Made by a program: the position numbers and the translations under genes | Notes under the pieces: generated by a model | Databases searched by the model: none | The model's input: the letters and a program-made list of their open reading frames with translations, nothing else | Told to the model about the DNA's origin: nothing | Shown: positions 1 through 64,000 of the stretch, piece after piece | Numbering within the stretch: the first letter of the stretch is position 1 | How the letters are laid out: every line of letters starts with the position of its first letter | Assembly: GCA_004376055.2 (NCBI GenBank) | Contig: CP049016.1 | Coordinates: 2,976,001 to 3,040,000, forward strand | Source of the DNA: Nitrospirales bacterium LBB_01 | Lineage (GTDB): Bacteria > Nitrospirota > Thermodesulfovibrionia > Thermodesulfovibrionales > Magnetobacteriaceae | Reading direction: 5' to 3' | Length of the DNA: 64,000 nt

Positions 1-587
1 TCAATGGTGCTGAACAGGCCAATATGATAATCCATAACACGATAGCAGTGCCGGGTCACTTTAAAGGCACAGTTGTTGGAGGAACCACACTGACCTTTAT
101 GGGTGCTACGTACTATCTTATACCGCTTATATTTAGAAAGAAAATATCCATGTTTGGTCTTGCAAAGGCAGTGCCATGGTTGTTTGCCGGCGGTGTTGTT
201 ATTCTTTCTGCCGGAATGTCAACCCTGGGTTACCTTGGTGTGCCAAGAAGACACTGGGACATAACCTTTGGTGGAGGACCCTTTACTTACTCGTTCCCTG
301 CCATTACCGACTTGTTCTGGGTTGTGGCTGTGGTAGGTGGAGTCATAGCATTCCTTGGCGTTTTAGCGTGGGTGCTTGTAGTTGTCGTATCGGTGTTTTT
401 TGGAACGCCTGTCAGAGGGAAACAGGATATGCAGCTTACACTTTCTGACATGCCGCCAGCGGAGGAGCATCACACCGGATTTGTTGCTCCCGGAACTTTC
501 GCTCTTACGATAATCTTTATGATAGCGTTTTTAATATTTACCACCCTCAACTGGGGATGGCTGAGTGTTATGTGGGAGGTTAAGTAG
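1..587 (+). CDS. Haem-copper oxidase / NO-reductase-like subunit I, C-terminal part
   Basis: This is the 3' part of a membrane subunit I of the haem-copper oxidase superfamily. The frame is open from the first base, so the gene starts outside the window. The visible part has four hydrophobic segments and carries the helix X signature VPGHF followed by the TTLTFMG block, as in B-family (ba3-like) enzymes. The usual helix X pattern is H-x-H, where the first His binds the high-spin haem and the second the low-spin haem. Here it reads H-F-K, so the second ligand is replaced by Lys. A SCO1/SenC gene follows 11 bp downstream. That arrangement is found both for oxidases and for the norSY-senC clusters of sNOR-type nitric oxide reductases. 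Family assignment is sure; oxidase versus NO reductase is open because the CuB ligands lie upstream of the window. Confidence 0.85.
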   Translation, partial: NGAEQANMIIHNTIAVPGHFKGTVVGGTTLTFMGATYYLIPLIFRKKISMFGLAKAVPWLFAGGVVILSAGMSTLGYLGVPRRHWDITFGGGPFTYSFPAITDLFWVVAVVGGVIAFLGVLAWVLVVVVSVFFGTPVRGKQDMQLTLSDMPPAEEHHTGFVAPGTFALTIIFMIAFLIFTTLNWGWLSVMWEVK

Positions 588-598
588 GCTTAAGAAGG

Positions 599-1402
599 GT
601 GAAATTTGCCCTGCTTGTCCTCTTAATAGTGAGTCTATTTGGAGCTAACGCTGCGGAGGCTGATATGAAGTCGCCTAATGAAAAGGCGACTCTCAACACA
701 GCCCTCCCAAGTGTTATGCTCATTGACTCGTACGGAAAGACAGTTTCACTTAAGGAGATAATTGGCGGTAAGGTACTGATAATCAGCCTTATCTACACAA
801 AATGTCAAACCGCCTGTCTTCTTATTACAGACAGTGTTCTAAGTGTGGTGGATAAAGTTGAAGGTCAGGGTGAGAACTATAACGTTCTCACCCTGACCTT
901 TGATCCAAATGACGACCAAAAGCAGCTTGAAGAGTTCAGGCATATCTGGCGACTTGACAAAAAGCGCGGCTGGACAGTTGCACGCGGAGAAAAGAGCGAG
1001 GTTGATACGCTCCTTAAAGCCTTAGATTTCCACTACGCCTTAGATGGCGAGACCGGTGAGTTTTTGCACCCAAACATGCTGATTGTAATCACTCCTAAGG
1101 GTAAAATCTCAAAGTACATCTATGGTGTAAATTATGATGAGAATAACTTAAAGGCCAGCATTTTAGCTGCAAAAAAGGAGGGCTCATCACTTAGTCTCAC
1201 TGAGGGTGTGCTCCTTTGGTGCTATCGTTATGATCCTCTAACTGGGGCATACATTTTTGACTGGGCGCTTGTATGTGAACTAATCGGAGGGATAACTTTT
1301 TTCATCTCCATACCTTTTTTCTTTTGGGGCAGACTGGTACTGTCAAAAATTAAAACTCTCTCCGCTAAGATTTTCCTCAGACGTAGTTTCTCAGATAGTT
1401 AA
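599..1402 (+). CDS. SCO1/SenC family copper chaperone, membrane anchored
   Basis: A thioredoxin-fold protein of the SCO1/SenC/PrrC family that delivers copper to, or assembles, the binuclear site of haem-copper enzymes. A signal peptide covers about residues 1-20. The copper-binding CxxxC motif (KCQTAC) is near residue 69, and the partner His sits in the LHPNM motif near residue 158. A C-terminal hydrophobic helix near residues 217-247 should anchor it to the membrane; many SCO proteins are anchored only at the N-terminus. The start is GTG, chosen because it gives a complete signal peptide. It lies 11 bp after the oxidase-like subunit and is surely co-transcribed with it. A perfect 17-bp inverted repeat lies inside the gene. 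Confidence 0.9.
   Translation: MKFALLVLLIVSLFGANAAEADMKSPNEKATLNTALPSVMLIDSYGKTVSLKEIIGGKVLIISLIYTKCQTACLLITDSVLSVVDKVEGQGENYNVLTLTFDPNDDQKQLEEFRHIWRLDKKRGWTVARGEKSEVDTLLKALDFHYALDGETGEFLHPNMLIVITPKGKISKYIYGVNYDENNLKASILAAKKEGSSLSLTEGVLLWCYRYDPLTGAYIFDWALVCELIGGITFFISIPFFFWGRLVLSKIKTLSAKIFLRRSFSDS
861..900. repeat. Perfect 17-bp inverted repeat inside the SCO1 gene
   Basis: The left arm (861-877) and right arm (884-900) are exact reverse complements, separated by six bases (TATAAC). The arms encode part of the SCO1 protein just after the CxxxC motif. No T-run follows, so this is not a standard terminator. A stem of this length is unlikely by chance and would form a strong mRNA hairpin. Confidence 0.85.
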
Positions 1403-1438
1403 AGAATATTCCTAAACTCAAATTTGGTATTATAACCT

Positions 1439-2803
1439 GTGGCAACCATAGCTAAGGTAAGAAACACTATCCTGCTGCATTCCATGCTGAATCCCTCTGA
1501 GACCGTATTAGTGGGACTCTCCGGAGGTGCAGATTCCGTGTGTCTGCTCCATGTGCTTAAATCTCTAAATTTAAATCTTAACCTGCATACCTTATACGTT
1601 GACCACAGAATGAGACCGCAGGAAACTCCAGCTGAGATAGAATTCTGTACCAACTTATGCAAATCTATTGACATACCATTTGAGGTCAGAACTATTGCCG
1701 ATTCTCAGTTGATAAAACATAACAAACAAGAAACCTTGAGAAATCTGCGATATCAGATATTTGAAGATGCTGCATCAGAGTTAAACGCATCTAAGGTTGC
1801 CCTTGGTCATAACATGGACGATCAGGCTGAGACGATTTTAATAAACCTGCTAAGAGGCTCTGGTATGAAGGGGCTTTCTGGAATCCCACCGGTAAGGGGA
1901 ACTTTTATAAGGCCAATTATTGCACTAAGAAGATATGAAATTGAGCATTATCTTAAATCAAAGGGTATCTCGTTTATTACTGATTCCTCAAATCTTAAGT
2001 CAGACTACCTGAGAAACAAAGTACGCCTGTCGTTAATACCATATCTCGCAAAAGAGTTTAACTCTGAGATTGTACAAACACTTGTAAACACAGGTGAGAT
2101 AATAAGATGCGAGGACTCTTTTATGAGCAAACTTACCGCTCAAAAAACCATTGCCTTGACAGCCACAAAAACTGATACAACGGTTGAGCTTTTTCTTTTG
2201 CCGCTTGGAGGAATGGAGACTGCCATACTGAGGCGCACACTGAGGACTGCCATTAACTCGGTCAAATCACTTAGAAGAATAAGTTATGTCCACATTTATG
2301 AAATCATAAAACTCATAAAAACCGGCAAAGCTGGTGATTGCATTGTGTTACCCTCCGGTGTTAAGGCAATCAAGGGGTATTCCACAGTGCGGATAACCAC
2401 TGAGCAGCCAGTGAAAATTGGCAGCTATGAGTTAAGCATTCCCGGTTCGGTTATAATAAAAGAGACCGGTGTAGTTATCAATGCCTCAGTAAGCGCTGAA
2501 TTTATTCATTGCGAGGGGCAGTATCAGATATGTTTGGATGCCAGCAAAATCAACGAAAATCTGACAGTACGGGCAAGGATGCCGGGTGATTTTTTCTATC
2601 CAAAGGGAGTAGGAGGGAAAAGAAAACTTCAGGATTTTTTTGTTGATGAAAAAATCCACAGACACACAAGAGATTCAATACCTCTTATACTATCCGGTCA
2701 GGATTTAATATGGGTAGCAGGTCTCAGGGCTGATGAGCGATACTCTGTAAGTGATGACACAACCGTGTTTCTTAAACTTGAGATGACTGCAACAGACGGA
2801 TAA
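1439..2803 (+). CDS. tilS: tRNA(Ile)-lysidine synthase
   Basis: TilS ligates lysine to C34 of the CAU-anticodon tRNA-Ile so that it reads AUA codons; the reaction uses ATP and occurs in the cytoplasm. The PP-loop motif SGGADSV lies near residues 29-35, followed by the GHNMDDQAET block near residue 121 that is typical of TilS. The middle region and the C-terminal substrate-binding domain (KLQDFFVDEKIHR near residue 400) are present, and the length of 454 residues is normal. The start codon is GTG with a weak ribosome-binding site. It follows the SCO1 gene by 36 bp. An imperfect palindromic repeat at 2810-2864 may act as its 3' structure. Confidence 0.95.
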   Translation: MATIAKVRNTILLHSMLNPSETVLVGLSGGADSVCLLHVLKSLNLNLNLHTLYVDHRMRPQETPAEIEFCTNLCKSIDIPFEVRTIADSQLIKHNKQETLRNLRYQIFEDAASELNASKVALGHNMDDQAETILINLLRGSGMKGLSGIPPVRGTFIRPIIALRRYEIEHYLKSKGISFITDSSNLKSDYLRNKVRLSLIPYLAKEFNSEIVQTLVNTGEIIRCEDSFMSKLTAQKTIALTATKTDTTVELFLLPLGGMETAILRRTLRTAINSVKSLRRISYVHIYEIIKLIKTGKAGDCIVLPSGVKAIKGYSTVRITTEQPVKIGSYELSIPGSVIIKETGVVINASVSAEFIHCEGQYQICLDASKINENLTVRARMPGDFFYPKGVGGKRKLQDFFVDEKIHRHTRDSIPLILSGQDLIWVAGLRADERYSVSDDTTVFLKLEMTATDG

Positions 2804-2809
2804 AGGAAT

Positions 2810-2864
2810 AATCCGCAGATGACGCAGATGAAAAAATCTGCGAAAATCTGAGCAATCTGCGGAG
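2810..2864. repeat. Palindromic intergenic repeat (ATCCGCAGAT type)
   Basis: The outer arms TCCGCAGAT and ATCTGCGGA are complementary, and inner CGCAGAT/ATCTGCG arms repeat the same unit. It begins a few bases after the tilS stop. It can form a long imperfect stem and may end or stabilise the tilS transcript. This class of short palindrome is common in intergenic DNA of environmental bacteria. Confidence 0.6.
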
Positions 2865-2876
2865 TAAATTCTTTTT

Positions 2877-3052
2877 ATTGCATATGCAGTTAGCTCCGCA
2901 AACAAAAAAACTGGATTCCTGCCTTCGCAGGAATGACAAGAAAAAGAAATTGCCCCCCCTTTGTCATTCCCGCCTACGAGCGGGAATCCAGTTCTTTTAA
3001 CTGTATCATTTGCTGAATGAAAAAATTTACAGGAGTTAACTTAATAAGCATT
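2877..3052 (-). mobile_element. Miniature transposable element, copy 1 (176 bp)
   Basis: A non-coding element with imperfect 21-bp terminal inverted repeats (outer ends ATTGC... and ...GCATT) and two internal palindromes built on ATTCCTGC/GCAGGAAT and ATTCCCGC/GCGGGAAT. It is flanked by the 8-bp direct repeat TTCTTTTT at 2869-2876 and 3053-3060, the mark of a transposition event. It has no coding capacity, so a transposase elsewhere must move it. It lies in inverse orientation relative to the copies at 6499, 25946 and 33056, and 76 bp upstream of the Roco-TIR gene, so it may affect that gene's promoter. Confidence 0.85.
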
Positions 3053-3128
3053 TTCTTTTTTTAGTCTTTAATTTCTAACTTAGACAATATGGAAATTGCA
3101 TCCTATTTGTGGTATGATATTCCCATAA

Positions 3129-5975
3129 ATGGAACTAACGGCAGAGTATAAAGTCGAGGATGATGCAACAGTACCAGTAGTGGATGTCTTTCATTTAATC
3201 CATGAAAACCATGCAAGAAATGCGTCAGAACTAAATTTATCATACATGAAATTAACAGAGTTGCCGCCGGAAATTGGAGAGCTTACACACTTAAAAGAGC
3301 TTTATATTCATAATAATCGTCTGATGTCGCTTCCCTCAGAAATTGGAAACCTTACTAATTTACAAATTCTCTGGGTTGGTAACAATTACCTTACAACTCT
3401 TCCCGCAGAGATTGGAAACCTCATAAACCTGAAAGTCCTGCGCATAAACAACAATAACCTTACAGCGTTGCCGATGGAAATTGAAAAATTAACAAAACTG
3501 CAAACTTTATGGATTAATGAAAATCTTCTGACAAGCCTGCCCTTAGGGATTGAAAAATTAACGAAACTACAAACTCTCTGGCTTAACGGCACACTTTTGA
3601 CAGAGTTGTCCCCTGAGATTGGTAAACTCACAAATTTAAAATTGCTGTCTCTTGATGGTAACCGCTTGAAAGCACTTCCTAAAAGTATAGAAAACCTTAT
3701 ACACTTGCAAGAACTGCTGCTTAACTACAATATGTTTGATGAGTTTCCGCCTGAGATTTTAAAACTTGTGAACTTAACTGTGCTTTCCCTAAGCGGTAAC
3801 GCTCTTAAAAAACTCCCGCCGGAAATTAGAAAAATTAAAAAACTGCAAACTTTTAATATCAGCTCTAACCAAATAACAGCTATCGTCCCTGACATAATAA
3901 ATCTCACCAGTCTTACAAAGTTAAACATAGACAACAACCCGCTTGTAACTCCTCCGGTTGAAATTGCTTTGAGGGGGGTGGATGCTGTGAAAGAATATTT
4001 CAGGTCTCTGAAAAAGATAGAAAATCATTATACTAACATCGCCAAAAGGCCCAGTGACAAGGCTGAAATAAATCCCTCAGAGAAAATATATGAGGCAAAA
4101 CTTCTGATTGTTGGTCAGGGCGGAGTTGGAAAAACAAGTATTGTAAGACGACTAATTGACAACACTTTCTCGGATACCGACTACCCCACAATGGGAATAG
4201 AAGTTAAGCAAATGACTTTAAAACATCAGGACTTGCCGGAGTTGAAACTAAATGTCTGGGATTTTGGCGGTCAGGAGATATATCACGCAACGCATCAGTT
4301 TTTCCTGACAAAGCGCTCTGTGTATATGCTTGTGTGGGACGCCAGACAGGAGGATGAGTACGGGCGGCTTGAGCACTGGCTAAACGTGATAAGAGTGTTT
4401 GGCGAAGACAGCCCTGTTATCCTGGTTATCAACAAGTGTGAACAGTACCCGGGCGATATTAATCTGAAGGACCTTAAGGAAAAATTTCCTGGAATAATAA
4501 AGGGTTTCTATTGCATCAGCTGTAAAACCCCAGGGAAAGGGCATGACAGTTTTGATAAGCTAAAAGCCGATATAGCAAAAATTGCAAGCGAACTTCCGCA
4601 CATGGGCAGTGTGTGGTTAGAGCCGTGGATAAAAATCAGAGAGAAATTTGAAAATGACCCCCAAACGCATATTCCTTATGGGCAATTCCATAGTCTGTGC
4701 GTAGAGCAAAACATAGACGAAAAAGAGGAAACGCTGCTTGATGACTACCTTCACGATTTGGGAGTATTTTTACACTTCAAGGATGACATTATTTTACAGA
4801 ATACGATAATAATAAAACCCTCATGGGTAACAAACGCCGTGTATAAAGTAGTGTCTTCAAGAGCGGTTTTAGAGAGAGAGGGAATTTTATATGAGACAGA
4901 TTTGCCGGATATTTGGAAAGACGGTTATCCACATGAAACGTATGGTACTCTTTTAAGTTTAATGAAGAACTTTGAGCTTTCGTTTTCCATTGAGGGGACA
5001 AGAAATCACGTAATAGCAAGCGCTTTGGCATTGGATAGCATAGACATTGAGTATAACCTCAGAGACAGCAGCAAGGTGATATATGACTATAATTTTTTGC
5101 CTAAAACAATCATCCCCAGATTAATCGTCAGAGCGCATGATATGATTACACGAAGAAACGGTAAATATTTATGTTGGCGCACAGGCGTGATATTAGAGCG
5201 GGTCACAGACGGTATTGAAACACGTGCCTATATAAAGGCATATCCAAACGACAAGAAACTTGAAATAGTTGTTAATGGTAAAAACAAACTGGAATTTTTT
5301 ACTATCATACGAAACCACCTTGAAAATATTCACAAAATAACCAAAAAACTTGATGTTGAGTTAAAAATCCCGTGCGTTTGCAACACTGATTGTAAACACA
5401 TGTTTAAGTATTCATTTCTTATTAAATTACAGGAACAAGGCATAAACGATGTTTTTTGTGAAATAACAGCAAATTCGGTATCAATCAGAAAACTTTTTGC
5501 AGGCATTAAACGAGAAGGGGGACAGAGAATGACTGACCGTGAAAGAGGCCATACTGATGCGTTAAAAGAGGAGACGTTTGACGTGTTTATCACCCATTCA
5601 TCAAAGGATGTAGGCTTTATAAAGAACAATATCTTGCCGGATTTCAGAAGCAAAGGAATTCATTATTGGATTGACAGTGAACAAATATACCCAGGTGATC
5701 AAATTACTAAAAAGATAGATACCGGCTTGCGCAACAGCAAATATGTTTTGGTCTGTCTAAGCACAAATCTTGGCAAATCCAACTGGAGTAGAGCAGAATA
5801 TGCGTTTGTTTTACACCAGTTTTTTAAAGAAACTACAGACAAGAAAATTATTCCGTTAAAGCTGGATAATTGTAAGGACAGTGATATTCCTCCTTTGCTC
5901 AGTGATATAAAGTGGACTGAGTATTCTGACACGAAATCATACGTTGAATTGCTGGATTTCCTTAAAAATAACTAA
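3129..5975 (+). CDS. Roco family protein with C-terminal TIR domain (LRR-Roc-COR-TIR)
   Basis: A large cytoplasmic signalling protein of 948 residues. Residues about 32-283 are eleven leucine-rich repeats of 23 residues. The Roc GTPase follows with P-loop GQGGVGKTS (about 329-337), G3 WDFGGQE and G4 NKCE. A COR dimerisation region fills about 490-800. A TIR domain covers 815-948 and keeps the Glu of the SNWSRAE motif, the position used by NAD-cleaving TIR enzymes. No kinase domain is present. The likely model is ligand sensing by the LRRs, nucleotide switching by Roc-COR, and NAD hydrolysis or signalling by TIR; this is inference. A -10-like TATGAT ends 10 bases before the ATG and there is no Shine-Dalgarno, suggesting a leaderless message. 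The cyclase-FHA gene follows after 20 bp. Confidence 0.93.
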   Translation: MELTAEYKVEDDATVPVVDVFHLIHENHARNASELNLSYMKLTELPPEIGELTHLKELYIHNNRLMSLPSEIGNLTNLQILWVGNNYLTTLPAEIGNLINLKVLRINNNNLTALPMEIEKLTKLQTLWINENLLTSLPLGIEKLTKLQTLWLNGTLLTELSPEIGKLTNLKLLSLDGNRLKALPKSIENLIHLQELLLNYNMFDEFPPEILKLVNLTVLSLSGNALKKLPPEIRKIKKLQTFNISSNQITAIVPDIINLTSLTKLNIDNNPLVTPPVEIALRGVDAVKEYFRSLKKIENHYTNIAKRPSDKAEINPSEKIYEAKLLIVGQGGVGKTSIVRRLIDNTFSDTDYPTMGIEVKQMTLKHQDLPELKLNVWDFGGQEIYHATHQFFLTKRSVYMLVWDARQEDEYGRLEHWLNVIRVFGEDSPVILVINKCEQYPGDINLKDLKEKFPGIIKGFYCISCKTPGKGHDSFDKLKADIAKIASELPHMGSVWLEPWIKIREKFENDPQTHIPYGQFHSLCVEQNIDEKEETLLDDYLHDLGVFLHFKDDIILQNTIIIKPSWVTNAVYKVVSSRAVLEREGILYETDLPDIWKDGYPHETYGTLLSLMKNFELSFSIEGTRNHVIASALALDSIDIEYNLRDSSKVIYDYNFLPKTIIPRLIVRAHDMITRRNGKYLCWRTGVILERVTDGIETRAYIKAYPNDKKLEIVVNGKNKLEFFTIIRNHLENIHKITKKLDVELKIPCVCNTDCKHMFKYSFLIKLQEQGINDVFCEITANSVSIRKLFAGIKREGGQRMTDRERGHTDALKEETFDVFITHSSKDVGFIKNNILPDFRSKGIHYWIDSEQIYPGDQITKKIDTGLRNSKYVLVCLSTNLGKSNWSRAEYAFVLHQFFKETTDKKIIPLKLDNCKDSDIPPLLSDIKWTEYSDTKSYVELLDFLKNN

Positions 5976-5995
5976 TAAAATGAGGATTACCTAAT

Positions 5996-6667
5996 ATGCT
6001 AAATTTTGAGGTTCAACTTCACAAAAGGTTGCGCATATTTACAATAGAGTTGTGTGCTTTTATTGCTAAAAAATTGAGAGAGCTTTACGGTGAGCACTGG
6101 CGTGATAAACTAAGTACACAGCTTCAGTCCTCACTTTTTTTTGCAGATCTCAATGAGGACAACACCCGTAATGATCAGATTAATTTTGAGCAAATATCTC
6201 ACTTGATAGAGGATTTATGGAACGACTGTTTTTCAACCGTTTTTAAAAATAAAGCCGAAACCATGAAAAATCTTAGCGATATAAATAATATTTTTGTAAC
6301 AGTTAAATTTACACGGGATAGTGTAACCGATAATGACGTATGGAGAGCTTTGAATTCAATGGCAAGCTTAATAAAACATATTAATAAAGATGCAGCACTT
6401 GAGATATTTGATATTATCAATAATGAGGTTATACATAGCAGCTCTGAAACGTCAACACCTAAAACTGTTGAGATACCGCCAACAGAGGAAATATTTTTAA
6501 TGCTTATTGAGTTAACTCCTGTAAATTTTTTTCAGTCAGCAAATGATACAGTTAAAAGGACTGGATTCCCGCTCGCAGGCGGGAATGACAAAGGGGGTCC
6601 ATTTCTTTTTTTGTCATTCCTGCGAAGGCAGGAATCCATTTTTTTGTTTGCGGAGCTAACTGCATAG
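5996..6667 (+). CDS. N-terminal half of the split gene, HEPN-like domain
   Basis: Residues 1-about 168 are native; the remaining 55 or so are read from the inserted element and are spurious. The native part is predicted helical, with a basic N-terminus, a YGEHW motif near residue 33, a later LIEDLWNDCF segment and a conserved-looking MASLIKHI helix. This pattern resembles Swt1-type HEPN domains (YG..W, then I...W..VF, then RN..aH). However, the RNxxxH nuclease motif is not there: the matching stretch reads TRDSV. If it is a HEPN domain it is probably a binding or scaffolding version. The resemblance is by eye only. Confidence 0.55.
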   Translation: MLNFEVQLHKRLRIFTIELCAFIAKKLRELYGEHWRDKLSTQLQSSLFFADLNEDNTRNDQINFEQISHLIEDLWNDCFSTVFKNKAETMKNLSDINNIFVTVKFTRDSVTDNDVWRALNSMASLIKHINKDAALEIFDIINNEVIHSSSETSTPKTVEIPPTEEIFLMLIELTPVNFFQSANDTVKRTGFPLAGGNDKGGPFLFLSFLRRQESIFLFAELTA

Positions 6668-6672
6668 GCAAT
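6499..6672 (+). mobile_element. Miniature transposable element, copy 2 (174 bp), inside a gene
   Basis: The ends AATGCTTATTGAGTTAACTCC and the reverse complement of the right end (ATTGCCTATGCAGTTAGCTCC) match at 16 of 21 positions. The 8-bp direct repeat ATATTTTT flanks it at 6491-6498 and 6673-6680. The internal palindromes match copy 1, in the opposite orientation. It interrupts the reading frame of the gene at 5996-7665. Confidence 0.9.
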
Positions 6673-6753
6673 ATATTTTTTAATCAAAATGACAACGCAC
6701 GTCACTCCGAGCCTCTCTCCATTGACGATATAAATAAGTTATTACAAGAGCGT

Positions 6754-7665
6754 ATGAAAATTGATAAGAAGCTGGAGGATAAATATAAAAAAGACATTGC
6801 TGTGATGTTTACTGATTTGAAGGGTTCCACCACACTTGCCGACGTTGAGGGAGACATTAGCGCTATGATTTTACTCCAAAAAAATAAAGAAATAATCATT
6901 CCAATAATCAGAAAGAACAAAGGAGTATTGGTAAAAACCATGGGAGACGGCACACTTTCTTACTTCACAAGCTCAAATGATGCGCTGGCCTCAGCAATTC
7001 AAATCATAGGTGATGCGGCACTAGCTAATAAAAATGTAAAGCCCGTCCACAGGCTAAATATACGTATTGGGATTCACAAGGGTAAGTGTATAATGGAGAA
7101 AAATGATATTTTTGGAGATGTGGTAAATGTCGCATCACGGTTTGAGAAATTAGCGGTTCCCTGTGAGATTGCACTTTCTGAGGATACCTATATCAGTTTG
7201 TGTCAAGAGTTACAATTAAGGTGCCAACTTGACACTATAACCAGCATAGACGGCAAGAAGGCGCCTTTCAAAATATACAGAGTACGTAATACCGAAGCGC
7301 TTCAGGAATCAGAAAAAAAATGTTACAACGCAGATTATATTCCGTACTCACTGCTAAAAGACAAATTGAATCCTCAGGAGGTGTTTTCCATAAACGCCGG
7401 AGAGCTTATTATCGGACGCTCATCTAAGTGTGACATTGTTCTTAAGGAGGAGTATATTTCAAGACAGCACGCTAAAATTATAAGAGACCATGATTCGGTA
7501 TTTATTGAAGACTTAAATTCTATGGCCGGAATTTGTATCAACGGTGAGAAAATTACCCGCCCGCGTAAATTAAAAAACGGCGATGAGATAAGGTTTGGTC
7601 ATAAAGTTATGATTTATGAAAATCCTATGGAGGAAGACGGCGGGTCAACTGTTCCAATCTTATAG
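6754..7665 (+). CDS. Class III nucleotidyl cyclase with FHA domain (C-terminal half of split gene)
   Basis: Residues about 10-180 form a class III cyclase catalytic domain. Visible are the first metal Asp (MFTDLKGST), the Lys and second metal Asp (VKTMGDG), and the transition-state Asn/Arg pair (VVNVASR). The Asp before VVN favours ATP over GTP, so cAMP is the likely product. Residues about 215-295 are an FHA phosphothreonine-binding domain with GRS, SRQH and ING motifs. The frame is open upstream into the inserted element, so ATG 6754 is only the first in-frame methionine. It ends 26 bp from a convergent minus-strand gene. A double cyclic-nucleotide-binding protein lies at 35070-36521, but no direct link is shown. 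Confidence 0.9.
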   Translation: MKIDKKLEDKYKKDIAVMFTDLKGSTTLADVEGDISAMILLQKNKEIIIPIIRKNKGVLVKTMGDGTLSYFTSSNDALASAIQIIGDAALANKNVKPVHRLNIRIGIHKGKCIMEKNDIFGDVVNVASRFEKLAVPCEIALSEDTYISLCQELQLRCQLDTITSIDGKKAPFKIYRVRNTEALQESEKKCYNADYIPYSLLKDKLNPQEVFSINAGELIIGRSSKCDIVLKEEYISRQHAKIIRDHDSVFIEDLNSMAGICINGEKITRPRKLKNGDEIRFGHKVMIYENPMEEDGGSTVPIL

Positions 7666-7691
7666 TTGAGGTGTGAGGGAATCGTTAAAGT

Positions 7692-9692
7692 TTACCCTTT
7701 CGTTACTCCTACCGCTATCTTATACTGCCAGTAAGTATCACTCACATTCAAATCACTATTGCTGTCATACTCTTTTGACTGCCCTGTCCCATATTTGCTG
7801 TTTGTGAGGTTTTGATAACCCACCACTCGTTTTGTCTGAGCGCCTATTTCCACATTTACTATACAATACGTATAGACCGCTATCCCTCTGTTTATTTGAC
7901 ACGATACCTTACTTACATAGCTGCCCGTGTTTGTGGATGCGTATGTGTGCGGATTCATGCTGACCAGATTTGTCGTTGCCGTTTTGGTCGCAAGCAGGGT
8001 CTTTGTGCTTGAGCTATCCGATTTAATATACATATAATATTTCGTATTAGCCGTGTATGAATAAGCCGTATCATAACCAACCTCGTTAACCTCTTCTGTA
8101 AGCGTTACATCGGTCTTTTCGTAAAATAAAATAATATATTTGCTCCCTTGATAATTATCAAACCCTAAAATATGCAGATCATTACCGCCCGTCTCTGTGC
8201 GGGTTGCTCCCGCCGGTATAGTTAGAACATCCACCTGTACCCCCGGTCGCCCTCCGCTGCAATACGTGGCTCCCGTACGCACTGTAAAATCCTCATTAAA
8301 CTTTTCAAAATCCTCAGACGTTACTCCGCCGCTAAAAGAGTCCGTACACTGCCCATCCCAACCCTTACAAGAGCCATGACAAAGGTCTGTCTCTACGTCT
8401 GAAGCTATCGGCGTATTAAACGGATATACTATTAAATCATCAAAGGTCTCCTCAACTTTAATATTATATGATACGTTCTCTATTGTAATATCGCCTATTT
8501 CAAGCGTCTCATAATATGTCACATCCTCTTGTCTAATGCCTATCTGCTGAGAACGATACCGCTCTATCGTATGCGTTGTGTGTATGCCATACCAAAACTG
8601 CCCACCGATAAAACACTGACCGATTGCATAACAGGGGCCGTAAATGCTCAGGTTTTCCGTGCTTGCCGTCTCTACAGTTACAAGCCGTGATATAAACCCG
8701 CTTTTGGCTTGGAGTTTTCTTTTGGTAAGTAGCAGAGCCTCAGAAGTTGAAACAACCGCTATCACTCTGTGGTATTTCCACGTGTAGCCGTCTTGTTCAG
8801 GATTTCCAGTTTCATAATCGGTAAAAGCAGACGATGTTAAATCCGCTCCGGTTACGCTTGCCCGATATGTTATCCATTGCCTCTGAAGAGTCCGGTTAGT
8901 TGGATATGCTCCTACATAACAAAGACACGTGCCCAGAGTATCAATTTTAATAGAGTAGTAACAGCTTGTGATGTTTCCTGCGCTGTTTGCTATATAGTTA
9001 CGCCGTGCTTTTTTGGTAGCGCTCATTCCCTCGTCAGGATTCCATGCGTTGTTTGACCCGATTATATAATTAGCGTTTTCACCAACTAAAATACTACCCC
9101 ACCCTTTCTCCATGCCGTCTATATTATCCCATCTTTCAGAAAACCCGAACTTATCGGCTACTGTGGCAACGCTGTTGTTTTTATCCTCGCTCCCTTGAAT
9201 TACAAGAGCCGTTCCGTTGTGATACTTACTGACCTTAGCGCCCGGAGTGTCAATCCCAACAAGTGAAAAATTAGTGTTAATCGTATATTGTTTAAGGATA
9301 TAGCTGACAGAGCCTCCCTCTGAAGTTTGTGCGCTGTCGTCAATGATGAGCAAAATTATGGACTCTCCACAGCTTTTAAGCCCGTCCAGCCTGCCCAGTA
9401 TTTTTAGATTGGTTTTATCATCTCCTGATAGGTCATAGCCGACATATAACTGATCGTTTTTTTCAAAAGCCATAGAGCTGCCCTCAAGAGCGCCGTTAGA
9501 ACGCACTGTCATATCGTTTTGGCAATTGTAATAAAAGATGACGTTTTGGTAGGTCTCAGTTGTTTTCGTTTTGGTTTCATCAAGGATTGTTATATTGGCG
9601 GTATCGTTGTCGCTATCAATTGAGTCTATTACTGCCCACATTATCCGCAGATTACCCCAGTTGCTTGAGCCTGTGTAGTTTTCTAATTTCAT
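7692..9692 (-). CDS. Unrecognised 666-residue beta-rich protein
   Basis: I do not recognise this protein. It has no signal peptide or membrane segment. It is rich in Thr, Ser, Tyr, Asn and Gly with many alternating hydrophobic strands, and has a CHGSCKGWDGQC cluster near residue 445. The composition is like secreted or virion structural beta proteins. Its start has a good ribosome-binding site (GAGGAC). It lies 19 bp after the 529-residue gene, with which it surely forms an operon. Tail-fibre or baseplate-like protein of a domesticated phage, or surface protein exported without a classical signal, are both possible; neither is shown. Confidence 0.65.
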   Translation of the reverse strand: MKLENYTGSSNWGNLRIMWAVIDSIDSDNDTANITILDETKTKTTETYQNVIFYYNCQNDMTVRSNGALEGSSMAFEKNDQLYVGYDLSGDDKTNLKILGRLDGLKSCGESIILLIIDDSAQTSEGGSVSYILKQYTINTNFSLVGIDTPGAKVSKYHNGTALVIQGSEDKNNSVATVADKFGFSERWDNIDGMEKGWGSILVGENANYIIGSNNAWNPDEGMSATKKARRNYIANSAGNITSCYYSIKIDTLGTCLCYVGAYPTNRTLQRQWITYRASVTGADLTSSAFTDYETGNPEQDGYTWKYHRVIAVVSTSEALLLTKRKLQAKSGFISRLVTVETASTENLSIYGPCYAIGQCFIGGQFWYGIHTTHTIERYRSQQIGIRQEDVTYYETLEIGDITIENVSYNIKVEETFDDLIVYPFNTPIASDVETDLCHGSCKGWDGQCTDSFSGGVTSEDFEKFNEDFTVRTGATYCSGGRPGVQVDVLTIPAGATRTETGGNDLHILGFDNYQGSKYIILFYEKTDVTLTEEVNEVGYDTAYSYTANTKYYMYIKSDSSSTKTLLATKTATTNLVSMNPHTYASTNTGSYVSKVSCQINRGIAVYTYCIVNVEIGAQTKRVVGYQNLTNSKYGTGQSKEYDSNSDLNVSDTYWQYKIAVGVTKG

Positions 9693-9711
9693 AAGTGTCC
9701 TCGTATCATTA

Positions 9712-11301
9712 CTAAAGTGTCACCTTAATGGGAAGAATGAAGTCAACCCCTCTGTCTAATGAGTAGGCTACAGCGCCGTCACTAAGCGTATCATCCTCTG
9801 GCTCCTGATTACTCTCCTCTACTATCCTGCACTTGTGCATTTTGATGTACGTTTCAGTGTCCTCAGCTTTTAACTTACTTGCGCCCCCTTTATGAATCAA
9901 CACTCTGTCGCCGTTTTTCCATTTAACAAAATCGGAACATTTTAACCAGAGTCTTTTCCCCTTATACGTAACGTACCAGTGGAGTTTGTCATTTCCTTGC
10001 CACTCATCCTGAAACTCATAGCCATCACCACCGGCATCAACTGTGGACTTTACATACTTGTAATTAACATATACAGCTGTGCCGCTTTTTAAATCTACTG
10101 CGTTTTGTGACACTCTGATAAGTCCCGTTGAGGCGTCAAAATCATAATTTCTTTTTACATATTGATACCACACTGTCACGAAATCATATTTCCACATGGC
10201 ACTTTTAGTTGGCACTGTCAAAGTACCCGAGGTTGTATCAATACTGTAATCACTGGCTGAAAATGCGTTTGAATCGCTCTGAACATACACTGTTGCGCTT
10301 ACAATGTCTTTGTGTTTCAGGGTTTGTTTGGACTTCACTTGTACTGTCTCAGTTGCCGTGTAACTGTAGTATGGCTCAACCTTTTTACCAGAGCTATCGT
10401 AAACTGTCACCGATTTTACATTATTGTTGGACAGTGCCGTATAAACTCCGCTCTGTAAGTATAGAAGCTCCCTTGACACGCTTTTTGTCTCATCCTTTAT
10501 TAACCCGCACCCTCGCACAACCCCGGAGGTCAGACACTTTGTCTCAAAATAAGTCCACCCAATCAGGAGTGGATTGCACCTGCCGGAGTAATCCACCAGA
10601 TTTGCATATGCCACTATGTATTCACCCGGGAAAAAGCAAGCGGATGTGCTCTTGTAATCAAATGTGATACTCCATTTTCCACCGTGAACCCAAATGGGGT
10701 TAGAGACCCCATACCCCGCAGAGGTATCCGTAGGAATTTCACCAGTTATCCCCGAATAATTGACAGATGCGTAACAGCCTGAGACTTCAGAGGTTACATA
10801 TACACTGGTTAACCCGCAAAGCGATGGCACTGTTACATTTAACGTTATGCTGTCAAGGTAGTTTCTCTTTTTTTGCGTTTTATATGTGCCCTTTTTAGCG
10901 TCATACTTAAGTGATTGGCTTGTGTAATAGTCCTGAGACCATTTAATCTGTTTAATACATTCCGATATGCACTCGTAATCTTTAAACGACTCAGGCAGCC
11001 TGGTTATAGAGACAGAGCCGTTGTCTTGTTCTTTAATCTCATCACAAGCGTCACAACAGTACAGACAGTCTATCGGCTCTTTGCCGTTAAGTAACATATA
11101 TGCCACCACGTTAGCAGCGCTGCAGTCAGTATTACCGATTTCACACATTGCTGCTGTCAACATCACTCCGTCAACATTGCCGGTTGTGATGTTTACAATG
11201 TCTGTACCAGTAATGCTTTGAATACACGTAGGAGGATTACAAATAGCAACGTATTCAAACTTTTTCTTTTCGATGTGAGCTGTAAGTTTAAATTTGCTCA
11301 T
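9712..11301 (-). CDS. Unrecognised 529-residue Cys-rich beta protein
   Basis: Not recognised. The N-terminal 130 residues hold many cysteines, including a CLYCCDACDE motif near residue 79. The rest is beta-rich, with two similar stretches near residues 300-400 (VTVYDSSGKKV and SATVYVQSD blocks) reminiscent of Ig-like or phage-decoration domains. No signal peptide or transmembrane helix is present. An AAGG ribosome-binding site precedes the ATG. It is the middle of three minus-strand genes (12402 to 7692) that look like one accessory cassette, interrupted only by the small plus-strand coiled-coil gene at 11341. Confidence 0.65.
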   Translation of the reverse strand: MSKFKLTAHIEKKKFEYVAICNPPTCIQSITGTDIVNITTGNVDGVMLTAAMCEIGNTDCSAANVVAYMLLNGKEPIDCLYCCDACDEIKEQDNGSVSITRLPESFKDYECISECIKQIKWSQDYYTSQSLKYDAKKGTYKTQKKRNYLDSITLNVTVPSLCGLTSVYVTSEVSGCYASVNYSGITGEIPTDTSAGYGVSNPIWVHGGKWSITFDYKSTSACFFPGEYIVAYANLVDYSGRCNPLLIGWTYFETKCLTSGVVRGCGLIKDETKSVSRELLYLQSGVYTALSNNNVKSVTVYDSSGKKVEPYYSYTATETVQVKSKQTLKHKDIVSATVYVQSDSNAFSASDYSIDTTSGTLTVPTKSAMWKYDFVTVWYQYVKRNYDFDASTGLIRVSQNAVDLKSGTAVYVNYKYVKSTVDAGGDGYEFQDEWQGNDKLHWYVTYKGKRLWLKCSDFVKWKNGDRVLIHKGGASKLKAEDTETYIKMHKCRIVEESNQEPEDDTLSDGAVAYSLDRGVDFILPIKVTL

Positions 11302-11305
11302 GTGG

Positions 11306-11334
11306 TTGCCTTTTTTTCATTTTTATTGTATATT
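11306..11334 (+). promoter_or_regulatory. Sigma-70 promoter of a leaderless small gene
   Basis: TTGCCT (11306-11311), a 17-base spacer, and TATATT (11329-11334). Transcription should begin at about 11341, which is the A of the ATG, so the message would have no leader. Confidence 0.6.
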
Positions 11335-11340
11335 AAGAGC

Positions 11341-11607
11341 ATGGACGACAAAAAAGTGATAAAGGAAGTTGTTATTGAGGCTCTGGAACAGGTCATACCA
11401 CAGCTGGTGGACGCTATTGATAAGAGAGTTGATGCCAAGTTTGAGGCTTTTGATAAGAGAGTTGACGCCAAGTTTGAGGCTTTTGATAAGAAAGTTGACG
11501 CCAAGTTTGAGACTTTTGAAGATAAGGTACGCCATATAGTACGAGAAGAACTTGATAACTCCTCTTTCTCGGTTGACCGTCCTTTTAAGCTGACAAGAGT
11601 ATCATAG
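11341..11607 (+). CDS. Small coiled-coil protein with 11-residue repeats
   Basis: An 88-residue charged helical protein. Three tandem copies of an 11-residue unit (DKRVDAKFEAF) fill residues 27-59, encoded by an almost exact 33-bp direct repeat. An 11-residue (hendecad) period favours a right-handed or straight coiled coil, hence an oligomer. The head (VIKEVVIEALEQVIPQLVDA) is also amphipathic. It is read against its two neighbours and ends 3 bp from the stop of the convergent gene at 11611. A promoter sits right at the start codon. The function is unknown. Confidence 0.7.
   Translation: MDDKKVIKEVVIEALEQVIPQLVDAIDKRVDAKFEAFDKRVDAKFEAFDKKVDAKFETFEDKVRHIVREELDNSSFSVDRPFKLTRVS
11419..11517 (+). 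repeat. 33-bp tandem repeat, three copies, in coding sequence
   Basis: Units at 11419-11451, 11452-11484 and 11485-11517 differ at only a few positions and encode the 11-residue repeats of the coiled-coil protein. Near identity at the DNA level points to recent expansion by slippage or unequal crossing over. Confidence 0.9.
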
Positions 11608-11610
11608 TTT

Positions 11611-12402
11611 TTAACCACTGGCGCTGCTTTCCTCCGGCACTGTGAATTCATCGTTTTTAACAGTGTCATCCTCAGAGTTTTGATAATCTGTCTTTTTCAT
11701 TTTCAGCTTGTATTTTTTCTTAGTTAAAAGCTCGCCAAGGTAGAGCCGTCCACTTGAGTTTGTTGTTCCGATGAATTGATAGCCGTTGCCGTCGTTTTTA
11801 TCTATAGACACATTAACGCTTTCAAGTACTTCCTTACTGCAGGCATCTTTTACAGTCAGATAGGTTGATCGCTGCGTGCCTGAGCCGGTGAAATCCACCA
11901 TTTTGCTGCCGCTGCGGTCATCTGTTGAAGCTATAACAAGGACTTTCCCTGTTTTGCTGCAGGTGATTTCAAGTAAGTCGTATTGTGCAGTATAGGAGCA
12001 TTTCAGCACTCCGGTTGTTGCTTTAGAAAAAGTGATGGTTTTACCGCTTATTGTAAAAGTGTCAGATCCCTCATTATCTCCTGTCCACTCAGAGCTTACC
12101 GTGCCGGAGGGTTCAAAGCTCAATGCGGCTGTTTCACTTTTAACGACAGACACATATTCCTCAACATCCTCACTGACTGATCCCTGATTTGAGACAGCGC
12201 CGGTGTTGACCCATAAAGAGGGGCTTTTACCCCCGGGATAGAGTTTGTAATAAGCGGTATCGTCAATAGGAACAAATGATTTCTTGGTGCCGTTTTTAGT
12301 AGTGTCCGATTTAAAGGTGAAATCAGAGCCGCTGGTTGTACTTGCACATTTAAAATCTACCGAATGTGAGGTTGATTTTGTACTATTTCCATTCTTACTC
12401 AC
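11611..12402 (-). CDS. Unrecognised 263-residue protein with a carboxypeptidase-regulatory-like C-terminus
   Basis: The first 100 residues are Ser/Thr-rich and low in complexity. Residues about 100-170 look like an Ig-like beta domain. Residues about 180-240 have the pattern of a CarboxypepD_reg/PEGA-like domain (VNVSIDKNDG, then GTTNSSGRLYLGEL, then YKLKMKK). Such domains occur in surface and phage structural proteins. The start is GTG with a good AGAGGAG site 8 bases upstream. It is the first gene of the minus-strand accessory set that continues at 11301 and 9692. No signal peptide is seen. Confidence 0.6.
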   Translation of the reverse strand: MSKNGNSTKSTSHSVDFKCASTTSGSDFTFKSDTTKNGTKKSFVPIDDTAYYKLYPGGKSPSLWVNTGAVSNQGSVSEDVEEYVSVVKSETAALSFEPSGTVSSEWTGDNEGSDTFTISGKTITFSKATTGVLKCSYTAQYDLLEITCSKTGKVLVIASTDDRSGSKMVDFTGSGTQRSTYLTVKDACSKEVLESVNVSIDKNDGNGYQFIGTTNSSGRLYLGELLTKKKYKLKMKKTDYQNSEDDTVKNDEFTVPEESSASG

Positions 12403-12586
12403 TTTTAACTCCTCTTAGAAAATCGTTTACTCTTATAATTATCCGATATTTGCAGGGTTTGTTTGTGATAAATCTGATAAAAGCAGCTAAGATTATTCTT
12501 GTGGCAGTAAATGGTACTAATATTTTGTTATTGTTTTATGTTAACATAAGTCCGCATGATGGTAATAAACACAATTAGAGAGGGAC

Positions 12587-12970
12587 GTGGCTAACATGGG
12601 AGTGGCTATAGTTGTGGTGGATGATTCAAGAAGTGCAAGAAGGGTTCTGTGCAGAGAAATACAGGAGTTATTTACTGAAAAAAATATTACAATTGATGAG
12701 GCAGTAAACGGCATAGAGGCACTGCAGTTTGCCCGAAGCGGCAAGTATGACCTGATGTTTTTGGATTTGACAATGCCTGTGATGGATGGATATGAGGTGT
12801 TAAAAGCAATAAAATCTGAAGGGCTTAGTATAAAAGTTATAGTGCTCTCTGCTGATATTCAACCAAAAGCTCAGCAATTGGTTAAGGAATTGGGTGCACT
12901 GGAGTTTCTGTGCAAACCACTTGATTGTGATACCGTTTTAGAAGTCCTCAGGGAGCATAATTTTATATGA
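12587..12970 (+). CDS. CheY-like single-domain response regulator
   Basis: A stand-alone receiver domain of 127 residues. The acidic pair follows VVVDDS near residue 10, the phospho-acceptor Asp is in MFLDLTMP near residue 61, the switch Ser is in VIVLSAD near residue 88, and the conserved Lys is in FLCKPLD near residue 110. The GTG start is favoured by the GAGAGGG site 4 bases upstream; an ATG three codons later is the alternative. The stop overlaps the next gene by 4 bases. With no output domain it should signal by protein contact, and the downstream CheC-like phosphatase is its likely partner. Confidence 0.92.
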   Translation: MANMGVAIVVVDDSRSARRVLCREIQELFTEKNITIDEAVNGIEALQFARSGKYDLMFLDLTMPVMDGYEVLKAIKSEGLSIKVIVLSADIQPKAQQLVKELGALEFLCKPLDCDTVLEVLREHNFI

Positions 12971-13608
12971 CAGAGCTTGCCTATAACGAGGATGAGTATG
13001 ATCTCCTAAAGGAGCTGTTTAATGTGGCAATGGGACAGGCTGGACGCGGACTTGCTGTCCTATTAAATTCCTTTGTAGAGCTCTCCATACCAGATATAAA
13101 AATAGTACCTGCAGAGAAAATCATAGAGGCAATTACAGAAAACTCCACTTATAGTAAAGACGAGGTGGTAACTGCCATCAGGCAAACCTTCTACAATGAT
13201 AACCTCATAGAGGGTGAGACCATTGTTTTTTTTGGTGAAAACTCATATTCCGTAATAGCTGACATTCTTGGCTATAGCAGCACATTGGATACAAATCAAC
13301 AAAACGAATTGCTCCTTGAAATTTCCAACATAGTAAGCGGAGCAAGTATTAACGGGTTTTCAAAGCAGCTATTTAAGCGTGAAATGACTTTTTCACCACC
13401 AACTGTTTTAAATGAAAAAATGGAAATGAATAAACTCTTATACAGCGTCTTCATGAGACGTCAATTGCAGTGGGATTATACTCTTTTTGTAAAAATTAAT
13501 TTTAAACTAAAAACCGAAGGTTTTAAAAGTGACCTGCTTGTATTTATGTCAGAGAAATCCATAGATACCATAAAGACCTTCTTGGATAAACAACTTGCAC
13601 TTATGTAG
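12967..13608 (+). CDS. CheC-family CheY-P phosphatase
   Basis: A 213-residue protein of the CheC/CheX/FliY phosphatase family. The two characteristic helices are both present: LLKELFNVAMGQAG near residue 13 and LLLEISNIVSGASIN near residue 114, each with the E-x-x-N pair used to dephosphorylate CheY-P. It overlaps the CheY-like gene by 4 bp, so the pair likely forms a switch with a dedicated phosphatase. A diguanylate cyclase follows, suggesting that the switch feeds or tunes c-di-GMP signalling rather than classical chemotaxis, as no CheA or receptor is near. Confidence 0.85.
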   Translation: MTELAYNEDEYDLLKELFNVAMGQAGRGLAVLLNSFVELSIPDIKIVPAEKIIEAITENSTYSKDEVVTAIRQTFYNDNLIEGETIVFFGENSYSVIADILGYSSTLDTNQQNELLLEISNIVSGASINGFSKQLFKREMTFSPPTVLNEKMEMNKLLYSVFMRRQLQWDYTLFVKINFKLKTEGFKSDLLVFMSEKSIDTIKTFLDKQLALM

Positions 13609-13631
13609 TTTTGGAGGTAAACATTCAAGTA

Positions 13632-14579
13632 ATGGACAGTAATGTATTACGTATTATAGTGCAGGATATAAGTGTCGGGGTTGTGGTGCTGGATCAGGCA
13701 TACACAATAGTCGTATGGAATAAGTTTATGGAAAAACACAGTTGGCTGCGCTCTGAGGAGGTAGTCGGCCGTAATATATTTGATGCTTTTCCGTATTTGC
13801 CTAAAGAGTGGCTGGATTTAAAATTAAGAAGTGTTTTTCTGCTAAAGAATTTCTCATTCACATCGTGGCGGCAGCGTCCGTATCTGTTTAAGTTTGCTCA
13901 CAGCCAGCCGATTACCGGCTCCGCAGAGTTTATGTATCAGGACTGTGTGTTTTTGCCTGTATTGGACGCATCTTGTGAAAAAGACTATGCAACAATCGTT
14001 ATTCAGGACATGACCAACGTTGCCCAGTATGAAAAGCAGCTTGATGAGTTAAAAGAGATAAATTCCACTCTTGAACAATTAAGTCAATACGACATACTTA
14101 CCTCAGCTTTTAACCGCAGGTATATGGAAAAACAATTGGAGCAGGAGTTCACTAAGTCCAAAAGATATGGAAATGTGTTTACTGTTGCAATGCTCGACAT
14201 TGATTTTTTCAAAAAAGTAAACGATACCCACGGACATCAGGCCGGAGATGAGGTGCTGCGGCAGGTAACAAAAATCGTCAAAACAGAGCTGCGGCTCTCT
14301 GATGTATTGGCAAGGTATGGAGGGGAGGAGTTTCTGGTTGTATTAACTGAAACAGATATCCAGACGGCCGCTTTTGTTTGCGACAGAATCCGGCAGCGGG
14401 TAGAGGATAGTTCTGTGGAGTTCAACAGAAATACTATAAAAGTTACCATAAGTCTTGGACTATCCAGCTTTAAAGACACTTTGACTGATTACTTGCAACT
14501 GGTAAATGAGGCAGACATTGCCCTTTATAGATCAAAAAAAGAGGGACGCAACAGACTTACCATATTTACAGATCAATGA
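13632..14579 (+). CDS. PAS-GGDEF diguanylate cyclase
   Basis: Makes cyclic di-GMP from two GTP. An N-terminal PAS domain (about residues 1-130), a short coiled-coil linker (about 131-155) and a GGDEF domain with active-site GGEEF are visible. An RxxD inhibitory site (RLSD) lies five residues before it, so product inhibition is expected. A TTG 21 bases upstream would extend the frame, but it overlaps the GGAGG ribosome-binding site at 13613, so ATG 13632 is preferred. It is the third gene of the CheY-CheC-cyclase operon. No membrane segment is seen, so sensing is cytoplasmic. Confidence 0.93.
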   Translation: MDSNVLRIIVQDISVGVVVLDQAYTIVVWNKFMEKHSWLRSEEVVGRNIFDAFPYLPKEWLDLKLRSVFLLKNFSFTSWRQRPYLFKFAHSQPITGSAEFMYQDCVFLPVLDASCEKDYATIVIQDMTNVAQYEKQLDELKEINSTLEQLSQYDILTSAFNRRYMEKQLEQEFTKSKRYGNVFTVAMLDIDFFKKVNDTHGHQAGDEVLRQVTKIVKTELRLSDVLARYGGEEFLVVLTETDIQTAAFVCDRIRQRVEDSSVEFNRNTIKVTISLGLSSFKDTLTDYLQLVNEADIALYRSKKEGRNRLTIFTDQ

Positions 14580-14590
14580 TTGTAGAAAGT

Positions 14591-15763
14591 TCATCGGGAG
14601 CTACATCCTTGATTGACACTAAATAGTCCGTACAGTACTGAGAAGGCTATAAAGGCGGCGTTATAATGAAAAGCTGGGACAACCATCAACCCTGGTATGG
14701 CATTAAATAGCATCCCGCTCCAGAGGGCAACCTCAATTTGTAGTGGTTTTTTGTAAATGATCGCAAAAAATACGCCTATATTTGCAGAAATTATAAAATA
14801 GATATACAGTATCGCAAGCTTTGTCCCAAAATTTTCAAATAATATTGCAGGGTGCTTGGATACTACCTTAAAAAATTCTTGTTTCAGGATATCGCTGGCC
14901 TCCTGATAGCCTCCTACATACGAGCCTCCTAAGTATGCCAGCGGCTTATCGGCTCCCGGCAAATGAGGGTTAATTTCCATAACTTTATCTATCGCTACTC
15001 TGTCATTAAACGACGGCCCAACAATAGGGTTTTCCACAAAAGATAACCCCATATATGCGTGGGTCCAAAATGGATGTCTTGCAAGTATTTTTGTGTAATC
15101 TGGATATTTTACCTTCATTAAATTATCTCTTGCATCTATTAAATTCTGAGAATAGATAAATGGAATCATAAAAGATATCACTATAAAAACAAGCATTACA
15201 AGTTTAATTTTCTTGGAAAGATTCTTTTCTAAGATGATAAGGGTTATCATAAATATAAGCAACCCTGTTGCCGCATGAGTACGTATAGAATGGCTTATAG
15301 AGGCGACAAATGAAACTATTGAGTACAAAATTATAGAAAACTTAACACTTGATCGTAAAGAATACATTATCCATGGAACAAACGCTATCACCAAAGCCGG
15401 GGGAATAATGTAAGCCTCTGTAAGACGTCTCAGTGCAAAAAACATAAACCATGCCAAGAAAATAAAAGATACGGTAAGTCGAAGATATTGTTTGCGATAC
15501 AAAAAAAAGAATCCGATAAGCCCTGATAGTAAAGATAAAACCGTAATGCCGCCATAGAATACATTCAAAGATTGATCAAGTGATAGCCCAAACCAACTGA
15601 CTATTTTGGGAATAAAATAATAAATTCCAATATCATCCGAAGGGCCGGCTACACCCAAAGTACCATTATAATTAGCTATAAGTGGCTGCTTTGTTTTTAC
15701 GTAGCCGTCTATAGCCGATTGTAACCATTCATATCTTACCCCTTTTATTACAAAGTTATTCAT
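14591..15763 (-). CDS. Polytopic membrane protein, possible lipid-linked glycosyltransferase
   Basis: About 390 residues with roughly nine hydrophobic helices and a large soluble loop near residues 205-300. I cannot name the family. The layout (extracytoplasmic N-terminal loop, many helices) is like GT-C or O-antigen polymerase-type proteins, and its place at the end of a cluster with glycosyltransferase, epimerase and methyltransferases supports a role in glycolipid or surface glycan assembly. The N-terminus (MNNFVIKGVRYEWLQ) is not a helix, so the true start could lie elsewhere, but no better upstream start is in frame. Confidence 0.65.
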   Translation of the reverse strand: MNNFVIKGVRYEWLQSAIDGYVKTKQPLIANYNGTLGVAGPSDDIGIYYFIPKIVSWFGLSLDQSLNVFYGGITVLSLLSGLIGFFFLYRKQYLRLTVSFIFLAWFMFFALRRLTEAYIIPPALVIAFVPWIMYSLRSSVKFSIILYSIVSFVASISHSIRTHAATGLLIFMITLIILEKNLSKKIKLVMLVFIVISFMIPFIYSQNLIDARDNLMKVKYPDYTKILARHPFWTHAYMGLSFVENPIVGPSFNDRVAIDKVMEINPHLPGADKPLAYLGGSYVGGYQEASDILKQEFFKVVSKHPAILFENFGTKLAILYIYFIISANIGVFFAIIYKKPLQIEVALWSGMLFNAIPGLMVVPAFHYNAAFIAFSVLYGLFSVNQGCSSR

Positions 15764-15827
15764 AACACCCTTTATTTAAAGTTTAACAACATTGCCGCCA
15801 AAGAAAGTAAGCTAATCTGTGGATAAC

Positions 15828-17363
15828 TCAAATCCTTGTATCTTTTAATATCCTGTCTCTAAATAGCAGAAGCCGGTATATTTCTTTTGCTTTGTCAATA
15901 TCAAAGCGGAATGCAGATTTAATTAGTGACGATGCTCCGGCAAAATCTCTTAAACCCAATAACAACATATCTCTGATAAGGGCAATAGATTCATATCCCT
16001 TAAAGAGGTTTAACATGGTAGAGCGGAGTGTAGCGTTATATAACTGCTGTTTCCTTCGTTTTAGTACCGATGGCTCTATGCCGCAATGGAGCTGTGATTC
16101 ACCAAAGGTGTGTTTATATATGAGCGAGTCTAAATCGCTTTGTTTAAGCCAACCTTTCTCCAATGCCATTTCAAACAAAGGTGTGCCAGGGTAAGCTGTC
16201 AGGTAGCTAACTCCGACTGTTTCTGGTTTAAAGCGTTTAATCAGCTCCAGAGTTTCCCTGATATCATACTCGGTCTCTCCAGGCACTCCAACTATCAGAT
16301 TTACGAAAATATCAATCCCTGAGCCTTTCAAAATGCTAAAAGAGCGAGTTGCAGTCTCAACGTTCTTATTAGTTTGGAGAAAGTCATGTATCCTCTGACT
16401 CCCAGACTCCAATCCAAAGCTCAACTGTATGCAGCCGGCTGCCTTCATTGCTTCAACCATCGACTCTGTAAGGGTATCAATCCTGGCCGAAGCTGCAAAA
16501 TGTAGCTTTCTATTTAACTCTTTTTGTATTTCGATAAACATATTACAGAACTCAAGCACTCGTTGTTCCCTTATTGCAAACATTTCGTCTATAATTAAAA
16601 AGCAAGTAAGATCGTAGTGTGTTGATTGGAACTTTATGTCCTCTTTAACCGAATCTAATGAACGAAAACGTAGTCCTTTGCCAAAATTAGGATCACGGCA
16701 ATAAATACATTTACTAAAACACCCACGACTAGTGGACAGCCACCCAGCCTTGACATACCTTCCCACTAATGCTAAACGCGCATCTATAAAATTCTGGTAA
16801 GGTACAATATCATATGCAGGCACTATATCCAAATCTGCCTTTTCCTTTCCCCCTGGTTTAAAAAACTGTTTTCCATCATCATCAAAAAAACTCAGTCCAT
16901 GGATTTCACCCAAACCATTTCCAGCCTCCAGCGCATCGATTAGATATGTAATGGTGGTTTCTCCCTCTCCTACGACTACATAATCGGCTCCCCACTGTAA
17001 AACATCCTGCGGGAAACTTGAAGGATGGCGGCCTCCAGCTACTATAGGCACATCCTTATAAACCTCACTTAAACGCTCTATGATAACCTTGCCTGGAAGC
17101 CACTCGGCAGACATAAAACCTATTCCTATCATATCAGGAGCAAATCGTCTTAATTGATCCAAAACATGTTCAGGAACTTGTGCTCTTTCTATATACTCGT
17201 AATCAAAAACAGAAAATATTGCAACCTCTTTGCCAAGTTTTCTCAGCACGGTTGTAATCGTCATAAGTCCCAGCGGGGGCATAAATGTCTTAACGGGATA
17301 GATAAGTGCGACTTTATTAATTTTCTTTGGTACTATAGGCATGTTAAAACTTATCACGTCCAC
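15828..17363 (-). CDS. B12-binding-domain radical SAM protein
   Basis: A 511-residue radical SAM enzyme. The N-terminal third is a cobalamin-binding-type Rossmann domain (PPLGLMTI and VVGEGE motifs), followed by the radical SAM core with the CxxxCxxC cluster in RGCFSKCIYCRD near residue 217. The C-terminal 100 residues are an uncharacterised helical tail. Such enzymes use a 5'-deoxyadenosyl radical and often methylcobalamin to methylate or rearrange unreactive carbons in lipids, pigments or natural products. It lies 32 bp from the epimerase in the long minus-strand operon. The substrate cannot be told from sequence. Confidence 0.9.
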   Translation of the reverse strand: MDVISFNMPIVPKKINKVALIYPVKTFMPPLGLMTITTVLRKLGKEVAIFSVFDYEYIERAQVPEHVLDQLRRFAPDMIGIGFMSAEWLPGKVIIERLSEVYKDVPIVAGGRHPSSFPQDVLQWGADYVVVGEGETTITYLIDALEAGNGLGEIHGLSFFDDDGKQFFKPGGKEKADLDIVPAYDIVPYQNFIDARLALVGRYVKAGWLSTSRGCFSKCIYCRDPNFGKGLRFRSLDSVKEDIKFQSTHYDLTCFLIIDEMFAIREQRVLEFCNMFIEIQKELNRKLHFAASARIDTLTESMVEAMKAAGCIQLSFGLESGSQRIHDFLQTNKNVETATRSFSILKGSGIDIFVNLIVGVPGETEYDIRETLELIKRFKPETVGVSYLTAYPGTPLFEMALEKGWLKQSDLDSLIYKHTFGESQLHCGIEPSVLKRRKQQLYNATLRSTMLNLFKGYESIALIRDMLLLGLRDFAGASSLIKSAFRFDIDKAKEIYRLLLFRDRILKDTRI

Positions 17364-17395
17364 TCTGAAAATGTCAAGTTTTGTGCTAACATTTG

Positions 17396-18352
17396 CTATC
17401 CACGACTTTCATATTTAGACAGATATTCGTCTGTTTCGAGCCATTCTTTTGTTATATTTAATCCCTCTTTTAAACTATAGCGGGGAGTCCATAAAAATGT
17501 TTCTTGTATCTTACTGTTGTCACAGCGCCAGATATCGGTATCCCAAAGTCTCTCAGGCATACTGCCCCATACAGGGAGTTCCTTGATTTTAAACATCGCT
17601 CTTATTATTTCCACTATCTCTCTCAGTGTGGTTTGAACTCCTGTCCCAACGTTGTATATTGCCCCCAACTCAGAGGTGTGTTTTGTTGCAATAAGTGTAT
17701 AAAGGTCTGTGATGTCATCTATGTATATGTAGTCCCTTGAAATATCAGGCCGTACCAGTTGTGGCAGTTTACCGTGAAGTCCATTAATAATCAGAGTGGG
17801 AATTAGCCTGTTAGGTTCCTCAAAGGGACCATAAGCAGAATAAAGTCTCAGTGTTGATATGTTTACCTTGTGTTGTTTTGCCATATAGGCGCAAAACATT
17901 GTGGCAGAGGTTTTTGCAACAGCGTAATAGCTGTTTGGCTCTGGGCAGTCGGTCTCCTTAGGAGCATCACTCTTATAGCCATACTCCGATGAGCTGCCGG
18001 TATTAATAAATGCCTCAAATCCGGTCTTTACCGCCGCACAAACCAGAGCAACAGTCCCTGTAATGTTTGTCTCTATAATTTTATACAAGTCTGTCTGCCA
18101 TGAATAAGCTCCATGAACGGCAAGATGAAAAATCCAGTCAGATTTGATTTCTTTCATTTTTTGGGTGAGTTGTTCTTCATTTGAAAGCTCAACCTCATGA
18201 ATGTGCACATCGTTTGTGATACTGTCAATTCGCCATGAATTAAAATTTTGACGAAGGAATAGGTGCACATCATGTCCTTGCTTAAGGAGTGCTCTTGTCA
18301 GGTTAGCGCCCACAAAGCCTGTAGCTCCGGTAATAATTACTCTTTTGTTCAT
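17396..18352 (-). CDS. NAD-dependent sugar epimerase/dehydratase
   Basis: Extended short-chain dehydrogenase of 318 residues. It has the nucleotide-binding GATGFVGANL motif at residues 8-17, the active-site Ser in GSSSEYG and the catalytic YYAVAK tyrosine/lysine pair. It should act on a nucleotide sugar or on a lipid-linked sugar in the cytoplasm. Its stop is directly followed by the methyltransferase start region upstream in the operon (zero-base gap with 18353). The neighbours suggest biosynthesis of a modified sugar for a surface glycan or glycolipid. Several subfamilies (GalE-like, WbiB-like) are possible. Confidence 0.9.
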   Translation of the reverse strand: MNKRVIITGATGFVGANLTRALLKQGHDVHLFLRQNFNSWRIDSITNDVHIHEVELSNEEQLTQKMKEIKSDWIFHLAVHGAYSWQTDLYKIIETNITGTVALVCAAVKTGFEAFINTGSSSEYGYKSDAPKETDCPEPNSYYAVAKTSATMFCAYMAKQHKVNISTLRLYSAYGPFEEPNRLIPTLIINGLHGKLPQLVRPDISRDYIYIDDITDLYTLIATKHTSELGAIYNVGTGVQTTLREIVEIIRAMFKIKELPVWGSMPERLWDTDIWRCDNSKIQETFLWTPRYSLKEGLNITKEWLETDEYLSKYESRG

Positions 18353-19081
18353 TTAATCCTCGGCGGTAAAAACATACACGCCGCAGCATATTGATTTAAC
18401 TATCGGAATGTTTTCAACTACGCTTTCCATACGCTTCAATGTGTTAGCCATCCAATCAGGGCAAAAAAACGGGACAAGACCGGCATAACACCGTGTTCTG
18501 ACGTCAGCGCCAAGTTGCCTTATCCACAAATCCAAAAGAGCTGGACTATAGGATTTCTCATCATGCTCTATATGGTATTTTGAAAACCGCTCCAATAATT
18601 TTAACACCGGATTATAACCATTTGGCTCTACCACAACTGTCAGCTTTGCCACTCTCAGAGCCTCTTTTAACGCCTCTTTTGGGCTTTCCATGTGATGCAG
18701 CACCCCACGAATGTGTGCAATATCAAAACTCTTTGATTCAAACGGAAGCTCACAAGCGTTTTGTACCTCAAAACTAATATTGTCATCGGTGTTTTTCTTG
18801 GTGTTTTTCTTGGCGGTTTCTATTGCCTCAAGGGCTGGATCAATTCCAACAATTTGTGAAACCCGGCCAAACCGGTAAATATCTCTTGTAAAAGTGCCGT
18901 CTCCACAGCCAATATCAAGGACTTTTTTGTTGTTGAAATCCACCAACTCTAACACGGCATCTGTAAGACGTTTATTGGCAAGATCGCTGCTTAAGGAGGC
19001 ATTTGTCGTATAGAGGTAGCCCTTATTGGCTTCTATATCGCGGTTAAATACCTGCACGGAGTCTTTATCTGAGTGTTTCAT
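18353..19081 (-). CDS. Class I SAM-dependent methyltransferase
   Basis: A 242-residue methyltransferase with motif I VLDIGCGDGTF near residues 53-63 and the later HIRGVLHHMESP block, typical of the UbiE/type-11 superfamily. The C-terminal 60 residues have two hydrophobic stretches that may contact membrane or lipid substrates. The start overlaps the stop of the next methyltransferase by 4 bases. The acceptor is unknown; the operon context suggests a lipid, quinone-like or sugar acceptor. Confidence 0.88.
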   Translation of the reverse strand: MKHSDKDSVQVFNRDIEANKGYLYTTNASLSSDLANKRLTDAVLELVDFNNKKVLDIGCGDGTFTRDIYRFGRVSQIVGIDPALEAIETAKKNTKKNTDDNISFEVQNACELPFESKSFDIAHIRGVLHHMESPKEALKEALRVAKLTVVVEPNGYNPVLKLLERFSKYHIEHDEKSYSPALLDLWIRQLGADVRTRCYAGLVPFFCPDWMANTLKRMESVVENIPIVKSICCGVYVFTAED

Positions 19082-20007
19082 TGTGTCCCCTTTGGTTTCT
19101 GTGCAATGATATAAATATTACCAAGTGGTAAAAAAAACGATGCGGCGGCAACCTTTGTATATTTTAAAAATGACGACACTGCCGTTTTAAATTGTGATGG
19201 CAGCGGCAGCAGATGGTTCAAGTAGTTTAATGAAATACGGTTTAGAGCCGGGCCAACTTCTTTTACTATAAAATTATTGGCAAGAAACACTTTACTTAGA
19301 GTGCTCTCATCAAACAGGTATGTATGTTCTATATCAAAAATTGGACTATGTTCGCCAAGTAAGCGGCTGGACATGGCGCCTACATTGTGATTGATACACA
19401 GGATAAGGCCGCCTGGTTTAAGCAGCCGATAACATTCCTTTAACAGTGAACCGACATCATAAATATGGTCTATCAATTGAAAAAAACAAATCACATCAAA
19501 GCTTTCCGGTTGAAACTTTCCGGGTTTTATCATGTCACAAATAATATGCTGTTTTATGTCATGAGAAGCTTTTGAAATTGCATCCTCAGATGGATCTATG
19601 CCACAAATATGGGCAAAGCCAAAGTTTTTGGCATATTCCAAAAAAAAACCGTTTCCGCAGCCGATTTCAAGAATTGATTCTTTCACTAATCCATATTTAG
19701 TTAACTTTTTTAAGTACTTGCCATAAGTAATTTTAAGGTTTTGTACCTCATCCTCATATTTGAAAGAACTCTGATGGTAAAGCCCTGCAGCAATATCGGC
19801 TGAGACAACAGGGTCTGAACGAATCAGTCCACAACCGTTACATTTAACAATACGGTAGTGGGTTTTATCTGGCACTCTGCGCGCCGAAAACTTTACGGAG
19901 TCTAAAGATTCCGGTTCAAAACTTGCTCCGTAGAGTTCCGTAGAGTTTCCCTCTGTGTCACAAATCGCACACTTTGTATGGAATAGCTGTTTAGTGTGAA
20001 GTGTCAT
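19078..20007 (-). CDS. SAM-dependent methyltransferase with N-terminal Cys4 motif
   Basis: 309 residues. The N-terminus carries two CxxC pairs (CAICD near residue 13 and CNGCGL near residue 55), probably a zinc site. Motif I ILEIGCGNGFF follows near residue 113. This layout matches the type-23 and C-methyltransferase families of deoxysugar and natural-product pathways, where the zinc domain helps bind a nucleotide sugar. The gene overlaps the upstream glycosyltransferase by 17 bases. Sugar methylation is a reasonable inference, not shown. Confidence 0.88.
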   Translation of the reverse strand: MTLHTKQLFHTKCAICDTEGNSTELYGASFEPESLDSVKFSARRVPDKTHYRIVKCNGCGLIRSDPVVSADIAAGLYHQSSFKYEDEVQNLKITYGKYLKKLTKYGLVKESILEIGCGNGFFLEYAKNFGFAHICGIDPSEDAISKASHDIKQHIICDMIKPGKFQPESFDVICFFQLIDHIYDVGSLLKECYRLLKPGGLILCINHNVGAMSSRLLGEHSPIFDIEHTYLFDESTLSKVFLANNFIVKEVGPALNRISLNYLNHLLPLPSQFKTAVSSFLKYTKVAAASFFLPLGNIYIIAQKPKGTQ

Positions 20008-20959
20008 TTTCTTGAGATGTCTTTTTTGGTGAATAATTTATATAGCTTTCCACGATATATGGGGGCCTGCGTTTTATCTCATCATACATGTGCGCTATAT
20101 ACGACCCAATAATAGCAAAACACAACAGCTGAACACTCCCCATAAAGATTGTCACAAGCAAGAGGGTTGTGTAACCGGATGGCGATGACTCAGGGTGAAG
20201 GAGCTTCATGGTAATCTGAACAGATGCTAAAATAAATGAAATAAAGAGAAAAAATAGCGCTAACACAATCATAAAATCCATAGGGACATATGAAAAAGAA
20301 AAAATGGCCTTTCTTGCCCATGCCATGTTTTTAATCAGGGAATTTGTAGATTTACCAAACATTCTCTCCGGCCTGAAATATTCTACGCCGGTTTGTTTAA
20401 AACCTGTCCATGCACGAAGTCCGCGCATGAATCTGTTGTTTTCTGGTAAGCTGTTGATTACAGTTACAACCTTACGGTCTATTAGAGAAAAATCTCCGGC
20501 ATCTACCGGAATGTTAACGTAAGACATGTATTTGAAAACTCTGTAGAATGCCTTATACGCTATATTAAGAAACAGATTTGCCTCTCTTTTAATTCTCACT
20601 CCATAGACAACATCAAAACCCTCAAGCCATTTATAATAAAAGTGTTCAATCACTTCGGGAGGGTCCTGAAGGTCGCCATCCAGCAAGACCACGGCATCAC
20701 CAGAGGATATTCTCATGCCGCTTGTGAAAGCATTCTGAGAGCCAAAATTTCTTGAGTGATTGATTGCTATTACTTTGCTGTCTTGTGCTGTCAAATCCTC
20801 TAAAACCTCACGGGCATTGTCAGGGCTTGAGTCATTAACGAAAATGATTTCGTAATCAACTCCTATCCTGGTAAAGACATCTACAAGCCGCCTGTACATA
20901 AAAGGTATCGCCTGAGCGTCCTTATAACAAGCGATAATAGCAGTTATTTTCCTATCCAT
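19991..20959 (-). CDS. Family 2 glycosyltransferase, GtrB/DPM1-like, with C-terminal membrane helices
   Basis: 322 residues. The GT-A domain starts at residue 5, with NDSSPDNA and the DGDLQDPPE metal/donor motif. Two membrane helices near residues 227-250 and 262-290 match the polyprenyl-phosphate glycosyltransferase type (GtrB, ArnC). The expected reaction is transfer of a sugar from a nucleotide donor to polyprenyl phosphate on the inner face of the membrane. The neighbouring polytopic protein at 14591 could act on that lipid-linked sugar. Confidence 0.9.
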   Translation of the reverse strand: MDRKITAIIACYKDAQAIPFMYRRLVDVFTRIGVDYEIIFVNDSSPDNAREVLEDLTAQDSKVIAINHSRNFGSQNAFTSGMRISSGDAVVLLDGDLQDPPEVIEHFYYKWLEGFDVVYGVRIKREANLFLNIAYKAFYRVFKYMSYVNIPVDAGDFSLIDRKVVTVINSLPENNRFMRGLRAWTGFKQTGVEYFRPERMFGKSTNSLIKNMAWARKAIFSFSYVPMDFMIVLALFFLFISFILASVQITMKLLHPESSPSGYTTLLLVTIFMGSVQLLCFAIIGSYIAHMYDEIKRRPPYIVESYINYSPKKTSQENDTSH

Positions 20960-20970
20960 TTTTCAGACAC

Positions 20971-21438
20971 CTATCCCCTAATGTTTATCTCCTGCTCTTG
21001 AAGTCTGTGAATTAGTTTATTAGCATTAAATCCATTTATAAGCCGGCATGAGAAAAAGTAAAATGCAGGTACCATCCGTATAGGAAAAGGAATGTTCCGG
21101 TTTCCAATCTCATCAAGTATCATATGAAGCAACATACCTATAGCCGCAGCCCACAGCAGAGGATATGAAAAATAAAAAGCAGCAACAGCCATAAGCAAAA
21201 TCAACTCATATGAATGAAAAACAAACATAATCTTTCTCCACTTGAGGGATTCCTCAGTAGAAAAAAAGGCCTTTATGTCATAGGGCTTGTCGCTTTGTGT
21301 CAGGTGATCAATGATATGGTCTGTATCAATTAAAATCTCTGCAGCCGCCGACACAGAAGCAAACGCCAAACTCCCCGTAACCTTATATGCTGCAAGGCCA
21401 AGTGCTGCACCTGCTATACCATGCCAAAGTGGTTTCAT
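20971..21438 (-). CDS. Small membrane metal-binding protein, YdjM-like
   Basis: 155 residues with three or four hydrophobic helices. It carries His/Asp motifs spread as in the YdjM/DUF457-type membrane-bound putative metal-dependent hydrolases: H6 near the N-terminus, DTDHIIDH near residue 38, FHSYE near residue 74 and HMILDE near residue 106. The family is predicted to be a metal hydrolase but its substrate is unknown. It sits inside the radical-SAM/glycosyl operon, 24 bp from the next gene, which hints at a lipid-related job. Confidence 0.65.
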   Translation of the reverse strand: MKPLWHGIAGAALGLAAYKVTGSLAFASVSAAAEILIDTDHIIDHLTQSDKPYDIKAFFSTEESLKWRKIMFVFHSYELILLMAVAAFYFSYPLLWAAAIGMLLHMILDEIGNRNIPFPIRMVPAFYFFSCRLINGFNANKLIHRLQEQEINIRG

Positions 21439-21462
21439 ATTAACAGCGTAATTGTGTGTATA

Positions 21463-23010
21463 TCAATGTTTTTTAAACCCAAATATTTTTGCAGATAAGA
21501 CAGCTTTAGCTGCATGGAATGAACGTACGACATGATGTCTGATCAAAAAGTCCCTCCTGTCCATGTAGCTTAAAACTATCCGTGAGAAGTAAAGAAATGG
21601 AGAGGCTAAATAGGACAAAAGAGATGAAAACAATTTATTTTTGGTCAAAGCAATAATTATTCTTGCTATTTTTTCATTAAAATAAAAAGCTGCAAAAACC
21701 TGAAAAGGAAGCACACGGTATGTTTTCCCAAGATTTGATTTTGATAACAATCTCATAGAAGTAGCCATATAACCCTGTTCAATTTTAGCGACATCTTCAG
21801 GTTTGAGAATATTCTTTGAAATGGCAATATCTGTTATCATTGTTTTAGGATAAAACTGAAGGAAAGCAAGGTTTACCCAGTTAGGGCGCGTCTCGATAAA
21901 GAATTCCAGAGCCTCATTTAGATGCTGTTCTGTTTCCCCCGGCAAATTGGCTATCATATCAACCTCAGTAAACATGCCTATACTTACAGCCGACCTTATA
22001 AGTTCTTTCATAACTGGAGTTTTTTCACGCCGGTTCAATATTTCTCTGCGTACATCCTCATTGGCGCTCTGAAAGCCAAACTCAAGCAGACAACAACCGC
22101 TGTCATACAACAACTGTAAGCTTTCCTTATTGTGGGTAAGAGGACTGGTCTGACAGTAGTAGGGCAACCCGATTTCCTCTTTGTATCTTTTAACAAATTC
22201 AAATAACCAGTCCTTTCTTGAAGCAAACACATTATCAAAAAACATAATATACTTTGGCTTATACTCTCTTAGAGCGTACTTAAGTTCGGCTATAACGTTT
22301 TCCACAGACCTGTACCTGTAATAACGTTCTTTATAAGAACCATAGAGGGACTTTATCGTATCACTGTTACAGTAACTACAACTGTAGGGGCACCCGCGGC
22401 TTGCAATGGCAGTGTATGTGATTGCAAGGGATGGATTAGTTTTATAATACATGGCCTTTTCAGGAAAAGGGATTTTATCTAAATCGTGCGGCACAGGGGA
22501 GAGTCCTCTTTTTACTAAATCACCTTTGCTTACATTCCAAACACCAGGCAGTTGATCAAAGGTCAAGTCCTTAACTGCTTGTTTATCCATCTGCTCCAGT
22601 TTTTCAACAAGCAGAGGTAATGACTCCTCAGCCTCGCCAAGGACAACAAAATCAATCTCATTATTTTGTAAAACAATCTCCGGCAACAAAGAGACATGAA
22701 CTCCGCCACAGACAATTTTAACGTCAGGCATCGCACGTTTAAGCAGCCTTATGACAGAGAGGTTGCTCTGATAAAATATTGTGAAAATAGAAAAACATAC
22801 AACATCAGGGGAATGGGCGCAAATTCCGTCACAAACCTGTTTTGCACTCAAAGAGAAAAAATCCATAAGAAAGAAATCCTGTGCTAAATAATCTCTTGCA
22901 AATGAGGAATCGAAAAAAAGCCTGACATCATGCCCTTTCTCTTTCAATACAGAAATCAGATATTGTACACCAAACGTTTCATATCCACTATCATAAAAAA
23001 CTACTCTCAT
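21463..23010 (-). CDS. B12-binding-domain radical SAM protein
   Basis: 515 residues from the start used here. The cobalamin-binding-like domain covers about 1-150. The radical SAM core follows with CxxxCxxC in SRGCPYSCSYCNS near residue 200, and the GETEQHLNEA region. An upstream in-frame start would add 16 residues, but the ATG at 23010 has GGAG eight bases before it and gives the standard N-terminus MRVVFYDSGY. It lies 13 bp from the radical SAM/SPASM gene. The helical C-terminus is uncharacterised. The substrate is unknown. Confidence 0.9.
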   Translation of the reverse strand: MRVVFYDSGYETFGVQYLISVLKEKGHDVRLFFDSSFARDYLAQDFFLMDFFSLSAKQVCDGICAHSPDVVCFSIFTIFYQSNLSVIRLLKRAMPDVKIVCGGVHVSLLPEIVLQNNEIDFVVLGEAEESLPLLVEKLEQMDKQAVKDLTFDQLPGVWNVSKGDLVKRGLSPVPHDLDKIPFPEKAMYYKTNPSLAITYTAIASRGCPYSCSYCNSDTIKSLYGSYKERYYRYRSVENVIAELKYALREYKPKYIMFFDNVFASRKDWLFEFVKRYKEEIGLPYYCQTSPLTHNKESLQLLYDSGCCLLEFGFQSANEDVRREILNRREKTPVMKELIRSAVSIGMFTEVDMIANLPGETEQHLNEALEFFIETRPNWVNLAFLQFYPKTMITDIAISKNILKPEDVAKIEQGYMATSMRLLSKSNLGKTYRVLPFQVFAAFYFNEKIARIIIALTKNKLFSSLLSYLASPFLYFSRIVLSYMDRRDFLIRHHVVRSFHAAKAVLSAKIFGFKKH

Positions 23011-23023
23011 TAATGAGTCTCCA

Positions 23024-24103
23024 TTATTTTCGTTGTCCAAGGAAAAATCTAAAACCATCCAGCATTATATCCGGAATGAGATTTAAGTATGCCGACGTCT
23101 CAATAGTATTAATAGATGAGCAGCTTACACAATCGGCTCTGCGCTCAGGGAGAGCGTCCCATGCCCGTTTGATTCCAACGTCTTTAATGTTTAGCCCATC
23201 CAGACAGCCGCGTTGAATGCAGTTAAACATAGTGCCCTCGGCGTCAATACAGCCATGAGTGTGGCCAATGACACATGGAATAGGCGTATAGTGCGCAAAT
23301 TTCTGCTCGGTTGTAATGTATGAGTGATAACTTACCGGCCAGTGCAGAGACTTATCAATAGAATAAAAGGAATTACCAATCGGGTAGCCCTTTTCTTTAA
23401 GCTTTCTGTAGCGCTGATAAAACTCCTTATAGTCCTCAGTAGTAAGCGCAAGCGCTGGGTCATCAGATTTACCCAGATAATTTGGCGGCGATATTGTTAT
23501 CGTTATTTTCATGTCCTTTGCCATTTCAACAAGAGCATCCATCTCGGTAAGACTGTGCTTATTTAGCACGGCATGAACCCTGACCAGCATTCCGCGTGAT
23601 AGAGCAGTCTCAACACCGCTAAGCGCACGTTTAAATGTGCCCTGCCCGCGCATCTTGTCTGTTGAGTCCTCAGCGCCGTCTATGCTTATGCAAACGCTGT
23701 CTGCCGTATCTATCTCGTCAATTTTCTGTTTAATCAGAGTGCCGTTTGTTAGTATATGAAGCAAAATCCCTTTCTTGGTAATATGCCTTACAATGGGGCC
23801 AATGTCTTTGTGCATAAGCGGTTCTCCGCCTAGTAAGAATATCCACCGTGTGCCCATGTCATAGAGCTCATCTACGATTTTTATGACCTCATCTTTGTTA
23901 AACCCTGCTCTTGACGGCTCGTTAAAACGATCCTCTATGTTGACAAAACAGTACTTACACCTGAGATTACACAAATTCGTAATGTATAATCCGACAAAGA
24001 TAGGAGTTCTTTTCTTTAACAGTTTTGCTTTAACTATGGCTGTGCCAAGTTTTGAGAGAATCTTTCCTCGTCTTATTAATTTATCTTTATCTATACCAAA
24101 CAT
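23024..24103 (-). CDS. Radical SAM/SPASM protein
   Basis: 359 residues. The radical SAM CxxxCxxC motif is in NLCNLRCKYCFVN near residue 50, with the GGEPL motif near residue 94. A C-terminal Cys cluster (CVIGHTHGC, CIQRGC, CVSCSS) fits a SPASM or twitch auxiliary iron-sulfur domain. Such enzymes modify peptides, cofactors or lipids. No precursor peptide gene is seen next to it, so a lipid or sugar substrate is as likely as a peptide. It lies 3 bp after the transketolase subunit gene. Confidence 0.9.
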   Translation of the reverse strand: MFGIDKDKLIRRGKILSKLGTAIVKAKLLKKRTPIFVGLYITNLCNLRCKYCFVNIEDRFNEPSRAGFNKDEVIKIVDELYDMGTRWIFLLGGEPLMHKDIGPIVRHITKKGILLHILTNGTLIKQKIDEIDTADSVCISIDGAEDSTDKMRGQGTFKRALSGVETALSRGMLVRVHAVLNKHSLTEMDALVEMAKDMKITITISPPNYLGKSDDPALALTTEDYKEFYQRYRKLKEKGYPIGNSFYSIDKSLHWPVSYHSYITTEQKFAHYTPIPCVIGHTHGCIDAEGTMFNCIQRGCLDGLNIKDVGIKRAWDALPERRADCVSCSSINTIETSAYLNLIPDIMLDGFRFFLGQRK

Positions 24104-24106
24104 TCC

Positions 24107-25027
24107 TTATCCTTTAAGCGTATTTAATGCAGTTTTTGCTATGTTTTCACCAGACAGACCGCAGAGAGTCTGCATGAATTTCTGGTTTCCTATCGGGCCG
24201 TCTATCTGTTGGCGAACGCCAAAACGTACAAGTCTTACGTTAAGGCCATGCTCGGCTATAATCTCAGAGACCAGCGAACCCAGCCCCCCGTTTATATACT
24301 GCACCTCAACGGTTAACACCGTCTTATGCCGCCTCAGCGCTTTAACAATGTCATCAGTGGGAGGCGGATTGACGCACGACACTATCGCAATTTGAGAACT
24401 TACACCGGAGGCTTTTAAAATGTCAGCAGCCGCTATAGCCTCAAACACAATGCCTCCCATTGTTATTATCAAAAAATCATCTCCGTCTCTGACACTATCA
24501 ATGTGCCCCATACTAAAATTACCGTTCAGAGTTGGCACAAGGGAATCCTCATCTTTTCCTAAGCTGTAATAAACTGGGCCTGCTATGTCCCACGTAGCTC
24601 TTAAAGCGCTCCCTGCCTGAGTGCTGTCGGCAGGGACAATTACAGTCATCCCAGGTTGAATTCGCATCACGCTAATGTCCTCCAATCCCCAATGAGTAAG
24701 ACCATTCAGACCATAGTCAAATCCGGCGCCCACTCCAACTACTCTGACAGGAAGATTATGCTTAATAGGGCCGTTACGGATAAACTCATACGTACGCAGT
24801 GCGGCAAACGGCGCTATTGAATAGATAAACGGGATAAACCCAGCCTCCGCTAAACCTGTGGCAACTCCAGCCATGTTTTGCTCTGAGACTCCTACGTTAA
24901 AAAAACGCTCAGGGAATCGTTCAATAAAAGGCTCAAGTATCATAAATCCCAAGTCACCGGTTAAAAGCACAATACGGCTATCTTTTAGGGCTAAATCTAC
25001 AAGTGTTGTAACAAAAGCTTTTCTCAT
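24107..25027 (-). CDS. Transketolase, C-terminal subunit
   Basis: 306 residues covering the pyrimidine-binding and C-terminal domains of transketolase. The catalytic Glu motif FFNVGVSEQNMAG lies near residue 44. Together with the gene upstream, which it overlaps by 4 bases, it forms a split thiamine diphosphate enzyme that moves two-carbon ketol units. Split transketolases are common both in central metabolism and in clusters for branched sugars or C7 units. Its place at the head of this cluster suggests it feeds a dedicated pathway. Confidence 0.92.
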   Translation of the reverse strand: MRKAFVTTLVDLALKDSRIVLLTGDLGFMILEPFIERFPERFFNVGVSEQNMAGVATGLAEAGFIPFIYSIAPFAALRTYEFIRNGPIKHNLPVRVVGVGAGFDYGLNGLTHWGLEDISVMRIQPGMTVIVPADSTQAGSALRATWDIAGPVYYSLGKDEDSLVPTLNGNFSMGHIDSVRDGDDFLIITMGGIVFEAIAAADILKASGVSSQIAIVSCVNPPPTDDIVKALRRHKTVLTVEVQYINGGLGSLVSEIIAEHGLNVRLVRFGVRQQIDGPIGNQKFMQTLCGLSGENIAKTALNTLKG

Positions 25028-25809
25028 TTTGTAATCTCGGCAAGAGCGGATTTGAACTCTTCATCAGTCATAGGCATGTAGTGCCATTTCAAGTTATTTT
25101 CCATAAAAGAGACACCTTTACCAAAAATCGTATCAGCAACTATCACATGCGGAGGGCCGTTAAGGGTGTCAAGGCTTTCAATAACCTCTTTCATCTTAGC
25201 AGTATCATGACCGTCAACCTCAATTACATTCCATCCAAAAGAGCGCCACTTTTCGCTTAAAGGTTCTAACGAGATTATATCTTTGGTATGACCCAGAGCC
25301 TGCAGGCCGTTTAAATCCACAATAACCACTAAATTGGACAACCTATTGTGAGCAGCAAACATGACAGCCTCCCACAGAGCGCCCTCATTACACTCGCCGT
25401 CACTAACCAGCACAAAAGACCTGTGGGCAGATTTCTTCATCTTAGCGGCAAGTGCGGCTCCAACTCCAAATGTTATTCCCTGCCCCAGTGAGCCTGTGGA
25501 GAAATCCACACACTTATGAGCGCTCTCCGGATGCACCGCTAAAAGAGTATTATTAGTATAGAAAGTATTGAGTTCTTGCTCTGTTATCCAGCCCTTAAGA
25601 TAAAACACGGCATAAAGAGCCAGCGCTGCATGGCCTTTGGAAAGGATAAAACGATCTCTGTGAGTGTCGGTAAAGCTGTCTATCCTGATTATTTCTCCGT
25701 AAAGCACAGCCAATATATCAGCCACCGACAGAGCACACCCAATATGCCCAACATTAGCCCTTTTAGACTGAGTAATAATAATCTCTCTTATTTTTTGGCA
25801 ACTAAGCAT
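25024..25809 (-). CDS. Transketolase, N-terminal subunit
   Basis: 261 residues forming the thiamine-diphosphate-binding half. The ThDP signature starts at GECNEGALWEA and ends at IVDLNGLQALG. HIGCALSVADI near the N-terminus and the GSLGQG motif are typical. It is the first gene of the long operon that runs from 25809 to 14591. A clear sigma-70 promoter ends about 17 bases upstream of the ATG, leaving a very short leader. Confidence 0.92.
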   Translation of the reverse strand: MLSCQKIREIIITQSKRANVGHIGCALSVADILAVLYGEIIRIDSFTDTHRDRFILSKGHAALALYAVFYLKGWITEQELNTFYTNNTLLAVHPESAHKCVDFSTGSLGQGITFGVGAALAAKMKKSAHRSFVLVSDGECNEGALWEAVMFAAHNRLSNLVVIVDLNGLQALGHTKDIISLEPLSEKWRSFGWNVIEVDGHDTAKMKEVIESLDTLNGPPHVIVADTIFGKGVSFMENNLKWHYMPMTDEEFKSALAEITK

Positions 25810-25825
25810 ATACCCGACAGAAAGT

Positions 25826-25855
25826 AGTGTACCGTTTATGAGGCGTAGCTGTCAA
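25826..25855 (-). promoter_or_regulatory. Sigma-70 promoter of the transketolase/radical SAM operon
   Basis: On the minus strand, consensus TTGACA (25855-25850), an 18-base spacer and TACACT (25831-25826). Predicted start of transcription is near 25819, about ten bases before the ATG. Confidence 0.7.
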
Positions 25856-25945
25856 GCTCACAGTTATTGGCTACTATTTAAAATTTAAATGCGATGGAAA
25901 CAGATAAATAAATTAAATAATCCTAATGTTTGTTAATTTACTTTT

Positions 25946-26191
25946 AATGCTTATTGAGTTAACTCCTGTAGATTTTTTTCAGTCAGCAAATAATACAGTT
26001 AAAAAGACTGGATTCCCGCTCGTAGGCGGGAATGACAAAGGGGAGAGGCGGGAATGACAAAAAAGGGAATGACAAAGGGGGGCCATTTTACAGGGGAATC
26101 CCCTTTAGGGGAGGTCATTCCTTTTTTTCTTGTCATTCCTGCGAAGGCAGGAATCCATTTTTTTGTTTGCGGAGCTAACTGCATAGGCAAT
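25946..26191 (+). mobile_element. Miniature transposable element, copy 3 (246 bp)
   Basis: Same ends as copy 2 (AATGCTTATTGAG at the left, ATAGGCAAT at the right) and flanked by the 9-bp direct repeat TTTACTTTT at 25937-25945 and 26192-26200. It is longer than copies 1 and 2 because the centre has extra GGGAATGACAAA units and a palindrome CAGGGGAATCCCCTTTAGGGG also found in copy 5. The right target copy contains the stop codon of mlaA, so the insertion spared that gene. Confidence 0.88.
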
Positions 26192-26192
26192 T

Positions 26193-27044
26193 TTACTTTT
26201 TGTTCTGAGCAGCTCTGTACTGGATGTAGGCGTCTCTGAGGGATAGGTATGGATCAACGGCAGCTTCCCTCAATGAATCATAATCATCCCTGTGAAGCGA
26301 CAGGTTGTTAGTAAACCTGTAGCCGGTCAGGGCTAACGATTTGTCAAAGCTGCCTACGTAATTTATAGGCTTAAGATATATATCCCCGGCATAGCCAAAG
26401 GAATCTCTGAGAGACATAGGGCCTAAAAATGGCCAGACAATGTAAAACCCTTGACCAAAGCCGTAGTAGGCAAGGGTTTGCCCTGTGTCTTTGTCTTTTC
26501 TCTTTAAATTAAAATCGCTAGATGCAAAATCTGCTAAACCAGCAATTCCTATAGTGCTATTAATACCAAAACGTAATAATTCCGTGCCGGCATCCTCAAA
26601 TTTCAACTGTAAGACTGCATTTACAAACCGTACCGGCATAAAGAGATTGTAGAAAAAGTTATCCACTGCATCACGCACATCCTCTGCAACAACTACATTG
26701 TAAACGCCTGTAAGCGGTCTTAATACAACGGTATATAAGATGTCGTTGAATCCAAATACCACCCGGTTTAACGGCTCAAGCGGATCGGCTATCTCTAAAT
26801 CACTGGTCTTGCCGCTATCGCCCACTGGTTTGTCATCTGAGCGTATATCGTTTTGTAAAAGCGTCTCTGTCTGCCTTGTTGAATTGTCACTAACATCGGT
26901 TGACAGGGCAGACATCTGAGCCTCTGTGTTTTCAGTTATCAGGGTAGAATTCGCGTCATCTGCTGCAGGCAGCGGAACTGAAGAGATTACCAGCAGAAGA
27001 AAAATAATCAATGAAACACTGGCTTTGCTGTTAAATATGCGCAT
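26193..27044 (-). CDS. mlaA: MlaA/VacJ family outer-membrane lipid-asymmetry protein
   Basis: 283 residues. The MlaA core (DPLEPLNRVVFGFND, then the NFFYNLFMPVRFVN and GINSTIGIAGL blocks) spans about 88-275. The family extracts misplaced phospholipids from the outer leaflet and passes them to the Mla pathway. The signal peptide lacks a Cys lipobox (it ends PLPAADD), so this copy is probably not a lipoprotein. A 60-residue Asp/Ser/Thr-rich linker follows the signal. The stop codon lies within the target duplication of the neighbouring mobile element. No other mla genes are in view. Confidence 0.9.
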   Translation of the reverse strand: MRIFNSKASVSLIIFLLLVISSVPLPAADDANSTLITENTEAQMSALSTDVSDNSTRQTETLLQNDIRSDDKPVGDSGKTSDLEIADPLEPLNRVVFGFNDILYTVVLRPLTGVYNVVVAEDVRDAVDNFFYNLFMPVRFVNAVLQLKFEDAGTELLRFGINSTIGIAGLADFASSDFNLKRKDKDTGQTLAYYGFGQGFYIVWPFLGPMSLRDSFGYAGDIYLKPINYVGSFDKSLALTGYRFTNNLSLHRDDYDSLREAAVDPYLSLRDAYIQYRAAQNKK

Positions 27045-27075
27045 GTACTAATTCCTCTTTTAGTGACATTGAAGT

Positions 27076-27921
27076 TTACTTGCCGGCCATCATGTCTTTA
27101 TAGCATTTCATATCCCTGATATTTGCCAAATCTGCGTCGTTTTTAATGTTATTGTATTCTTTATACCCATTGTCAACACTGCTTTTAAGAAATTCACAGG
27201 CCTTCTCTGTCCTCTTAGTAACAGCATACACACAAGCAAGGTTATACAAGATTGTGGGGTCATTTGGAGTGTCATTCAAAGCCTTTTCAAAAAGCGGGAT
27301 TGATTCCTCGTAATTTTTGTTTCTCATATATGCAACAGCTAAAAGCGGATAAGTCATTTTATCTTTAGGATTGATTTCTATAGCTTTTTTAAAATCTGCT
27401 ATGGAATCTGCTAAATTACCTGAAATATAGTAGGATAGCCCTCTGGCTGAATAAGCGTAAGCCATTTTTGGATTTATTTCTATTGCCTTGTTGAAGTCTT
27501 TTATGGCCCCCTCATTGTTGCCAATCTTTGCTGTTGCTATTCCACGGTTTATATATGCCTCAACGCTTTGAGGGGACAGCTCTATTGCCTTATTTATATC
27601 CTTTAAGGCCTCCTCGGGTTTGCCAAGCTCTCCGTATGCGGTTCCTCTGCCAAGGTAGGCGTCTGCAGTTTTTGATTTTTTTTCTATAGCGAGGCTATAG
27701 GCATTTATTGCCTCCTGATAGTTTCTTTGAGCGACAAAAGCTGCAGCCTTGTTCATATACTCGTTGTATTCGTTACCTTTAGGAGAAAGATAAAAGTAAG
27801 CGATTACGGCTATTATTACAGCAGAGAGTATAATTCCCACAGCAGGAATCCCTTTCCCTGTCGGCTCATCTTTATTTTCACCCAGGTCAGTGGCTGATAA
27901 CTCGTCCTTTTCATCGCTCAT
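27076..27921 (-). CDS. TPR repeat protein with N-terminal membrane anchor
   Basis: 281 residues. One transmembrane helix lies near residues 28-46, preceded by a charged cytoplasmic tail. About five tetratricopeptide repeats follow (AYLGRGTAYGELGKPEEAL, AYINRGIATAKIGNNEGAI and similar), facing the periplasm if the positive-inside rule holds. TPR domains bind partner proteins; the partner is unknown. It lies 31 bp upstream of mlaA, in the same direction, so the two may be co-transcribed and the protein could help an envelope complex. Confidence 0.88.
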   Translation of the reverse strand: MSDEKDELSATDLGENKDEPTGKGIPAVGIILSAVIIAVIAYFYLSPKGNEYNEYMNKAAAFVAQRNYQEAINAYSLAIEKKSKTADAYLGRGTAYGELGKPEEALKDINKAIELSPQSVEAYINRGIATAKIGNNEGAIKDFNKAIEINPKMAYAYSARGLSYYISGNLADSIADFKKAIEINPKDKMTYPLLAVAYMRNKNYEESIPLFEKALNDTPNDPTILYNLACVYAVTKRTEKACEFLKSSVDNGYKEYNNIKNDADLANIRDMKCYKDMMAGK

Positions 27922-27988
27922 ATTTGTCTCTCCTTTATTTATAATGGTTCACGCTTTTATCTAACTAATACACAGATTAGGATACGTT

Positions 27989-28972
27989 TTATGCTGCTGA
28001 ATTGTCAACAGTTTTCCCTTCGTATGATGGCTTAGACGGTTTATTTTCATGTTTTACTTCAATCATCCGGTTTTTATCAAAGCGGTCAAGGAAGTGCATA
28101 AAGCCGGGAAATGCCCTTATACGTTCCTCGTACTGATGCAGGAATCTTTGTGTAAGTGTAGTGGGGGAACTCTCGCCGCTTTGGTTTAAGGCAGAGCCTA
28201 TGGTTATTTTATATGCTTTTTTGGCGGCGGGTTCAATAAAAAGCGGATTAAGAGACGCCCCGGTTTTAAGCGCAAGTGTGGCAGGGCCAAGCGGAATGGA
28301 AACTTGCTGCCCTAAAAACTCAAACACCTCATGCTTGCCGACATGTCTGTTTGTGCCGCTGCCGTCTCCGGTAATCATGATTATTCCATTTTCCTTAAGC
28401 CATTTGAAGGCAGGTCTCAGAAATGATTCAGCATTTATAATTTCAGCCGGCAACATCCGCTCGTACTTCATTCTAAGCCTGAAAGCCACGTTTTTACCTG
28501 TCCAACTGAGTCCCTCATCAGAGGGAAGCCCGATTTGTTTTAGTGGATAGCCCAAACGTGAGAGCACTACAAGCGGCAGATGAACGGGACCAAAATGCCC
28601 GTGAATCAACACAACACCGCGTCCTTTTGCAAGTGCCTCATCAAGATTATCAAGCCCTTCAAACTCTATAAATTTGTCTATTTCTTTTTTGCCAAACCTG
28701 GGGAAAAGAAATATCATCAGCCTGTCCACATAGTGGTTTTCATAGTATTGTTTGATAATTTCGTACTTTGTCTTTGATGTGCACTCTCTAACTTTCGACA
28801 GGTTTTTCAAAAGTGTGGAATGGCTGCCGCGCGTAAATGTAAAATGAAGCTGTCCCATTTTCTTAAGCGCCTGTATGCCGGTTTCCACTGTGGATTTCTC
28901 TACAAACCATCTAAACGGATACCAAACAACCAGCCTTAAAATATCTCTGTATATGCTTTCCTGTGTTACCAT
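27989..28972 (-). CDS. LpxL/HtrB-like lysophospholipid acyltransferase
   Basis: 327 residues of the lipid A late-acyltransferase superfamily, which moves acyl chains onto lipid A or other glycolipids at the inner membrane. The catalytic region is GVVLIHGHFGPVH near residues 118-130. In LpxL the motif is HxxxxE/D; here the acidic residue position is a His (HFGPVH), an unusual variant. The GDGSGTNRHVG block near residue 200 and the IPLGPATLALKTGA block are typical. The next genes in its operon are a glycosyltransferase and B12-type radical SAM proteins, which suggests an atypical glycolipid. Confidence 0.82.
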   Translation of the reverse strand: MVTQESIYRDILRLVVWYPFRWFVEKSTVETGIQALKKMGQLHFTFTRGSHSTLLKNLSKVRECTSKTKYEIIKQYYENHYVDRLMIFLFPRFGKKEIDKFIEFEGLDNLDEALAKGRGVVLIHGHFGPVHLPLVVLSRLGYPLKQIGLPSDEGLSWTGKNVAFRLRMKYERMLPAEIINAESFLRPAFKWLKENGIIMITGDGSGTNRHVGKHEVFEFLGQQVSIPLGPATLALKTGASLNPLFIEPAAKKAYKITIGSALNQSGESSPTTLTQRFLHQYEERIRAFPGFMHFLDRFDKNRMIEVKHENKPSKPSYEGKTVDNSAA

Positions 28973-28985
28973 TTGTTTGATAAAG

Positions 28986-29972
28986 TCACTTGGTAAATCT
29001 CCCTAAAATTCCATCTAATAACCCTTTATATAGAAGAAACAGTTTTTTTGGGCTTCTGTCAATAAGTAATATCCCGATGGTTGAGCGTAAAACGTCTGTA
29101 AACACCGAAACATACGCCAAAAAAGAGAATGTGCCGAGTTTTTTTAAGTACTCAAATATCAGAAAGCGGTTTCTTGTGCCGTAGTATATTTCCATCTCCT
29201 TAAGCCTGACACTTTCCTTTCCCAGCACGTTTTTTGGGTCTGCTCTTTTGATTTTTTTTAGAAAAAGAGGCTCCTTAAGCATAAGCACATTGGTATAAAG
29301 AGAGGCCATAGCGCCATAGACAAAATCATCTCCGATATAAAAAAACCGGGTATCAGGCAGTCCCACCCTTTCAACCACCTCACGGCTTATCAGCATTCCC
29401 TCAAATGTGCCATAGTTTTTACAGGAAAATGCCTCAGATAGTGAAAATTCATTGCCTAAAACCGGAGTCATCTTGCCTGTGGTAAGACAGAAGTGGCTGT
29501 CATCAGGGAAAAAAGTGCCATCTTGAAATTTTTTCCCTGGCATTATACATTTACCCACATTGGAAAAAGACAGCTGTGTGCTTAGCGCTGTCGGAAGCGG
29601 CTCAACATCATCATCCATAAGCCAAAACCACGAATGCGGATTGTTATAGGCTCTCTTTAACCCCTCGTGGAAACCTCCGGCACCTCCCGTGTTTTTATTC
29701 ATTCTGATATAGTGAAGGGTTATGCCACACATATTTCCCGGCTTATACGTGTAAATTGCGGAGTCATTTAACCCCTGCTGGGGCAGCTCCGATATTAATC
29801 CTGCCTCAAGCAGCGCCTCCGGTGTGCCGTCAAACGATGCGTTGTCAACAAGATATATCGCCTCAACTGGCACAGTTTGCTTTATTATCCCGTCAAGACA
29901 TTCCAAAAGCAGCGCCTTTCTGTTATACGTAACCACCACAGCGCACACCGATGGGTGTTGTGGTACCGCCAT
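28986..29972 (-). CDS. Family 2 glycosyltransferase, GlfT2/rhamnosyltransferase-like
   Basis: 328 residues. The N-terminus has the GT-A fold start VCAVVVTYNRKALLLECL and the donor/metal motif WLMDDDVEPL near residue 115. The RMNKNTGGAGGFHEGL segment near residue 93 is typical of GlfT2-type and rhamnosyl transferases. The ATG at 29972 has a perfect AGGAGGTG site eight bases upstream, so it is preferred over an in-frame start 33 bases earlier. The gene lies 13 bp upstream of the acyltransferase. The degenerate repeat at 30059 separates it from the radical SAM genes. Confidence 0.9.
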   Translation of the reverse strand: MAVPQHPSVCAVVVTYNRKALLLECLDGIIKQTVPVEAIYLVDNASFDGTPEALLEAGLISELPQQGLNDSAIYTYKPGNMCGITLHYIRMNKNTGGAGGFHEGLKRAYNNPHSWFWLMDDDVEPLPTALSTQLSFSNVGKCIMPGKKFQDGTFFPDDSHFCLTTGKMTPVLGNEFSLSEAFSCKNYGTFEGMLISREVVERVGLPDTRFFYIGDDFVYGAMASLYTNVLMLKEPLFLKKIKRADPKNVLGKESVRLKEMEIYYGTRNRFLIFEYLKKLGTFSFLAYVSVFTDVLRSTIGILLIDRSPKKLFLLYKGLLDGILGRFTK

Positions 29973-30058
29973 GTCTTTCACACCTCCTGTTATACCAGGT
30001 TGCATTCAGAAAAATAAATAAACAAAAGAGCTTTTCTGTGTAACTTTGCTAATAAAAA

Positions 30059-30139
30059 CTGGATTCCTGCTTTCGCAGGAATGACAAAAAAGTAAATGGC
30101 AACCCCCTTTGTCATTCCCGCCTACGAGCGGGAATCCAG
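30059..30139 (-). repeat. Degenerate or core-only copy of the MITE family (copy 4)
   Basis: Only the core is kept: ACTGGATTCCTGC/GCAGGAATGACA palindrome and CATTCCCGCC/GCGGGAATCCAG palindrome. The terminal inverted repeats and target duplications cannot be found. It lies between two genes of one operon, where the two hairpins could affect transcript processing. Confidence 0.7.
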
Positions 30140-30185
30140 TCCTTTTTCCTCATCCTTAAATTACTTTTTTGAAAGTGAATTGGTA

Positions 30186-31463
30186 TTACATCCCCTTTAG
30201 CCGCAGAAGGCCGTTAAAAATACCTTCAATGTATCTGGTCTTTGGATTCGTATAGTATTTTGGATAGAGTAAATTGTCGCCGTCTTTGACAAACCCCTCT
30301 CTGCGCGCTATGTCAAATAGCTTTGTGTGCGGCTCTATGCGCATAGAGTTAAACTCAAAGTGTACACGGCTGCCCATCTGTGCTTTTGCGCTAAGGTAGA
30401 AACGAATCATTGCGAGAAAGGCAGAAATATCTTGTCCTGGTGGGTTTTTAAAAAAGTTGTAACTAACCTCAAAGCCTTTCATACTCTTTAGAAGCTCAAA
30501 GGAGTCAAGCACGTCCTGTTTGTTTATGTTTTTACCGAGAGTTTTTAGCACAGTATCGGAAAAACCATCCGGCGAGAGAATTATATTTTTGCAGCCGGCA
30601 TCAAGTGCTAAGTTTACAAAGTCCCGGGTTAAGTTTTTTTCGCTAAACCATGCCGACCACACAACGCCAAGCGCCCTCTTTGAAAGCTCCTTGCAGATGT
30701 CCTCAGCATGTTTTTGGGGCACATTAAACACTGAATCAACAAACGTAAATTTTTTTACTCCGTGGACATTAACAAGGTTTTCTATTTCATCAATAACCCT
30801 GACAGGGTCTTTGAGGCGGAGCTTTTTACCGTTTAAAAACCCATAGATACAGTATATACAGTTTAGGCCGCACCCGCGCTTTGTTTCCACTCCGATGCTG
30901 TCACGCGTGGTGTTGTACCTATCAATAGACATGCCGCCTCTGTCAGGAATGCCTGTGTCACTTACATCAACCTGACCTCCCGCACCGCTAAACAGAACTT
31001 CATCGTTTTTTCTATAGAATACAGAGGGTACTTTTTCAGGCCTTGTCAGGTTTTCCAAAAGCAGTGGAAATGTCCTCTCTCCCTCCAAAAACACACCGAG
31101 GTCAATATCCCTTTGATCCTCCATAATTTCCCGCGCAAACATGGAAAACCCTGAGCCGCCAATTATTATTTTCCCCTGAGAATTTGCCTTGATGGTTTTC
31201 ACTGTCTCAGCAAGATGATTATAATAAAAGACAACAGTGCGTTTGTTTGTAGAGTCAATGTTTCTAAGGGATATGCCTGTCACGTCCGGTTTTACGGCTG
31301 TGATGTGTTCCTTGAGCGCTTGAATGGGCTCTTTGTGAAGATTTAGGTCAATAACGCTAACCTCATGAGCGGTAAGAACCGACTTAAGGCAGCTAATCCC
31401 CAGAGGAAAGACAATCTGCTCAGCACCTCCCAGATAAGACTGTACAAGAAGAACTTTTATGAT
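30186..31463 (-). CDS. B12-binding-domain radical SAM protein, probable non-AUG start
   Basis: About 425 residues if started at the ATC codon at 31463-31461. The first standard start in frame is a GTG at 31283, but that would delete the beginning of the cobalamin-binding domain. The 60 residues upstream are in frame and read as a good N-terminus (IKVLLVQSYLGGAEQ, then VSVIDLNLHKEP). An AGGGG site lies just before. The radical SAM motif GCGLNCIYCIYG and a C-terminal SAM-domain tail are clear. The start overlaps the end of the preceding gene by 7 bases. The substrate is unknown. Confidence 0.85.
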   Translation of the reverse strand: MIKVLLVQSYLGGAEQIVFPLGISCLKSVLTAHEVSVIDLNLHKEPIQALKEHITAVKPDVTGISLRNIDSTNKRTVVFYYNHLAETVKTIKANSQGKIIIGGSGFSMFAREIMEDQRDIDLGVFLEGERTFPLLLENLTRPEKVPSVFYRKNDEVLFSGAGGQVDVSDTGIPDRGGMSIDRYNTTRDSIGVETKRGCGLNCIYCIYGFLNGKKLRLKDPVRVIDEIENLVNVHGVKKFTFVDSVFNVPQKHAEDICKELSKRALGVVWSAWFSEKNLTRDFVNLALDAGCKNIILSPDGFSDTVLKTLGKNINKQDVLDSFELLKSMKGFEVSYNFFKNPPGQDISAFLAMIRFYLSAKAQMGSRVHFEFNSMRIEPHTKLFDIARREGFVKDGDNLLYPKYYTNPKTRYIEGIFNGLLRLKGM

Positions 31464-32953
31464 TTTTCCCCTATCTGTCTGACCAACTGCTTTGCCCTCT
31501 GAAGTATATGATAGACGTTTTTTACAACAGGCTTTGACCTATCGCTCATCATCATTTTAACGATGCTGGGTTTTATCAAAAATCTGAGAACAGAGCCGGG
31601 CAGTTTTCCGTCTTTTGACATTGATATTAGTAAGTTAAAGTAGTTAGGGTCTCTCATTGTGTATGTTTTAGAGTAAATGTCGCGTTTTTCATCGGTTATG
31701 TAGCCATCCTCTTTAGCCATTTGGTAGAGTTTTGTCTCCGGGTAGAGAACCAGCGAAAAAGGCTGCAGATGAAACGGTTTTGGAATACGTGAGACAAACT
31801 CAAGGCTTTCTATTTTATCATCATCGGTCTCATATGGGACATCAAGAATGAAATCATACGAGGGCGGACTCATTCTGTCTTTGTACTTATTGATGATTTT
31901 AATGGCTGCCATCATTCTGTCGTTAGACATCGCTTTTCTGTTAAAAACCTCTTGAATCTTAGCGCTTCCGCTTTCTATTCCCATCTGAATGTACATAAGA
32001 CCGGCATCAACAAGGAGTTCCATTTTCTCTTCTGTTATCGTAAGTGGACTTGCCAGACAGGTAAAGGGCAGCCCTATCTGCTCTTTATAACTCTTACAGA
32101 ACTCGGCTATGTTTTTTAAACCCCTGCCAAAGAACGAGTCATCAGATATCCATATATAGCCGATGTAGGGCATATTCTCCTTGACCCAAAGGAGTTCGTT
32201 AATTACGTGCTCAGTGGAACGCCACCTTAGATAGCCCTTGCCGCTATAGAGTGTTTTTATTGTGTCATTAATACAGTATGTGCACTTATGGGGGCAGCCG
32301 CGCCCAGTCATAGTTTGATAGCCGATTTTTTTAAGATAGGTTGAGACTGTGCCCTTTTCAAGAAACTCCTTCATCAGCTCATTAGTCAGTGGTTTTATGT
32401 GACCGTTAAATAAAACGTAATGGTCGGTGAAACTGTAGTCTGGTCCCGGGTATTTATCAAGATTTTTATCAAGAATGCCAACCGGATTTTTTATAACGGC
32501 GCCGTTTCTTAGACACCAAAGCCCGGGTGTATCTGCAGGGTCAGCACCGGTACTTAATTTATCGGCAAATACAACGGCAACATCTTCTCCCTCGCCAACA
32601 CACACGTAATCGGCAAACTCAAGTGATTCCTCAGGTCTTATTGTGGGATGCACACCTCCCCAGATAATCGGAGCTTTAAGGGATTTCTTAAGACTACGGG
32701 TAATCTGTACAGCCCCGTCAAAAAAATTTGTCATAAGGGTGACCCCTATGAAATCCGAATCCTTACAGATTTCCACAAGCTCATCCATCACATATTGTTC
32801 GTACCTGTCCTTGCCGTGGATAATATTATCGCCATAGGGGTCAGGCAGAAACACAATGTGAGTTTCATAGCCTTTCTCTTTCAAACAGGCTGAAATAGTT
32901 CTAAGCCCAAATACAGTTATGTCAGGATATGGAGATATCAACGTTATTTTCAT
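31457..32953 (-). CDS. B12-binding-domain radical SAM protein
   Basis: 498 residues from ATG 32953; an upstream in-frame ATG would add 26 residues that do not fit the family. The N-terminus MKITLISPYPDI and the CVGEGED motif near residue 113 belong to the cobalamin-binding domain. The radical SAM cluster is in GRGCPHKCTYCIND near residue 220. The protein resembles the one at 21463 in size and layout (GCP-x-x-C-x-YCN followed by TIKTLYSG/TIKSLYGS), so the two are likely paralogues. It is the first gene of this operon. Confidence 0.9.
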   Translation of the reverse strand: MKITLISPYPDITVFGLRTISACLKEKGYETHIVFLPDPYGDNIIHGKDRYEQYVMDELVEICKDSDFIGVTLMTNFFDGAVQITRSLKKSLKAPIIWGGVHPTIRPEESLEFADYVCVGEGEDVAVVFADKLSTGADPADTPGLWCLRNGAVIKNPVGILDKNLDKYPGPDYSFTDHYVLFNGHIKPLTNELMKEFLEKGTVSTYLKKIGYQTMTGRGCPHKCTYCINDTIKTLYSGKGYLRWRSTEHVINELLWVKENMPYIGYIWISDDSFFGRGLKNIAEFCKSYKEQIGLPFTCLASPLTITEEKMELLVDAGLMYIQMGIESGSAKIQEVFNRKAMSNDRMMAAIKIINKYKDRMSPPSYDFILDVPYETDDDKIESLEFVSRIPKPFHLQPFSLVLYPETKLYQMAKEDGYITDEKRDIYSKTYTMRDPNYFNLLISMSKDGKLPGSVLRFLIKPSIVKMMMSDRSKPVVKNVYHILQRAKQLVRQIGEKS

Positions 32954-33055
32954 GCTTTTATAAAACTCCCTGCGCTTTGCTTTTATCTCTGTGACCGTAT
33001 AGTACCATAAATAATATAAAAATTTGTTCAAAAACCTGTTTTGATAATTCAGAAT

Positions 33056-33260
33056 ATGCTTATATACTTAAGTCAGGTACATAGTTTTATGTTTGCTAAA
33101 GATACATTAAAAAGGACTTGATTCCCGCTCGTAGGCGGGAATGACAAAGGAGAGTGCGCTTTCCGTCATTCCCTTACAGGGGAATCCCCTTTAGGGGAGT
33201 GTCATTCCTGCGAAGGCAGGAATCCAGTTTTTTCTTTGCGGAGCTAAGAGCATAAGCAAT
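33056..33260 (+). mobile_element. Miniature transposable element, copy 5 (205 bp, diverged)
   Basis: The left end ATGCTTATATACTTAAG and right end GGAGCTAAGAGCATAAGCAAT match the family with more changes than copies 1-3. It is flanked by the perfect 8-bp direct repeat TTCAGAAT at 33048-33055 and 33261-33268. The centre shares the CAGGGGAATCCCCTTTAGGGG palindrome with copy 3. Confidence 0.82.
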
Positions 33261-33495
33261 TTCAGAATTATGTAATGACTTTAAAACCTTACAACAGCGC
33301 ACTGTGCAAAACTTTGCATATGTGCAAAATTCTGCACATATGGTATGCAATATTTTTCACATTTATGGCAAAATAATAACCTATTGCTTCTTAAGTCTAT
33401 AAAATAAGTCAACTTTAGATGTATAAAAGCTATTAATATTATGATGTTATGTTAAATTAAGTAAAAGCTATTTCTAAAAAGTTTAACTCCTATAT

Positions 33496-33511
33496 TGGCA
33501 CGTTACTTGCA
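33496..33511 (+). promoter_or_regulatory. Sigma-54 promoter (orphan)
   Basis: TGGCACGTTACTTGCA matches the sigma-54 consensus TGGCAC-N5-TTGCA exactly, with GG and GC ten bases apart. Transcription should start near 33522. No annotated protein gene lies downstream on this strand; the next gene, at 33687, is convergent. Confidence 0.75.
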
Positions 33512-33521
33512 ATTATGCAGA

Positions 33522-33690
33522 AGTGTGCGCAATTCGCTTATTCTGAATGTATAGATTGGTTTGTGTTTTAGCATAGCAGGCAGTTTTTAGAAGGGGAATT
33601 GAGGTGAAATTTAGAGACAGCGGAGTGGGCGTATCCTGGGGAGGAGGCGTCCACAACCCGCTGTCTTTTATATTTTCTATAGTATCTTAA
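33522..33690 (+). ncRNA. Candidate sigma-54-driven small transcript, possibly with a 28-codon ORF
   Basis: The stretch after the sigma-54 site ends in a hairpin (AGACAGCGG at 33615-33623 pairing with CCGCTGTCT at 33658-33666) followed by TTTTATATTTT, which fits an intrinsic terminator. Inside it a GTG-started frame (33604-33690) has AAGGGG seven bases upstream and encodes 28 residues rich in Gly, Val and Phe (RDSGVGVSWGGGVHNPLSF). It may be a small RNA, a peptide message or both. The last bases overlap the 3' end of the convergent porin gene. Confidence 0.45.
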
Positions 33691-34982
33691 AACTTAATCG
33701 TAATGCCTAATTCCACTGAATCTTCTGTAAGTGAGGACTCAAATGACGATGTGTAGTAGCCTGTCATATCGGAGCCGGTCTCTTTCATTGTATTCTTAAA
33801 CGCATGCATATAGCCAAGATTTAAGGCCACCTTTTCGTTTATCGTGTACTGAATGCCTCCTGTCAAATGATGCTCCACAAGAGCCGGGAATCCGGTAATC
33901 CTAAATGCCTCATAATAGTACGTAGGCATGGTTTTTCCCTGAATGGTTGTCATGCTGGAACTTCTGCCGTCAAAATTGTTATGACTTTTAACCGGATTTT
34001 TGCCATAATTGTAACCAGCTCTTAACGCTAATTCCTTAACTGGTTTATACTGCACACCTACACCTATCACCAACTGGTTGTCCCAGTCAAAATCCTTGTA
34101 ACCAGCTGCTCCCGCCCAGTTTACCCATTTAAGGTCAGCCTCTAACAGCACTTTATTCTTAACTGGCTCTACAGATATGCCAAACCCAACCTCCTGAGGC
34201 TGCTCAAGTTTAAGGTCATCATTTACCCTATCTCCGTCAAGGTCTGTCACACTTTTATATTTTATTGATATTGGGGTTGAATATGTTAGTCCCAAAGAGA
34301 CAGTATCCACTGGTTTATAGAGTATTCCTATTTTGCCGCCAAAGCCGTAGTCATCGACTTTACCGCTGCCTAAATCCAGTATCGAATAATTCACCCTTGC
34401 AGCGACGCCAACGGAAAACTGATCGTCAAATTTGTACCTTATAAAAGGGGCAATCTGCATGGTGCTGATGTTGGTGTATGTGCCCGATTGAAGAGGATAC
34501 ACGATGCTGCCGGGAGGATAACCATAGTAGGACGAGAAATCGAAATACTTTGCATTATCCACTGTAGTGCCTTTATAGTCCACACCCAGACCGCTAACGC
34601 CATAAGCGGCAAGTCCTATCTTTAACTGTGTTGAGACAGGAATGGTGAAAGCAGCTGAGGGGATGACATAGACCTTGCTGGCAGAGTCTGCGCTGTAGGA
34701 ATAGTTGCCAAACGTAACCTTATTGCTCACAGTGGGCATAAATAGTGTTGTCATTAAATCAATAGTAACCTTACCGCAATCCCCAACTGCTGCAGGGTTG
34801 CTGTAGATACCGCCAACAGCGTCCTGAGGCGATGCAATGCCTGTTCCACCCATTTCTCGTGAGCCGCTGCCAACCCCTATCAGATTATCCCCATTAGTAG
34901 CATAGGACTGTGATGAAACACTACAAATCACAAGAGACAACACAAATACAACTACTGACAACTTAAAAACCACTCTTTTCAT
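33687..34982 (-). CDS. FadL/TodX/OmpP1 family outer-membrane transporter
   Basis: 431 residues. A signal peptide covers about 1-28, and the GSGSREMGGTGIASPQDAVGGIYSNPAA region matches the N-terminal hatch of FadL-type channels. The rest is alternating beta strands ending in a Phe (ITIKF), as expected for an outer-membrane barrel. The family takes up hydrophobic compounds such as fatty acids or aromatics. The gene is apparently alone; a GGGGG-type ribosome-binding site precedes the ATG. Confidence 0.88.
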   Translation of the reverse strand: MKRVVFKLSVVVFVLSLVICSVSSQSYATNGDNLIGVGSGSREMGGTGIASPQDAVGGIYSNPAAVGDCGKVTIDLMTTLFMPTVSNKVTFGNYSYSADSASKVYVIPSAAFTIPVSTQLKIGLAAYGVSGLGVDYKGTTVDNAKYFDFSSYYGYPPGSIVYPLQSGTYTNISTMQIAPFIRYKFDDQFSVGVAARVNYSILDLGSGKVDDYGFGGKIGILYKPVDTVSLGLTYSTPISIKYKSVTDLDGDRVNDDLKLEQPQEVGFGISVEPVKNKVLLEADLKWVNWAGAAGYKDFDWDNQLVIGVGVQYKPVKELALRAGYNYGKNPVKSHNNFDGRSSSMTTIQGKTMPTYYYEAFRITGFPALVEHHLTGGIQYTINEKVALNLGYMHAFKNTMKETGSDMTGYYTSSFESSLTEDSVELGITIKF

Positions 34983-35069
34983 TGGAAAATCCCCCTTTTT
35001 TTCTCCTTTTTCTAAAGGAGTATTTGTAAAAGACTTTCAACGTAGTCTTCGTACTCTTCAAATTCTAAG

Positions 35070-36521
35070 TTAAGAATTCAGATCGTTTTTGTAATATGCC
35101 TTAATGGCATCGGCTTCTTTAATCAGGTTATTGATTCCTGACTGGTATGTTTTCTTAAAGAACTCAAGAACCTCCGGGTACTCTTTCACAATTTCGGTGA
35201 CAAGAGGTCTTTTTAGCTCGTACAGGGACGTGTCCTCGGCGGCAATGACGGTAGCAGTGCGGGGTTTTTTGGTAAAAAAAGCAAATTCGCCAAATATCTC
35301 TCCCTTGCCAATTATGATGACCTTACTCTCCTCACCGTCATCAGGCGTCTCGCCGAGCGGATAAACCTTAACGGAGCCGCTTTTAACTACGTATATGGAG
35401 TCTGACTTATCCCCATACCTTACAATTGTCTGACCTTGAGTATAGTTTAACTGTTTAGCCTTATCCAGTTTTCTTTGAAGTAAATCATTAAATAATGCAA
35501 GGAAATTCCCGTGGTAATCCTGCTCAGTGGCACTCTCGATTTCGGGGGCTGCTGCTGGAATCATGGTTTGTACTTTATCAAGAACATTTGCAAGCAGTTT
35601 TATATTTTTAACCTTAGGATTATTCAACACTTTATTTGCAAGGATATCTGTGGCAACGGTGGTAAAATCTTTAAAAAACAGACCGGACAGTCTCAGATAC
35701 AAAAGTGCAGCGTCTGTTTTTTGATTTGCTGCGTATAGGGTTTTTACTTTGTCAAGACCAATCTCCACATTTGATCTAGATTTAAGAGAAAAACTTGTCT
35801 CCACATGCCTGTTATCCTCTGCCCCAGAGTTAGCGTTCATAATCATAGAACTATCCGTGTAGTTGCTTTCATCAGGGACAACTGTTCCCAGAAGAGCTCC
35901 AAACGCACAAGCCTGAACCATACTCTGTTCTTTCTGCAGTGACTCCAGCATTGAATCAAGTCTTGAAACATAGTATTCTCTAAGCAATGACCGTAGATTA
36001 GGCTTAACACTCATTGCTTTTTGAAGCGATTTATTGGTTATAACCATAACCTCAACATCGGTCTCGGCAATAGCGCTGACAGCCATAGGCTTTGATGAAA
36101 ACAGAGCCGATTCGCCAAAAAAATCACCAACTGAAAGACTGGAAAGCGTCTTTGAGCTGCCGGAAATCATTGATGTTATCAGGTGATTTAGTAAAACCGG
36201 CGGCATAGGTATCAGAGGGCCCTTTGCTTTAACCTTCTTTTTGGATATGCGCACCGTGCCGCTTACTATTATAAACATTGAATCGTCATGGTCACCCTCT
36301 TTGCTTATTACATCCTTAGCGTTGAATTTAACCAGAGATATGTCATCAAACATCCTGAGAGCGTTTTTATCCAGTAATTCCTGGAAAAACTTGGGAACGT
36401 TCTTATCTATAAACACAAGATCAAGGATAAGCATGAAAGTCTCATACGCCTCATCCACATCTGCCGCTTTTATCTCCTCGTACAGACGTTTTATTAAATA
36501 ACTAAAATTGCCCTTGTCCAT
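35070..36521 (-). CDS. Protein with two cyclic-nucleotide-binding domains
   Basis: 483 residues with two cNMP-binding (Crp-like) domains, at about residues 50-180 and 345-465, joined by a helical linker. Each has the phosphate-binding cassette: GDFFGESALFSSKPMAV near 127-143 and GEIFGEFAFFTKKPRTATV near 410-428. Only the second has an Arg-Thr-Ala core close to the cAMP-binding consensus; the first has Met-Ala-Val and may bind weakly. No DNA-binding or enzymatic domain is visible. A sigma-70 promoter lies upstream. A class III cyclase (split) at 6754 could supply cAMP, but the link is speculative. Confidence 0.88.
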   Translation of the reverse strand: MDKGNFSYLIKRLYEEIKAADVDEAYETFMLILDLVFIDKNVPKFFQELLDKNALRMFDDISLVKFNAKDVISKEGDHDDSMFIIVSGTVRISKKKVKAKGPLIPMPPVLLNHLITSMISGSSKTLSSLSVGDFFGESALFSSKPMAVSAIAETDVEVMVITNKSLQKAMSVKPNLRSLLREYYVSRLDSMLESLQKEQSMVQACAFGALLGTVVPDESNYTDSSMIMNANSGAEDNRHVETSFSLKSRSNVEIGLDKVKTLYAANQKTDAALLYLRLSGLFFKDFTTVATDILANKVLNNPKVKNIKLLANVLDKVQTMIPAAAPEIESATEQDYHGNFLALFNDLLQRKLDKAKQLNYTQGQTIVRYGDKSDSIYVVKSGSVKVYPLGETPDDGEESKVIIIGKGEIFGEFAFFTKKPRTATVIAAEDTSLYELKRPLVTEIVKEYPEVLEFFKKTYQSGINNLIKEADAIKAYYKNDLNS

Positions 36522-36598
36522 CTATAGCCCCTCCTTGATTTATTCTATACAGATATCATTCATAATACCAGCATATTGTGCCTGAGAGTAATGTAAAA

Positions 36599-36627
36599 AG
36601 TATAGTACCTTTGTAAAAAAAGGTCAG
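36599..36627 (-). promoter_or_regulatory. Sigma-70 promoter of the double cNMP-binding gene
   Basis: On the minus strand, CTGACC (36627-36622), a 17-base spacer and TATACT (36604-36599). The distance to the ATG is about 78 bases, and AGGAGGGG precedes the start codon. The rest of the interval 36628-36925 shows no gene I can support. Confidence 0.55.
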
Positions 36628-36925
36628 TTATTTGATTGTGTCTGTGTTAGAAAAGAACTTTCATATCTTTAATGCCATAAGTGAAAGAGCTGAGAGCATT
36701 TCGTAAGTACCCTCATCATCAAGATTTACTTCTATAACGGTTCCTGTCATGGTTATAGTTTAAAACATTTTCAAGTGAATGGTAAAACACTCTGTGTTAA
36801 AAATTCATCTGTGAAAATAAACACTGTTTAAATTCTGAACGCTAACATTCTAAACGTTTAATTGTTTAACGATTTAACGTACAATCTGAGCCAATTAATC
36901 CAACAATATCAATTAGTTACACAAG

Positions 36926-36941
36926 TGGCATGTTTATTGCT
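36926..36941 (+). promoter_or_regulatory. Sigma-54 promoter of the Usp-Usp-SulP operon
   Basis: TGGCATGTTTATTGCT has GG and GC separated by ten bases and fits TGGCAY-N5-TTGCW. The predicted start is near 36952. A small GAGC/GCTC hairpin is at 36954-36966, followed by AGGAGGG five bases before the ATG at 37004. Confidence 0.7.
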
Positions 36942-37003
36942 ATATAAAGGCATGAGCGAAATGCTCCAACAAGATAGATAATAAAAAATGCACAGGAGGG
37001 TTA

Positions 37004-37432
37004 ATGGTTATGAGGAGAGATTACAGAAGGGTGATGGTGGTGATAAACGGCTCTATGGATGTGCTTAAGCACGGAGCGAAGATGGCCAAAGAGGACAATT
37101 GCAGGGTTACAGCTCTTAAAGTATTGCCTGAGTATGAGGGAGACCTTAGTCTTGTAGGAGTGTCAAATATTGAAGAGGCGTTAAATTCAGGCAGAGAGAA
37201 GGTTGAACAGGAAATAAGGGATTTTGCAAAACATGAAAACGTATCAATCAGAACCCGTATTGAGTATGGCGATATAACCGAAAAAATAATTGAGGCAGTT
37301 GAGGATGAGGAGACGGATTTAGTCATAATGGGCGTTAAAAAGCAAAGCATAATAGATAAGATTTTAGGAGACAGAACGCTGGATAAGGTGTTTTCACTGG
37401 TACCGTGTCCGCTTATGGTGGTGAGGGTATAA
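37004..37432 (+). CDS. Universal stress protein (UspA family)
   Basis: 142 residues, single Usp domain. The family's C-terminal nucleotide-binding signature appears as VIMGVKKQSIIDKILG followed by DKVFSLVPCPLMVVR; the G-2x-G-9x-G(S/T) ATP motif is only partly kept, so ATP binding is uncertain. It is the first gene of a three-gene operon and has a strong ribosome-binding site. The sigma-54 promoter upstream suggests expression under nitrogen limitation or another signal sensed by an enhancer-binding protein. Confidence 0.9.
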   Translation: MVMRRDYRRVMVVINGSMDVLKHGAKMAKEDNCRVTALKVLPEYEGDLSLVGVSNIEEALNSGREKVEQEIRDFAKHENVSIRTRIEYGDITEKIIEAVEDEETDLVIMGVKKQSIIDKILGDRTLDKVFSLVPCPLMVVRV

Positions 37433-37436
37433 GAAA

Positions 37437-38357
37437 ATGGCTGATAATTCGAAAGTACTAATTTGTATAGACGGCTCGGTAGAGGCACTGACCGGAATGC
37501 GCTATGGCGCTAAACTTGGCAATGGCCTTGATGCTGAGATAACCATACTGCACGTTAGAAGTGGAAACGGTAATCACGCAGAGTCGTTGACCGACATGGA
37601 GGCAGCTCACAGCGAGGCCACATGGGGAGTGGCCATACCTGGAATCAACTATCTGGTTGAAGCGAAGGACACGCTGATGCACTACGGCTGGATGACTGAT
37701 AAGTGGAACGAGGAACATGTCAGAACCTTTCAGGGCAACCCGCTTGAAGACTTTCAAATATTGTACCAGTCGCCGGAAAAGAAAAAGATACAGCTTAAAA
37801 TGACAACCGGTCATAATGTAGCATCCAAGATATTATCAGAGGTGGAAAGCGGCGGATACAGTCTGGTAATCATGGGGGCCTCAAAGAAAAAAAGTACACT
37901 TGACAGAATCTTATTATCCTCTGAGGTTCAAAAGGTGGTGGTTCATGCGCCATGCTCGGTGTTAGTGGCAAGGGAGCTTGAGGCAGGGCACGGGCATTTG
38001 GTTTGTCTTGACGGCAGTGAGAAAACCTACACTGCGATGATAAAAGACCTGATGCTTGCCAATAATTGCGCTTGCTCTGTGTCTTTGATGTCGGTAGCAG
38101 AAAACTCATCAAAAGAGGCTGCGGCTAAAGAGATACTTGCAGAGGGGAAAAGACGGGCTAAAGATAATGGACTTGAGGTGGATGAGACTATCGTAGCTGT
38201 AGGAAATCCAGTAGAGGAAATAATAAGGCATGGCCGAAAGTACTCGGTAATCGTTGTAGGGGCAGATACTGCTACGGGCCTGAAACGATTTTTCATGGGC
38301 GGCACGTCCTTTAATATAGTGTTAAACGCAGAAAACTCAGTGATGGTGGTGAGATGA
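37437..38357 (+). CDS. Tandem universal stress protein (two Usp domains)
   Basis: 306 residues with two Usp domains (about 1-180 and 185-306). The first has a roughly 45-residue insertion near residues 40-110, which includes the Trp-rich HYGWMTDKWNEEH stretch. The second ends in the glycine-rich VVGADTATGLKRFFMGGTS region, close to the ATP-binding form. Such tandem proteins may regulate transporters. Here the next gene is a SulP transporter that starts 4 bases before this gene stops, so a regulatory role on that carrier is a fair inference. Confidence 0.88.
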   Translation: MADNSKVLICIDGSVEALTGMRYGAKLGNGLDAEITILHVRSGNGNHAESLTDMEAAHSEATWGVAIPGINYLVEAKDTLMHYGWMTDKWNEEHVRTFQGNPLEDFQILYQSPEKKKIQLKMTTGHNVASKILSEVESGGYSLVIMGASKKKSTLDRILLSSEVQKVVVHAPCSVLVARELEAGHGHLVCLDGSEKTYTAMIKDLMLANNCACSVSLMSVAENSSKEAAAKEILAEGKRRAKDNGLEVDETIVAVGNPVEEIIRHGRKYSVIVVGADTATGLKRFFMGGTSFNIVLNAENSVMVVR

Positions 38358-40150
38358 TGAAAACTACTCAGACGAAAAATGATTTATTAATTAAGATATT
38401 TCCATTCTTAAAGTGGATAGCAGAGGTAAGAGAAACCTGGAAAGTTGACTTGTTTGCGGGATTAACTGGCGCTGTCGTTGTGCTGCCTCAGGGCGTTGCG
38501 TTTGCTATGATAGCTGGAATGCCCCCTCAATACGGTCTTTATACGGCAATAGTGCCGGCTATAGTTGCAGCACTGTTTGGCAGCTCACGGCACTTAATTT
38601 CAGGCCCCACAACGGCAATATCTCTGGTAATATTTAGTACAGTGTCAGTGCTAGCAGAGCCCGGATCTGAGCACTACGTATCAATTGTGCTTATGCTGAC
38701 ACTTTTAGCCGGACTTCTTCAGTTTGGACTTGGCATTGTACGACTAGGCGGATTGGTTGATTTTGTATCTCACTCGGTGGTTATCGGTTTTACCGCAGGG
38801 GCTGCAATATTGATAGCTTCAAGCCAATTGAAGCATGTATTTGGCTTGCAGTTTAAAAACGCACCGCATTTTACTGAAAATATAAAACTTCTGATTGAAA
38901 ATCTGCCAAACTACAACCTGCGCGCTCTGATAATAGCCGCAATAACTCTGGTTGTGGTCATCGCATTAAGAATATCTAAGCCCAAGTGGCCGGGTATGCT
39001 TGTCAGTATGGTTGTGGGAGGAAGCATCAGTTACGCTTTAGGCTGGCACACTCAGGGAGTGCGCGTGGTTGGTGCGCTTCCTTCTGCAATCCCACCGCTT
39101 TCACTGCCTAACTTTTCCTTTGAGACGATTCATGCGCTTGCCTCACCGGCGCTTGCCGTAGCGATGCTTGGCATCATGGAGGCTGTTTCAATAGCTCGCT
39201 CTGTGGCGCTTAAATCCGGACAGAAAATTGACGGCAATCAGGAGTTTTTAGGTCAGGGGATTTCTAACATACTGGGCTCTTTCCTTTCTTCGTATGCCTC
39301 TTCAGGGTCGTTTACCAGAAGCGGGGTTAATTTCACGGCAGGCGCAAAGACGCCGTTTAGTGCAATATGTGCCGCCATGTGGCTTCTCATGATTTTGGTT
39401 TTCGTTAAATCACTGGCAGCATTTTTGCCTATAGCGGCAATGGCTGCCGTCATACTGGTTGTTGCCTACAACCTTATAGATTTTCACCATATCATGCACA
39501 CGGTTAAGCTCTCCAAACAGGATGCAGCCGTCATGGGAGTTACATTCCTTGCCACGTTGTTTTTAGAACTTGAGTTTGCTATATACGTGGGCGCTTTGCT
39601 TTCTATCGGGCTGTACCTTAATAAGACTGCAAGACCTCAAGTGCTCCCCAGAGTACCGGAGCCCGGCAGCGCCAGACATTTTATAACGGATCCGTTTCTC
39701 CCACAGTGTTCACAGTTTGGGATTATCAGAATAGAGGGAGATCTGTACTTTGCCGCTATGAATCACGTTGAGGAAAGCATCAACACGCTTACTTCGTTCG
39801 TTCCCTCACAGAATAAGATATTGTTACTCTGTGACAGTATCAATAACGTGGATTTAATGGGTGTGGAATCTATGGTAAATCTTGTTAAAGACTATAGGAA
39901 AAATGGCAGAGAGATTATCTTTTGCAAGATGAAGCCGGAGGTCTATACAATGTTTAAAAAGAGCGGAGCGCTTAAAACTGTGGGCGAAGACCACGTGTTT
40001 GACTCACAAGAGAATGCCATTGCCGATATTGTGGCAAGTCTTGATAAGAATATATGTCATCAATGTTCTCACCGTGTGTTTTGGGAATGTGACGCTAATA
40101 AGAATGGCGTTTGCCATCAACAGCAGGATATGATACTTGCCGATGCGTAA
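38354..40150 (+). CDS. SulP family anion transporter with STAS domain and Cys-rich tail
   Basis: 598 residues. The SulP membrane domain spans about 30-425 with the signatures ALFGSSRHLISGPTTAIS and GSFTRSGVNFTAGAKTP. A STAS domain covers about 445-560. The last 35 residues carry a cluster ICHQCSHRVFWECDAN...VCHQ (four Cys and several His) that is not part of the standard family and looks like a zinc or iron-sulfur site. Substrates of the family include sulfate, bicarbonate and other anions. A clear intrinsic terminator follows at 40181. Confidence 0.93.
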   Translation: MMKTTQTKNDLLIKIFPFLKWIAEVRETWKVDLFAGLTGAVVVLPQGVAFAMIAGMPPQYGLYTAIVPAIVAALFGSSRHLISGPTTAISLVIFSTVSVLAEPGSEHYVSIVLMLTLLAGLLQFGLGIVRLGGLVDFVSHSVVIGFTAGAAILIASSQLKHVFGLQFKNAPHFTENIKLLIENLPNYNLRALIIAAITLVVVIALRISKPKWPGMLVSMVVGGSISYALGWHTQGVRVVGALPSAIPPLSLPNFSFETIHALASPALAVAMLGIMEAVSIARSVALKSGQKIDGNQEFLGQGISNILGSFLSSYASSGSFTRSGVNFTAGAKTPFSAICAAMWLLMILVFVKSLAAFLPIAAMAAVILVVAYNLIDFHHIMHTVKLSKQDAAVMGVTFLATLFLELEFAIYVGALLSIGLYLNKTARPQVLPRVPEPGSARHFITDPFLPQCSQFGIIRIEGDLYFAAMNHVEESINTLTSFVPSQNKILLLCDSINNVDLMGVESMVNLVKDYRKNGREIIFCKMKPEVYTMFKKSGALKTVGEDHVFDSQENAIADIVASLDKNICHQCSHRVFWECDANKNGVCHQQQDMILADA

Positions 40151-40180
40151 ATAAGATATTAAAACAAATAGTTTATTTTC

Positions 40181-40229
40181 CCTTGAGGGAGGCCCTTAGC
40201 AAGCAGGGCCTAACCTCAAGGTTTTTTTT
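40181..40229 (+). terminator. Intrinsic terminator after the SulP gene
   Basis: CCTTGAGG pairs with CCTCAAGG, and an inner GGCCCT pairs with AGGGCC; a run of eight T follows at 40222-40229. It ends the sigma-54 operon 31 bp after the stop, before the convergent rodA gene. Confidence 0.9.
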
Positions 40230-40251
40230 GGCGGTGTCATGTCCAGAGTTA

Positions 40252-41379
40252 TTAAACCATAACAAGTCGTCTCATTCTGATATTAATAATAATACCCACG
40301 ATGATAAAGTTAGATATGAGCGATGTGCCTCCGTAGCTCATAAAAGGAATTGGCACACCAACCACCGGCATCATCCCAAGAGTCATCCCGATGTTTATCA
40401 AAAAATAGAGAAACAGCATAAAGGTAAGCCCTGAGGCCATGTACTTGCCAAACTCGTCCTTTGCCTTGAGTGCTGTGTCAAACCCGCGGATGAAAAATAT
40501 AAGGTATAGACTGAAAAGAAATATTGATCCAACAAATCCCCATTCTTCAGCAAAAACGGAAAAAACAAAATCCGTATGCTTTTCCGGTAAGAACTTAAGA
40601 GGTCCCTGTGTGCCCTTAAGATATCCCCTGCCAAAAGTCATCCCTGAGCCTATGGTTATCTTTGACTGCTCAATCTGATACCCTATCCCACGCGGGTCAA
40701 TATCTGGGTTAACAAACGCTAAAATACGGTTTTTCTGGTAATCTTTCAGATGTTTCCAAACGGTTTTACCCCCAAGCGGAACCACCACAAGCGCAATTGC
40801 TATCAGTATTAAGAGGAGCTTTTTCTCTATCTTTTTGGAAATTACTAAAAAAAGAAAGGTCGCAAAAAGAATAATTCCAGTACCCAAGTGCGGCTGCTTA
40901 ATTATCAAAATAAACGGGATGATTCCAAATACTACAAGAGACAAAAAAAACGATCGCCTGTCAAGCGGACTTTTTACCGAGCTAAGGTATTTAGAAAGCC
41001 CGATTACCAGTATTAACCTAAAGATTTCTGACGGTTGAAATGAAAAAATCTTTAAATCAAGCCATCTTTGCGCACCAAGACCGCTTTTCCCCATCAGTAA
41101 GACAAGTACCAGTAAAAAAATCCCAATCCCATATATTACATAACCGGCATCCTTAAGCCATATATAATCTTTAACCAAAACTATAAATAACACTATAAAT
41201 CCAATCAGTACCCAGACAGATTGTTTCAGGTAGTAATTTGGCTGAAGTGATGAGGACATTATAGGTCTTGTAGTGCTGTATATGGTCAGAACACTTATTA
41301 CTGAGACAGCTAACAGAAGTATAAGCATGAGGGCGTCCACTTGCTTAAGGTACTTTCTGTTTATTTGGAAAACAGTCAC
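40252..41379 (-). CDS. rodA: RodA, peptidoglycan glycosyltransferase of the elongasome
   Basis: 375 residues of the SEDS family with about ten transmembrane helices. The signature block KHTDFVFSVFAEEWGFVGS near residue 270 and VGVPIPFMSYGGTSLI near the C-terminus identify RodA/FtsW. RodA polymerises lipid II during side-wall growth together with the class B PBP encoded just upstream. Gene order mreB-mreC-mreD-mrdA-rodA is the classical rod-shape operon, and overlap with mrdA by 4 bases supports co-transcription. Confidence 0.95.
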   Translation of the reverse strand: MTVFQINRKYLKQVDALMLILLLAVSVISVLTIYSTTRPIMSSSLQPNYYLKQSVWVLIGFIVLFIVLVKDYIWLKDAGYVIYGIGIFLLVLVLLMGKSGLGAQRWLDLKIFSFQPSEIFRLILVIGLSKYLSSVKSPLDRRSFFLSLVVFGIIPFILIIKQPHLGTGIILFATFLFLVISKKIEKKLLLILIAIALVVVPLGGKTVWKHLKDYQKNRILAFVNPDIDPRGIGYQIEQSKITIGSGMTFGRGYLKGTQGPLKFLPEKHTDFVFSVFAEEWGFVGSIFLFSLYLIFFIRGFDTALKAKDEFGKYMASGLTFMLFLYFLINIGMTLGMMPVVGVPIPFMSYGGTSLISNFIIVGIIINIRMRRLVMV

Positions 41380-43148
41380 TCGTCTGATTCCGTAGGTTTT
41401 TTATAGTACGAGCTTTTTACAAACGCTTCGATTACGTTTTTAGCGATGGGAGCAGCTGAACTGCCGCCGTGTCCGCCATGTTCTACCACTGCCGCAACGG
41501 CTATCTGAGGGTCCTCCGATGGCGCATATGCAATAAACCACCCATGGTCTCTGAGATGCTGTTTGAGGGTTTCAGTTTTCACTCTGCCCTTTACAACCTG
41601 AGCAGTGCCGGTTTTGCCCGATATGTGAACAAGTTCACTCCTTGCGCGCCCTCCTGTTCCGCCTTCATTGACAACTCCATACATGGCACTCTTAACCTCA
41701 GCAAAAACCTCAGGTTTAATTTTCAGACGCTTAGACTCATCAGGAGGCGCTGTGCCTTTAAGCAGAGTAAGATGGATGGGAAGTCCCTCGTTTGCTACCA
41801 TTGCAGAAAGGAGCGCTGCTTGAGCAGGCGTTATGTTAACGTAGCCCTGCCCAATTGAAGCGACAAATGTCTCACCAAGGAACCACGGCTGTTTCATCTT
41901 CTTTTGTTTCCATGCTATCGATGGAATAAGTCCCTCTCTTTCCTCGCCGCCTACAATGTCAAGACCAGTCTTTTTACCCAGACCAAACATCCGTGCATAC
42001 TTGTGTATCTTATCTATGCCAAGCCTTTTGCCGACATCGTAAAAATATATATCACAAGACTGAACCAGCCCTGTGTGGAAAGTAACAGTGCCATGCGCTT
42101 TCCAACAGCCAAATGACCACTTACCATAGTGCATCTCTCCGCCACAGCCTACCGGAGTTTTTGTTGTTATCGCACCGTCATCAAGCCCGGCCACCGACAT
42201 GAGAACTTTAAAGACAGAACCCGGAGGATATGAACTCTGAAGCGCTCTGTTCAGAAGTGGAAACTGTTTGTCTTTATGCAGAGCCGACCACTTCTCAGAG
42301 TCTATTCCCATAACAAAATCGTTAGGATCAAAAGACGGCATACTTGCCATAGCAAGTACCTCTCCGTTTCTTGGGTCTAAGGCTACCAGCGAGCCGGTCT
42401 TATCAGTGAATGATTCTTCTGCTATTTTCTGCAGGTTAATGTCCAGACTAAGAGTTATGTCGCCTCCAGTTTTGGGCTTTATAACATCAAGCTCTTTTAG
42501 TTGTCTGCCAAGAGCATCCACCTCGATTATCTTTCTCCCTGCCGTGCCTCTGAGTGTGGCATCGAAAAGCTGTTCAACCCCCCACTGACCTATAAATGTT
42601 TCAGGGGGCACATCGTCAAGTTGAAGTTTTTCTACTTGCTGCTTGTTGGGTTTCCCCAGGTAACCTATAACGTGTGAACCAACTGTTTTGTATACGTAGT
42701 CTCTTGTCACGCTTGTCTCTACAATAAGACCAGGGAAATCTGATTTCCTCGCTTCTATCTCTGCGACCTCCTTAAACGACAAGCCATCTTTGATAACAAT
42801 TGTTTTAAAAATATTGTTTTTTTCCTTTTTTATTTTAAGTGCGAGTTTTGACTCATCTACTTTTACCAAATCGGCAAGGCCGTGTGTATCCACAGGCGTG
42901 CGTCCGGGTATGAGAGATGCGTAAAAGTATGGTTTATTTTTAACAAGCGGTATTCCGCTTCTGTCATATATAATGCCCCTTGAGGCTGGCAGTATGACTG
43001 CCCTAACCCTGTTTGAATCTGCAGCATCCCGATAATCGTTTCCGTTTAAAATCTGTATAACGTAAAGACGCACGGAAAGAATAAAAAACACCGTGATTAT
43101 AATATATACTGTAAAGGAGGCATATCCCTCAAAGTACTCCTTATTCAT
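41376..43148 (-). CDS. mrdA: Penicillin-binding protein 2 (class B transpeptidase)
   Basis: 590 residues. One N-terminal transmembrane helix is followed by the dimerisation domain and the transpeptidase domain. The active-site Ser is in YPPGSVFKV (SxxK), the SxN-like motif is SCDIYFY and the KTGTAQV motif is near residue 510. It crosslinks peptidoglycan in the elongasome with RodA. It overlaps mreD by 8 bases and rodA by 4 bases. Full length for the family. Confidence 0.95.
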   Translation of the reverse strand: MNKEYFEGYASFTVYIIITVFFILSVRLYVIQILNGNDYRDAADSNRVRAVILPASRGIIYDRSGIPLVKNKPYFYASLIPGRTPVDTHGLADLVKVDESKLALKIKKEKNNIFKTIVIKDGLSFKEVAEIEARKSDFPGLIVETSVTRDYVYKTVGSHVIGYLGKPNKQQVEKLQLDDVPPETFIGQWGVEQLFDATLRGTAGRKIIEVDALGRQLKELDVIKPKTGGDITLSLDINLQKIAEESFTDKTGSLVALDPRNGEVLAMASMPSFDPNDFVMGIDSEKWSALHKDKQFPLLNRALQSSYPPGSVFKVLMSVAGLDDGAITTKTPVGCGGEMHYGKWSFGCWKAHGTVTFHTGLVQSCDIYFYDVGKRLGIDKIHKYARMFGLGKKTGLDIVGGEEREGLIPSIAWKQKKMKQPWFLGETFVASIGQGYVNITPAQAALLSAMVANEGLPIHLTLLKGTAPPDESKRLKIKPEVFAEVKSAMYGVVNEGGTGGRARSELVHISGKTGTAQVVKGRVKTETLKQHLRDHGWFIAYAPSEDPQIAVAAVVEHGGHGGSSAAPIAKNVIEAFVKSSYYKKPTESDE

Positions 43149-43602
43149 CGTATTCTCTCATTACAAAATATCCTAAAACACCATTTATCAGGGATTGAAA
43201 CATTATACTGTCAATAGCGGTGGAGATATCCACAGGCCTGGTATCAAACACAGAGAGTGAGAAGTAAACGATAAAACCATCCACAATTGTGAAGGCAAAA
43301 CTGAGGAGTGAATTAAGTAAAGGAGTGAAGTTAAAAATGCCGCTTCTAAAAAACGAGGTTATAAAAATCACAGAGCACTTTGAAAGCATATTGGGGCCGA
43401 TTATTCTCAAAGAGAGGCTGTCTTCAATAAAACCTACACCAGCAGACCACAAAACAGCTTTTGACTCCGGCCACTTAAGTCCCATATAGTAAACTAACAG
43501 CATAGTTAAGTTAAGTTTGAAGTTTAAAAAACCTGCCCTGTCAAAAGCCATTGCAAGACTGATGAGAGATACCCAGAAAAGTGATACCATCATCTTTTTC
43601 AT
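43141..43602 (-). CDS. mreD: Rod-shape protein MreD
   Basis: 153 residues with about five hydrophobic helices. Sequence conservation in MreD is low; the call rests on size, topology, and position between mreC and mrdA with zero to eight bases between the genes. MreD is an inner-membrane part of the elongasome. Confidence 0.88.
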   Translation of the reverse strand: MKKMMVSLFWVSLISLAMAFDRAGFLNFKLNLTMLLVYYMGLKWPESKAVLWSAGVGFIEDSLSLRIIGPNMLSKCSVIFITSFFRSGIFNFTPLLNSLLSFAFTIVDGFIVYFSLSVFDTRPVDISTAIDSIMFQSLINGVLGYFVMREYDE

Positions 43603-44393
43603 TTACGTTCCTTCTCTTGAGACAATAATAACCTCTTCGGTTTTTGTAGGCTGCGCAAAAAGCTCTACCTTTATCTCAAGGAACATACCTGACGTAGCCC
43701 TTTCTACGCTTAACACTCTGCCAACCGGTATGCCTGCTGGAAAGAGGTTGTCTGTGCCAGATGTGACCAGTGACTCGCCAACTTTAACATCTTCACTGAC
43801 AGGAATGTACTTAAGTAGACATAGCTCTGAACCAGTTCCAGAGAGCACTGCCTCCGTGCGGTTGTCTTCAAGCCGGACAGCTACAGAGGAATAGACGTCA
43901 GTCAGAAGCAGGACTGTTGAGTAGTTAGACTCTGCAGAGATAATCTTACCAATTAATCCTCTGTCTGTACGAGCAGCCATGTCTTTTTTTACGCCTGTCT
44001 TTGTACCGCTGTCCAGTACCATTTGGTGGTACCATTTGTCAGGTTGCCGGGCTATAACTCTGGCTGCAGACACATAGTTTATTGTTTCATCCTTTAGTGT
44101 CAAAAGAGAGCTAAGGCGTTTGTTTTCATTAATAGCCTCATCGTATTGCTGTTCTTTTAAGAGCAGTCTGTTAAGCTCGCTCCTTAGGCGGACATTTTCC
44201 CCCTCAATTGTAAACAGCAGAACAAAAGGTTTGCTGACTATACTTACAGCAGTATCTATGACGTCATTTACTAAAAAAAGCGGATACCTTAAATACAGGA
44301 TTGGCCGAAACGGCCCCCTGAAACTTTGGTAAGTCATAAGCGAAATCAAAAAAAATACATAAAATAAAAACAGAGTGTGATGCTTTTTGAGCA

Positions 44394-44394
<1 letters not shown>
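43603..44394 (-). CDS. mreC: Rod-shape protein MreC
   Basis: 263 residues. A short cytoplasmic tail, one membrane helix (about 8-22), a coiled coil near residues 65-90 and the beta-barrel MreC domain with ARVIARQPDKWYHQMVLDSG and GLIGKI motifs. MreC scaffolds PBP2 in the periplasm. It overlaps the mreB stop by 1 base and ends directly before the mreD start. Confidence 0.93.
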
Positions 44395-45844
<1,450 letters not shown>

Positions 45845-45915
45845 CGTACATAATAACAGATACGCTTCTTAATTATCAACAGAAGGGTGTTTTATGAAAT
45901 AAAGCTAACTTTATC

Positions 45916-47499
45916 CTAACCGGCAACCGGAAGCTTGATAACAAAGCTTGCACCATGTGACAGCTGCTGCTTAACAAATATCCGGCCTCCGAGTTTCTCT
46001 GTTATTCCCTTTGTGACGGCAAGGCCAAGTCCTGTGCCCTTTCCCTCAGGTTTGGTTGTAAAGAAGGGTTCAAATATTTTATCCATGTTTTCGGGCAAGA
46101 TGCCTGGGCCTGAGTCTGTTACCTCTATTTCTACGTACTGACGTGAATCCTCCTCAATACGATGTGTCTTTATGCGTATTGTTCCTGCGCCGTTCATAGC
46201 GTCGTTAGCGTTAATCAGAAGATTGATAAACACCTGCTCAAGCTGTGACTGATCACCCGGTAAACGCGGCAGGTCATGTGCCAACTCTTTTTCTATCGTA
46301 ACGTTATAGAATTTAGACTGGCTTGTAAGAATATTCAGGGCGTTTTCAAGTGCCTTAGTGACGTCCATATCAAGCTTTTCACTCGGTATCGTACGGGAAT
46401 AGCCAAGCAGCACAGCTATCATGTTAGAGCACTTCTCGGCCTGTTCTATTATCACAGTGAGGTCCTCTTTGTCCAGTTTATTGTCCTCCGGTATGCGCTT
46501 ATGCAGCAATTGAGCAAACACAATAATTCCCGTAAGAGGGCTGTTAAGTTCGTGTGCGACACTTGCCGCCATACGGCCTAAGGAGGCGAGCTTTTCGGTG
46601 TGAACGTATTGCTCCTGAAATCTTCTCATTTCTTTTGCTTTCTGCTCCATTATGCTGGAGAGCGCCCGGGTTTGCTCCTCAAAGTCGTCTCTGTTGTCTT
46701 GAAGTGAGCGGGTCATTTCGTTAAACGAGCCGCTTAACGCTCCAATCTCATCTGAGCTCTGGAATTCAAGAGTGTGACCGAAATATCCGCTTTTAACCAT
46801 TTTTATACCCTCACGGACAAGTGCCACAGGCTTTACCACAAACTTAGAGACCAGCAGGTGCAGGATTGTGGTTGCAAGGGCTATGAAAAAAATACCCATT
46901 ATGGCTATGTCTGTGGTGTTCTCCCTGGCTTTTTCCGCAGCCGGGTTGAGGTCTATTCTAACGTCCACGAAGCCGTTTATTGTGGATTTATTATCGTGGG
47001 CGTGGCACTGTGCAGTCATACAAGTGTGATCATTTTTTATCGGCAGGATCGCTCTCAGTGTTTTTTTGTCCCTCTCATGTTCTATGAAACGATTTTTAGT
47101 TATATCCTTTAACTTAACGCTCCCGGCAGGACCTGGAGTATGACACTCATTGCATAGGGGTGAATTAATGGCTGCCGTGTTGTTAAGTTCGTTCTTATCT
47201 GAGGAAAACTTTATGTTACCGTTGTGGTCCAACACGCGTATCGCAGGTACACCACGTGAGGCGCCAACCATGCTTGTCACCTTTGTGACAGTCTCATTGT
47301 GTTTACCGTCAGCATCAATTGCTATTGCCGCTCTTACTGCCTCAATGTAGAAAAAGCCGTCCTCTACTGCTTTATTATAAAGTTCACTGTTGACTTTATT
47401 CGTAAACTTATACCAAAACATTGTGCCCCCAATTATCAAAAGCACTGTCATTGACAGTGTTATCTTACGGCTTAATGTCTTGCCTAATATTTTTAGCAT
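45916..47499 (-). CDS. Sensor histidine kinase with periplasmic c-type haem motifs
   Basis: 527 residues. A membrane helix near 13-31, a periplasmic sensor domain to about residue 195, a second helix (198-220), HAMP (220-275), a coiled coil, HisKA with the phospho-acceptor in VAHELNSPLTG near residue 313, and an HATPase with the N, G1 and G2 boxes. The sensor domain holds CNECH near residue 116 and CMTAQCH near residue 156. The first is a normal CxxCH haem-attachment motif; the second has four residues between the cysteines. Redox, oxygen or NO sensing is likely. No response regulator is next to it. Its start faces rho, with a long intergenic region. Confidence 0.92.
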   Translation of the reverse strand: MLKILGKTLSRKITLSMTVLLIIGGTMFWYKFTNKVNSELYNKAVEDGFFYIEAVRAAIAIDADGKHNETVTKVTSMVGASRGVPAIRVLDHNGNIKFSSDKNELNNTAAINSPLCNECHTPGPAGSVKLKDITKNRFIEHERDKKTLRAILPIKNDHTCMTAQCHAHDNKSTINGFVDVRIDLNPAAEKARENTTDIAIMGIFFIALATTILHLLVSKFVVKPVALVREGIKMVKSGYFGHTLEFQSSDEIGALSGSFNEMTRSLQDNRDDFEEQTRALSSIMEQKAKEMRRFQEQYVHTEKLASLGRMAASVAHELNSPLTGIIVFAQLLHKRIPEDNKLDKEDLTVIIEQAEKCSNMIAVLLGYSRTIPSEKLDMDVTKALENALNILTSQSKFYNVTIEKELAHDLPRLPGDQSQLEQVFINLLINANDAMNGAGTIRIKTHRIEEDSRQYVEIEVTDSGPGILPENMDKIFEPFFTTKPEGKGTGLGLAVTKGITEKLGGRIFVKQQLSHGASFVIKLPVAG

Positions 47500-47586
47500 C
47501 CTTTTGTTCTAAGCTCCAGCACTTATGTATTTTACACAAATATAGTAAATTTTATAAAATTAATATAGTAAAAAAAAAATTTTCTA

Positions 47587-47615
47587 TTGACAAAAATTTT
47601 TTTGTGTATTAATTT
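47587..47615 (+). promoter_or_regulatory. Sigma-70 promoter upstream of rho
   Basis: Consensus TTGACA (47587-47592), a 17-base AT-rich spacer and TAATTT (47610-47615). It would start a leader of about 340 bases before rho. Confidence 0.6.
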
Positions 47616-47621
47616 ATAAGT

Positions 47622-47965
47622 GTGGGTGTGGTTGACCAAGGGTGTGTTAGAGTGGTTATACTAATCTGTGTGTGCTCTTGGGAATAGGTGGCTGGTGACG
47701 GCGCTTGATTAGAATGCTGTGGGTGGTGCAGGTCTAAAGGAGGTAAAACAGGATATAACGTTTAAAGGATTTAAAAACTTGCAATTATTATCATTTTTTT
47801 TTATAATCAGAGAGAATAGTCAGGAGTTCCCGCATTATATAACAGACATAGTTATTAATTGCCCTGAAAGGTGAAGGCAGAATCCGAAGAATAGTCCCTG
47901 AGAATATGAAAAGAGCCGTCTGGTGGATGTTGAAGTTACGGCTGTAAATTAAAAGGAGTGTAGTT
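47622..47965 (+). promoter_or_regulatory. Long untranslated leader of rho
   Basis: No supportable gene lies between the predicted start and the rho ATG. The leader is long and includes a perfect AAAGGAGG site at 47737-47744 not followed by a start codon, a tiny frame at 47713 and a G/A-rich part near 47865-47935. Rho is autoregulated by attenuation in its leader in other bacteria, so this stretch may do the same; that is inference. Confidence 0.45.
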
Positions 47966-49222
47966 ATGGGTAATATTGCAATTGCAGAATTGCAGGAAAA
48001 AGATGTAGCAGAGTTGACAGTGGTAGCAGAGGAACTAAACGTAGAGGGCGCTTCAAGCATGAGAAAACAGGAACTGATTTTTTCTATACTACAGGCTCAG
48101 GCAGAAAAAACCGGTAATTTGTTTGCTGAGGGCGTTTTGGAAATCCTTGCCGATGGCTTTGGATTTCTAAGGTCTCCTGATTACAGTTATTTACCGGGTC
48201 CTGACGACATATACGTCTCGCCGTCTCAAATTAGAAGGTTTAATTTAAGGACTGGTGAGTTAATATCGGGACAGGTGCGTCCGCCTAAGGAAAATGAGCG
48301 TTATTTTGCACTCCTTAAGGTAGAGGCGATTAATCACCAGACCCCTGAGGAAAACATAAACAGGCCGCTCTTTGATAACCTCCTTCCCTACTACCCTACG
48401 GAGCGTTTGATGCTTGACTATGACCCCAATGACTATGCCACAAGGGTCATGGAACTGATAACGCCAACTGGTAAAGGACAGAGAGGGCTTATCGTGGCTG
48501 CCCCGCGCACAGGTAAGACAATGCTGCTTCAGTCCATAGCAAAGGCTATAAAGTTTAATCACAAGGAGGTTCATCTTATAATTTTACTTATTGATGAGCG
48601 TCCTGAAGAGGTTACCGACTGGAAACGTGTGGTGCAGGCAGAGATTATAAGTTCAACGTTTGATGAGCCTCCGCACAGACATTGTCAGGTGGCAGAGATG
48701 GTGATAAATCGGGCAAAGCGGCAGGTGGAGTGTAAAAAGGACGTGGTAATCCTTCTTGATAGTATAACCAGACTTGCGCGTGCTTATAATGCCGTAGTGC
48801 CGGCAAGCGGTAAGGTGCTCTCCGGCGGTCTTGACGCTAACGCTCTGCAAAAGCCTAAGCGGTTCTTTGGTACGGCAAGAAACATAGAGCATGGCGGGAG
48901 TCTGACCATCATAGCAACTGCACTGGTTGACACTGGAAGCAGAATGGATGACGTCATATTTGAAGAGTTTAAGGGCACCGGCAACATGGAGCTTCATCTT
49001 GACAGGAAGCTGGTTGACAAGCGGATATTCCCAAGCATAGATATAAACACCTCTGGCACCAGAAAAGAGGAATTACTTGTAACCAAAGAAGTGCTGGGCA
49101 AGATGTGGGTGCTGCGTAAGGTGCTTACTCCGTTAAGCAGCGTTGAGAGCATGGAGTTTTTACTGAGTAAGCTAAGAAACACAAAGACCAATAAAGAATT
49201 CCTTGAAATGATGAATAAGTAG
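47966..49222 (+). CDS. rho: Transcription termination factor Rho
   Basis: 418 residues. The N-terminal helical bundle, the RNA-binding cold-shock-like domain ([20 protein letters not shown] near 52-71), Walker A AAPRTGKT near residue 179, the [13 protein letters not shown] Walker B/Q-loop region and the R-loop ([12 protein letters not shown]) are all present. It ends transcription as a hexameric RNA helicase. The Walker A has Arg-Thr where many Rho proteins have Lys-Ala, a conservative change. A strong AAAAGGAG site lies upstream. Confidence 0.97.
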
Positions 49223-49256
49223 TGTGTTTTGTAATATAAGCCTCAGATGTTGACGT

Positions 49257-49928
49257 ATGCTGATAAACACTGACGCCTCGTTAAAAGTATGCGAGATATT
49301 TACAAGCATTCAGGGAGAGTCTTCTTATGCAGGTGTTCCGTGTGCTTTTGTTAGACTTACCGGATGCAACCTTCGCTGCCGCTACTGTGACACAGTTTAT
49401 GCTTATAGCGGCGGATATGAGCTAACAATAGCGGAGATAATCGTTGAGGTTCAAAAATCCGGGATTAAACTTGTTGAGATAACAGGCGGCGAGCCGCTTT
49501 TGCAGGAAAACTCGGCAAGTCTCATAGATGCGCTTATAGCAGAGGGCAATACCGTACTCATAGAGACAAATGGTTCTATCAGTCTTGAAGTCTTAGGTAA
49601 AAGAACAGACAACCCCGTTACAGTAATCATGGATATAAAAACTCCGGCAAGCGGGATGTCGGCTCATAATGATTTTTTAAACTTTGACTTACTCCTGCCG
49701 CACGATGAGATTAAATTTGTGCTCTCTGATGAAAACGATTACGTCTGGGCAGTGGATTTAATCAAGACTTACGAATTGTCACAAAAATGCCGGATTCTTT
49801 TTAGCGCCGAGACATCTTTTTTAAGTCACGAAACACTTGCCTCATGGATAATCCGAGACGCCCTTCCTGTCAGATTAAACGTGCAGCTGCATAAATACAT
49901 TTTTACAGGGGATATGAGAGGCAGATAG
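49257..49928 (+). CDS. queE: 7-carboxy-7-deazaguanine synthase
   Basis: 223 residues. This small radical SAM enzyme makes the deazaguanine ring in queuosine synthesis from 6-carboxytetrahydropterin. The FTSIQGESSYAG start and the CNLRCRYCDT cluster (CxxxCxxC) are diagnostic, and EITGGEPLLQ follows near residue 77. It is 34 bp downstream of rho on the same strand. No other queuosine genes are in view. Confidence 0.93.
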   Translation: MLINTDASLKVCEIFTSIQGESSYAGVPCAFVRLTGCNLRCRYCDTVYAYSGGYELTIAEIIVEVQKSGIKLVEITGGEPLLQENSASLIDALIAEGNTVLIETNGSISLEVLGKRTDNPVTVIMDIKTPASGMSAHNDFLNFDLLLPHDEIKFVLSDENDYVWAVDLIKTYELSQKCRILFSAETSFLSHETLASWIIRDALPVRLNVQLHKYIFTGDMRGR

Positions 49929-50031
49929 GTTTAAATTGGATATTACCGTTTGAGGTGATTTCAGACTTGACGCAGTTTATTGAATATATCCTCACTAACC
50001 CCGATATGCAACGCATGGTTAACCATTTAGT

Positions 50032-50595
50032 CTAAGAATGTTTTTCACGTTTGTTATATTCTTTTGATATGTTATCTATGAAAGAATTTAAATCATCATT
50101 ATGTTCTCTCAAAATATCTGAAAGAGAATCAAATGCTTTTTCTGAAAACTTATGAACACTGCCGCTCCTACTGGTTACTATAGCAGTATGAAATTGACTG
50201 TCCCCTTTAAGTTTGTATTTCCATACCAAAACACGTACGTGATACGGTTTAATGCCAAGCTTATCTGCTAACTGCCCTTGAATATATGGATAACCTTTGT
50301 TAGGGTCTAATTCAGGGATGATAATTTTACTTACAGGCATAATTTCACCAATAAGTTTTAAAGTGGGGGCACCCCCTGTATCAGTGAAATGTCCTGCCTC
50401 AATAAACTTGACCTTCTCCTTTAAATCATCTAAAAGTTTTTTATCCATTATCAATTTTGTGCCTTCAATTTTGTCTGTTTCGATTTTCCCTGTTAATAAA
50501 TCTATCATGGCTATTTTTTGAGGTCCTGTCCTAGCTATTTTCTCAATATGTCTCATCATTGCAGTCCTTTCTTTATTGAGAATATCATATATCAT
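50032..50595 (-). CDS. C-terminal part of an AlbA_2 (Schlafen-like) protein, frameshifted
   Basis: 187 residues in a frame offset by one from the gene before it. The segment MMRHIEKIARTGPQ near residue 13 directly continues what is expected after the AlbA_2 domain in known two-part proteins. A second region (GGAPTLKLIGE, then YIQGQLADKLGIKPYHVRVLVWKYKLKG) looks like a conserved C-terminal DNA- or RNA-binding part. It overlaps the upstream frame by 11 bases around a run of eight A residues, so the two frames are best read as one gene with a one-base shift. Confidence 0.7.
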   Translation of the reverse strand: MIYDILNKERTAMMRHIEKIARTGPQKIAMIDLLTGKIETDKIEGTKLIMDKKLLDDLKEKVKFIEAGHFTDTGGAPTLKLIGEIMPVSKIIIPELDPNKGYPYIQGQLADKLGIKPYHVRVLVWKYKLKGDSQFHTAIVTSRSGSVHKFSEKAFDSLSDILREHNDDLNSFIDNISKEYNKREKHS

Positions 50596-51067
50596 TTTTT
50601 TTCAATTCGGTGTATCCAATTTTCTTATTTTGTCCCCTATACCGGTAAAAAATGTCACCTTGTGAACTTTCTTTTGTATTTGATGTGCAGATAACAGGTT
50701 TTTCTTCTGCCTCATGTGCATAGATATAACCAAAATATTTTTCTTGTGAAATGACAGTCCCTGAATCCCATTTGATTTCAGGTTCATAATGGTCTTTAAG
50801 AAACGTTGTAATATCTTCTTGCTTTATGCTGTCAAACTTTATCTTGTCAACGCCTATAAGGTTACGAGGTTTGTCTTTTACACCGAACAAGATATAACCA
50901 CCTTTATTATTTGCAAAACAGGCTAATGTTCTTGCATATAAGCTTTTGTTTCCCATGTTGAAAGTCTCTTTAAACTCATAAGTATTACTCTCCCTATGAT
51001 TTAAATAGCCATGCTCGTCGATGTCTTCGAGTATCTTCCTTAAAATCTCGTCGTGATTTGTTTTCAT
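50585..51067 (-). CDS. AlbA_2 (Schlafen-like) domain protein, N-terminal part
   Basis: 160 residues with the divergent AAA_4/AlbA_2 signature: E-x-K-E motif (YEFKETF near residue 28), then CFANNKGGYILFGVKD near residue 50, and RYRGQNKKIGY at the end. Such domains bind nucleic acid and occur in transcription regulators and in phage-defence proteins. The frame closes seven residues after the expected junction, at an A8 run, and the remaining part continues in another frame at 50595. No ribosome-binding site distinct from its own AlbA_2 start is needed for the second part. Confidence 0.75.
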   Translation of the reverse strand: MKTNHDEILRKILEDIDEHGYLNHRESNTYEFKETFNMGNKSLYARTLACFANNKGGYILFGVKDKPRNLIGVDKIKFDSIKQEDITTFLKDHYEPEIKWDSGTVISQEKYFGYIYAHEAEEKPVICTSNTKESSQGDIFYRYRGQNKKIGYTELKKNDI

Positions 51068-51297
51068 GACAATAGACCAACCTATCAGTAACTAGGATTG
51101 CCTCCTCTTGCGTAAACATTAATTTTTAGATTTTCCATCATATGTCCCAAGAATTATTCATAAAATAAATCTTATATTATTATACATTGTTTATCAAAAA
51201 ATGCACAAATATATCAAGAAGATGTACAAGCATATCCGTAGAATTAGTGTTCTTACAGAAAGTCAGCTTCAAACTAAATCTGGTTGATAAAAAAGAA

Positions 51298-51509
51298 ATT
51301 GCCTATGCAGTTTACTTCGTTAACAAAAGACTGGATTCCTGCCTTCGCAGGAATGACAAGAAAAAAAAGAATGACAGAAAAAAAGTATTCCCGCCTTTGT
51401 CATTCCCGCCTACGAGCGGGAATCCAGTCCTTTTTCCATTTTAAAAACATAGAAACCTGCATCTCTATAATCATGAAAACACTCTAACTGAGCTAACTGC
51501 ATAGGCAAT
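51298..51509. mobile_element. Rearranged copy of the MITE family (copy 6, 212 bp)
   Basis: Both ends are of the same type: the 22-bp arms at 51291-51312 and 51495-51516 are perfect reverse complements (centre ATTGCCTATGCAGTT). The arms extend beyond the element ends into flanking AAAAGAA/TTCTTTT. The core palindromes match copies 1 and 4. No direct target duplication is found. The symmetry suggests recombination between two inverted copies rather than a simple insertion. Confidence 0.75.
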
Positions 51510-51660
51510 TTCTTTTAATCTTTTCATCTGTTGTTGCGGGTGAAACTCGCAATTGAAACTTTTTAAGCTGCGGAACGCAGGTTAAAAAACTCTCAACTCT
51601 CAAACACATCAACAAAACATAATATGAAACCACCCAATCGTTGGCAACAAACCGAGGGGT

Positions 51661-51736
51661 CACGGGGAAATCATTTCCCCGTGCGGGAGGGATTTTAAGG
51701 GAGGGCAGCGCTCTCCCTTATTTATTTATCTTTTTG
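51661..51736 (+). terminator. Tandem hairpins with T-rich tail upstream of hemL
   Basis: A 10-bp stem CACGGGGAAA/TTTCCCCGTG with a 3-base loop (51661-51683) is followed by TAAGGGAG/CTCCCTTA (51696-51703 with 51713-51720) and TTTATTTATCTTTTT. Read on the plus strand this is a terminator or an attenuator. No gene lies just upstream on this strand, so it may end a small RNA or form part of a hemL leader. The rest of 51510-51660 holds nothing I can support. Confidence 0.5.
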
Positions 51737-51782
51737 AAGACAGCTATTTACAAAAAATTGGTATTCATGTTAATATTTTGCC

Positions 51783-53099
51783 ATGAAAAAAATTGGTAAT
51801 AAACCGAAAAAACTGTCAACAAAGAAATCTAAGTCGCTTTTTAAAAAAGCTCAGACTTTGATTTCCGGCGGTGTTAACAGTCCGGTTAGGGCATTTAAGG
51901 CGGTGGGCGGTGATCCTCTTTTTATATCACACGCCAAAGGCTCCAAACTTACTGATGTTGATGGTAACTCATACATTGATTATGTGCTTTCATGGGGGCC
52001 GCTTATTTTAGGCCATGCGCCAAAGAAGGTTATCGAGGCTGTCACTGAGGCTGCCGCTAAGGGCACAAGTTTCGGCGCTCCTAATCCATACGAAGTAACG
52101 CTTGCTGAACTAATTGTTGCAGCCTATCCGTCAATGGATAAGGTACGCTTTGTAAATTCCGGCACTGAGGCCACAATGAGCGCTATCAGAGTTGCACGTG
52201 GATTTACAAAACGAGATAAGATTATAAAATTTGAGGGCTGCTACCACGGACATGCCGATGGGCTGCTTGCTAAGGCAGGCTCAGGGGCCGCAACACTTGG
52301 CGTTCCAACAAGCCCTGGAGTTCCTCAATCATACGCTATGAACACCATCACTGTTCCATTTAATGACATAACAGCTTTGAAAAATGTTATCGAAAAAGAA
52401 GGCGAAAACATTGCCTGTCTAATTCTTGAACCGATTGTCGGAAATATCGGCTGTGTTATCCCCAGAGACGGATTTCTTGCGGAAATCAGAGAGTTGACCC
52501 AAAAACATGGTATCGTTCTGATTTTTGATGAGGTTATGACAGGCTTTAGGGCAGCTTATGGCGGCGCTCAGGAACTTTTCAATATAAAACCCGATATGAC
52601 CTGTCTCGGTAAAGTCATAGGAGGTGGACTACCAGTTGGAGCTTATGGCGGTAAGCGGGAGATAATGTCTTTAATTTCTCCTGAGGGCCCCGTCTATCAG
52701 GCAGGCACACTTTCGGGCAACCCTGTAGCAATGTCTGCCGGAATTGCAACTTTAAATATTATAAGAAAATCCGGCTTTTACGAAAAACTCAATGAAACTG
52801 CAAAAACCCTTGAATATGGGCTTAATGACGCTGCAAAAAAAGCCAACTCTAAGGTTAAAATTTATCGTGTCGGCTCAATGATGTGCCAATATTTTACAGA
52901 TAAAGAAGTTATCGATTGGCCGACAGCCGCATCCTGCGACACTCAGAAATTTGCCAATTACTTTAGAGGAATGCTCACAGGCGGCATATACCTACCGCCG
53001 TCTCAGTTTGAGGCGTTTTTCCTTAGTGCGGCACACAAAAAAATTGATATTGAACGAACCGTAAACATGAGCTACAAAGTTCTGAAATCTATTCGTTGA
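51783..53099 (+). CDS. hemL: Glutamate-1-semialdehyde 2,1-aminomutase
   Basis: 438 residues. This PLP enzyme makes 5-aminolevulinate from glutamate semialdehyde in the C5 haem pathway. Landmarks are [15 protein letters not shown] near residue 30, [17 protein letters not shown] near 122, and the PLP-binding Lys in [17 protein letters not shown] near residue 279. A Lys-rich extension of about 17 residues precedes the usual start. The gene stands alone, after a tandem hairpin region. Confidence 0.96.
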
Positions 53100-53139
53100 T
53101 GTTTTACCATTCCTATTACAATGATTAATTAATTTATGT

Positions 53140-53145
53140 TATAAT
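53140..53145 (+). promoter_or_regulatory. Extended -10 promoter before the structured leader and TPR gene
   Basis: TGTTATAAT gives a perfect TATAAT with the TGn extension at 53137-53145. A -35 element is weak (TTACAA, 18 bases upstream), as is usual for extended -10 promoters. Transcription should begin near 53152. Confidence 0.55.
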
Positions 53146-53151
53146 GATTAG

Positions 53152-53287
53152 AGATGGAGATGTCGTATAAGAAGTGCGGCTGGTGGGAGAGACTCCGGTG
53201 CGGCTTGCCGCAGGAGACGGGAGAGAACCTCGTACATGGGTGCTTTTCATGGTTTTAGATGTGTACTAACATATATTATGGAGTAAG
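53152..53287 (+). ncRNA. Structured 5' leader of the TPR gene, unknown type
   Basis: A GC-rich 85-base part (53170-53255) stands out in an AT-rich region. CTCC...TGCGGC-TT-GCCGCA...GGAG (53193-53216) forms a strong hairpin. The octamer GGGAGAGA occurs on both sides of it, at 53185 and 53219. I cannot match it to a known riboswitch. It may be a cis-regulatory element for the TPR gene or a small RNA. Confidence 0.4.
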
Positions 53288-55009
53288 ATGAAAAAAATAA
53301 AAACCTTCCTTTTTTTGCAAATGATTCTGCTATTTACCCTTGTCTGTGTTACTGGGGCATTTGCTGCAAATTCAAGTTCCAGCGCTAATTCAAACACATC
53401 TGAAAGCAACGAGGAGTCAGCTTACTACCACTACATGCTTGGAGTTATAGCTGAGGAACAAAACGATTGGCCTAAAGCACTAAAGGAGTTTAGAACAGCC
53501 CTGAAAGAGGACCCTGAGTCACCATACCTTAAGGTTCAGATAGCGTATGTGCTGCTACGGGAGGACAGAGCCGAGGATTCTATGAAGTTAACCGAGGACG
53601 TGCTAAAGAAACATCCAAACTATATACCGGCAATGAAGCTCTTAGGGGAATTATACAATGCACGGCACGGGTTAGAAGAATCTATTAAACTGTATGAGAA
53701 AATTATAAGCATAGACCCTGATGACACAGGATCAATAGTGTTTTTAGGTGCTCTGTACTTGTCTAAAAAGGATTACGAAAATGCTGGCAGAGTGCTAAGA
53801 GTGTTTGTTGACCGTGATCCCTCTAACGTCATGGGGAATTACTATCTGGGTATAATATTTTTGGAGACTAATGACCTTGATAATGCAACCAAATACTTAA
53901 AAATAGCTCTCACCCTCAATCCCTCCTTTGACCCAGCGCTCGTCTATATGGGCATAATAACCGAAATGAAGGGCAATAAGGATGAGGCGGCAAAGTACTA
54001 CAAGAGCGCACTTGCGATAAATTCCCAGAATTTAAAAGCCAGAGAGATGCTCTCCAGATTATACATGTCTAACAAGGACATCCCCAAAGCAATCGAAGAG
54101 CTTGAAGCGTTAAGCAAAGAGCTGCCTGAAAACATAGATATACATTTAAGAATCGGCCTTCTGTATCTTGAGGAGGAGGTCTTTGACAAAGCAGTAGATG
54201 AGTTTATTCTTGTCAAAACAGCTGCTCCTAATAACGTCCTTGTCAAATATTACCTGTCTTTAGCATATGAGGCAATGAAGAAAGTTGATTTGGCTATCGA
54301 GGAGTTAAAACAGGCTGTCAACATAGCTCCTAAAAATGTAAAAGCCTTCCTCAGATTGGCCTACCTGTATAAGGAAACTAAGGATTATGAAAAGGCTGCC
54401 CATTATTACGATGAGCTGCTTTCCTTTGATACATCAAAACCGGAGTATTTCCTATATGCTGCACTTGTTTACACCAGTATGAAAAATTATAACAGGGCAA
54501 TAGAGCTGCTTACAAACGCTCTTAATATCTATCCTGATAACGAGGAACTCTACCTGAATTTTGCAAATGTTTATGAGAAGATTGGTGACTTTGTAACGAT
54601 GGAGCGCTATATAAGAAAGGTGATTGAAATAAATCCTGATAACTCAGACGCTTTAAATTATCTTGGGTATTCGTTTGCTGACAGAGGGGAGAAGCTTGAT
54701 GAGGCGCTTGAACTTGTAAAAAGAGCTCTTAAACTTAAACCCGATAACGGTTATATCATGGACAGCCTTGCATGGGTTTATTACAAAAATGGAAAATACA
54801 AGGATGCTCTGAAAGAACAACAGAAGGCCATAAGTATTGTTAACGATGATGCAACCATATTTGAACATCTTGGTGATATATACTTGAAATTAGAAAACTA
54901 TGACAAAGCTGCGGCAGCATGGGAAAACTCCCTTAAACACTATAAAGATGAGGCCGGCCTTAAGAACAGAGTGGAAGAGAAAATAAAAAATCTACCAAAA
55001 CACGAGTAA
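53288..55009 (+). CDS. Exported TPR repeat protein
   Basis: 573 residues. A signal peptide covers about 1-26 with Ala-Phe-Ala-Ala at the cleavage site. The rest consists of some fourteen tetratricopeptide repeats, several close to consensus (AYLYKETKDYEKAAHYYDEL, LGYSFADRGEKLDEALELV). It should sit in the periplasm or outer membrane as a scaffold. Similar long TPR proteins are found with exopolysaccharide or outer-membrane assembly, but no partner is next to it. An unusual structured leader precedes it. GGAG lies 5 bases before the ATG. Confidence 0.92.
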   Translation: MKKIKTFLFLQMILLFTLVCVTGAFAANSSSSANSNTSESNEESAYYHYMLGVIAEEQNDWPKALKEFRTALKEDPESPYLKVQIAYVLLREDRAEDSMKLTEDVLKKHPNYIPAMKLLGELYNARHGLEESIKLYEKIISIDPDDTGSIVFLGALYLSKKDYENAGRVLRVFVDRDPSNVMGNYYLGIIFLETNDLDNATKYLKIALTLNPSFDPALVYMGIITEMKGNKDEAAKYYKSALAINSQNLKAREMLSRLYMSNKDIPKAIEELEALSKELPENIDIHLRIGLLYLEEEVFDKAVDEFILVKTAAPNNVLVKYYLSLAYEAMKKVDLAIEELKQAVNIAPKNVKAFLRLAYLYKETKDYEKAAHYYDELLSFDTSKPEYFLYAALVYTSMKNYNRAIELLTNALNIYPDNEELYLNFANVYEKIGDFVTMERYIRKVIEINPDNSDALNYLGYSFADRGEKLDEALELVKRALKLKPDNGYIMDSLAWVYYKNGKYKDALKEQQKAISIVNDDATIFEHLGDIYLKLENYDKAAAAWENSLKHYKDEAGLKNRVEEKIKNLPKHE

Positions 55010-55052
55010 GGGGTGAGGCACGAGAGCCGAATTAGCTACGCCCTCCCCCTTG

Positions 55053-56840
55053 TTACTTTACCTCAACGACTTTCTCCGGTATATTAACCTTAATGTAGAG
55101 ATCCCTTAACTGCTTTTTATCAACATCTGAAGGAGCGCCGCTTAGGGGGCAGACCGCCTTTTGAGTCTTAGGAAAGGCGATTACATCTCTGATTGATGCA
55201 GCGCCTACCATTATCATTATAAGCCTGTCAAGACCAAGCGCAAGTCCGCCGTGAGGCGGTGCGCCGTATTTTAGAGCGTCCAAAAGAAATCCAAATCTCT
55301 CAGCAGCCTCCTCAGCGCCGATTCCAATCATTTCAAATATCTTTTTCTGAAGCGCTGGACTGTGAATACGAACACTGCCGCCACCGATTTCTGAGCCGTT
55401 TAGCACTATGTCGTATGCCTTTGATTTAATGCTTGATAGATTAGTGACGCTGCCTGATAGTATCGCTTCAATATCAGCGTCCGTAGGCGATGTAAACGGA
55501 TGATGAATCGCAACAAATCGGTTTTCTTCTGAATCGTACTCAAAAAGAGGGAAATCCGTTATCCAGACAAAACTGTTCTTATTTTCTATGATGTTGGTGC
55601 GCTTTGCTATCTCTATCCGAAGCCGTCCTAAAACATCATTAACAGTTTTCCCGCTATCAGCGACAAAGAGCATCATATCCCCTTGTGCAGCCTGAAGTTT
55701 TTCAGTCATAGAGCGCATGGTATCTTCTTTAAAAAATTTGGCGATTGGGGATTCAAATCCATCCTTTATTTTTATCCAAGCCAGCCCCTTAGCGCCATAG
55801 GACTGCACCTCAGAAGTCAGCACATCTACCTCTTTGCGGGAAAGCCCTGCCATTCCCTTACCCAAAATTGCCTTTACTTTGCCCCCGGAGCTTAACACAT
55901 CAAGAAAAACCTTAAAATTGCTCTGTAACGCCTCTGGCGCCATATCAACAAGCGGCAATCCAAATCGTAAATCGGGCTTGTCACTTCCATACGTCTCCAT
56001 TGCATAGTCATATGTCATACGCTCTATTGGCGTTGCAATATCCTCGCCATTAACTTCTTTGAATAGCCGCTTAAGCAGTCCCTCAACAAGTATCATCACG
56101 TCATCTGCCTCAACAAATGACATCTCAAGATCAACCTGCGTAAATTCCGGCTGACGGTCGGCCCTTAAGTCCTCATCCCTAAAACATTTTACAATCTGAA
56201 AGTACCTGTCCGCCCCTGCTATCATAAGAATCTGTTTAAACAACTGCGGCGATTGAGGTAGCGCAAAAAAAGCCCCAGGATTTGTCCTGCTTGGCACAAG
56301 GTAATCCCGTGCGCCCTCAGGCGTAGATTTTGTTAACACCGGTGTTTCTATCTCAAGAAATCCCTGCACATCCAGATAATCACGGATTAGTTTACATGCC
56401 TTGTGACGCGTTATCAAATTTCCCATCATCTCAGGTCTTCTCAGGTCAAGGTATCTGTACCTAAGCCGCAGAGACTCAGATGCTTCTTTGGCCTCATCTA
56501 TGGTAAAGGGGAGCGGCTCACATCGGTTTAGAATGTTAAGCGTTTTTACATAAATTTCTACCTGACCGGTTGGAATGTCGGGGTTTTCCGTACCCTCCGG
56601 TCTTTTTCTGACCTCGCCGGTTACAGAAATCACATACTCGCCTCTTAGTTGATGAGCCGACACATGCGTCTCTGCGCTTACGTCCGTGCTAAATACTAAT
56701 TGCACTATGCCACCTCTGTCCCGTAAGTCGGCAAATATTAGCCCACCGTGATCGCGGCTTCTAAACACCCATCCGCTAAGGTTTACATCTTTTCCAATGT
56801 CATCAGATGTTAACTCCCCGCAGCCCTTAGTCCTAAACAT
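55053..56840 (-). CDS. aspS: Aspartyl-tRNA synthetase, bacterial type
   Basis: 595 residues. OB-fold anticodon domain (about 1-105), class II motif 2 (FRDEDLRADRQPEFTQ near 215), inserted GAD domain (about 290-415) and motif 3 (GGLALGLDRLIMI near 530) are all in place. It charges tRNA-Asp. Whether it also charges tRNA-Asn cannot be decided here. The start overlaps the end of the pseudouridine synthase gene by 8 bases. Confidence 0.97.
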   Translation of the reverse strand: MFRTKGCGELTSDDIGKDVNLSGWVFRSRDHGGLIFADLRDRGGIVQLVFSTDVSAETHVSAHQLRGEYVISVTGEVRKRPEGTENPDIPTGQVEIYVKTLNILNRCEPLPFTIDEAKEASESLRLRYRYLDLRRPEMMGNLITRHKACKLIRDYLDVQGFLEIETPVLTKSTPEGARDYLVPSRTNPGAFFALPQSPQLFKQILMIAGADRYFQIVKCFRDEDLRADRQPEFTQVDLEMSFVEADDVMILVEGLLKRLFKEVNGEDIATPIERMTYDYAMETYGSDKPDLRFGLPLVDMAPEALQSNFKVFLDVLSSGGKVKAILGKGMAGLSRKEVDVLTSEVQSYGAKGLAWIKIKDGFESPIAKFFKEDTMRSMTEKLQAAQGDMMLFVADSGKTVNDVLGRLRIEIAKRTNIIENKNSFVWITDFPLFEYDSEENRFVAIHHPFTSPTDADIEAILSGSVTNLSSIKSKAYDIVLNGSEIGGGSVRIHSPALQKKIFEMIGIGAEEAAERFGFLLDALKYGAPPHGGLALGLDRLIMIMVGAASIRDVIAFPKTQKAVCPLSGAPSDVDKKQLRDLYIKVNIPEKVVEVK

Positions 56841-57909
56841 CCCGCCTCCTGACTCGTCTCTTTGCAGTATCTATAGCGTCTAATTTTACAAAAGTCTTTT
56901 TGGGTTTTTCTCTTGCTTCAGTTCTGTGTTTGGTTTCCGATGGTTTTGCAGAGCTTGTTTTATCAAAAGAAAATGGTCTCTCTTTGGAAAATGGTCTCTC
57001 TTTAGATTTGCTGGTTTTCTCATATGAATATGATTTTTTCTCTGCTGGTTTCTCTGCTTTTTCAGAGAAATATGTTTTCCTGTCAATCGGTCTTCTTGCT
57101 TTCTCAAAGAAAGATGCTTTCTTCTCGGGTGGCTTATCTGTTCTTTCAACAGAAGCAGGCTTTTGTGCCAGTGTATCGGTATTTCCGGTTTCATCAAACA
57201 ACGATTTTAGCTCTTTTGGTGTAAGAAGTGCCCATGAACCGGGCTTCAGAGAGCCAAGTTTAATGCCGTTTATGGCAACACGTTTTAGTTTTGCCACGGG
57301 GTGTCTGAGCTGCTGGAGCATTCTCCTTATCTGCCGTTTTCTGCCCTCAAACAGAGTTATCTCTATCCACGTGTTAGACTCCGTGTCGGTGTCTTTGAGT
57401 CTCCTTACCTCAGATGGGGCTGTCATTCCGTCTTCAAGCATCACACCCTTTCGGAGTTTTTCCATTACGGCATCGGAAAATTCTCCTTTCACTTTTACAT
57501 GATACCGTTTAGGGATTTTTTTAGAGGGGTGCAGCACCCTGTGAGTAAGTTCTCCGTCATTAGTAAGAAGCAAGAGTCCCTCAGAGTCATAATCAAGCCG
57601 TCCCACAGGATACACTCGTGCGCCAATGCCCTCAATAAACTTAAGAATAGTGCGCCTACCCTCGGGGTCTTCAAGAGTTGTCATCACCTGCCGGGGTTTA
57701 TAAAATTTAGCATAAACTTTCTCTGCTGCATTGGCAGCGTGCAGGAGTTTGCCGTCAAGTTTTATGTGGTCACGTGACAAGTCTGCCTTATCGCCTAATT
57801 TTACAACCTTGCCGTTTAGTGTTACACGGCCCTCTTCAATCATCTCCTCAGCTTTTCTCCTTGAGGTTATTCCAAGCGAGGATATTATTTTTTGTATCCG
57901 TTCTTCCAT
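56833..57909 (-). CDS. RluB/RsuA-type pseudouridine synthase with basic C-terminal tail
   Basis: 358 residues. An S4 RNA-binding domain (about 1-60) precedes the catalytic domain with the GRLDYDSEGLLLLTNDGEL motif, whose Asp near residue 104 is the catalytic residue, and the KRQIRRML motif. It modifies uridine in rRNA. After residue 240 there is a roughly 115-residue tail of Lys/Glu/Ser/Pro repeats (KPAEKKSYSYEK, KERPFSKERPFS) ending in RRVRRRDV, absent from standard RluB. Such a tail probably binds RNA or ribosomes. Confidence 0.9.
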   Translation of the reverse strand: MEERIQKIISSLGITSRRKAEEMIEEGRVTLNGKVVKLGDKADLSRDHIKLDGKLLHAANAAEKVYAKFYKPRQVMTTLEDPEGRRTILKFIEGIGARVYPVGRLDYDSEGLLLLTNDGELTHRVLHPSKKIPKRYHVKVKGEFSDAVMEKLRKGVMLEDGMTAPSEVRRLKDTDTESNTWIEITLFEGRKRQIRRMLQQLRHPVAKLKRVAINGIKLGSLKPGSWALLTPKELKSLFDETGNTDTLAQKPASVERTDKPPEKKASFFEKARRPIDRKTYFSEKAEKPAEKKSYSYEKTSKSKERPFSKERPFSFDKTSSAKPSETKHRTEAREKPKKTFVKLDAIDTAKRRVRRRDV

Positions 57910-57957
57910 AACTTTAATTTTAACATAAAACGTTTGTTTTTAATGCTTTTTTTTAAT

Positions 57958-58443
57958 TCAGGAGGGTTCGTTAGTTTCCTCCAGTGTGGTTAGGTCCTCA
58001 ACCCCAGCCATATCTGCAAGCATCTTTGTGTATTTCCTGAGCTCCACTTGCAGTAACGATAGTTCATCTCTAAATTCTTTCTGCTTTACTGGATCATCAA
58101 AATAACCCTTAAGACTTCGTAGATGCCACTTTGCTGTAAATGGGCGAACAACCTGATTTAATACAACAATCGCTATTTTTGCAAACTCAGCACAGTCCTT
58201 TGTGTGGTTTTTCAGCACCTGACGGGTAATTGCAAAAAGGGAAAAGACACTATCAAGCGCAGTTTTTTCGTCTCCATGTACAGGATCCAATGGTTGTGTA
58301 GTTATACGAGTGAGCAACTCAACATACAATTCCCAGGCTGCATCTTTATCTTCGTTTTGAGGTTTCCATTCCATCTCTAAAAATGACGCTTTTATCTTTA
58401 AAGATTTCATATCCCAATTTTCCAGCCACTTACTCCATTTCAT
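57958..58443 (-). CDS. Conserved-looking hypothetical protein, 161 residues
   Basis: No family assigned. The protein is helical, with Trp-rich N-terminus (KWSKWLENWDM), a central ALDSVFSLFAITRQVLKNH segment, and VVRPFTAKWHLRSL near residue 104, followed by an acidic C-terminus. No signal peptide or membrane helix. It is a real gene: an AGGAGG site sits 5 bases before the ATG, and a near-consensus promoter lies upstream. It stands alone between convergent and divergent neighbours. Confidence 0.75.
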   Translation of the reverse strand: MKWSKWLENWDMKSLKIKASFLEMEWKPQNEDKDAAWELYVELLTRITTQPLDPVHGDEKTALDSVFSLFAITRQVLKNHTKDCAEFAKIAIVVLNQVVRPFTAKWHLRSLKGYFDDPVKQKEFRDELSLLQVELRKYTKMLADMAGVEDLTTLEETNEPS

Positions 58444-58497
58444 TTTTACCTCCTAAGACTGTGAGAACCCTAAAGATATTATTAAACTAATTTCTGT

Positions 58498-58526
58498 ATA
58501 ATATCGGAACTTATATGTTAGGTCAA
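58498..58526 (-). promoter_or_regulatory. Sigma-70 promoter of the 161-residue gene
   Basis: On the minus strand, TTGACC (58526-58521), a 17-base spacer and TATTAT (58503-58498). The distance to the ATG is about 50 bases. Confidence 0.65.
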
Positions 58527-58702
58527 GACTTTAACTTGGTCTTTGCAACAACCTTGACTTTTCTTGACCTTCAATTGTTAAAATAAGAGCACATATAAAT
58601 GAAGGAAATTAGCTTCTTAAATGCTTTTACCCGCAAGATTCGGTAAAGAATCTGTTAGAATAATAACAAGGACTTTAGTTAAGTGTGTAACACATTGGTT
58701 TA

Positions 58703-59440
58703 TTGGTGAATAAGGCTGCAGAGAATATATATTTTGTTTTAATTGAGCCTAAAGAGCCCGGAAATATTGGGGCATCCGCGCGGGCTATCAAAAACATGGG
58801 ATTTTCAAATCTTGTACTGGTAAATCCCGAGGGTCACCTGACAATGGACGCCTACCTGTTTGCCCATGGTGCTGAGGATGTGTTAGAGCAGGCCGTAGTA
58901 TGCACAGGGCTTGAGGAGGCCGTAGGTCAGATGCACCTTGTCATTGGCCTGTCAAGGCGTTTTGGTAAAACCCGAGGCGTTTTTATGCCCATTGCTGAGG
59001 CTGCCAAAACCGTTCTTTCCAGCTCGTCTGAAGGCAAAGTAGCGCTCCTTTTTGGACGGGAAAACAATGGACTTAACAACAAAGAGGTGGAATCCTGCGG
59101 CTTTATTGCTTTTATTCCCACCTCTACTGCCCAACCCTCGCTTAACCTTGCTCAGGCTGTCCTTCTTACGGCATATGAGTTGTCAAATATTTTCGTTTTA
59201 GATTCTGCTTTTAAAGTTAAACCAAAGGCCACCACGTATCAGTTGAATCAACTCTATGACAGAATCGAAAGCACTCTTAATGCGTCAGGGTATGGCAGCC
59301 GCGGCAGCCAGGACTTAAGAGCAGAGGTCATGCGCAACATAAAACACCTGCTTGGCCGCTGTGGTATAATGGTGTGGGAGGTAGATATGATTCACGGGAT
59401 ACTTAGTCATATAAATAATAAAATTTTAGAGGAGGGTTAA
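58703..59440 (+). CDS. SpoU/TrmJ-type RNA 2'-O-methyltransferase
   Basis: 245 residues of the SPOUT superfamily. The motif LIEPKEPGNIGASARAIKNMG near residue 10, ALLFGRENNGLNN near residue 113 and the knot helix PSLNLAQAVLLTAYEL near residue 143 match TrmJ, which methylates position 32 of tRNA. The C-terminal 80-residue helical extension is also TrmJ-like. The start is TTG 58703 or the GTG just after it; no good ribosome-binding site is seen. It ends 6 bp before the L,D-transpeptidase gene. Confidence 0.9.
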   Translation: MVNKAAENIYFVLIEPKEPGNIGASARAIKNMGFSNLVLVNPEGHLTMDAYLFAHGAEDVLEQAVVCTGLEEAVGQMHLVIGLSRRFGKTRGVFMPIAEAAKTVLSSSSEGKVALLFGRENNGLNNKEVESCGFIAFIPTSTAQPSLNLAQAVLLTAYELSNIFVLDSAFKVKPKATTYQLNQLYDRIESTLNASGYGSRGSQDLRAEVMRNIKHLLGRCGIMVWEVDMIHGILSHINNKILEEG

Positions 59441-59446
59441 CTTCTT

Positions 59447-60349
59447 ATGTATCATTTAACAGGCGCAATATTGAGTTTATTTATTTTGATAGCGGGTGGA
59501 AATACTTTTGCTGCAGGGACCTTTTCAATTAGCGATACCTCAAGGCAAATCATAGGAGTTGAGCAGACATACACGGTGACTGACAAAGAAGATACACTTC
59601 ATGATATTGCGCTTGCTTACGGAATAGGTTATAACGCTATAGTTTCCGCTAATAGCTCTGTAGATCCGTGGCTTCCTGATGTCGGCGATATTATTAAAAT
59701 TCCAACACGATGGATTATCCCCGAGGTTCTACACGAGGGGATTCTCATAAATCTTGCCGAGATGAGGCTTTACTATTTTTTTAAAGTTAAGAATCACAAA
59801 TTTGTCAAAACTTTTCCCGTGGGAGTCGGTGATGAGGGGTATTCAACACCGCTTGGCACCTTACACATAGTTGGGAAAGTTGTTAATCCAGTATGGAGAG
59901 TGCCTCAGCACATACGAAAAGAGTATCCACATCTGCCGGCCTTAGTACAACCTGGACCTGACAACCCCCTTGGTAAATACTGGCTTCAACTCTCTATAAA
60001 AGGTTATGGCATCCATGGCAACAACATCGCATACAGTGTCGGTCACAGGGCAAGCAGCGGCTGCATAAGAATGTACAACGAGCAGGTGGAAAACTTGTTT
60101 CAATATATTAAGGTCAAAGATATAGTAAAAATCATCAATGAGCCGGTGAAAGTAGCAAAGCAGGACAACAAGGTGTATATTGAAGTTCACAACAACTATA
60201 ACGATGATAACATAACTAAAGAGGATGTGCTGTCTGCAATGGCTCTTAAGAAACTGAGTGGGAAGGACCTGCTTAAATACGTTGATACCGGCTTACTAAA
60301 CATTGCTATTAAAGAAGCAACAGGCCTTCCCACCGTAATTTCTAAGTAA
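59447..60349 (+). CDS. L,D-transpeptidase (YkuD) with LysM domain
   Basis: 300 residues. A signal peptide (about 1-24), a LysM peptidoglycan-binding domain (about 44-86, ending in GDIIKIPTR) and a YkuD domain (about 95-225). The catalytic HGNN His and SSGCIRMYN Cys are both present near residues 187 and 205. It makes 3-3 crosslinks in peptidoglycan or links a lipoprotein to it. The facing gene encodes an Lpp-like lipoprotein, which suggests the second role. Confidence 0.93.
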   Translation: MYHLTGAILSLFILIAGGNTFAAGTFSISDTSRQIIGVEQTYTVTDKEDTLHDIALAYGIGYNAIVSANSSVDPWLPDVGDIIKIPTRWIIPEVLHEGILINLAEMRLYYFFKVKNHKFVKTFPVGVGDEGYSTPLGTLHIVGKVVNPVWRVPQHIRKEYPHLPALVQPGPDNPLGKYWLQLSIKGYGIHGNNIAYSVGHRASSGCIRMYNEQVENLFQYIKVKDIVKIINEPVKVAKQDNKVYIEVHNNYNDDNITKEDVLSAMALKKLSGKDLLKYVDTGLLNIAIKEATGLPTVISK

Positions 60350-60358
60350 AAGAGCTTT

Positions 60359-60634
60359 TTAGTGCTTTTTTAAGCCCTTTTTGAAACCCTTTTCGCACTT
60401 CTCAGCGGCTCTTTCTGCCTTTCTTGCTGATTCCTCAGCGCTGGTTGCTGCTGCAGATGCTTTCTTAGCTGCTGAATCTGCTCTGTCAGCTGCCATTTTA
60501 GCCTCATCAGCTGATTTCTTAGCGCTGTCTTTTGCGCTTTCAAGATATGCCTTGTCCTCTTTGCTGAGCTCATACGTACAGCCAAAGGTTACGAGCGTAA
60601 AGGCCAACAACAGTAATAACGTGATATGTTTCAT
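60359..60634 (-). CDS. Lpp-like alanine-zipper lipoprotein
   Basis: 91 residues. A lipobox VTFGC gives a mature protein starting with Cys 19. The rest is an Ala-rich heptad coil (SAKKSADEAKMAADRADSAA and further) similar to Braun lipoprotein and its relatives, ending in FKKGLKKH. In E. coli the terminal Lys of Lpp is joined to peptidoglycan by a YkuD enzyme; here the last residue is His with two Lys just before it. It is convergent with the L,D-transpeptidase gene, 9 bp away. Confidence 0.85.
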   Translation of the reverse strand: MKHITLLLLLAFTLVTFGCTYELSKEDKAYLESAKDSAKKSADEAKMAADRADSAAKKASAAATSAEESARKAERAAEKCEKGFKKGLKKH

Positions 60635-60853
60635 ACGTTACTCCTCCCTTCAAAGGTTTTTTCATGATAACCGCCTGAATGTGCGGTTTTTAGCAAGCCC
60701 TTGTACAACATAATATGGTGCTATCTTAAAACATCTAAGTTAAATAAATCAAGTATTTTTTTATATAATTTTCTCCTGTTAAAAACCGGCTTACAGAACA
60801 CCTCTAACTCACCATAAACCTCATCAGTTTCTGATTGCAACGCAATACTCATC

Positions 60854-62344
60854 CTAAGGCAGTTTAACCGGCAGATGTCCGCTCATAGGGCTCTCCCCCA
60901 TAAGACAGCGTAACACTGCCCTTTCAGCCTTTTCAGAGGAATCATAAGCGGCAATCAACACATCAGCCTCCTCAAAATGCTTCAACACATAAGGATTTCC
61001 AAATGATATAACGGTTGTGTGTCCTGCTCGTTTTATTATGCGTTTTAATGACCTTATTTCCATATCGGAGACACAGAAGTTTTTACTGAAGGCTGACACA
61101 GATGTGTATATGGCTGCAACTACCCGTTTGCCGTCAATAAAGGGTTTATCCATAATATTATTTCCTCCAAACAGGGTATATAAAAACACCTTAGAGGAGA
61201 AACCGCCTAAATATATAAATTTAACATCGCAAGGTTTTTCCGTAAAAGATGGCAGATCGCCTTTAACTAATGTTATAGACTTATCAAATAACCTGAGGGA
61301 CAAGTCATCATGGGTTTTATAGTCAACATAGGTTGTGTCGGTTTTTTTTAGCTTTTTTCTTAAATTAAGAACCCTCTTAAAGGACTCATATACACGTTCC
61401 ACTTTAAGAATTCCTGTCTCTATGGAATCATTAAGCTCCGACACAGCACGCATAACATTAACAGGGTGCAGCAAGATGTCACCCCCTGCATTTATACACT
61501 TTGTGTGAACAGAGTCAATTCCTTTAAGTGCATCCATGTTAAGAGCATCGGTTAGAATAAGGCCTTCAAACGATAGGGTTTTCCTGAGCATATTTGTTAC
61601 GATTTCCTCTGAGACTGTGGCAGGGAGCGAGTCTATCAACGGGAGGCTCAAATGGCCTACCATGATGGAGTCAACTCCGGCGTCTATGGCCTCTTTAAAC
61701 GGAATCAGCTCAAGCGCATTAAGTTCAGTGAGGGTTTTATTTATTTCAGGAAGCGTCAGGTGCGAATCACTCAGAGTGGAGCCGTGGCCTGGAAAATGTT
61801 TAGCAGAGGTGATAAGCCCGGTCTCCTTTATGGTTTCAATATAGAGGCGGCTATACCATGCAGTTATTACCGGGTCATCAGAGAAAGCCCTGTTACATAT
61901 TATTGGGTTAAGGGAATTTGTGTTAACATCCACAACTGGAATAAGTGGCATATTGATACCCACATCAGCAGCCTCAGCACAAATTGACTTTAAAAGCATC
62001 CGGATTTCCTGTGAATCAGTATCGTCTCTTCTATAACATGCGGCAGAAACAGCCATCTGGCATGGGAAAACTGTTGTGCCATCCACCTGCTGCCCGACTC
62101 CCTTTTCTATGTCTGAGGCAATCAGAAGCGGATAGTCGCTCTGATTTTGAAGTACGGTAAGGAATTCCTTTATTTCATTGCGTTTACCGCCAAAGAGCAA
62201 AAAACCAGCAATACCTTTCTTAGCAAGGTCAATGTATTCCTGCCGCTTTTTGGCAGAATTAAGAAATGCTCCGTCAAGCCGGCATATTATCAGCCCGTAT
62301 AGTGCCCTTGTCAATGAATCATCTGCTGTCAGCATGTCGTCCAT
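60854..62344 (-). CDS. nagZ: Glycoside hydrolase family 3 beta-N-acetylhexosaminidase
   Basis: 496 residues. The GH3 catalytic domain has the NagZ signature KHFPGHGSTLSDSHLTLP near residue 180 and the nucleophile Asp in LILTDALNMDAL near residue 260. No signal peptide, so it acts in the cytoplasm on recycled peptidoglycan fragments. The C-terminal 180 residues form a second domain, as in longer GH3 enzymes. It is separated from its neighbours and probably has its own promoter. Confidence 0.92.
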   Translation of the reverse strand: MDDMLTADDSLTRALYGLIICRLDGAFLNSAKKRQEYIDLAKKGIAGFLLFGGKRNEIKEFLTVLQNQSDYPLLIASDIEKGVGQQVDGTTVFPCQMAVSAACYRRDDTDSQEIRMLLKSICAEAADVGINMPLIPVVDVNTNSLNPIICNRAFSDDPVITAWYSRLYIETIKETGLITSAKHFPGHGSTLSDSHLTLPEINKTLTELNALELIPFKEAIDAGVDSIMVGHLSLPLIDSLPATVSEEIVTNMLRKTLSFEGLILTDALNMDALKGIDSVHTKCINAGGDILLHPVNVMRAVSELNDSIETGILKVERVYESFKRVLNLRKKLKKTDTTYVDYKTHDDLSLRLFDKSITLVKGDLPSFTEKPCDVKFIYLGGFSSKVFLYTLFGGNNIMDKPFIDGKRVVAAIYTSVSAFSKNFCVSDMEIRSLKRIIKRAGHTTVISFGNPYVLKHFEEADVLIAAYDSSEKAERAVLRCLMGESPMSGHLPVKLP

Positions 62345-62487
62345 GAAAGAGAGTGTATCAAAAAAGACCGTTACGTTACAACATTTTTCCCGGTCTGCAG
62401 GAAAAATTTTCCTTAAAACAGAAAATATTACTCAGACGTCAGAAGTTAATACCCTCGAAAGTGTTGAGTATAAGCGCTTTGTTTATT

Positions 62488-62503
62488 TGGCATAACATTT
62501 GCA
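62488..62503 (+). promoter_or_regulatory. Sigma-54 promoter of a 66-residue gene
   Basis: TGGCATAACATTTGCA has GG and GC ten bases apart and fits TGGCAY-N5-TTGCA. Predicted start near 62513, about 70 bases before the ATG at 62582. Confidence 0.7.
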
Positions 62504-62581
62504 TAGTATATAACAGTTAAACGTTTGCGGCTTAATGAAATTTAATTGTACTGAAAAGATATTTAACAAAGGAGGTACACA

Positions 62582-62782
62582 ATGAATGCGAAGGAAACAG
62601 TAGTAGTAAAGGGATCAGTTCCGTTTGATATGCTTGATGAGGACGAACAGATAATGTCAGTGATAATGGCTCTAAGACAGCACGGAAAGATTGATTTGCC
62701 CATGAACGACAACTTTGAAAGGGCTGTCAGACAGGTAAGAGAAGAGACCGCATCAATTACAATGCCTTACTATACGAAATAA
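62582..62782 (+). CDS. Small acidic protein, 66 residues, sigma-54 dependent
   Basis: A small soluble protein (VVVKGSVPFDMLDEDEQIMS near the N-terminus, ending MPYYTK). No family is recognised. A perfect AAAGGAGG site lies upstream of the ATG. A sigma-54 promoter precedes it, and a strong 15-bp hairpin follows at 62823. It appears to be a one-gene unit. The conserved-looking amphipathic centre (QIMSVIMALRQHGKIDLPM) could be a helix-turn unit or protein-binding segment. Confidence 0.75.
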   Translation: MNAKETVVVKGSVPFDMLDEDEQIMSVIMALRQHGKIDLPMNDNFERAVRQVREETASITMPYYTK

Positions 62783-62822
62783 GACGTTGCTCTAAATACA
62801 CATCCTCCTCCAACCCCCGGAT

Positions 62823-62856
62823 GACTGCCAAAAAGTTACTAAACTTTTTGGCAGTC
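62823..62856 (+). terminator. 15-bp hairpin after the 66-residue gene
   Basis: GACTGCCAAAAAGTT and AACTTTTTGGCAGTC are perfect complements around the loop ACTA. C residues rather than T follow, so it may be a Rho-independent-like structure without a U-tail or a stability element. Confidence 0.6.
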
Positions 62857-62926
62857 CCCCACCTTATATCAGATTTTGTGTCGCTCGTTGTTGTCTTTAG
62901 AGTCCCCCTTTGTCTATAATAGTGGT

Positions 62927-63781
62927 GTGAAGATAGGTTTTATAGGCGGCGGTAACATGGCAGAGGCTCTGATAAAGGGGCTTACAGAAAAAGGCCAAGA
63001 TATTACCCGTTCCAGCGAGGTTGATACTTTAGTCTTTCAACAAGCTGCTCCTTTAGTCTTTGTGCAGGCTGGTATTTTAGTCTCCGAGCCTGTTAGCGCA
63101 AGATGTTATTATCTTAAGGATCATTATCACGTAACCGCCATGTCTGACAACATAACTGTATTAAAAGCCTCAGATACTATTATTATAGCGATTAAACCTC
63201 AGAACATGCCTACACTTAAAGAACAGGTACAGGGAATTGATTTTACCGGTAAAACAGTCATGTCAATAGTGGCTGGGATAAAACTTGCCGCACTTAATGC
63301 GATGTTTCCGGGAGCTTTTGTCGTACGTGTAATGCCCAATACGCCTGCTTTGGTGCTTGAGGCAATGTCTGTGGTGACAAGCGATACATCAGTGCCAAAG
63401 GAAATTTTGAAAAAAGCAGAGGGTATTTTTTCTGCAATAGGTCAGGTTGTGTTTTTATCTGAGGATATGATGGATGCTGTAACGGCAGTGTCTGGAAGCG
63501 GTCCAGCGTTTTTTGCTCTCTTTACAAAATGTGTCATAGAAGCTGGTGTTGCTCTTGGGCTGCCTGATGATATTTCCAGCAAATTAGCTATACAGACTAT
63601 GACAGGAACCGCAAAACTTCTTAGCTCCGGTCAGCTGCCTGCTGAATTAATAAAAATGGTGGCATCCCCTGGTGGAACAACAGAGGCCGGTCTAAAAAAA
63701 TTTGAAGCTCTCGGACTAAAAAATATAGTTTCTGAAGCACTGCAGAGTGCCGCACACAGAAGCGCAGAGTTGGGTAAATAG
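62927..63781 (+). CDS. proC: Pyrroline-5-carboxylate reductase with a tandem insertion
   Basis: 284 residues. It reduces pyrroline-5-carboxylate to proline with NAD(P)H. The GFIGGGNMAEALIKGL dinucleotide motif starts at residue 4, IIAIKPQNM near residue 85 and the SGSGPAFFALF segment near residue 190 are typical. The GTG at 62927 is chosen since it starts directly at the Rossmann strand. Between the first helix and the second strand there are 16 extra residues, made by two extra copies of a 24-bp unit. The rest is of normal length. yggT follows 19 bp later. Confidence 0.93.
   Translation: MKIGFIGGGNMAEALIKGLTEKGQDITRSSEVDTLVFQQAAPLVFVQAGILVSEPVSARCYYLKDHYHVTAMSDNITVLKASDTIIIAIKPQNMPTLKEQVQGIDFTGKTVMSIVAGIKLAALNAMFPGAFVVRVMPNTPALVLEAMSVVTSDTSVPKEILKKAEGIFSAIGQVVFLSEDMMDAVTAVSGSGPAFFALFTKCVIEAGVALGLPDDISSKLAIQTMTGTAKLLSSGQLPAELIKMVASPGGTTEAGLKKFEALGLKNIVSEALQSAAHRSAELGK
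63028..63085 (+). repeat. 24-bp tandem repeat, three copies, inside proC
   Basis: The decamer TTTAGTCTTT begins at 63028 and 63052, and TTTAGTCTCC at 63076, exactly 24 bases apart. Each unit codes eight residues containing Leu-Val-Phe or Leu-Val-Ser; the last (GILVSEP) is the ancestral strand of ProC. Confidence 0.75.
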
Positions 63782-63800
63782 AGTTGGAGGTGTACAGGAT

Positions 63801-64000
63801 ATGTTTGTAGCCGGACATTTTTTTATATCTATCGCAACAGTAGCAGATATAGTACTGAGCGCTTATACGTGGATTTTAATCATATCGGCATTGATAAGCT
63901 GGGTAAATCCCGATCCCTATAACCCTGTCGTGAAGTTTTTGTATCTTGCCACTGAACCGGTTTTAAGACCGATACGCCGGAAAATAGGCACCCTTGGCGG
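63801..64000 (+). CDS. YggT family membrane protein, N-terminal part
   Basis: The frame opens at an ATG with GGAGG ten bases upstream and runs to the end of the window without a stop. The residues SALISWVNPDPYNPVVKFLY and TEPVLRPIRRKIG are the YggT/Ycf19 signature, and one hydrophobic helix is complete. The family is of uncertain function and often lies next to proC, as here. Confidence 0.9.
   Translation, partial: MFVAGHFFISIATVADIVLSAYTWILIISALISWVNPDPYNPVVKFLYLATEPVLRPIRRKIGTLG

Follow-up and report, generated by a model that had tools for sequence, protein, structure and literature searches.

Bacterial MITEs are mostly intergenic and are also found in genes and operons, as in the case of Chunjie (PMC10969869). 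Chunjie, described in Geobacter uraniireducens (Genetics 2008, via PMC10969869), is 178–235 bp long and occurs in tens of copies, one of which disrupts an operon. The original paper states in its title that this insertion leaves the operon structure undisturbed. QMITE2 is associated with direct repeats of 7–11 nt (PMC10969869, PMC5896051). An intragenic bacterial MITE is already a known kind of event.

In this work, a MITE inside a coding sequence was analysed in a 64,000-nucleotide stretch (the window) of the genome of Nitrospirales bacterium LBB_01 (contig CP049016.1, positions 2,976,001 to 3,040,000). Like Chunjie, it is a short non-autonomous element with conserved ends and tens of copies, and the copies seen here measure 173–246 bp against 178–235 bp. 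Unlike the Chunjie insertion, which lies within an operon, the present one lies inside a coding sequence and shifts its frame; the two families are likened by description. The element also resembles Correia elements, QMITE2 and other REP-like MITEs in its size class (150–200 bp), in having inverted repeats and REP-like relatives, and in folding into strong RNA hairpins (PMC10969869, PMC5896051). On the other hand, the descriptions of Correia elements and QMITE2 set them apart from it by another host, by its 8-bp AT-rich target duplications and by its palindrome pair GGATTCC..GGAATGAC. The locus is a clean example of a gene broken by a bacterial MITE and still uncut in two sister species, and the break sits inside a MITE family expanded in one lineage.

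Structure of the element and of the interrupted gene

The element, the gene and the present-day open reading frames (ORFs) are arranged as follows, in window coordinates; G002 and G003 denote two members of the same genus.

5996–6498, plus strand: 5' part of the gene, encoding the HEPN_Swt1 domain and the first portion of the linker, codons 1–167 plus 2 bases (Pfam)
6491–6498: target site duplication, left copy ATATTTTT, 8 bp (read directly)
6499–6672, plus strand: MITE, 174 bp, with 48 matches in its own genome, missing at the orthologous site of G002 and G003
6499–6519, plus strand: left terminal inverted repeat AATGCTTATTGAGTTAACTCC, 21 bp
6563–6589, plus strand: REP-like palindrome 1 inside the MITE (pattern scan)
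6613–6637, minus strand: REP-like palindrome 2 inside the MITE (pattern scan), resembling an intrinsic terminator together with the T run that follows
6652–6672, minus strand: right terminal inverted repeat ATTGCCTATGCAGTTAGCTCC, 21 bp
6673–6680: target site duplication, right copy ATATTTTT, 8 bp (read directly)
6681–7665, plus strand: 3' part of the gene, remaining linker, class III cyclase and FHA (Pfam)
5996–6667, plus strand: present-day upstream ORF, 223 aa, the last ~55 from the MITE
6754–7665, plus strand: present-day downstream ORF from the first in-frame ATG, 303 aa, complete cyclase and FHA, weak ribosome-binding context

The initial annotation had placed a 174-bp element flanked by ATATTTTT at this position, and direct reading of the sequence agreed with all of its coordinates. 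The terminal inverted repeats are imperfect, matching at 16 of 21 positions. The element is short and non-coding and has no transposase gene; its sole frame is an accidental extension of the host-gene frame. As RNA it folds at –68.6 kcal/mol (z –6.9), and palindrome 2 with its T run has a terminator-like score. Possibly the MITE picked up this palindrome pair, which would then be a repeat unit in its own right. Seven columns differ between this copy and the subfamily consensus, six of them in a variable central tract. By its size, terminal inverted repeats, target duplication, copy number and empty sites in relatives, 6499–6672 is a bacterial MITE. Elsewhere in the window, a REP-like palindrome pair resembling that of the MITE is present at 30061–30137 without terminal repeats.

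Removal of 6499–6680 (182 bp, the MITE and one duplication) joins 5996–6498 to 6681–7665 in a single ORF that is open over 495 codons up to its stop codon, just as had been proposed for the ancestral gene. The insertion point falls at residue 167/168, in an AT-rich stretch of the linker region. An AlphaFold model of the intact G002 orthologue, of low confidence (four sequences behind it, mean pLDDT 53.7) and used for the secondary structure near the insertion only, places this point in coil, between a helical N-terminal domain that reaches residue 149 and a helix before the cyclase that begins at 182. The native start at 5996 is preceded by AGGA at a good distance. The ATG at 6754 lacks such a motif, and no earlier ATG, GTG or TTG start was found in that frame.

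Protein domains and active-site motifs

The HEPN-like, cyclase and FHA labels given earlier from the letters of the sequence were borne out by Pfam, which finds HEPN_Swt1 in the 5' part (1e-8, above the gathering score) and Guanylate_cyc (2e-18) and FHA (6.8e-22) in the 3' part. In the intact protein of G002, all three domains are found in one chain (1.4e-7, 3.9e-16 and 3.3e-20, respectively). Adenylate/guanylate cyclases with solved structures, such as 3mr7 and Ma1120, can be aligned to the cyclase part, its metal-binding and substrate loops included, and the alignment to 3mr7 shows that KTxGDG and DIFGD are kept. We take these to be adenine-type residues, that is, the Lys and Asp of adenylyl cyclases. 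The R-x(4-6)-H motif of HEPN ribonucleases is not maintained across the window protein and its homologues in G002, G003, G005 and G006: the window protein reads R-E-L-Y-G-E-H, G002 and G003 read L-E-L-Y-G-E-H and miss the Arg, and Asn replaces His in G005 and G006. Thus, ribonuclease action of the HEPN part appears unlikely.

Empty sites and homologues in relatives

The initial annotation also inferred an ancestral fused gene and pointed to related strains as the place to look for an empty site; both the fused form and the empty site were found. The joined protein shares 81% identity with an intact 494-aa orthologue in G002 and 80% with a fused ORF in G003 that is open to the contig end. At the DNA level, the alignments across the join are ungapped over 404 and 391 bp, respectively, with 83–84% identity. 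G002 and G003 thus hold the empty site, and the ancestral arrangement is seen directly. The gene order of G002 is that of the window (tilS, LRR/Roc/COR/TIR gene, HEPN/cyclase/FHA gene), and the synteny of G003 with the window is partial. Among 40 relatives, the HEPN part was found only in G002, G003 and, as distant homologues, in G005 and G006, and it is always fused to cyclase-FHA. The HEPN part had no match in the fourth member of the genus, G001, where only weak cyclase and FHA matches were obtained. Cyclase-FHA proteins without the HEPN part are encoded in G004, G007, G009 and G010 (loci L025, L027, L028 and L029), so the sequences indicate that such a piece is able to stand alone.

Expansion of the MITE family

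A BLAST search with the MITE gave 48 matches in its own 3.27-Mb single-contig genome (G000). The terminal repeats were also counted with a degenerate pattern, and the same pattern reversed served as control. In G000, the pattern has 150 matches on one strand and 152 on the other vs. 1 and 3 for the control. In three congeners, it occurs in 29/25, 20/20 and 15/13 places, with controls of 4–7. Because the congeners have only 13–29 matches per strand vs. about 150, the expansion belongs to the lineage of the window genome.

Forty copies were read with their flanks. The 8-bp target duplication is perfect in 18 of these and has one mismatch in 6 more, and the target sites are A+T-rich. Identical copies are present at different loci (L006/L007 and L013/L014), so the family moved recently. 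At least two further ORFs among the 40 copies are split by the MITE; their names were read from sequence motifs. At L006 (G000:C1:2835681-2835854), a Fic-family ORF would measure 387 aa without the element vs. 266 aa with it, and at L012 (G000:C1:193798-193973), a response-regulator ORF would measure 243 aa vs. 97 aa. This genome thus contains several such gene breaks, the one at 6499 among them.

More members of the family or of a sister family are present in the window at 25946–26191, 33055–33260 and 51298–51509, the first two at ORF ends and not in ORF middles. In addition, two identical MITEs that face opposite ways and share their outer flank were observed at L084 (G000:C1:1079800-1084800). 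Between them lie 3.4 kb with a sensor kinase gene that looks intact, and the pair forms a larger inverted repeat.

Age and consequences of the insertion

The dN/dS values from the codon comparison are 0.179 for G000–G002, 0.186 for G000–G003 and 0.171 for G002–G003. The same comparison upheld the earlier statement that both halves are free of further lesions. Constraint on the split gene has not been relaxed, and there has been too little time for measurable decay. Since dN/dS is the same as between the intact orthologues and no decay is seen, the insertion must be much younger than the species split. Its recent age, already proposed in the initial annotation, also agrees with the perfect target duplication and with the absence of the element from both congeners that have the gene. 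The insertion is documented in one assembly of the species, a single contig that is 99.87% complete.

The loss or change of function claimed at the outset can be divided. Translation from the native start is frameshifted and meets a stop at 6667, which makes loss of the fused protein very likely, indeed nearly certain, as judged from the reading frames. The downstream half keeps the whole cyclase-FHA part and may have residual or partial activity, so for this half the claim is less secure. Because a hairpin with a T run stands upstream and there is no good start site, the cyclase-FHA half is likely to be poorly expressed.

Proposed course of events and alternative readings

The target duplication and the empty sites show that a non-autonomous MITE of the amplified family entered the AT-rich linker stretch of the gene for the HEPN_Swt1/class III cyclase/FHA protein, with duplication of 8 bp at the target. 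We presume that a transposase recognizing the 21-bp ends of the MITE acted on it in trans, and the ordinary reading of such a duplication would be transposition of the cut-and-paste type with 8-bp staggered target cuts. The frame shift, as read from the sequence, gives about 168 native residues followed by about 55 MITE-encoded residues up to the stop at 6667. The cyclase-FHA half lies behind a strong hairpin whose T run is terminator-like, has no good start and is probably little expressed. The loss of the intact protein is recent relative to the split from the sister species. We consider this account as a whole, from the insertion of an amplified MITE to the recent loss of the intact protein, to be highly probable.

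It is also conceivable that the insertion resulted in gene fission, with a HEPN-like piece and a cyclase-FHA protein translated separately from the ATG at 6754, one or both of them functional. The downstream ORF, which begins just before the cyclase and contains complete cyclase and FHA domains, and the HEPN-less proteins of G004, G007, G009 and G010 speak for it, as does the lack of another lesion in either half, although a young insertion equally predicts lesion-free halves. The ribosome-binding context is poor at 6754 compared with the good one at 5996, and a terminator-like hairpin lies between the halves; fission is thus unlikely in our judgement. A chance in-frame join of two ORFs that had never been one gene could be entertained from the sequence alone, since a random deletion restores the frame in one of three cases. 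It is refuted by the fused forms in relatives, namely orthologues in G002 and G003 and distant homologues in G005 and G006, and its probability is negligible.

Two further readings concern the living cell. A family of more than 100 copies is able to confuse assemblers, and the gene might be intact and the repeat misassembled. This is extremely improbable given the completeness of the single-contig genome, junctions with a perfect 8-bp duplication typical of other copies and a private substitution in this copy. Alternatively, precise excision in part of the population might turn the gene on and off as a reversible switch. Exact removal does restore the frame, and the identical copy pairs at different sites suggest recent mobility. 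Nevertheless, bacterial transposons mostly excise imprecisely, the copies are spread genome-wide with no sign of regulated excision, and no transposase with matching ends was found among the DDE_Tnp_1, IS256, ISL3 and IS1595 families, which leaves such a switch very unlikely.

The source of the transposition activity presumed for the MITE insertion was sought by searching four genus members for DDE_Tnp_1, IS256 (Transposase_mut), ISL3 and IS1595 transposases and by looking for MITE ends near transposase loci. DDE_Tnp_1, ISL3 and IS1595 transposases were absent from G000, and its IS256-type (Transposase_mut) remnants had no matching paired ends. At the transposase loci inspected, no transposase lay between paired MITE ends, and the terminal-repeat matches of G001–G003 included no paired ends 0.8–4 kb apart. 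Two half-ends, one next to an IS5-like remnant (L079) and the other next to an IS256 remnant (L092/L094), were rejected as candidates and look like nested MITE remnants. The ends are reminiscent of those of IS4, a candidate that was dropped because the genome has no DDE_Tnp_1 transposase.

Neighbouring Roco-TIR gene

The interrupted gene is the last of a run that consists of tilS, an LRR/Roc/COR/TIR gene and the HEPN/cyclase/FHA gene. The following features lie upstream.

2877–3052, minus strand: second MITE copy, between tilS and the LRR/Roc/COR/TIR gene, target site duplication TTCTTTTT
3129–5975, plus strand: LRR–Roc–COR-A/B–TIR protein, 948 aa, intact, the upstream operon partner

Pfam matches of the LRR/Roc/COR/TIR protein are Roc (1.8e-31), COR-A (3.4e-36) and TIR_2 (5.3e-21), and its syntenic orthologue in G002 is 941 aa long. 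In three species of the genus, this gene is followed by the HEPN/cyclase/FHA gene within about 20 bp (3129–7665 in the window). The pairing is kept in G002 and G003 and is missing at the distant fused homologues (L099 and L100). We regard this conserved pair as a more interesting side observation than the break itself. As a tentative and rather doubtful suggestion, the two genes might form an undescribed signalling or defence module in which the cyclase and the NLR-like TIR protein cooperate, and which the MITE would have recently uncoupled or silenced here.

The closest described arrangement is Pycsar, an anti-phage system of a PycC cyclase and PycTIR, a TIR effector with a cyclic-nucleotide-binding domain (PMC11224242). 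As in Pycsar, a class III cyclase gene adjoins a TIR-domain gene (PMC11224242). In contrast, the TIR partner here is an LRR/Roc/COR protein in which Pfam detected no cyclic-nucleotide-binding domain, and membership in Pycsar was therefore rejected. Moreover, unlike in Pycsar, the cyclase here appears to retain the Lys and Asp typical of adenylyl cyclases. PADLOC models of PycC match the cyclase at 1.5e-9, as they would any class III cyclase.

In G002, the interval between tilS and the LRR/Roc/COR/TIR gene is just a 46-bp spacer with no MITE. The second MITE copy at 2877–3052 may separate the Roco gene of the window from tilS read-through.
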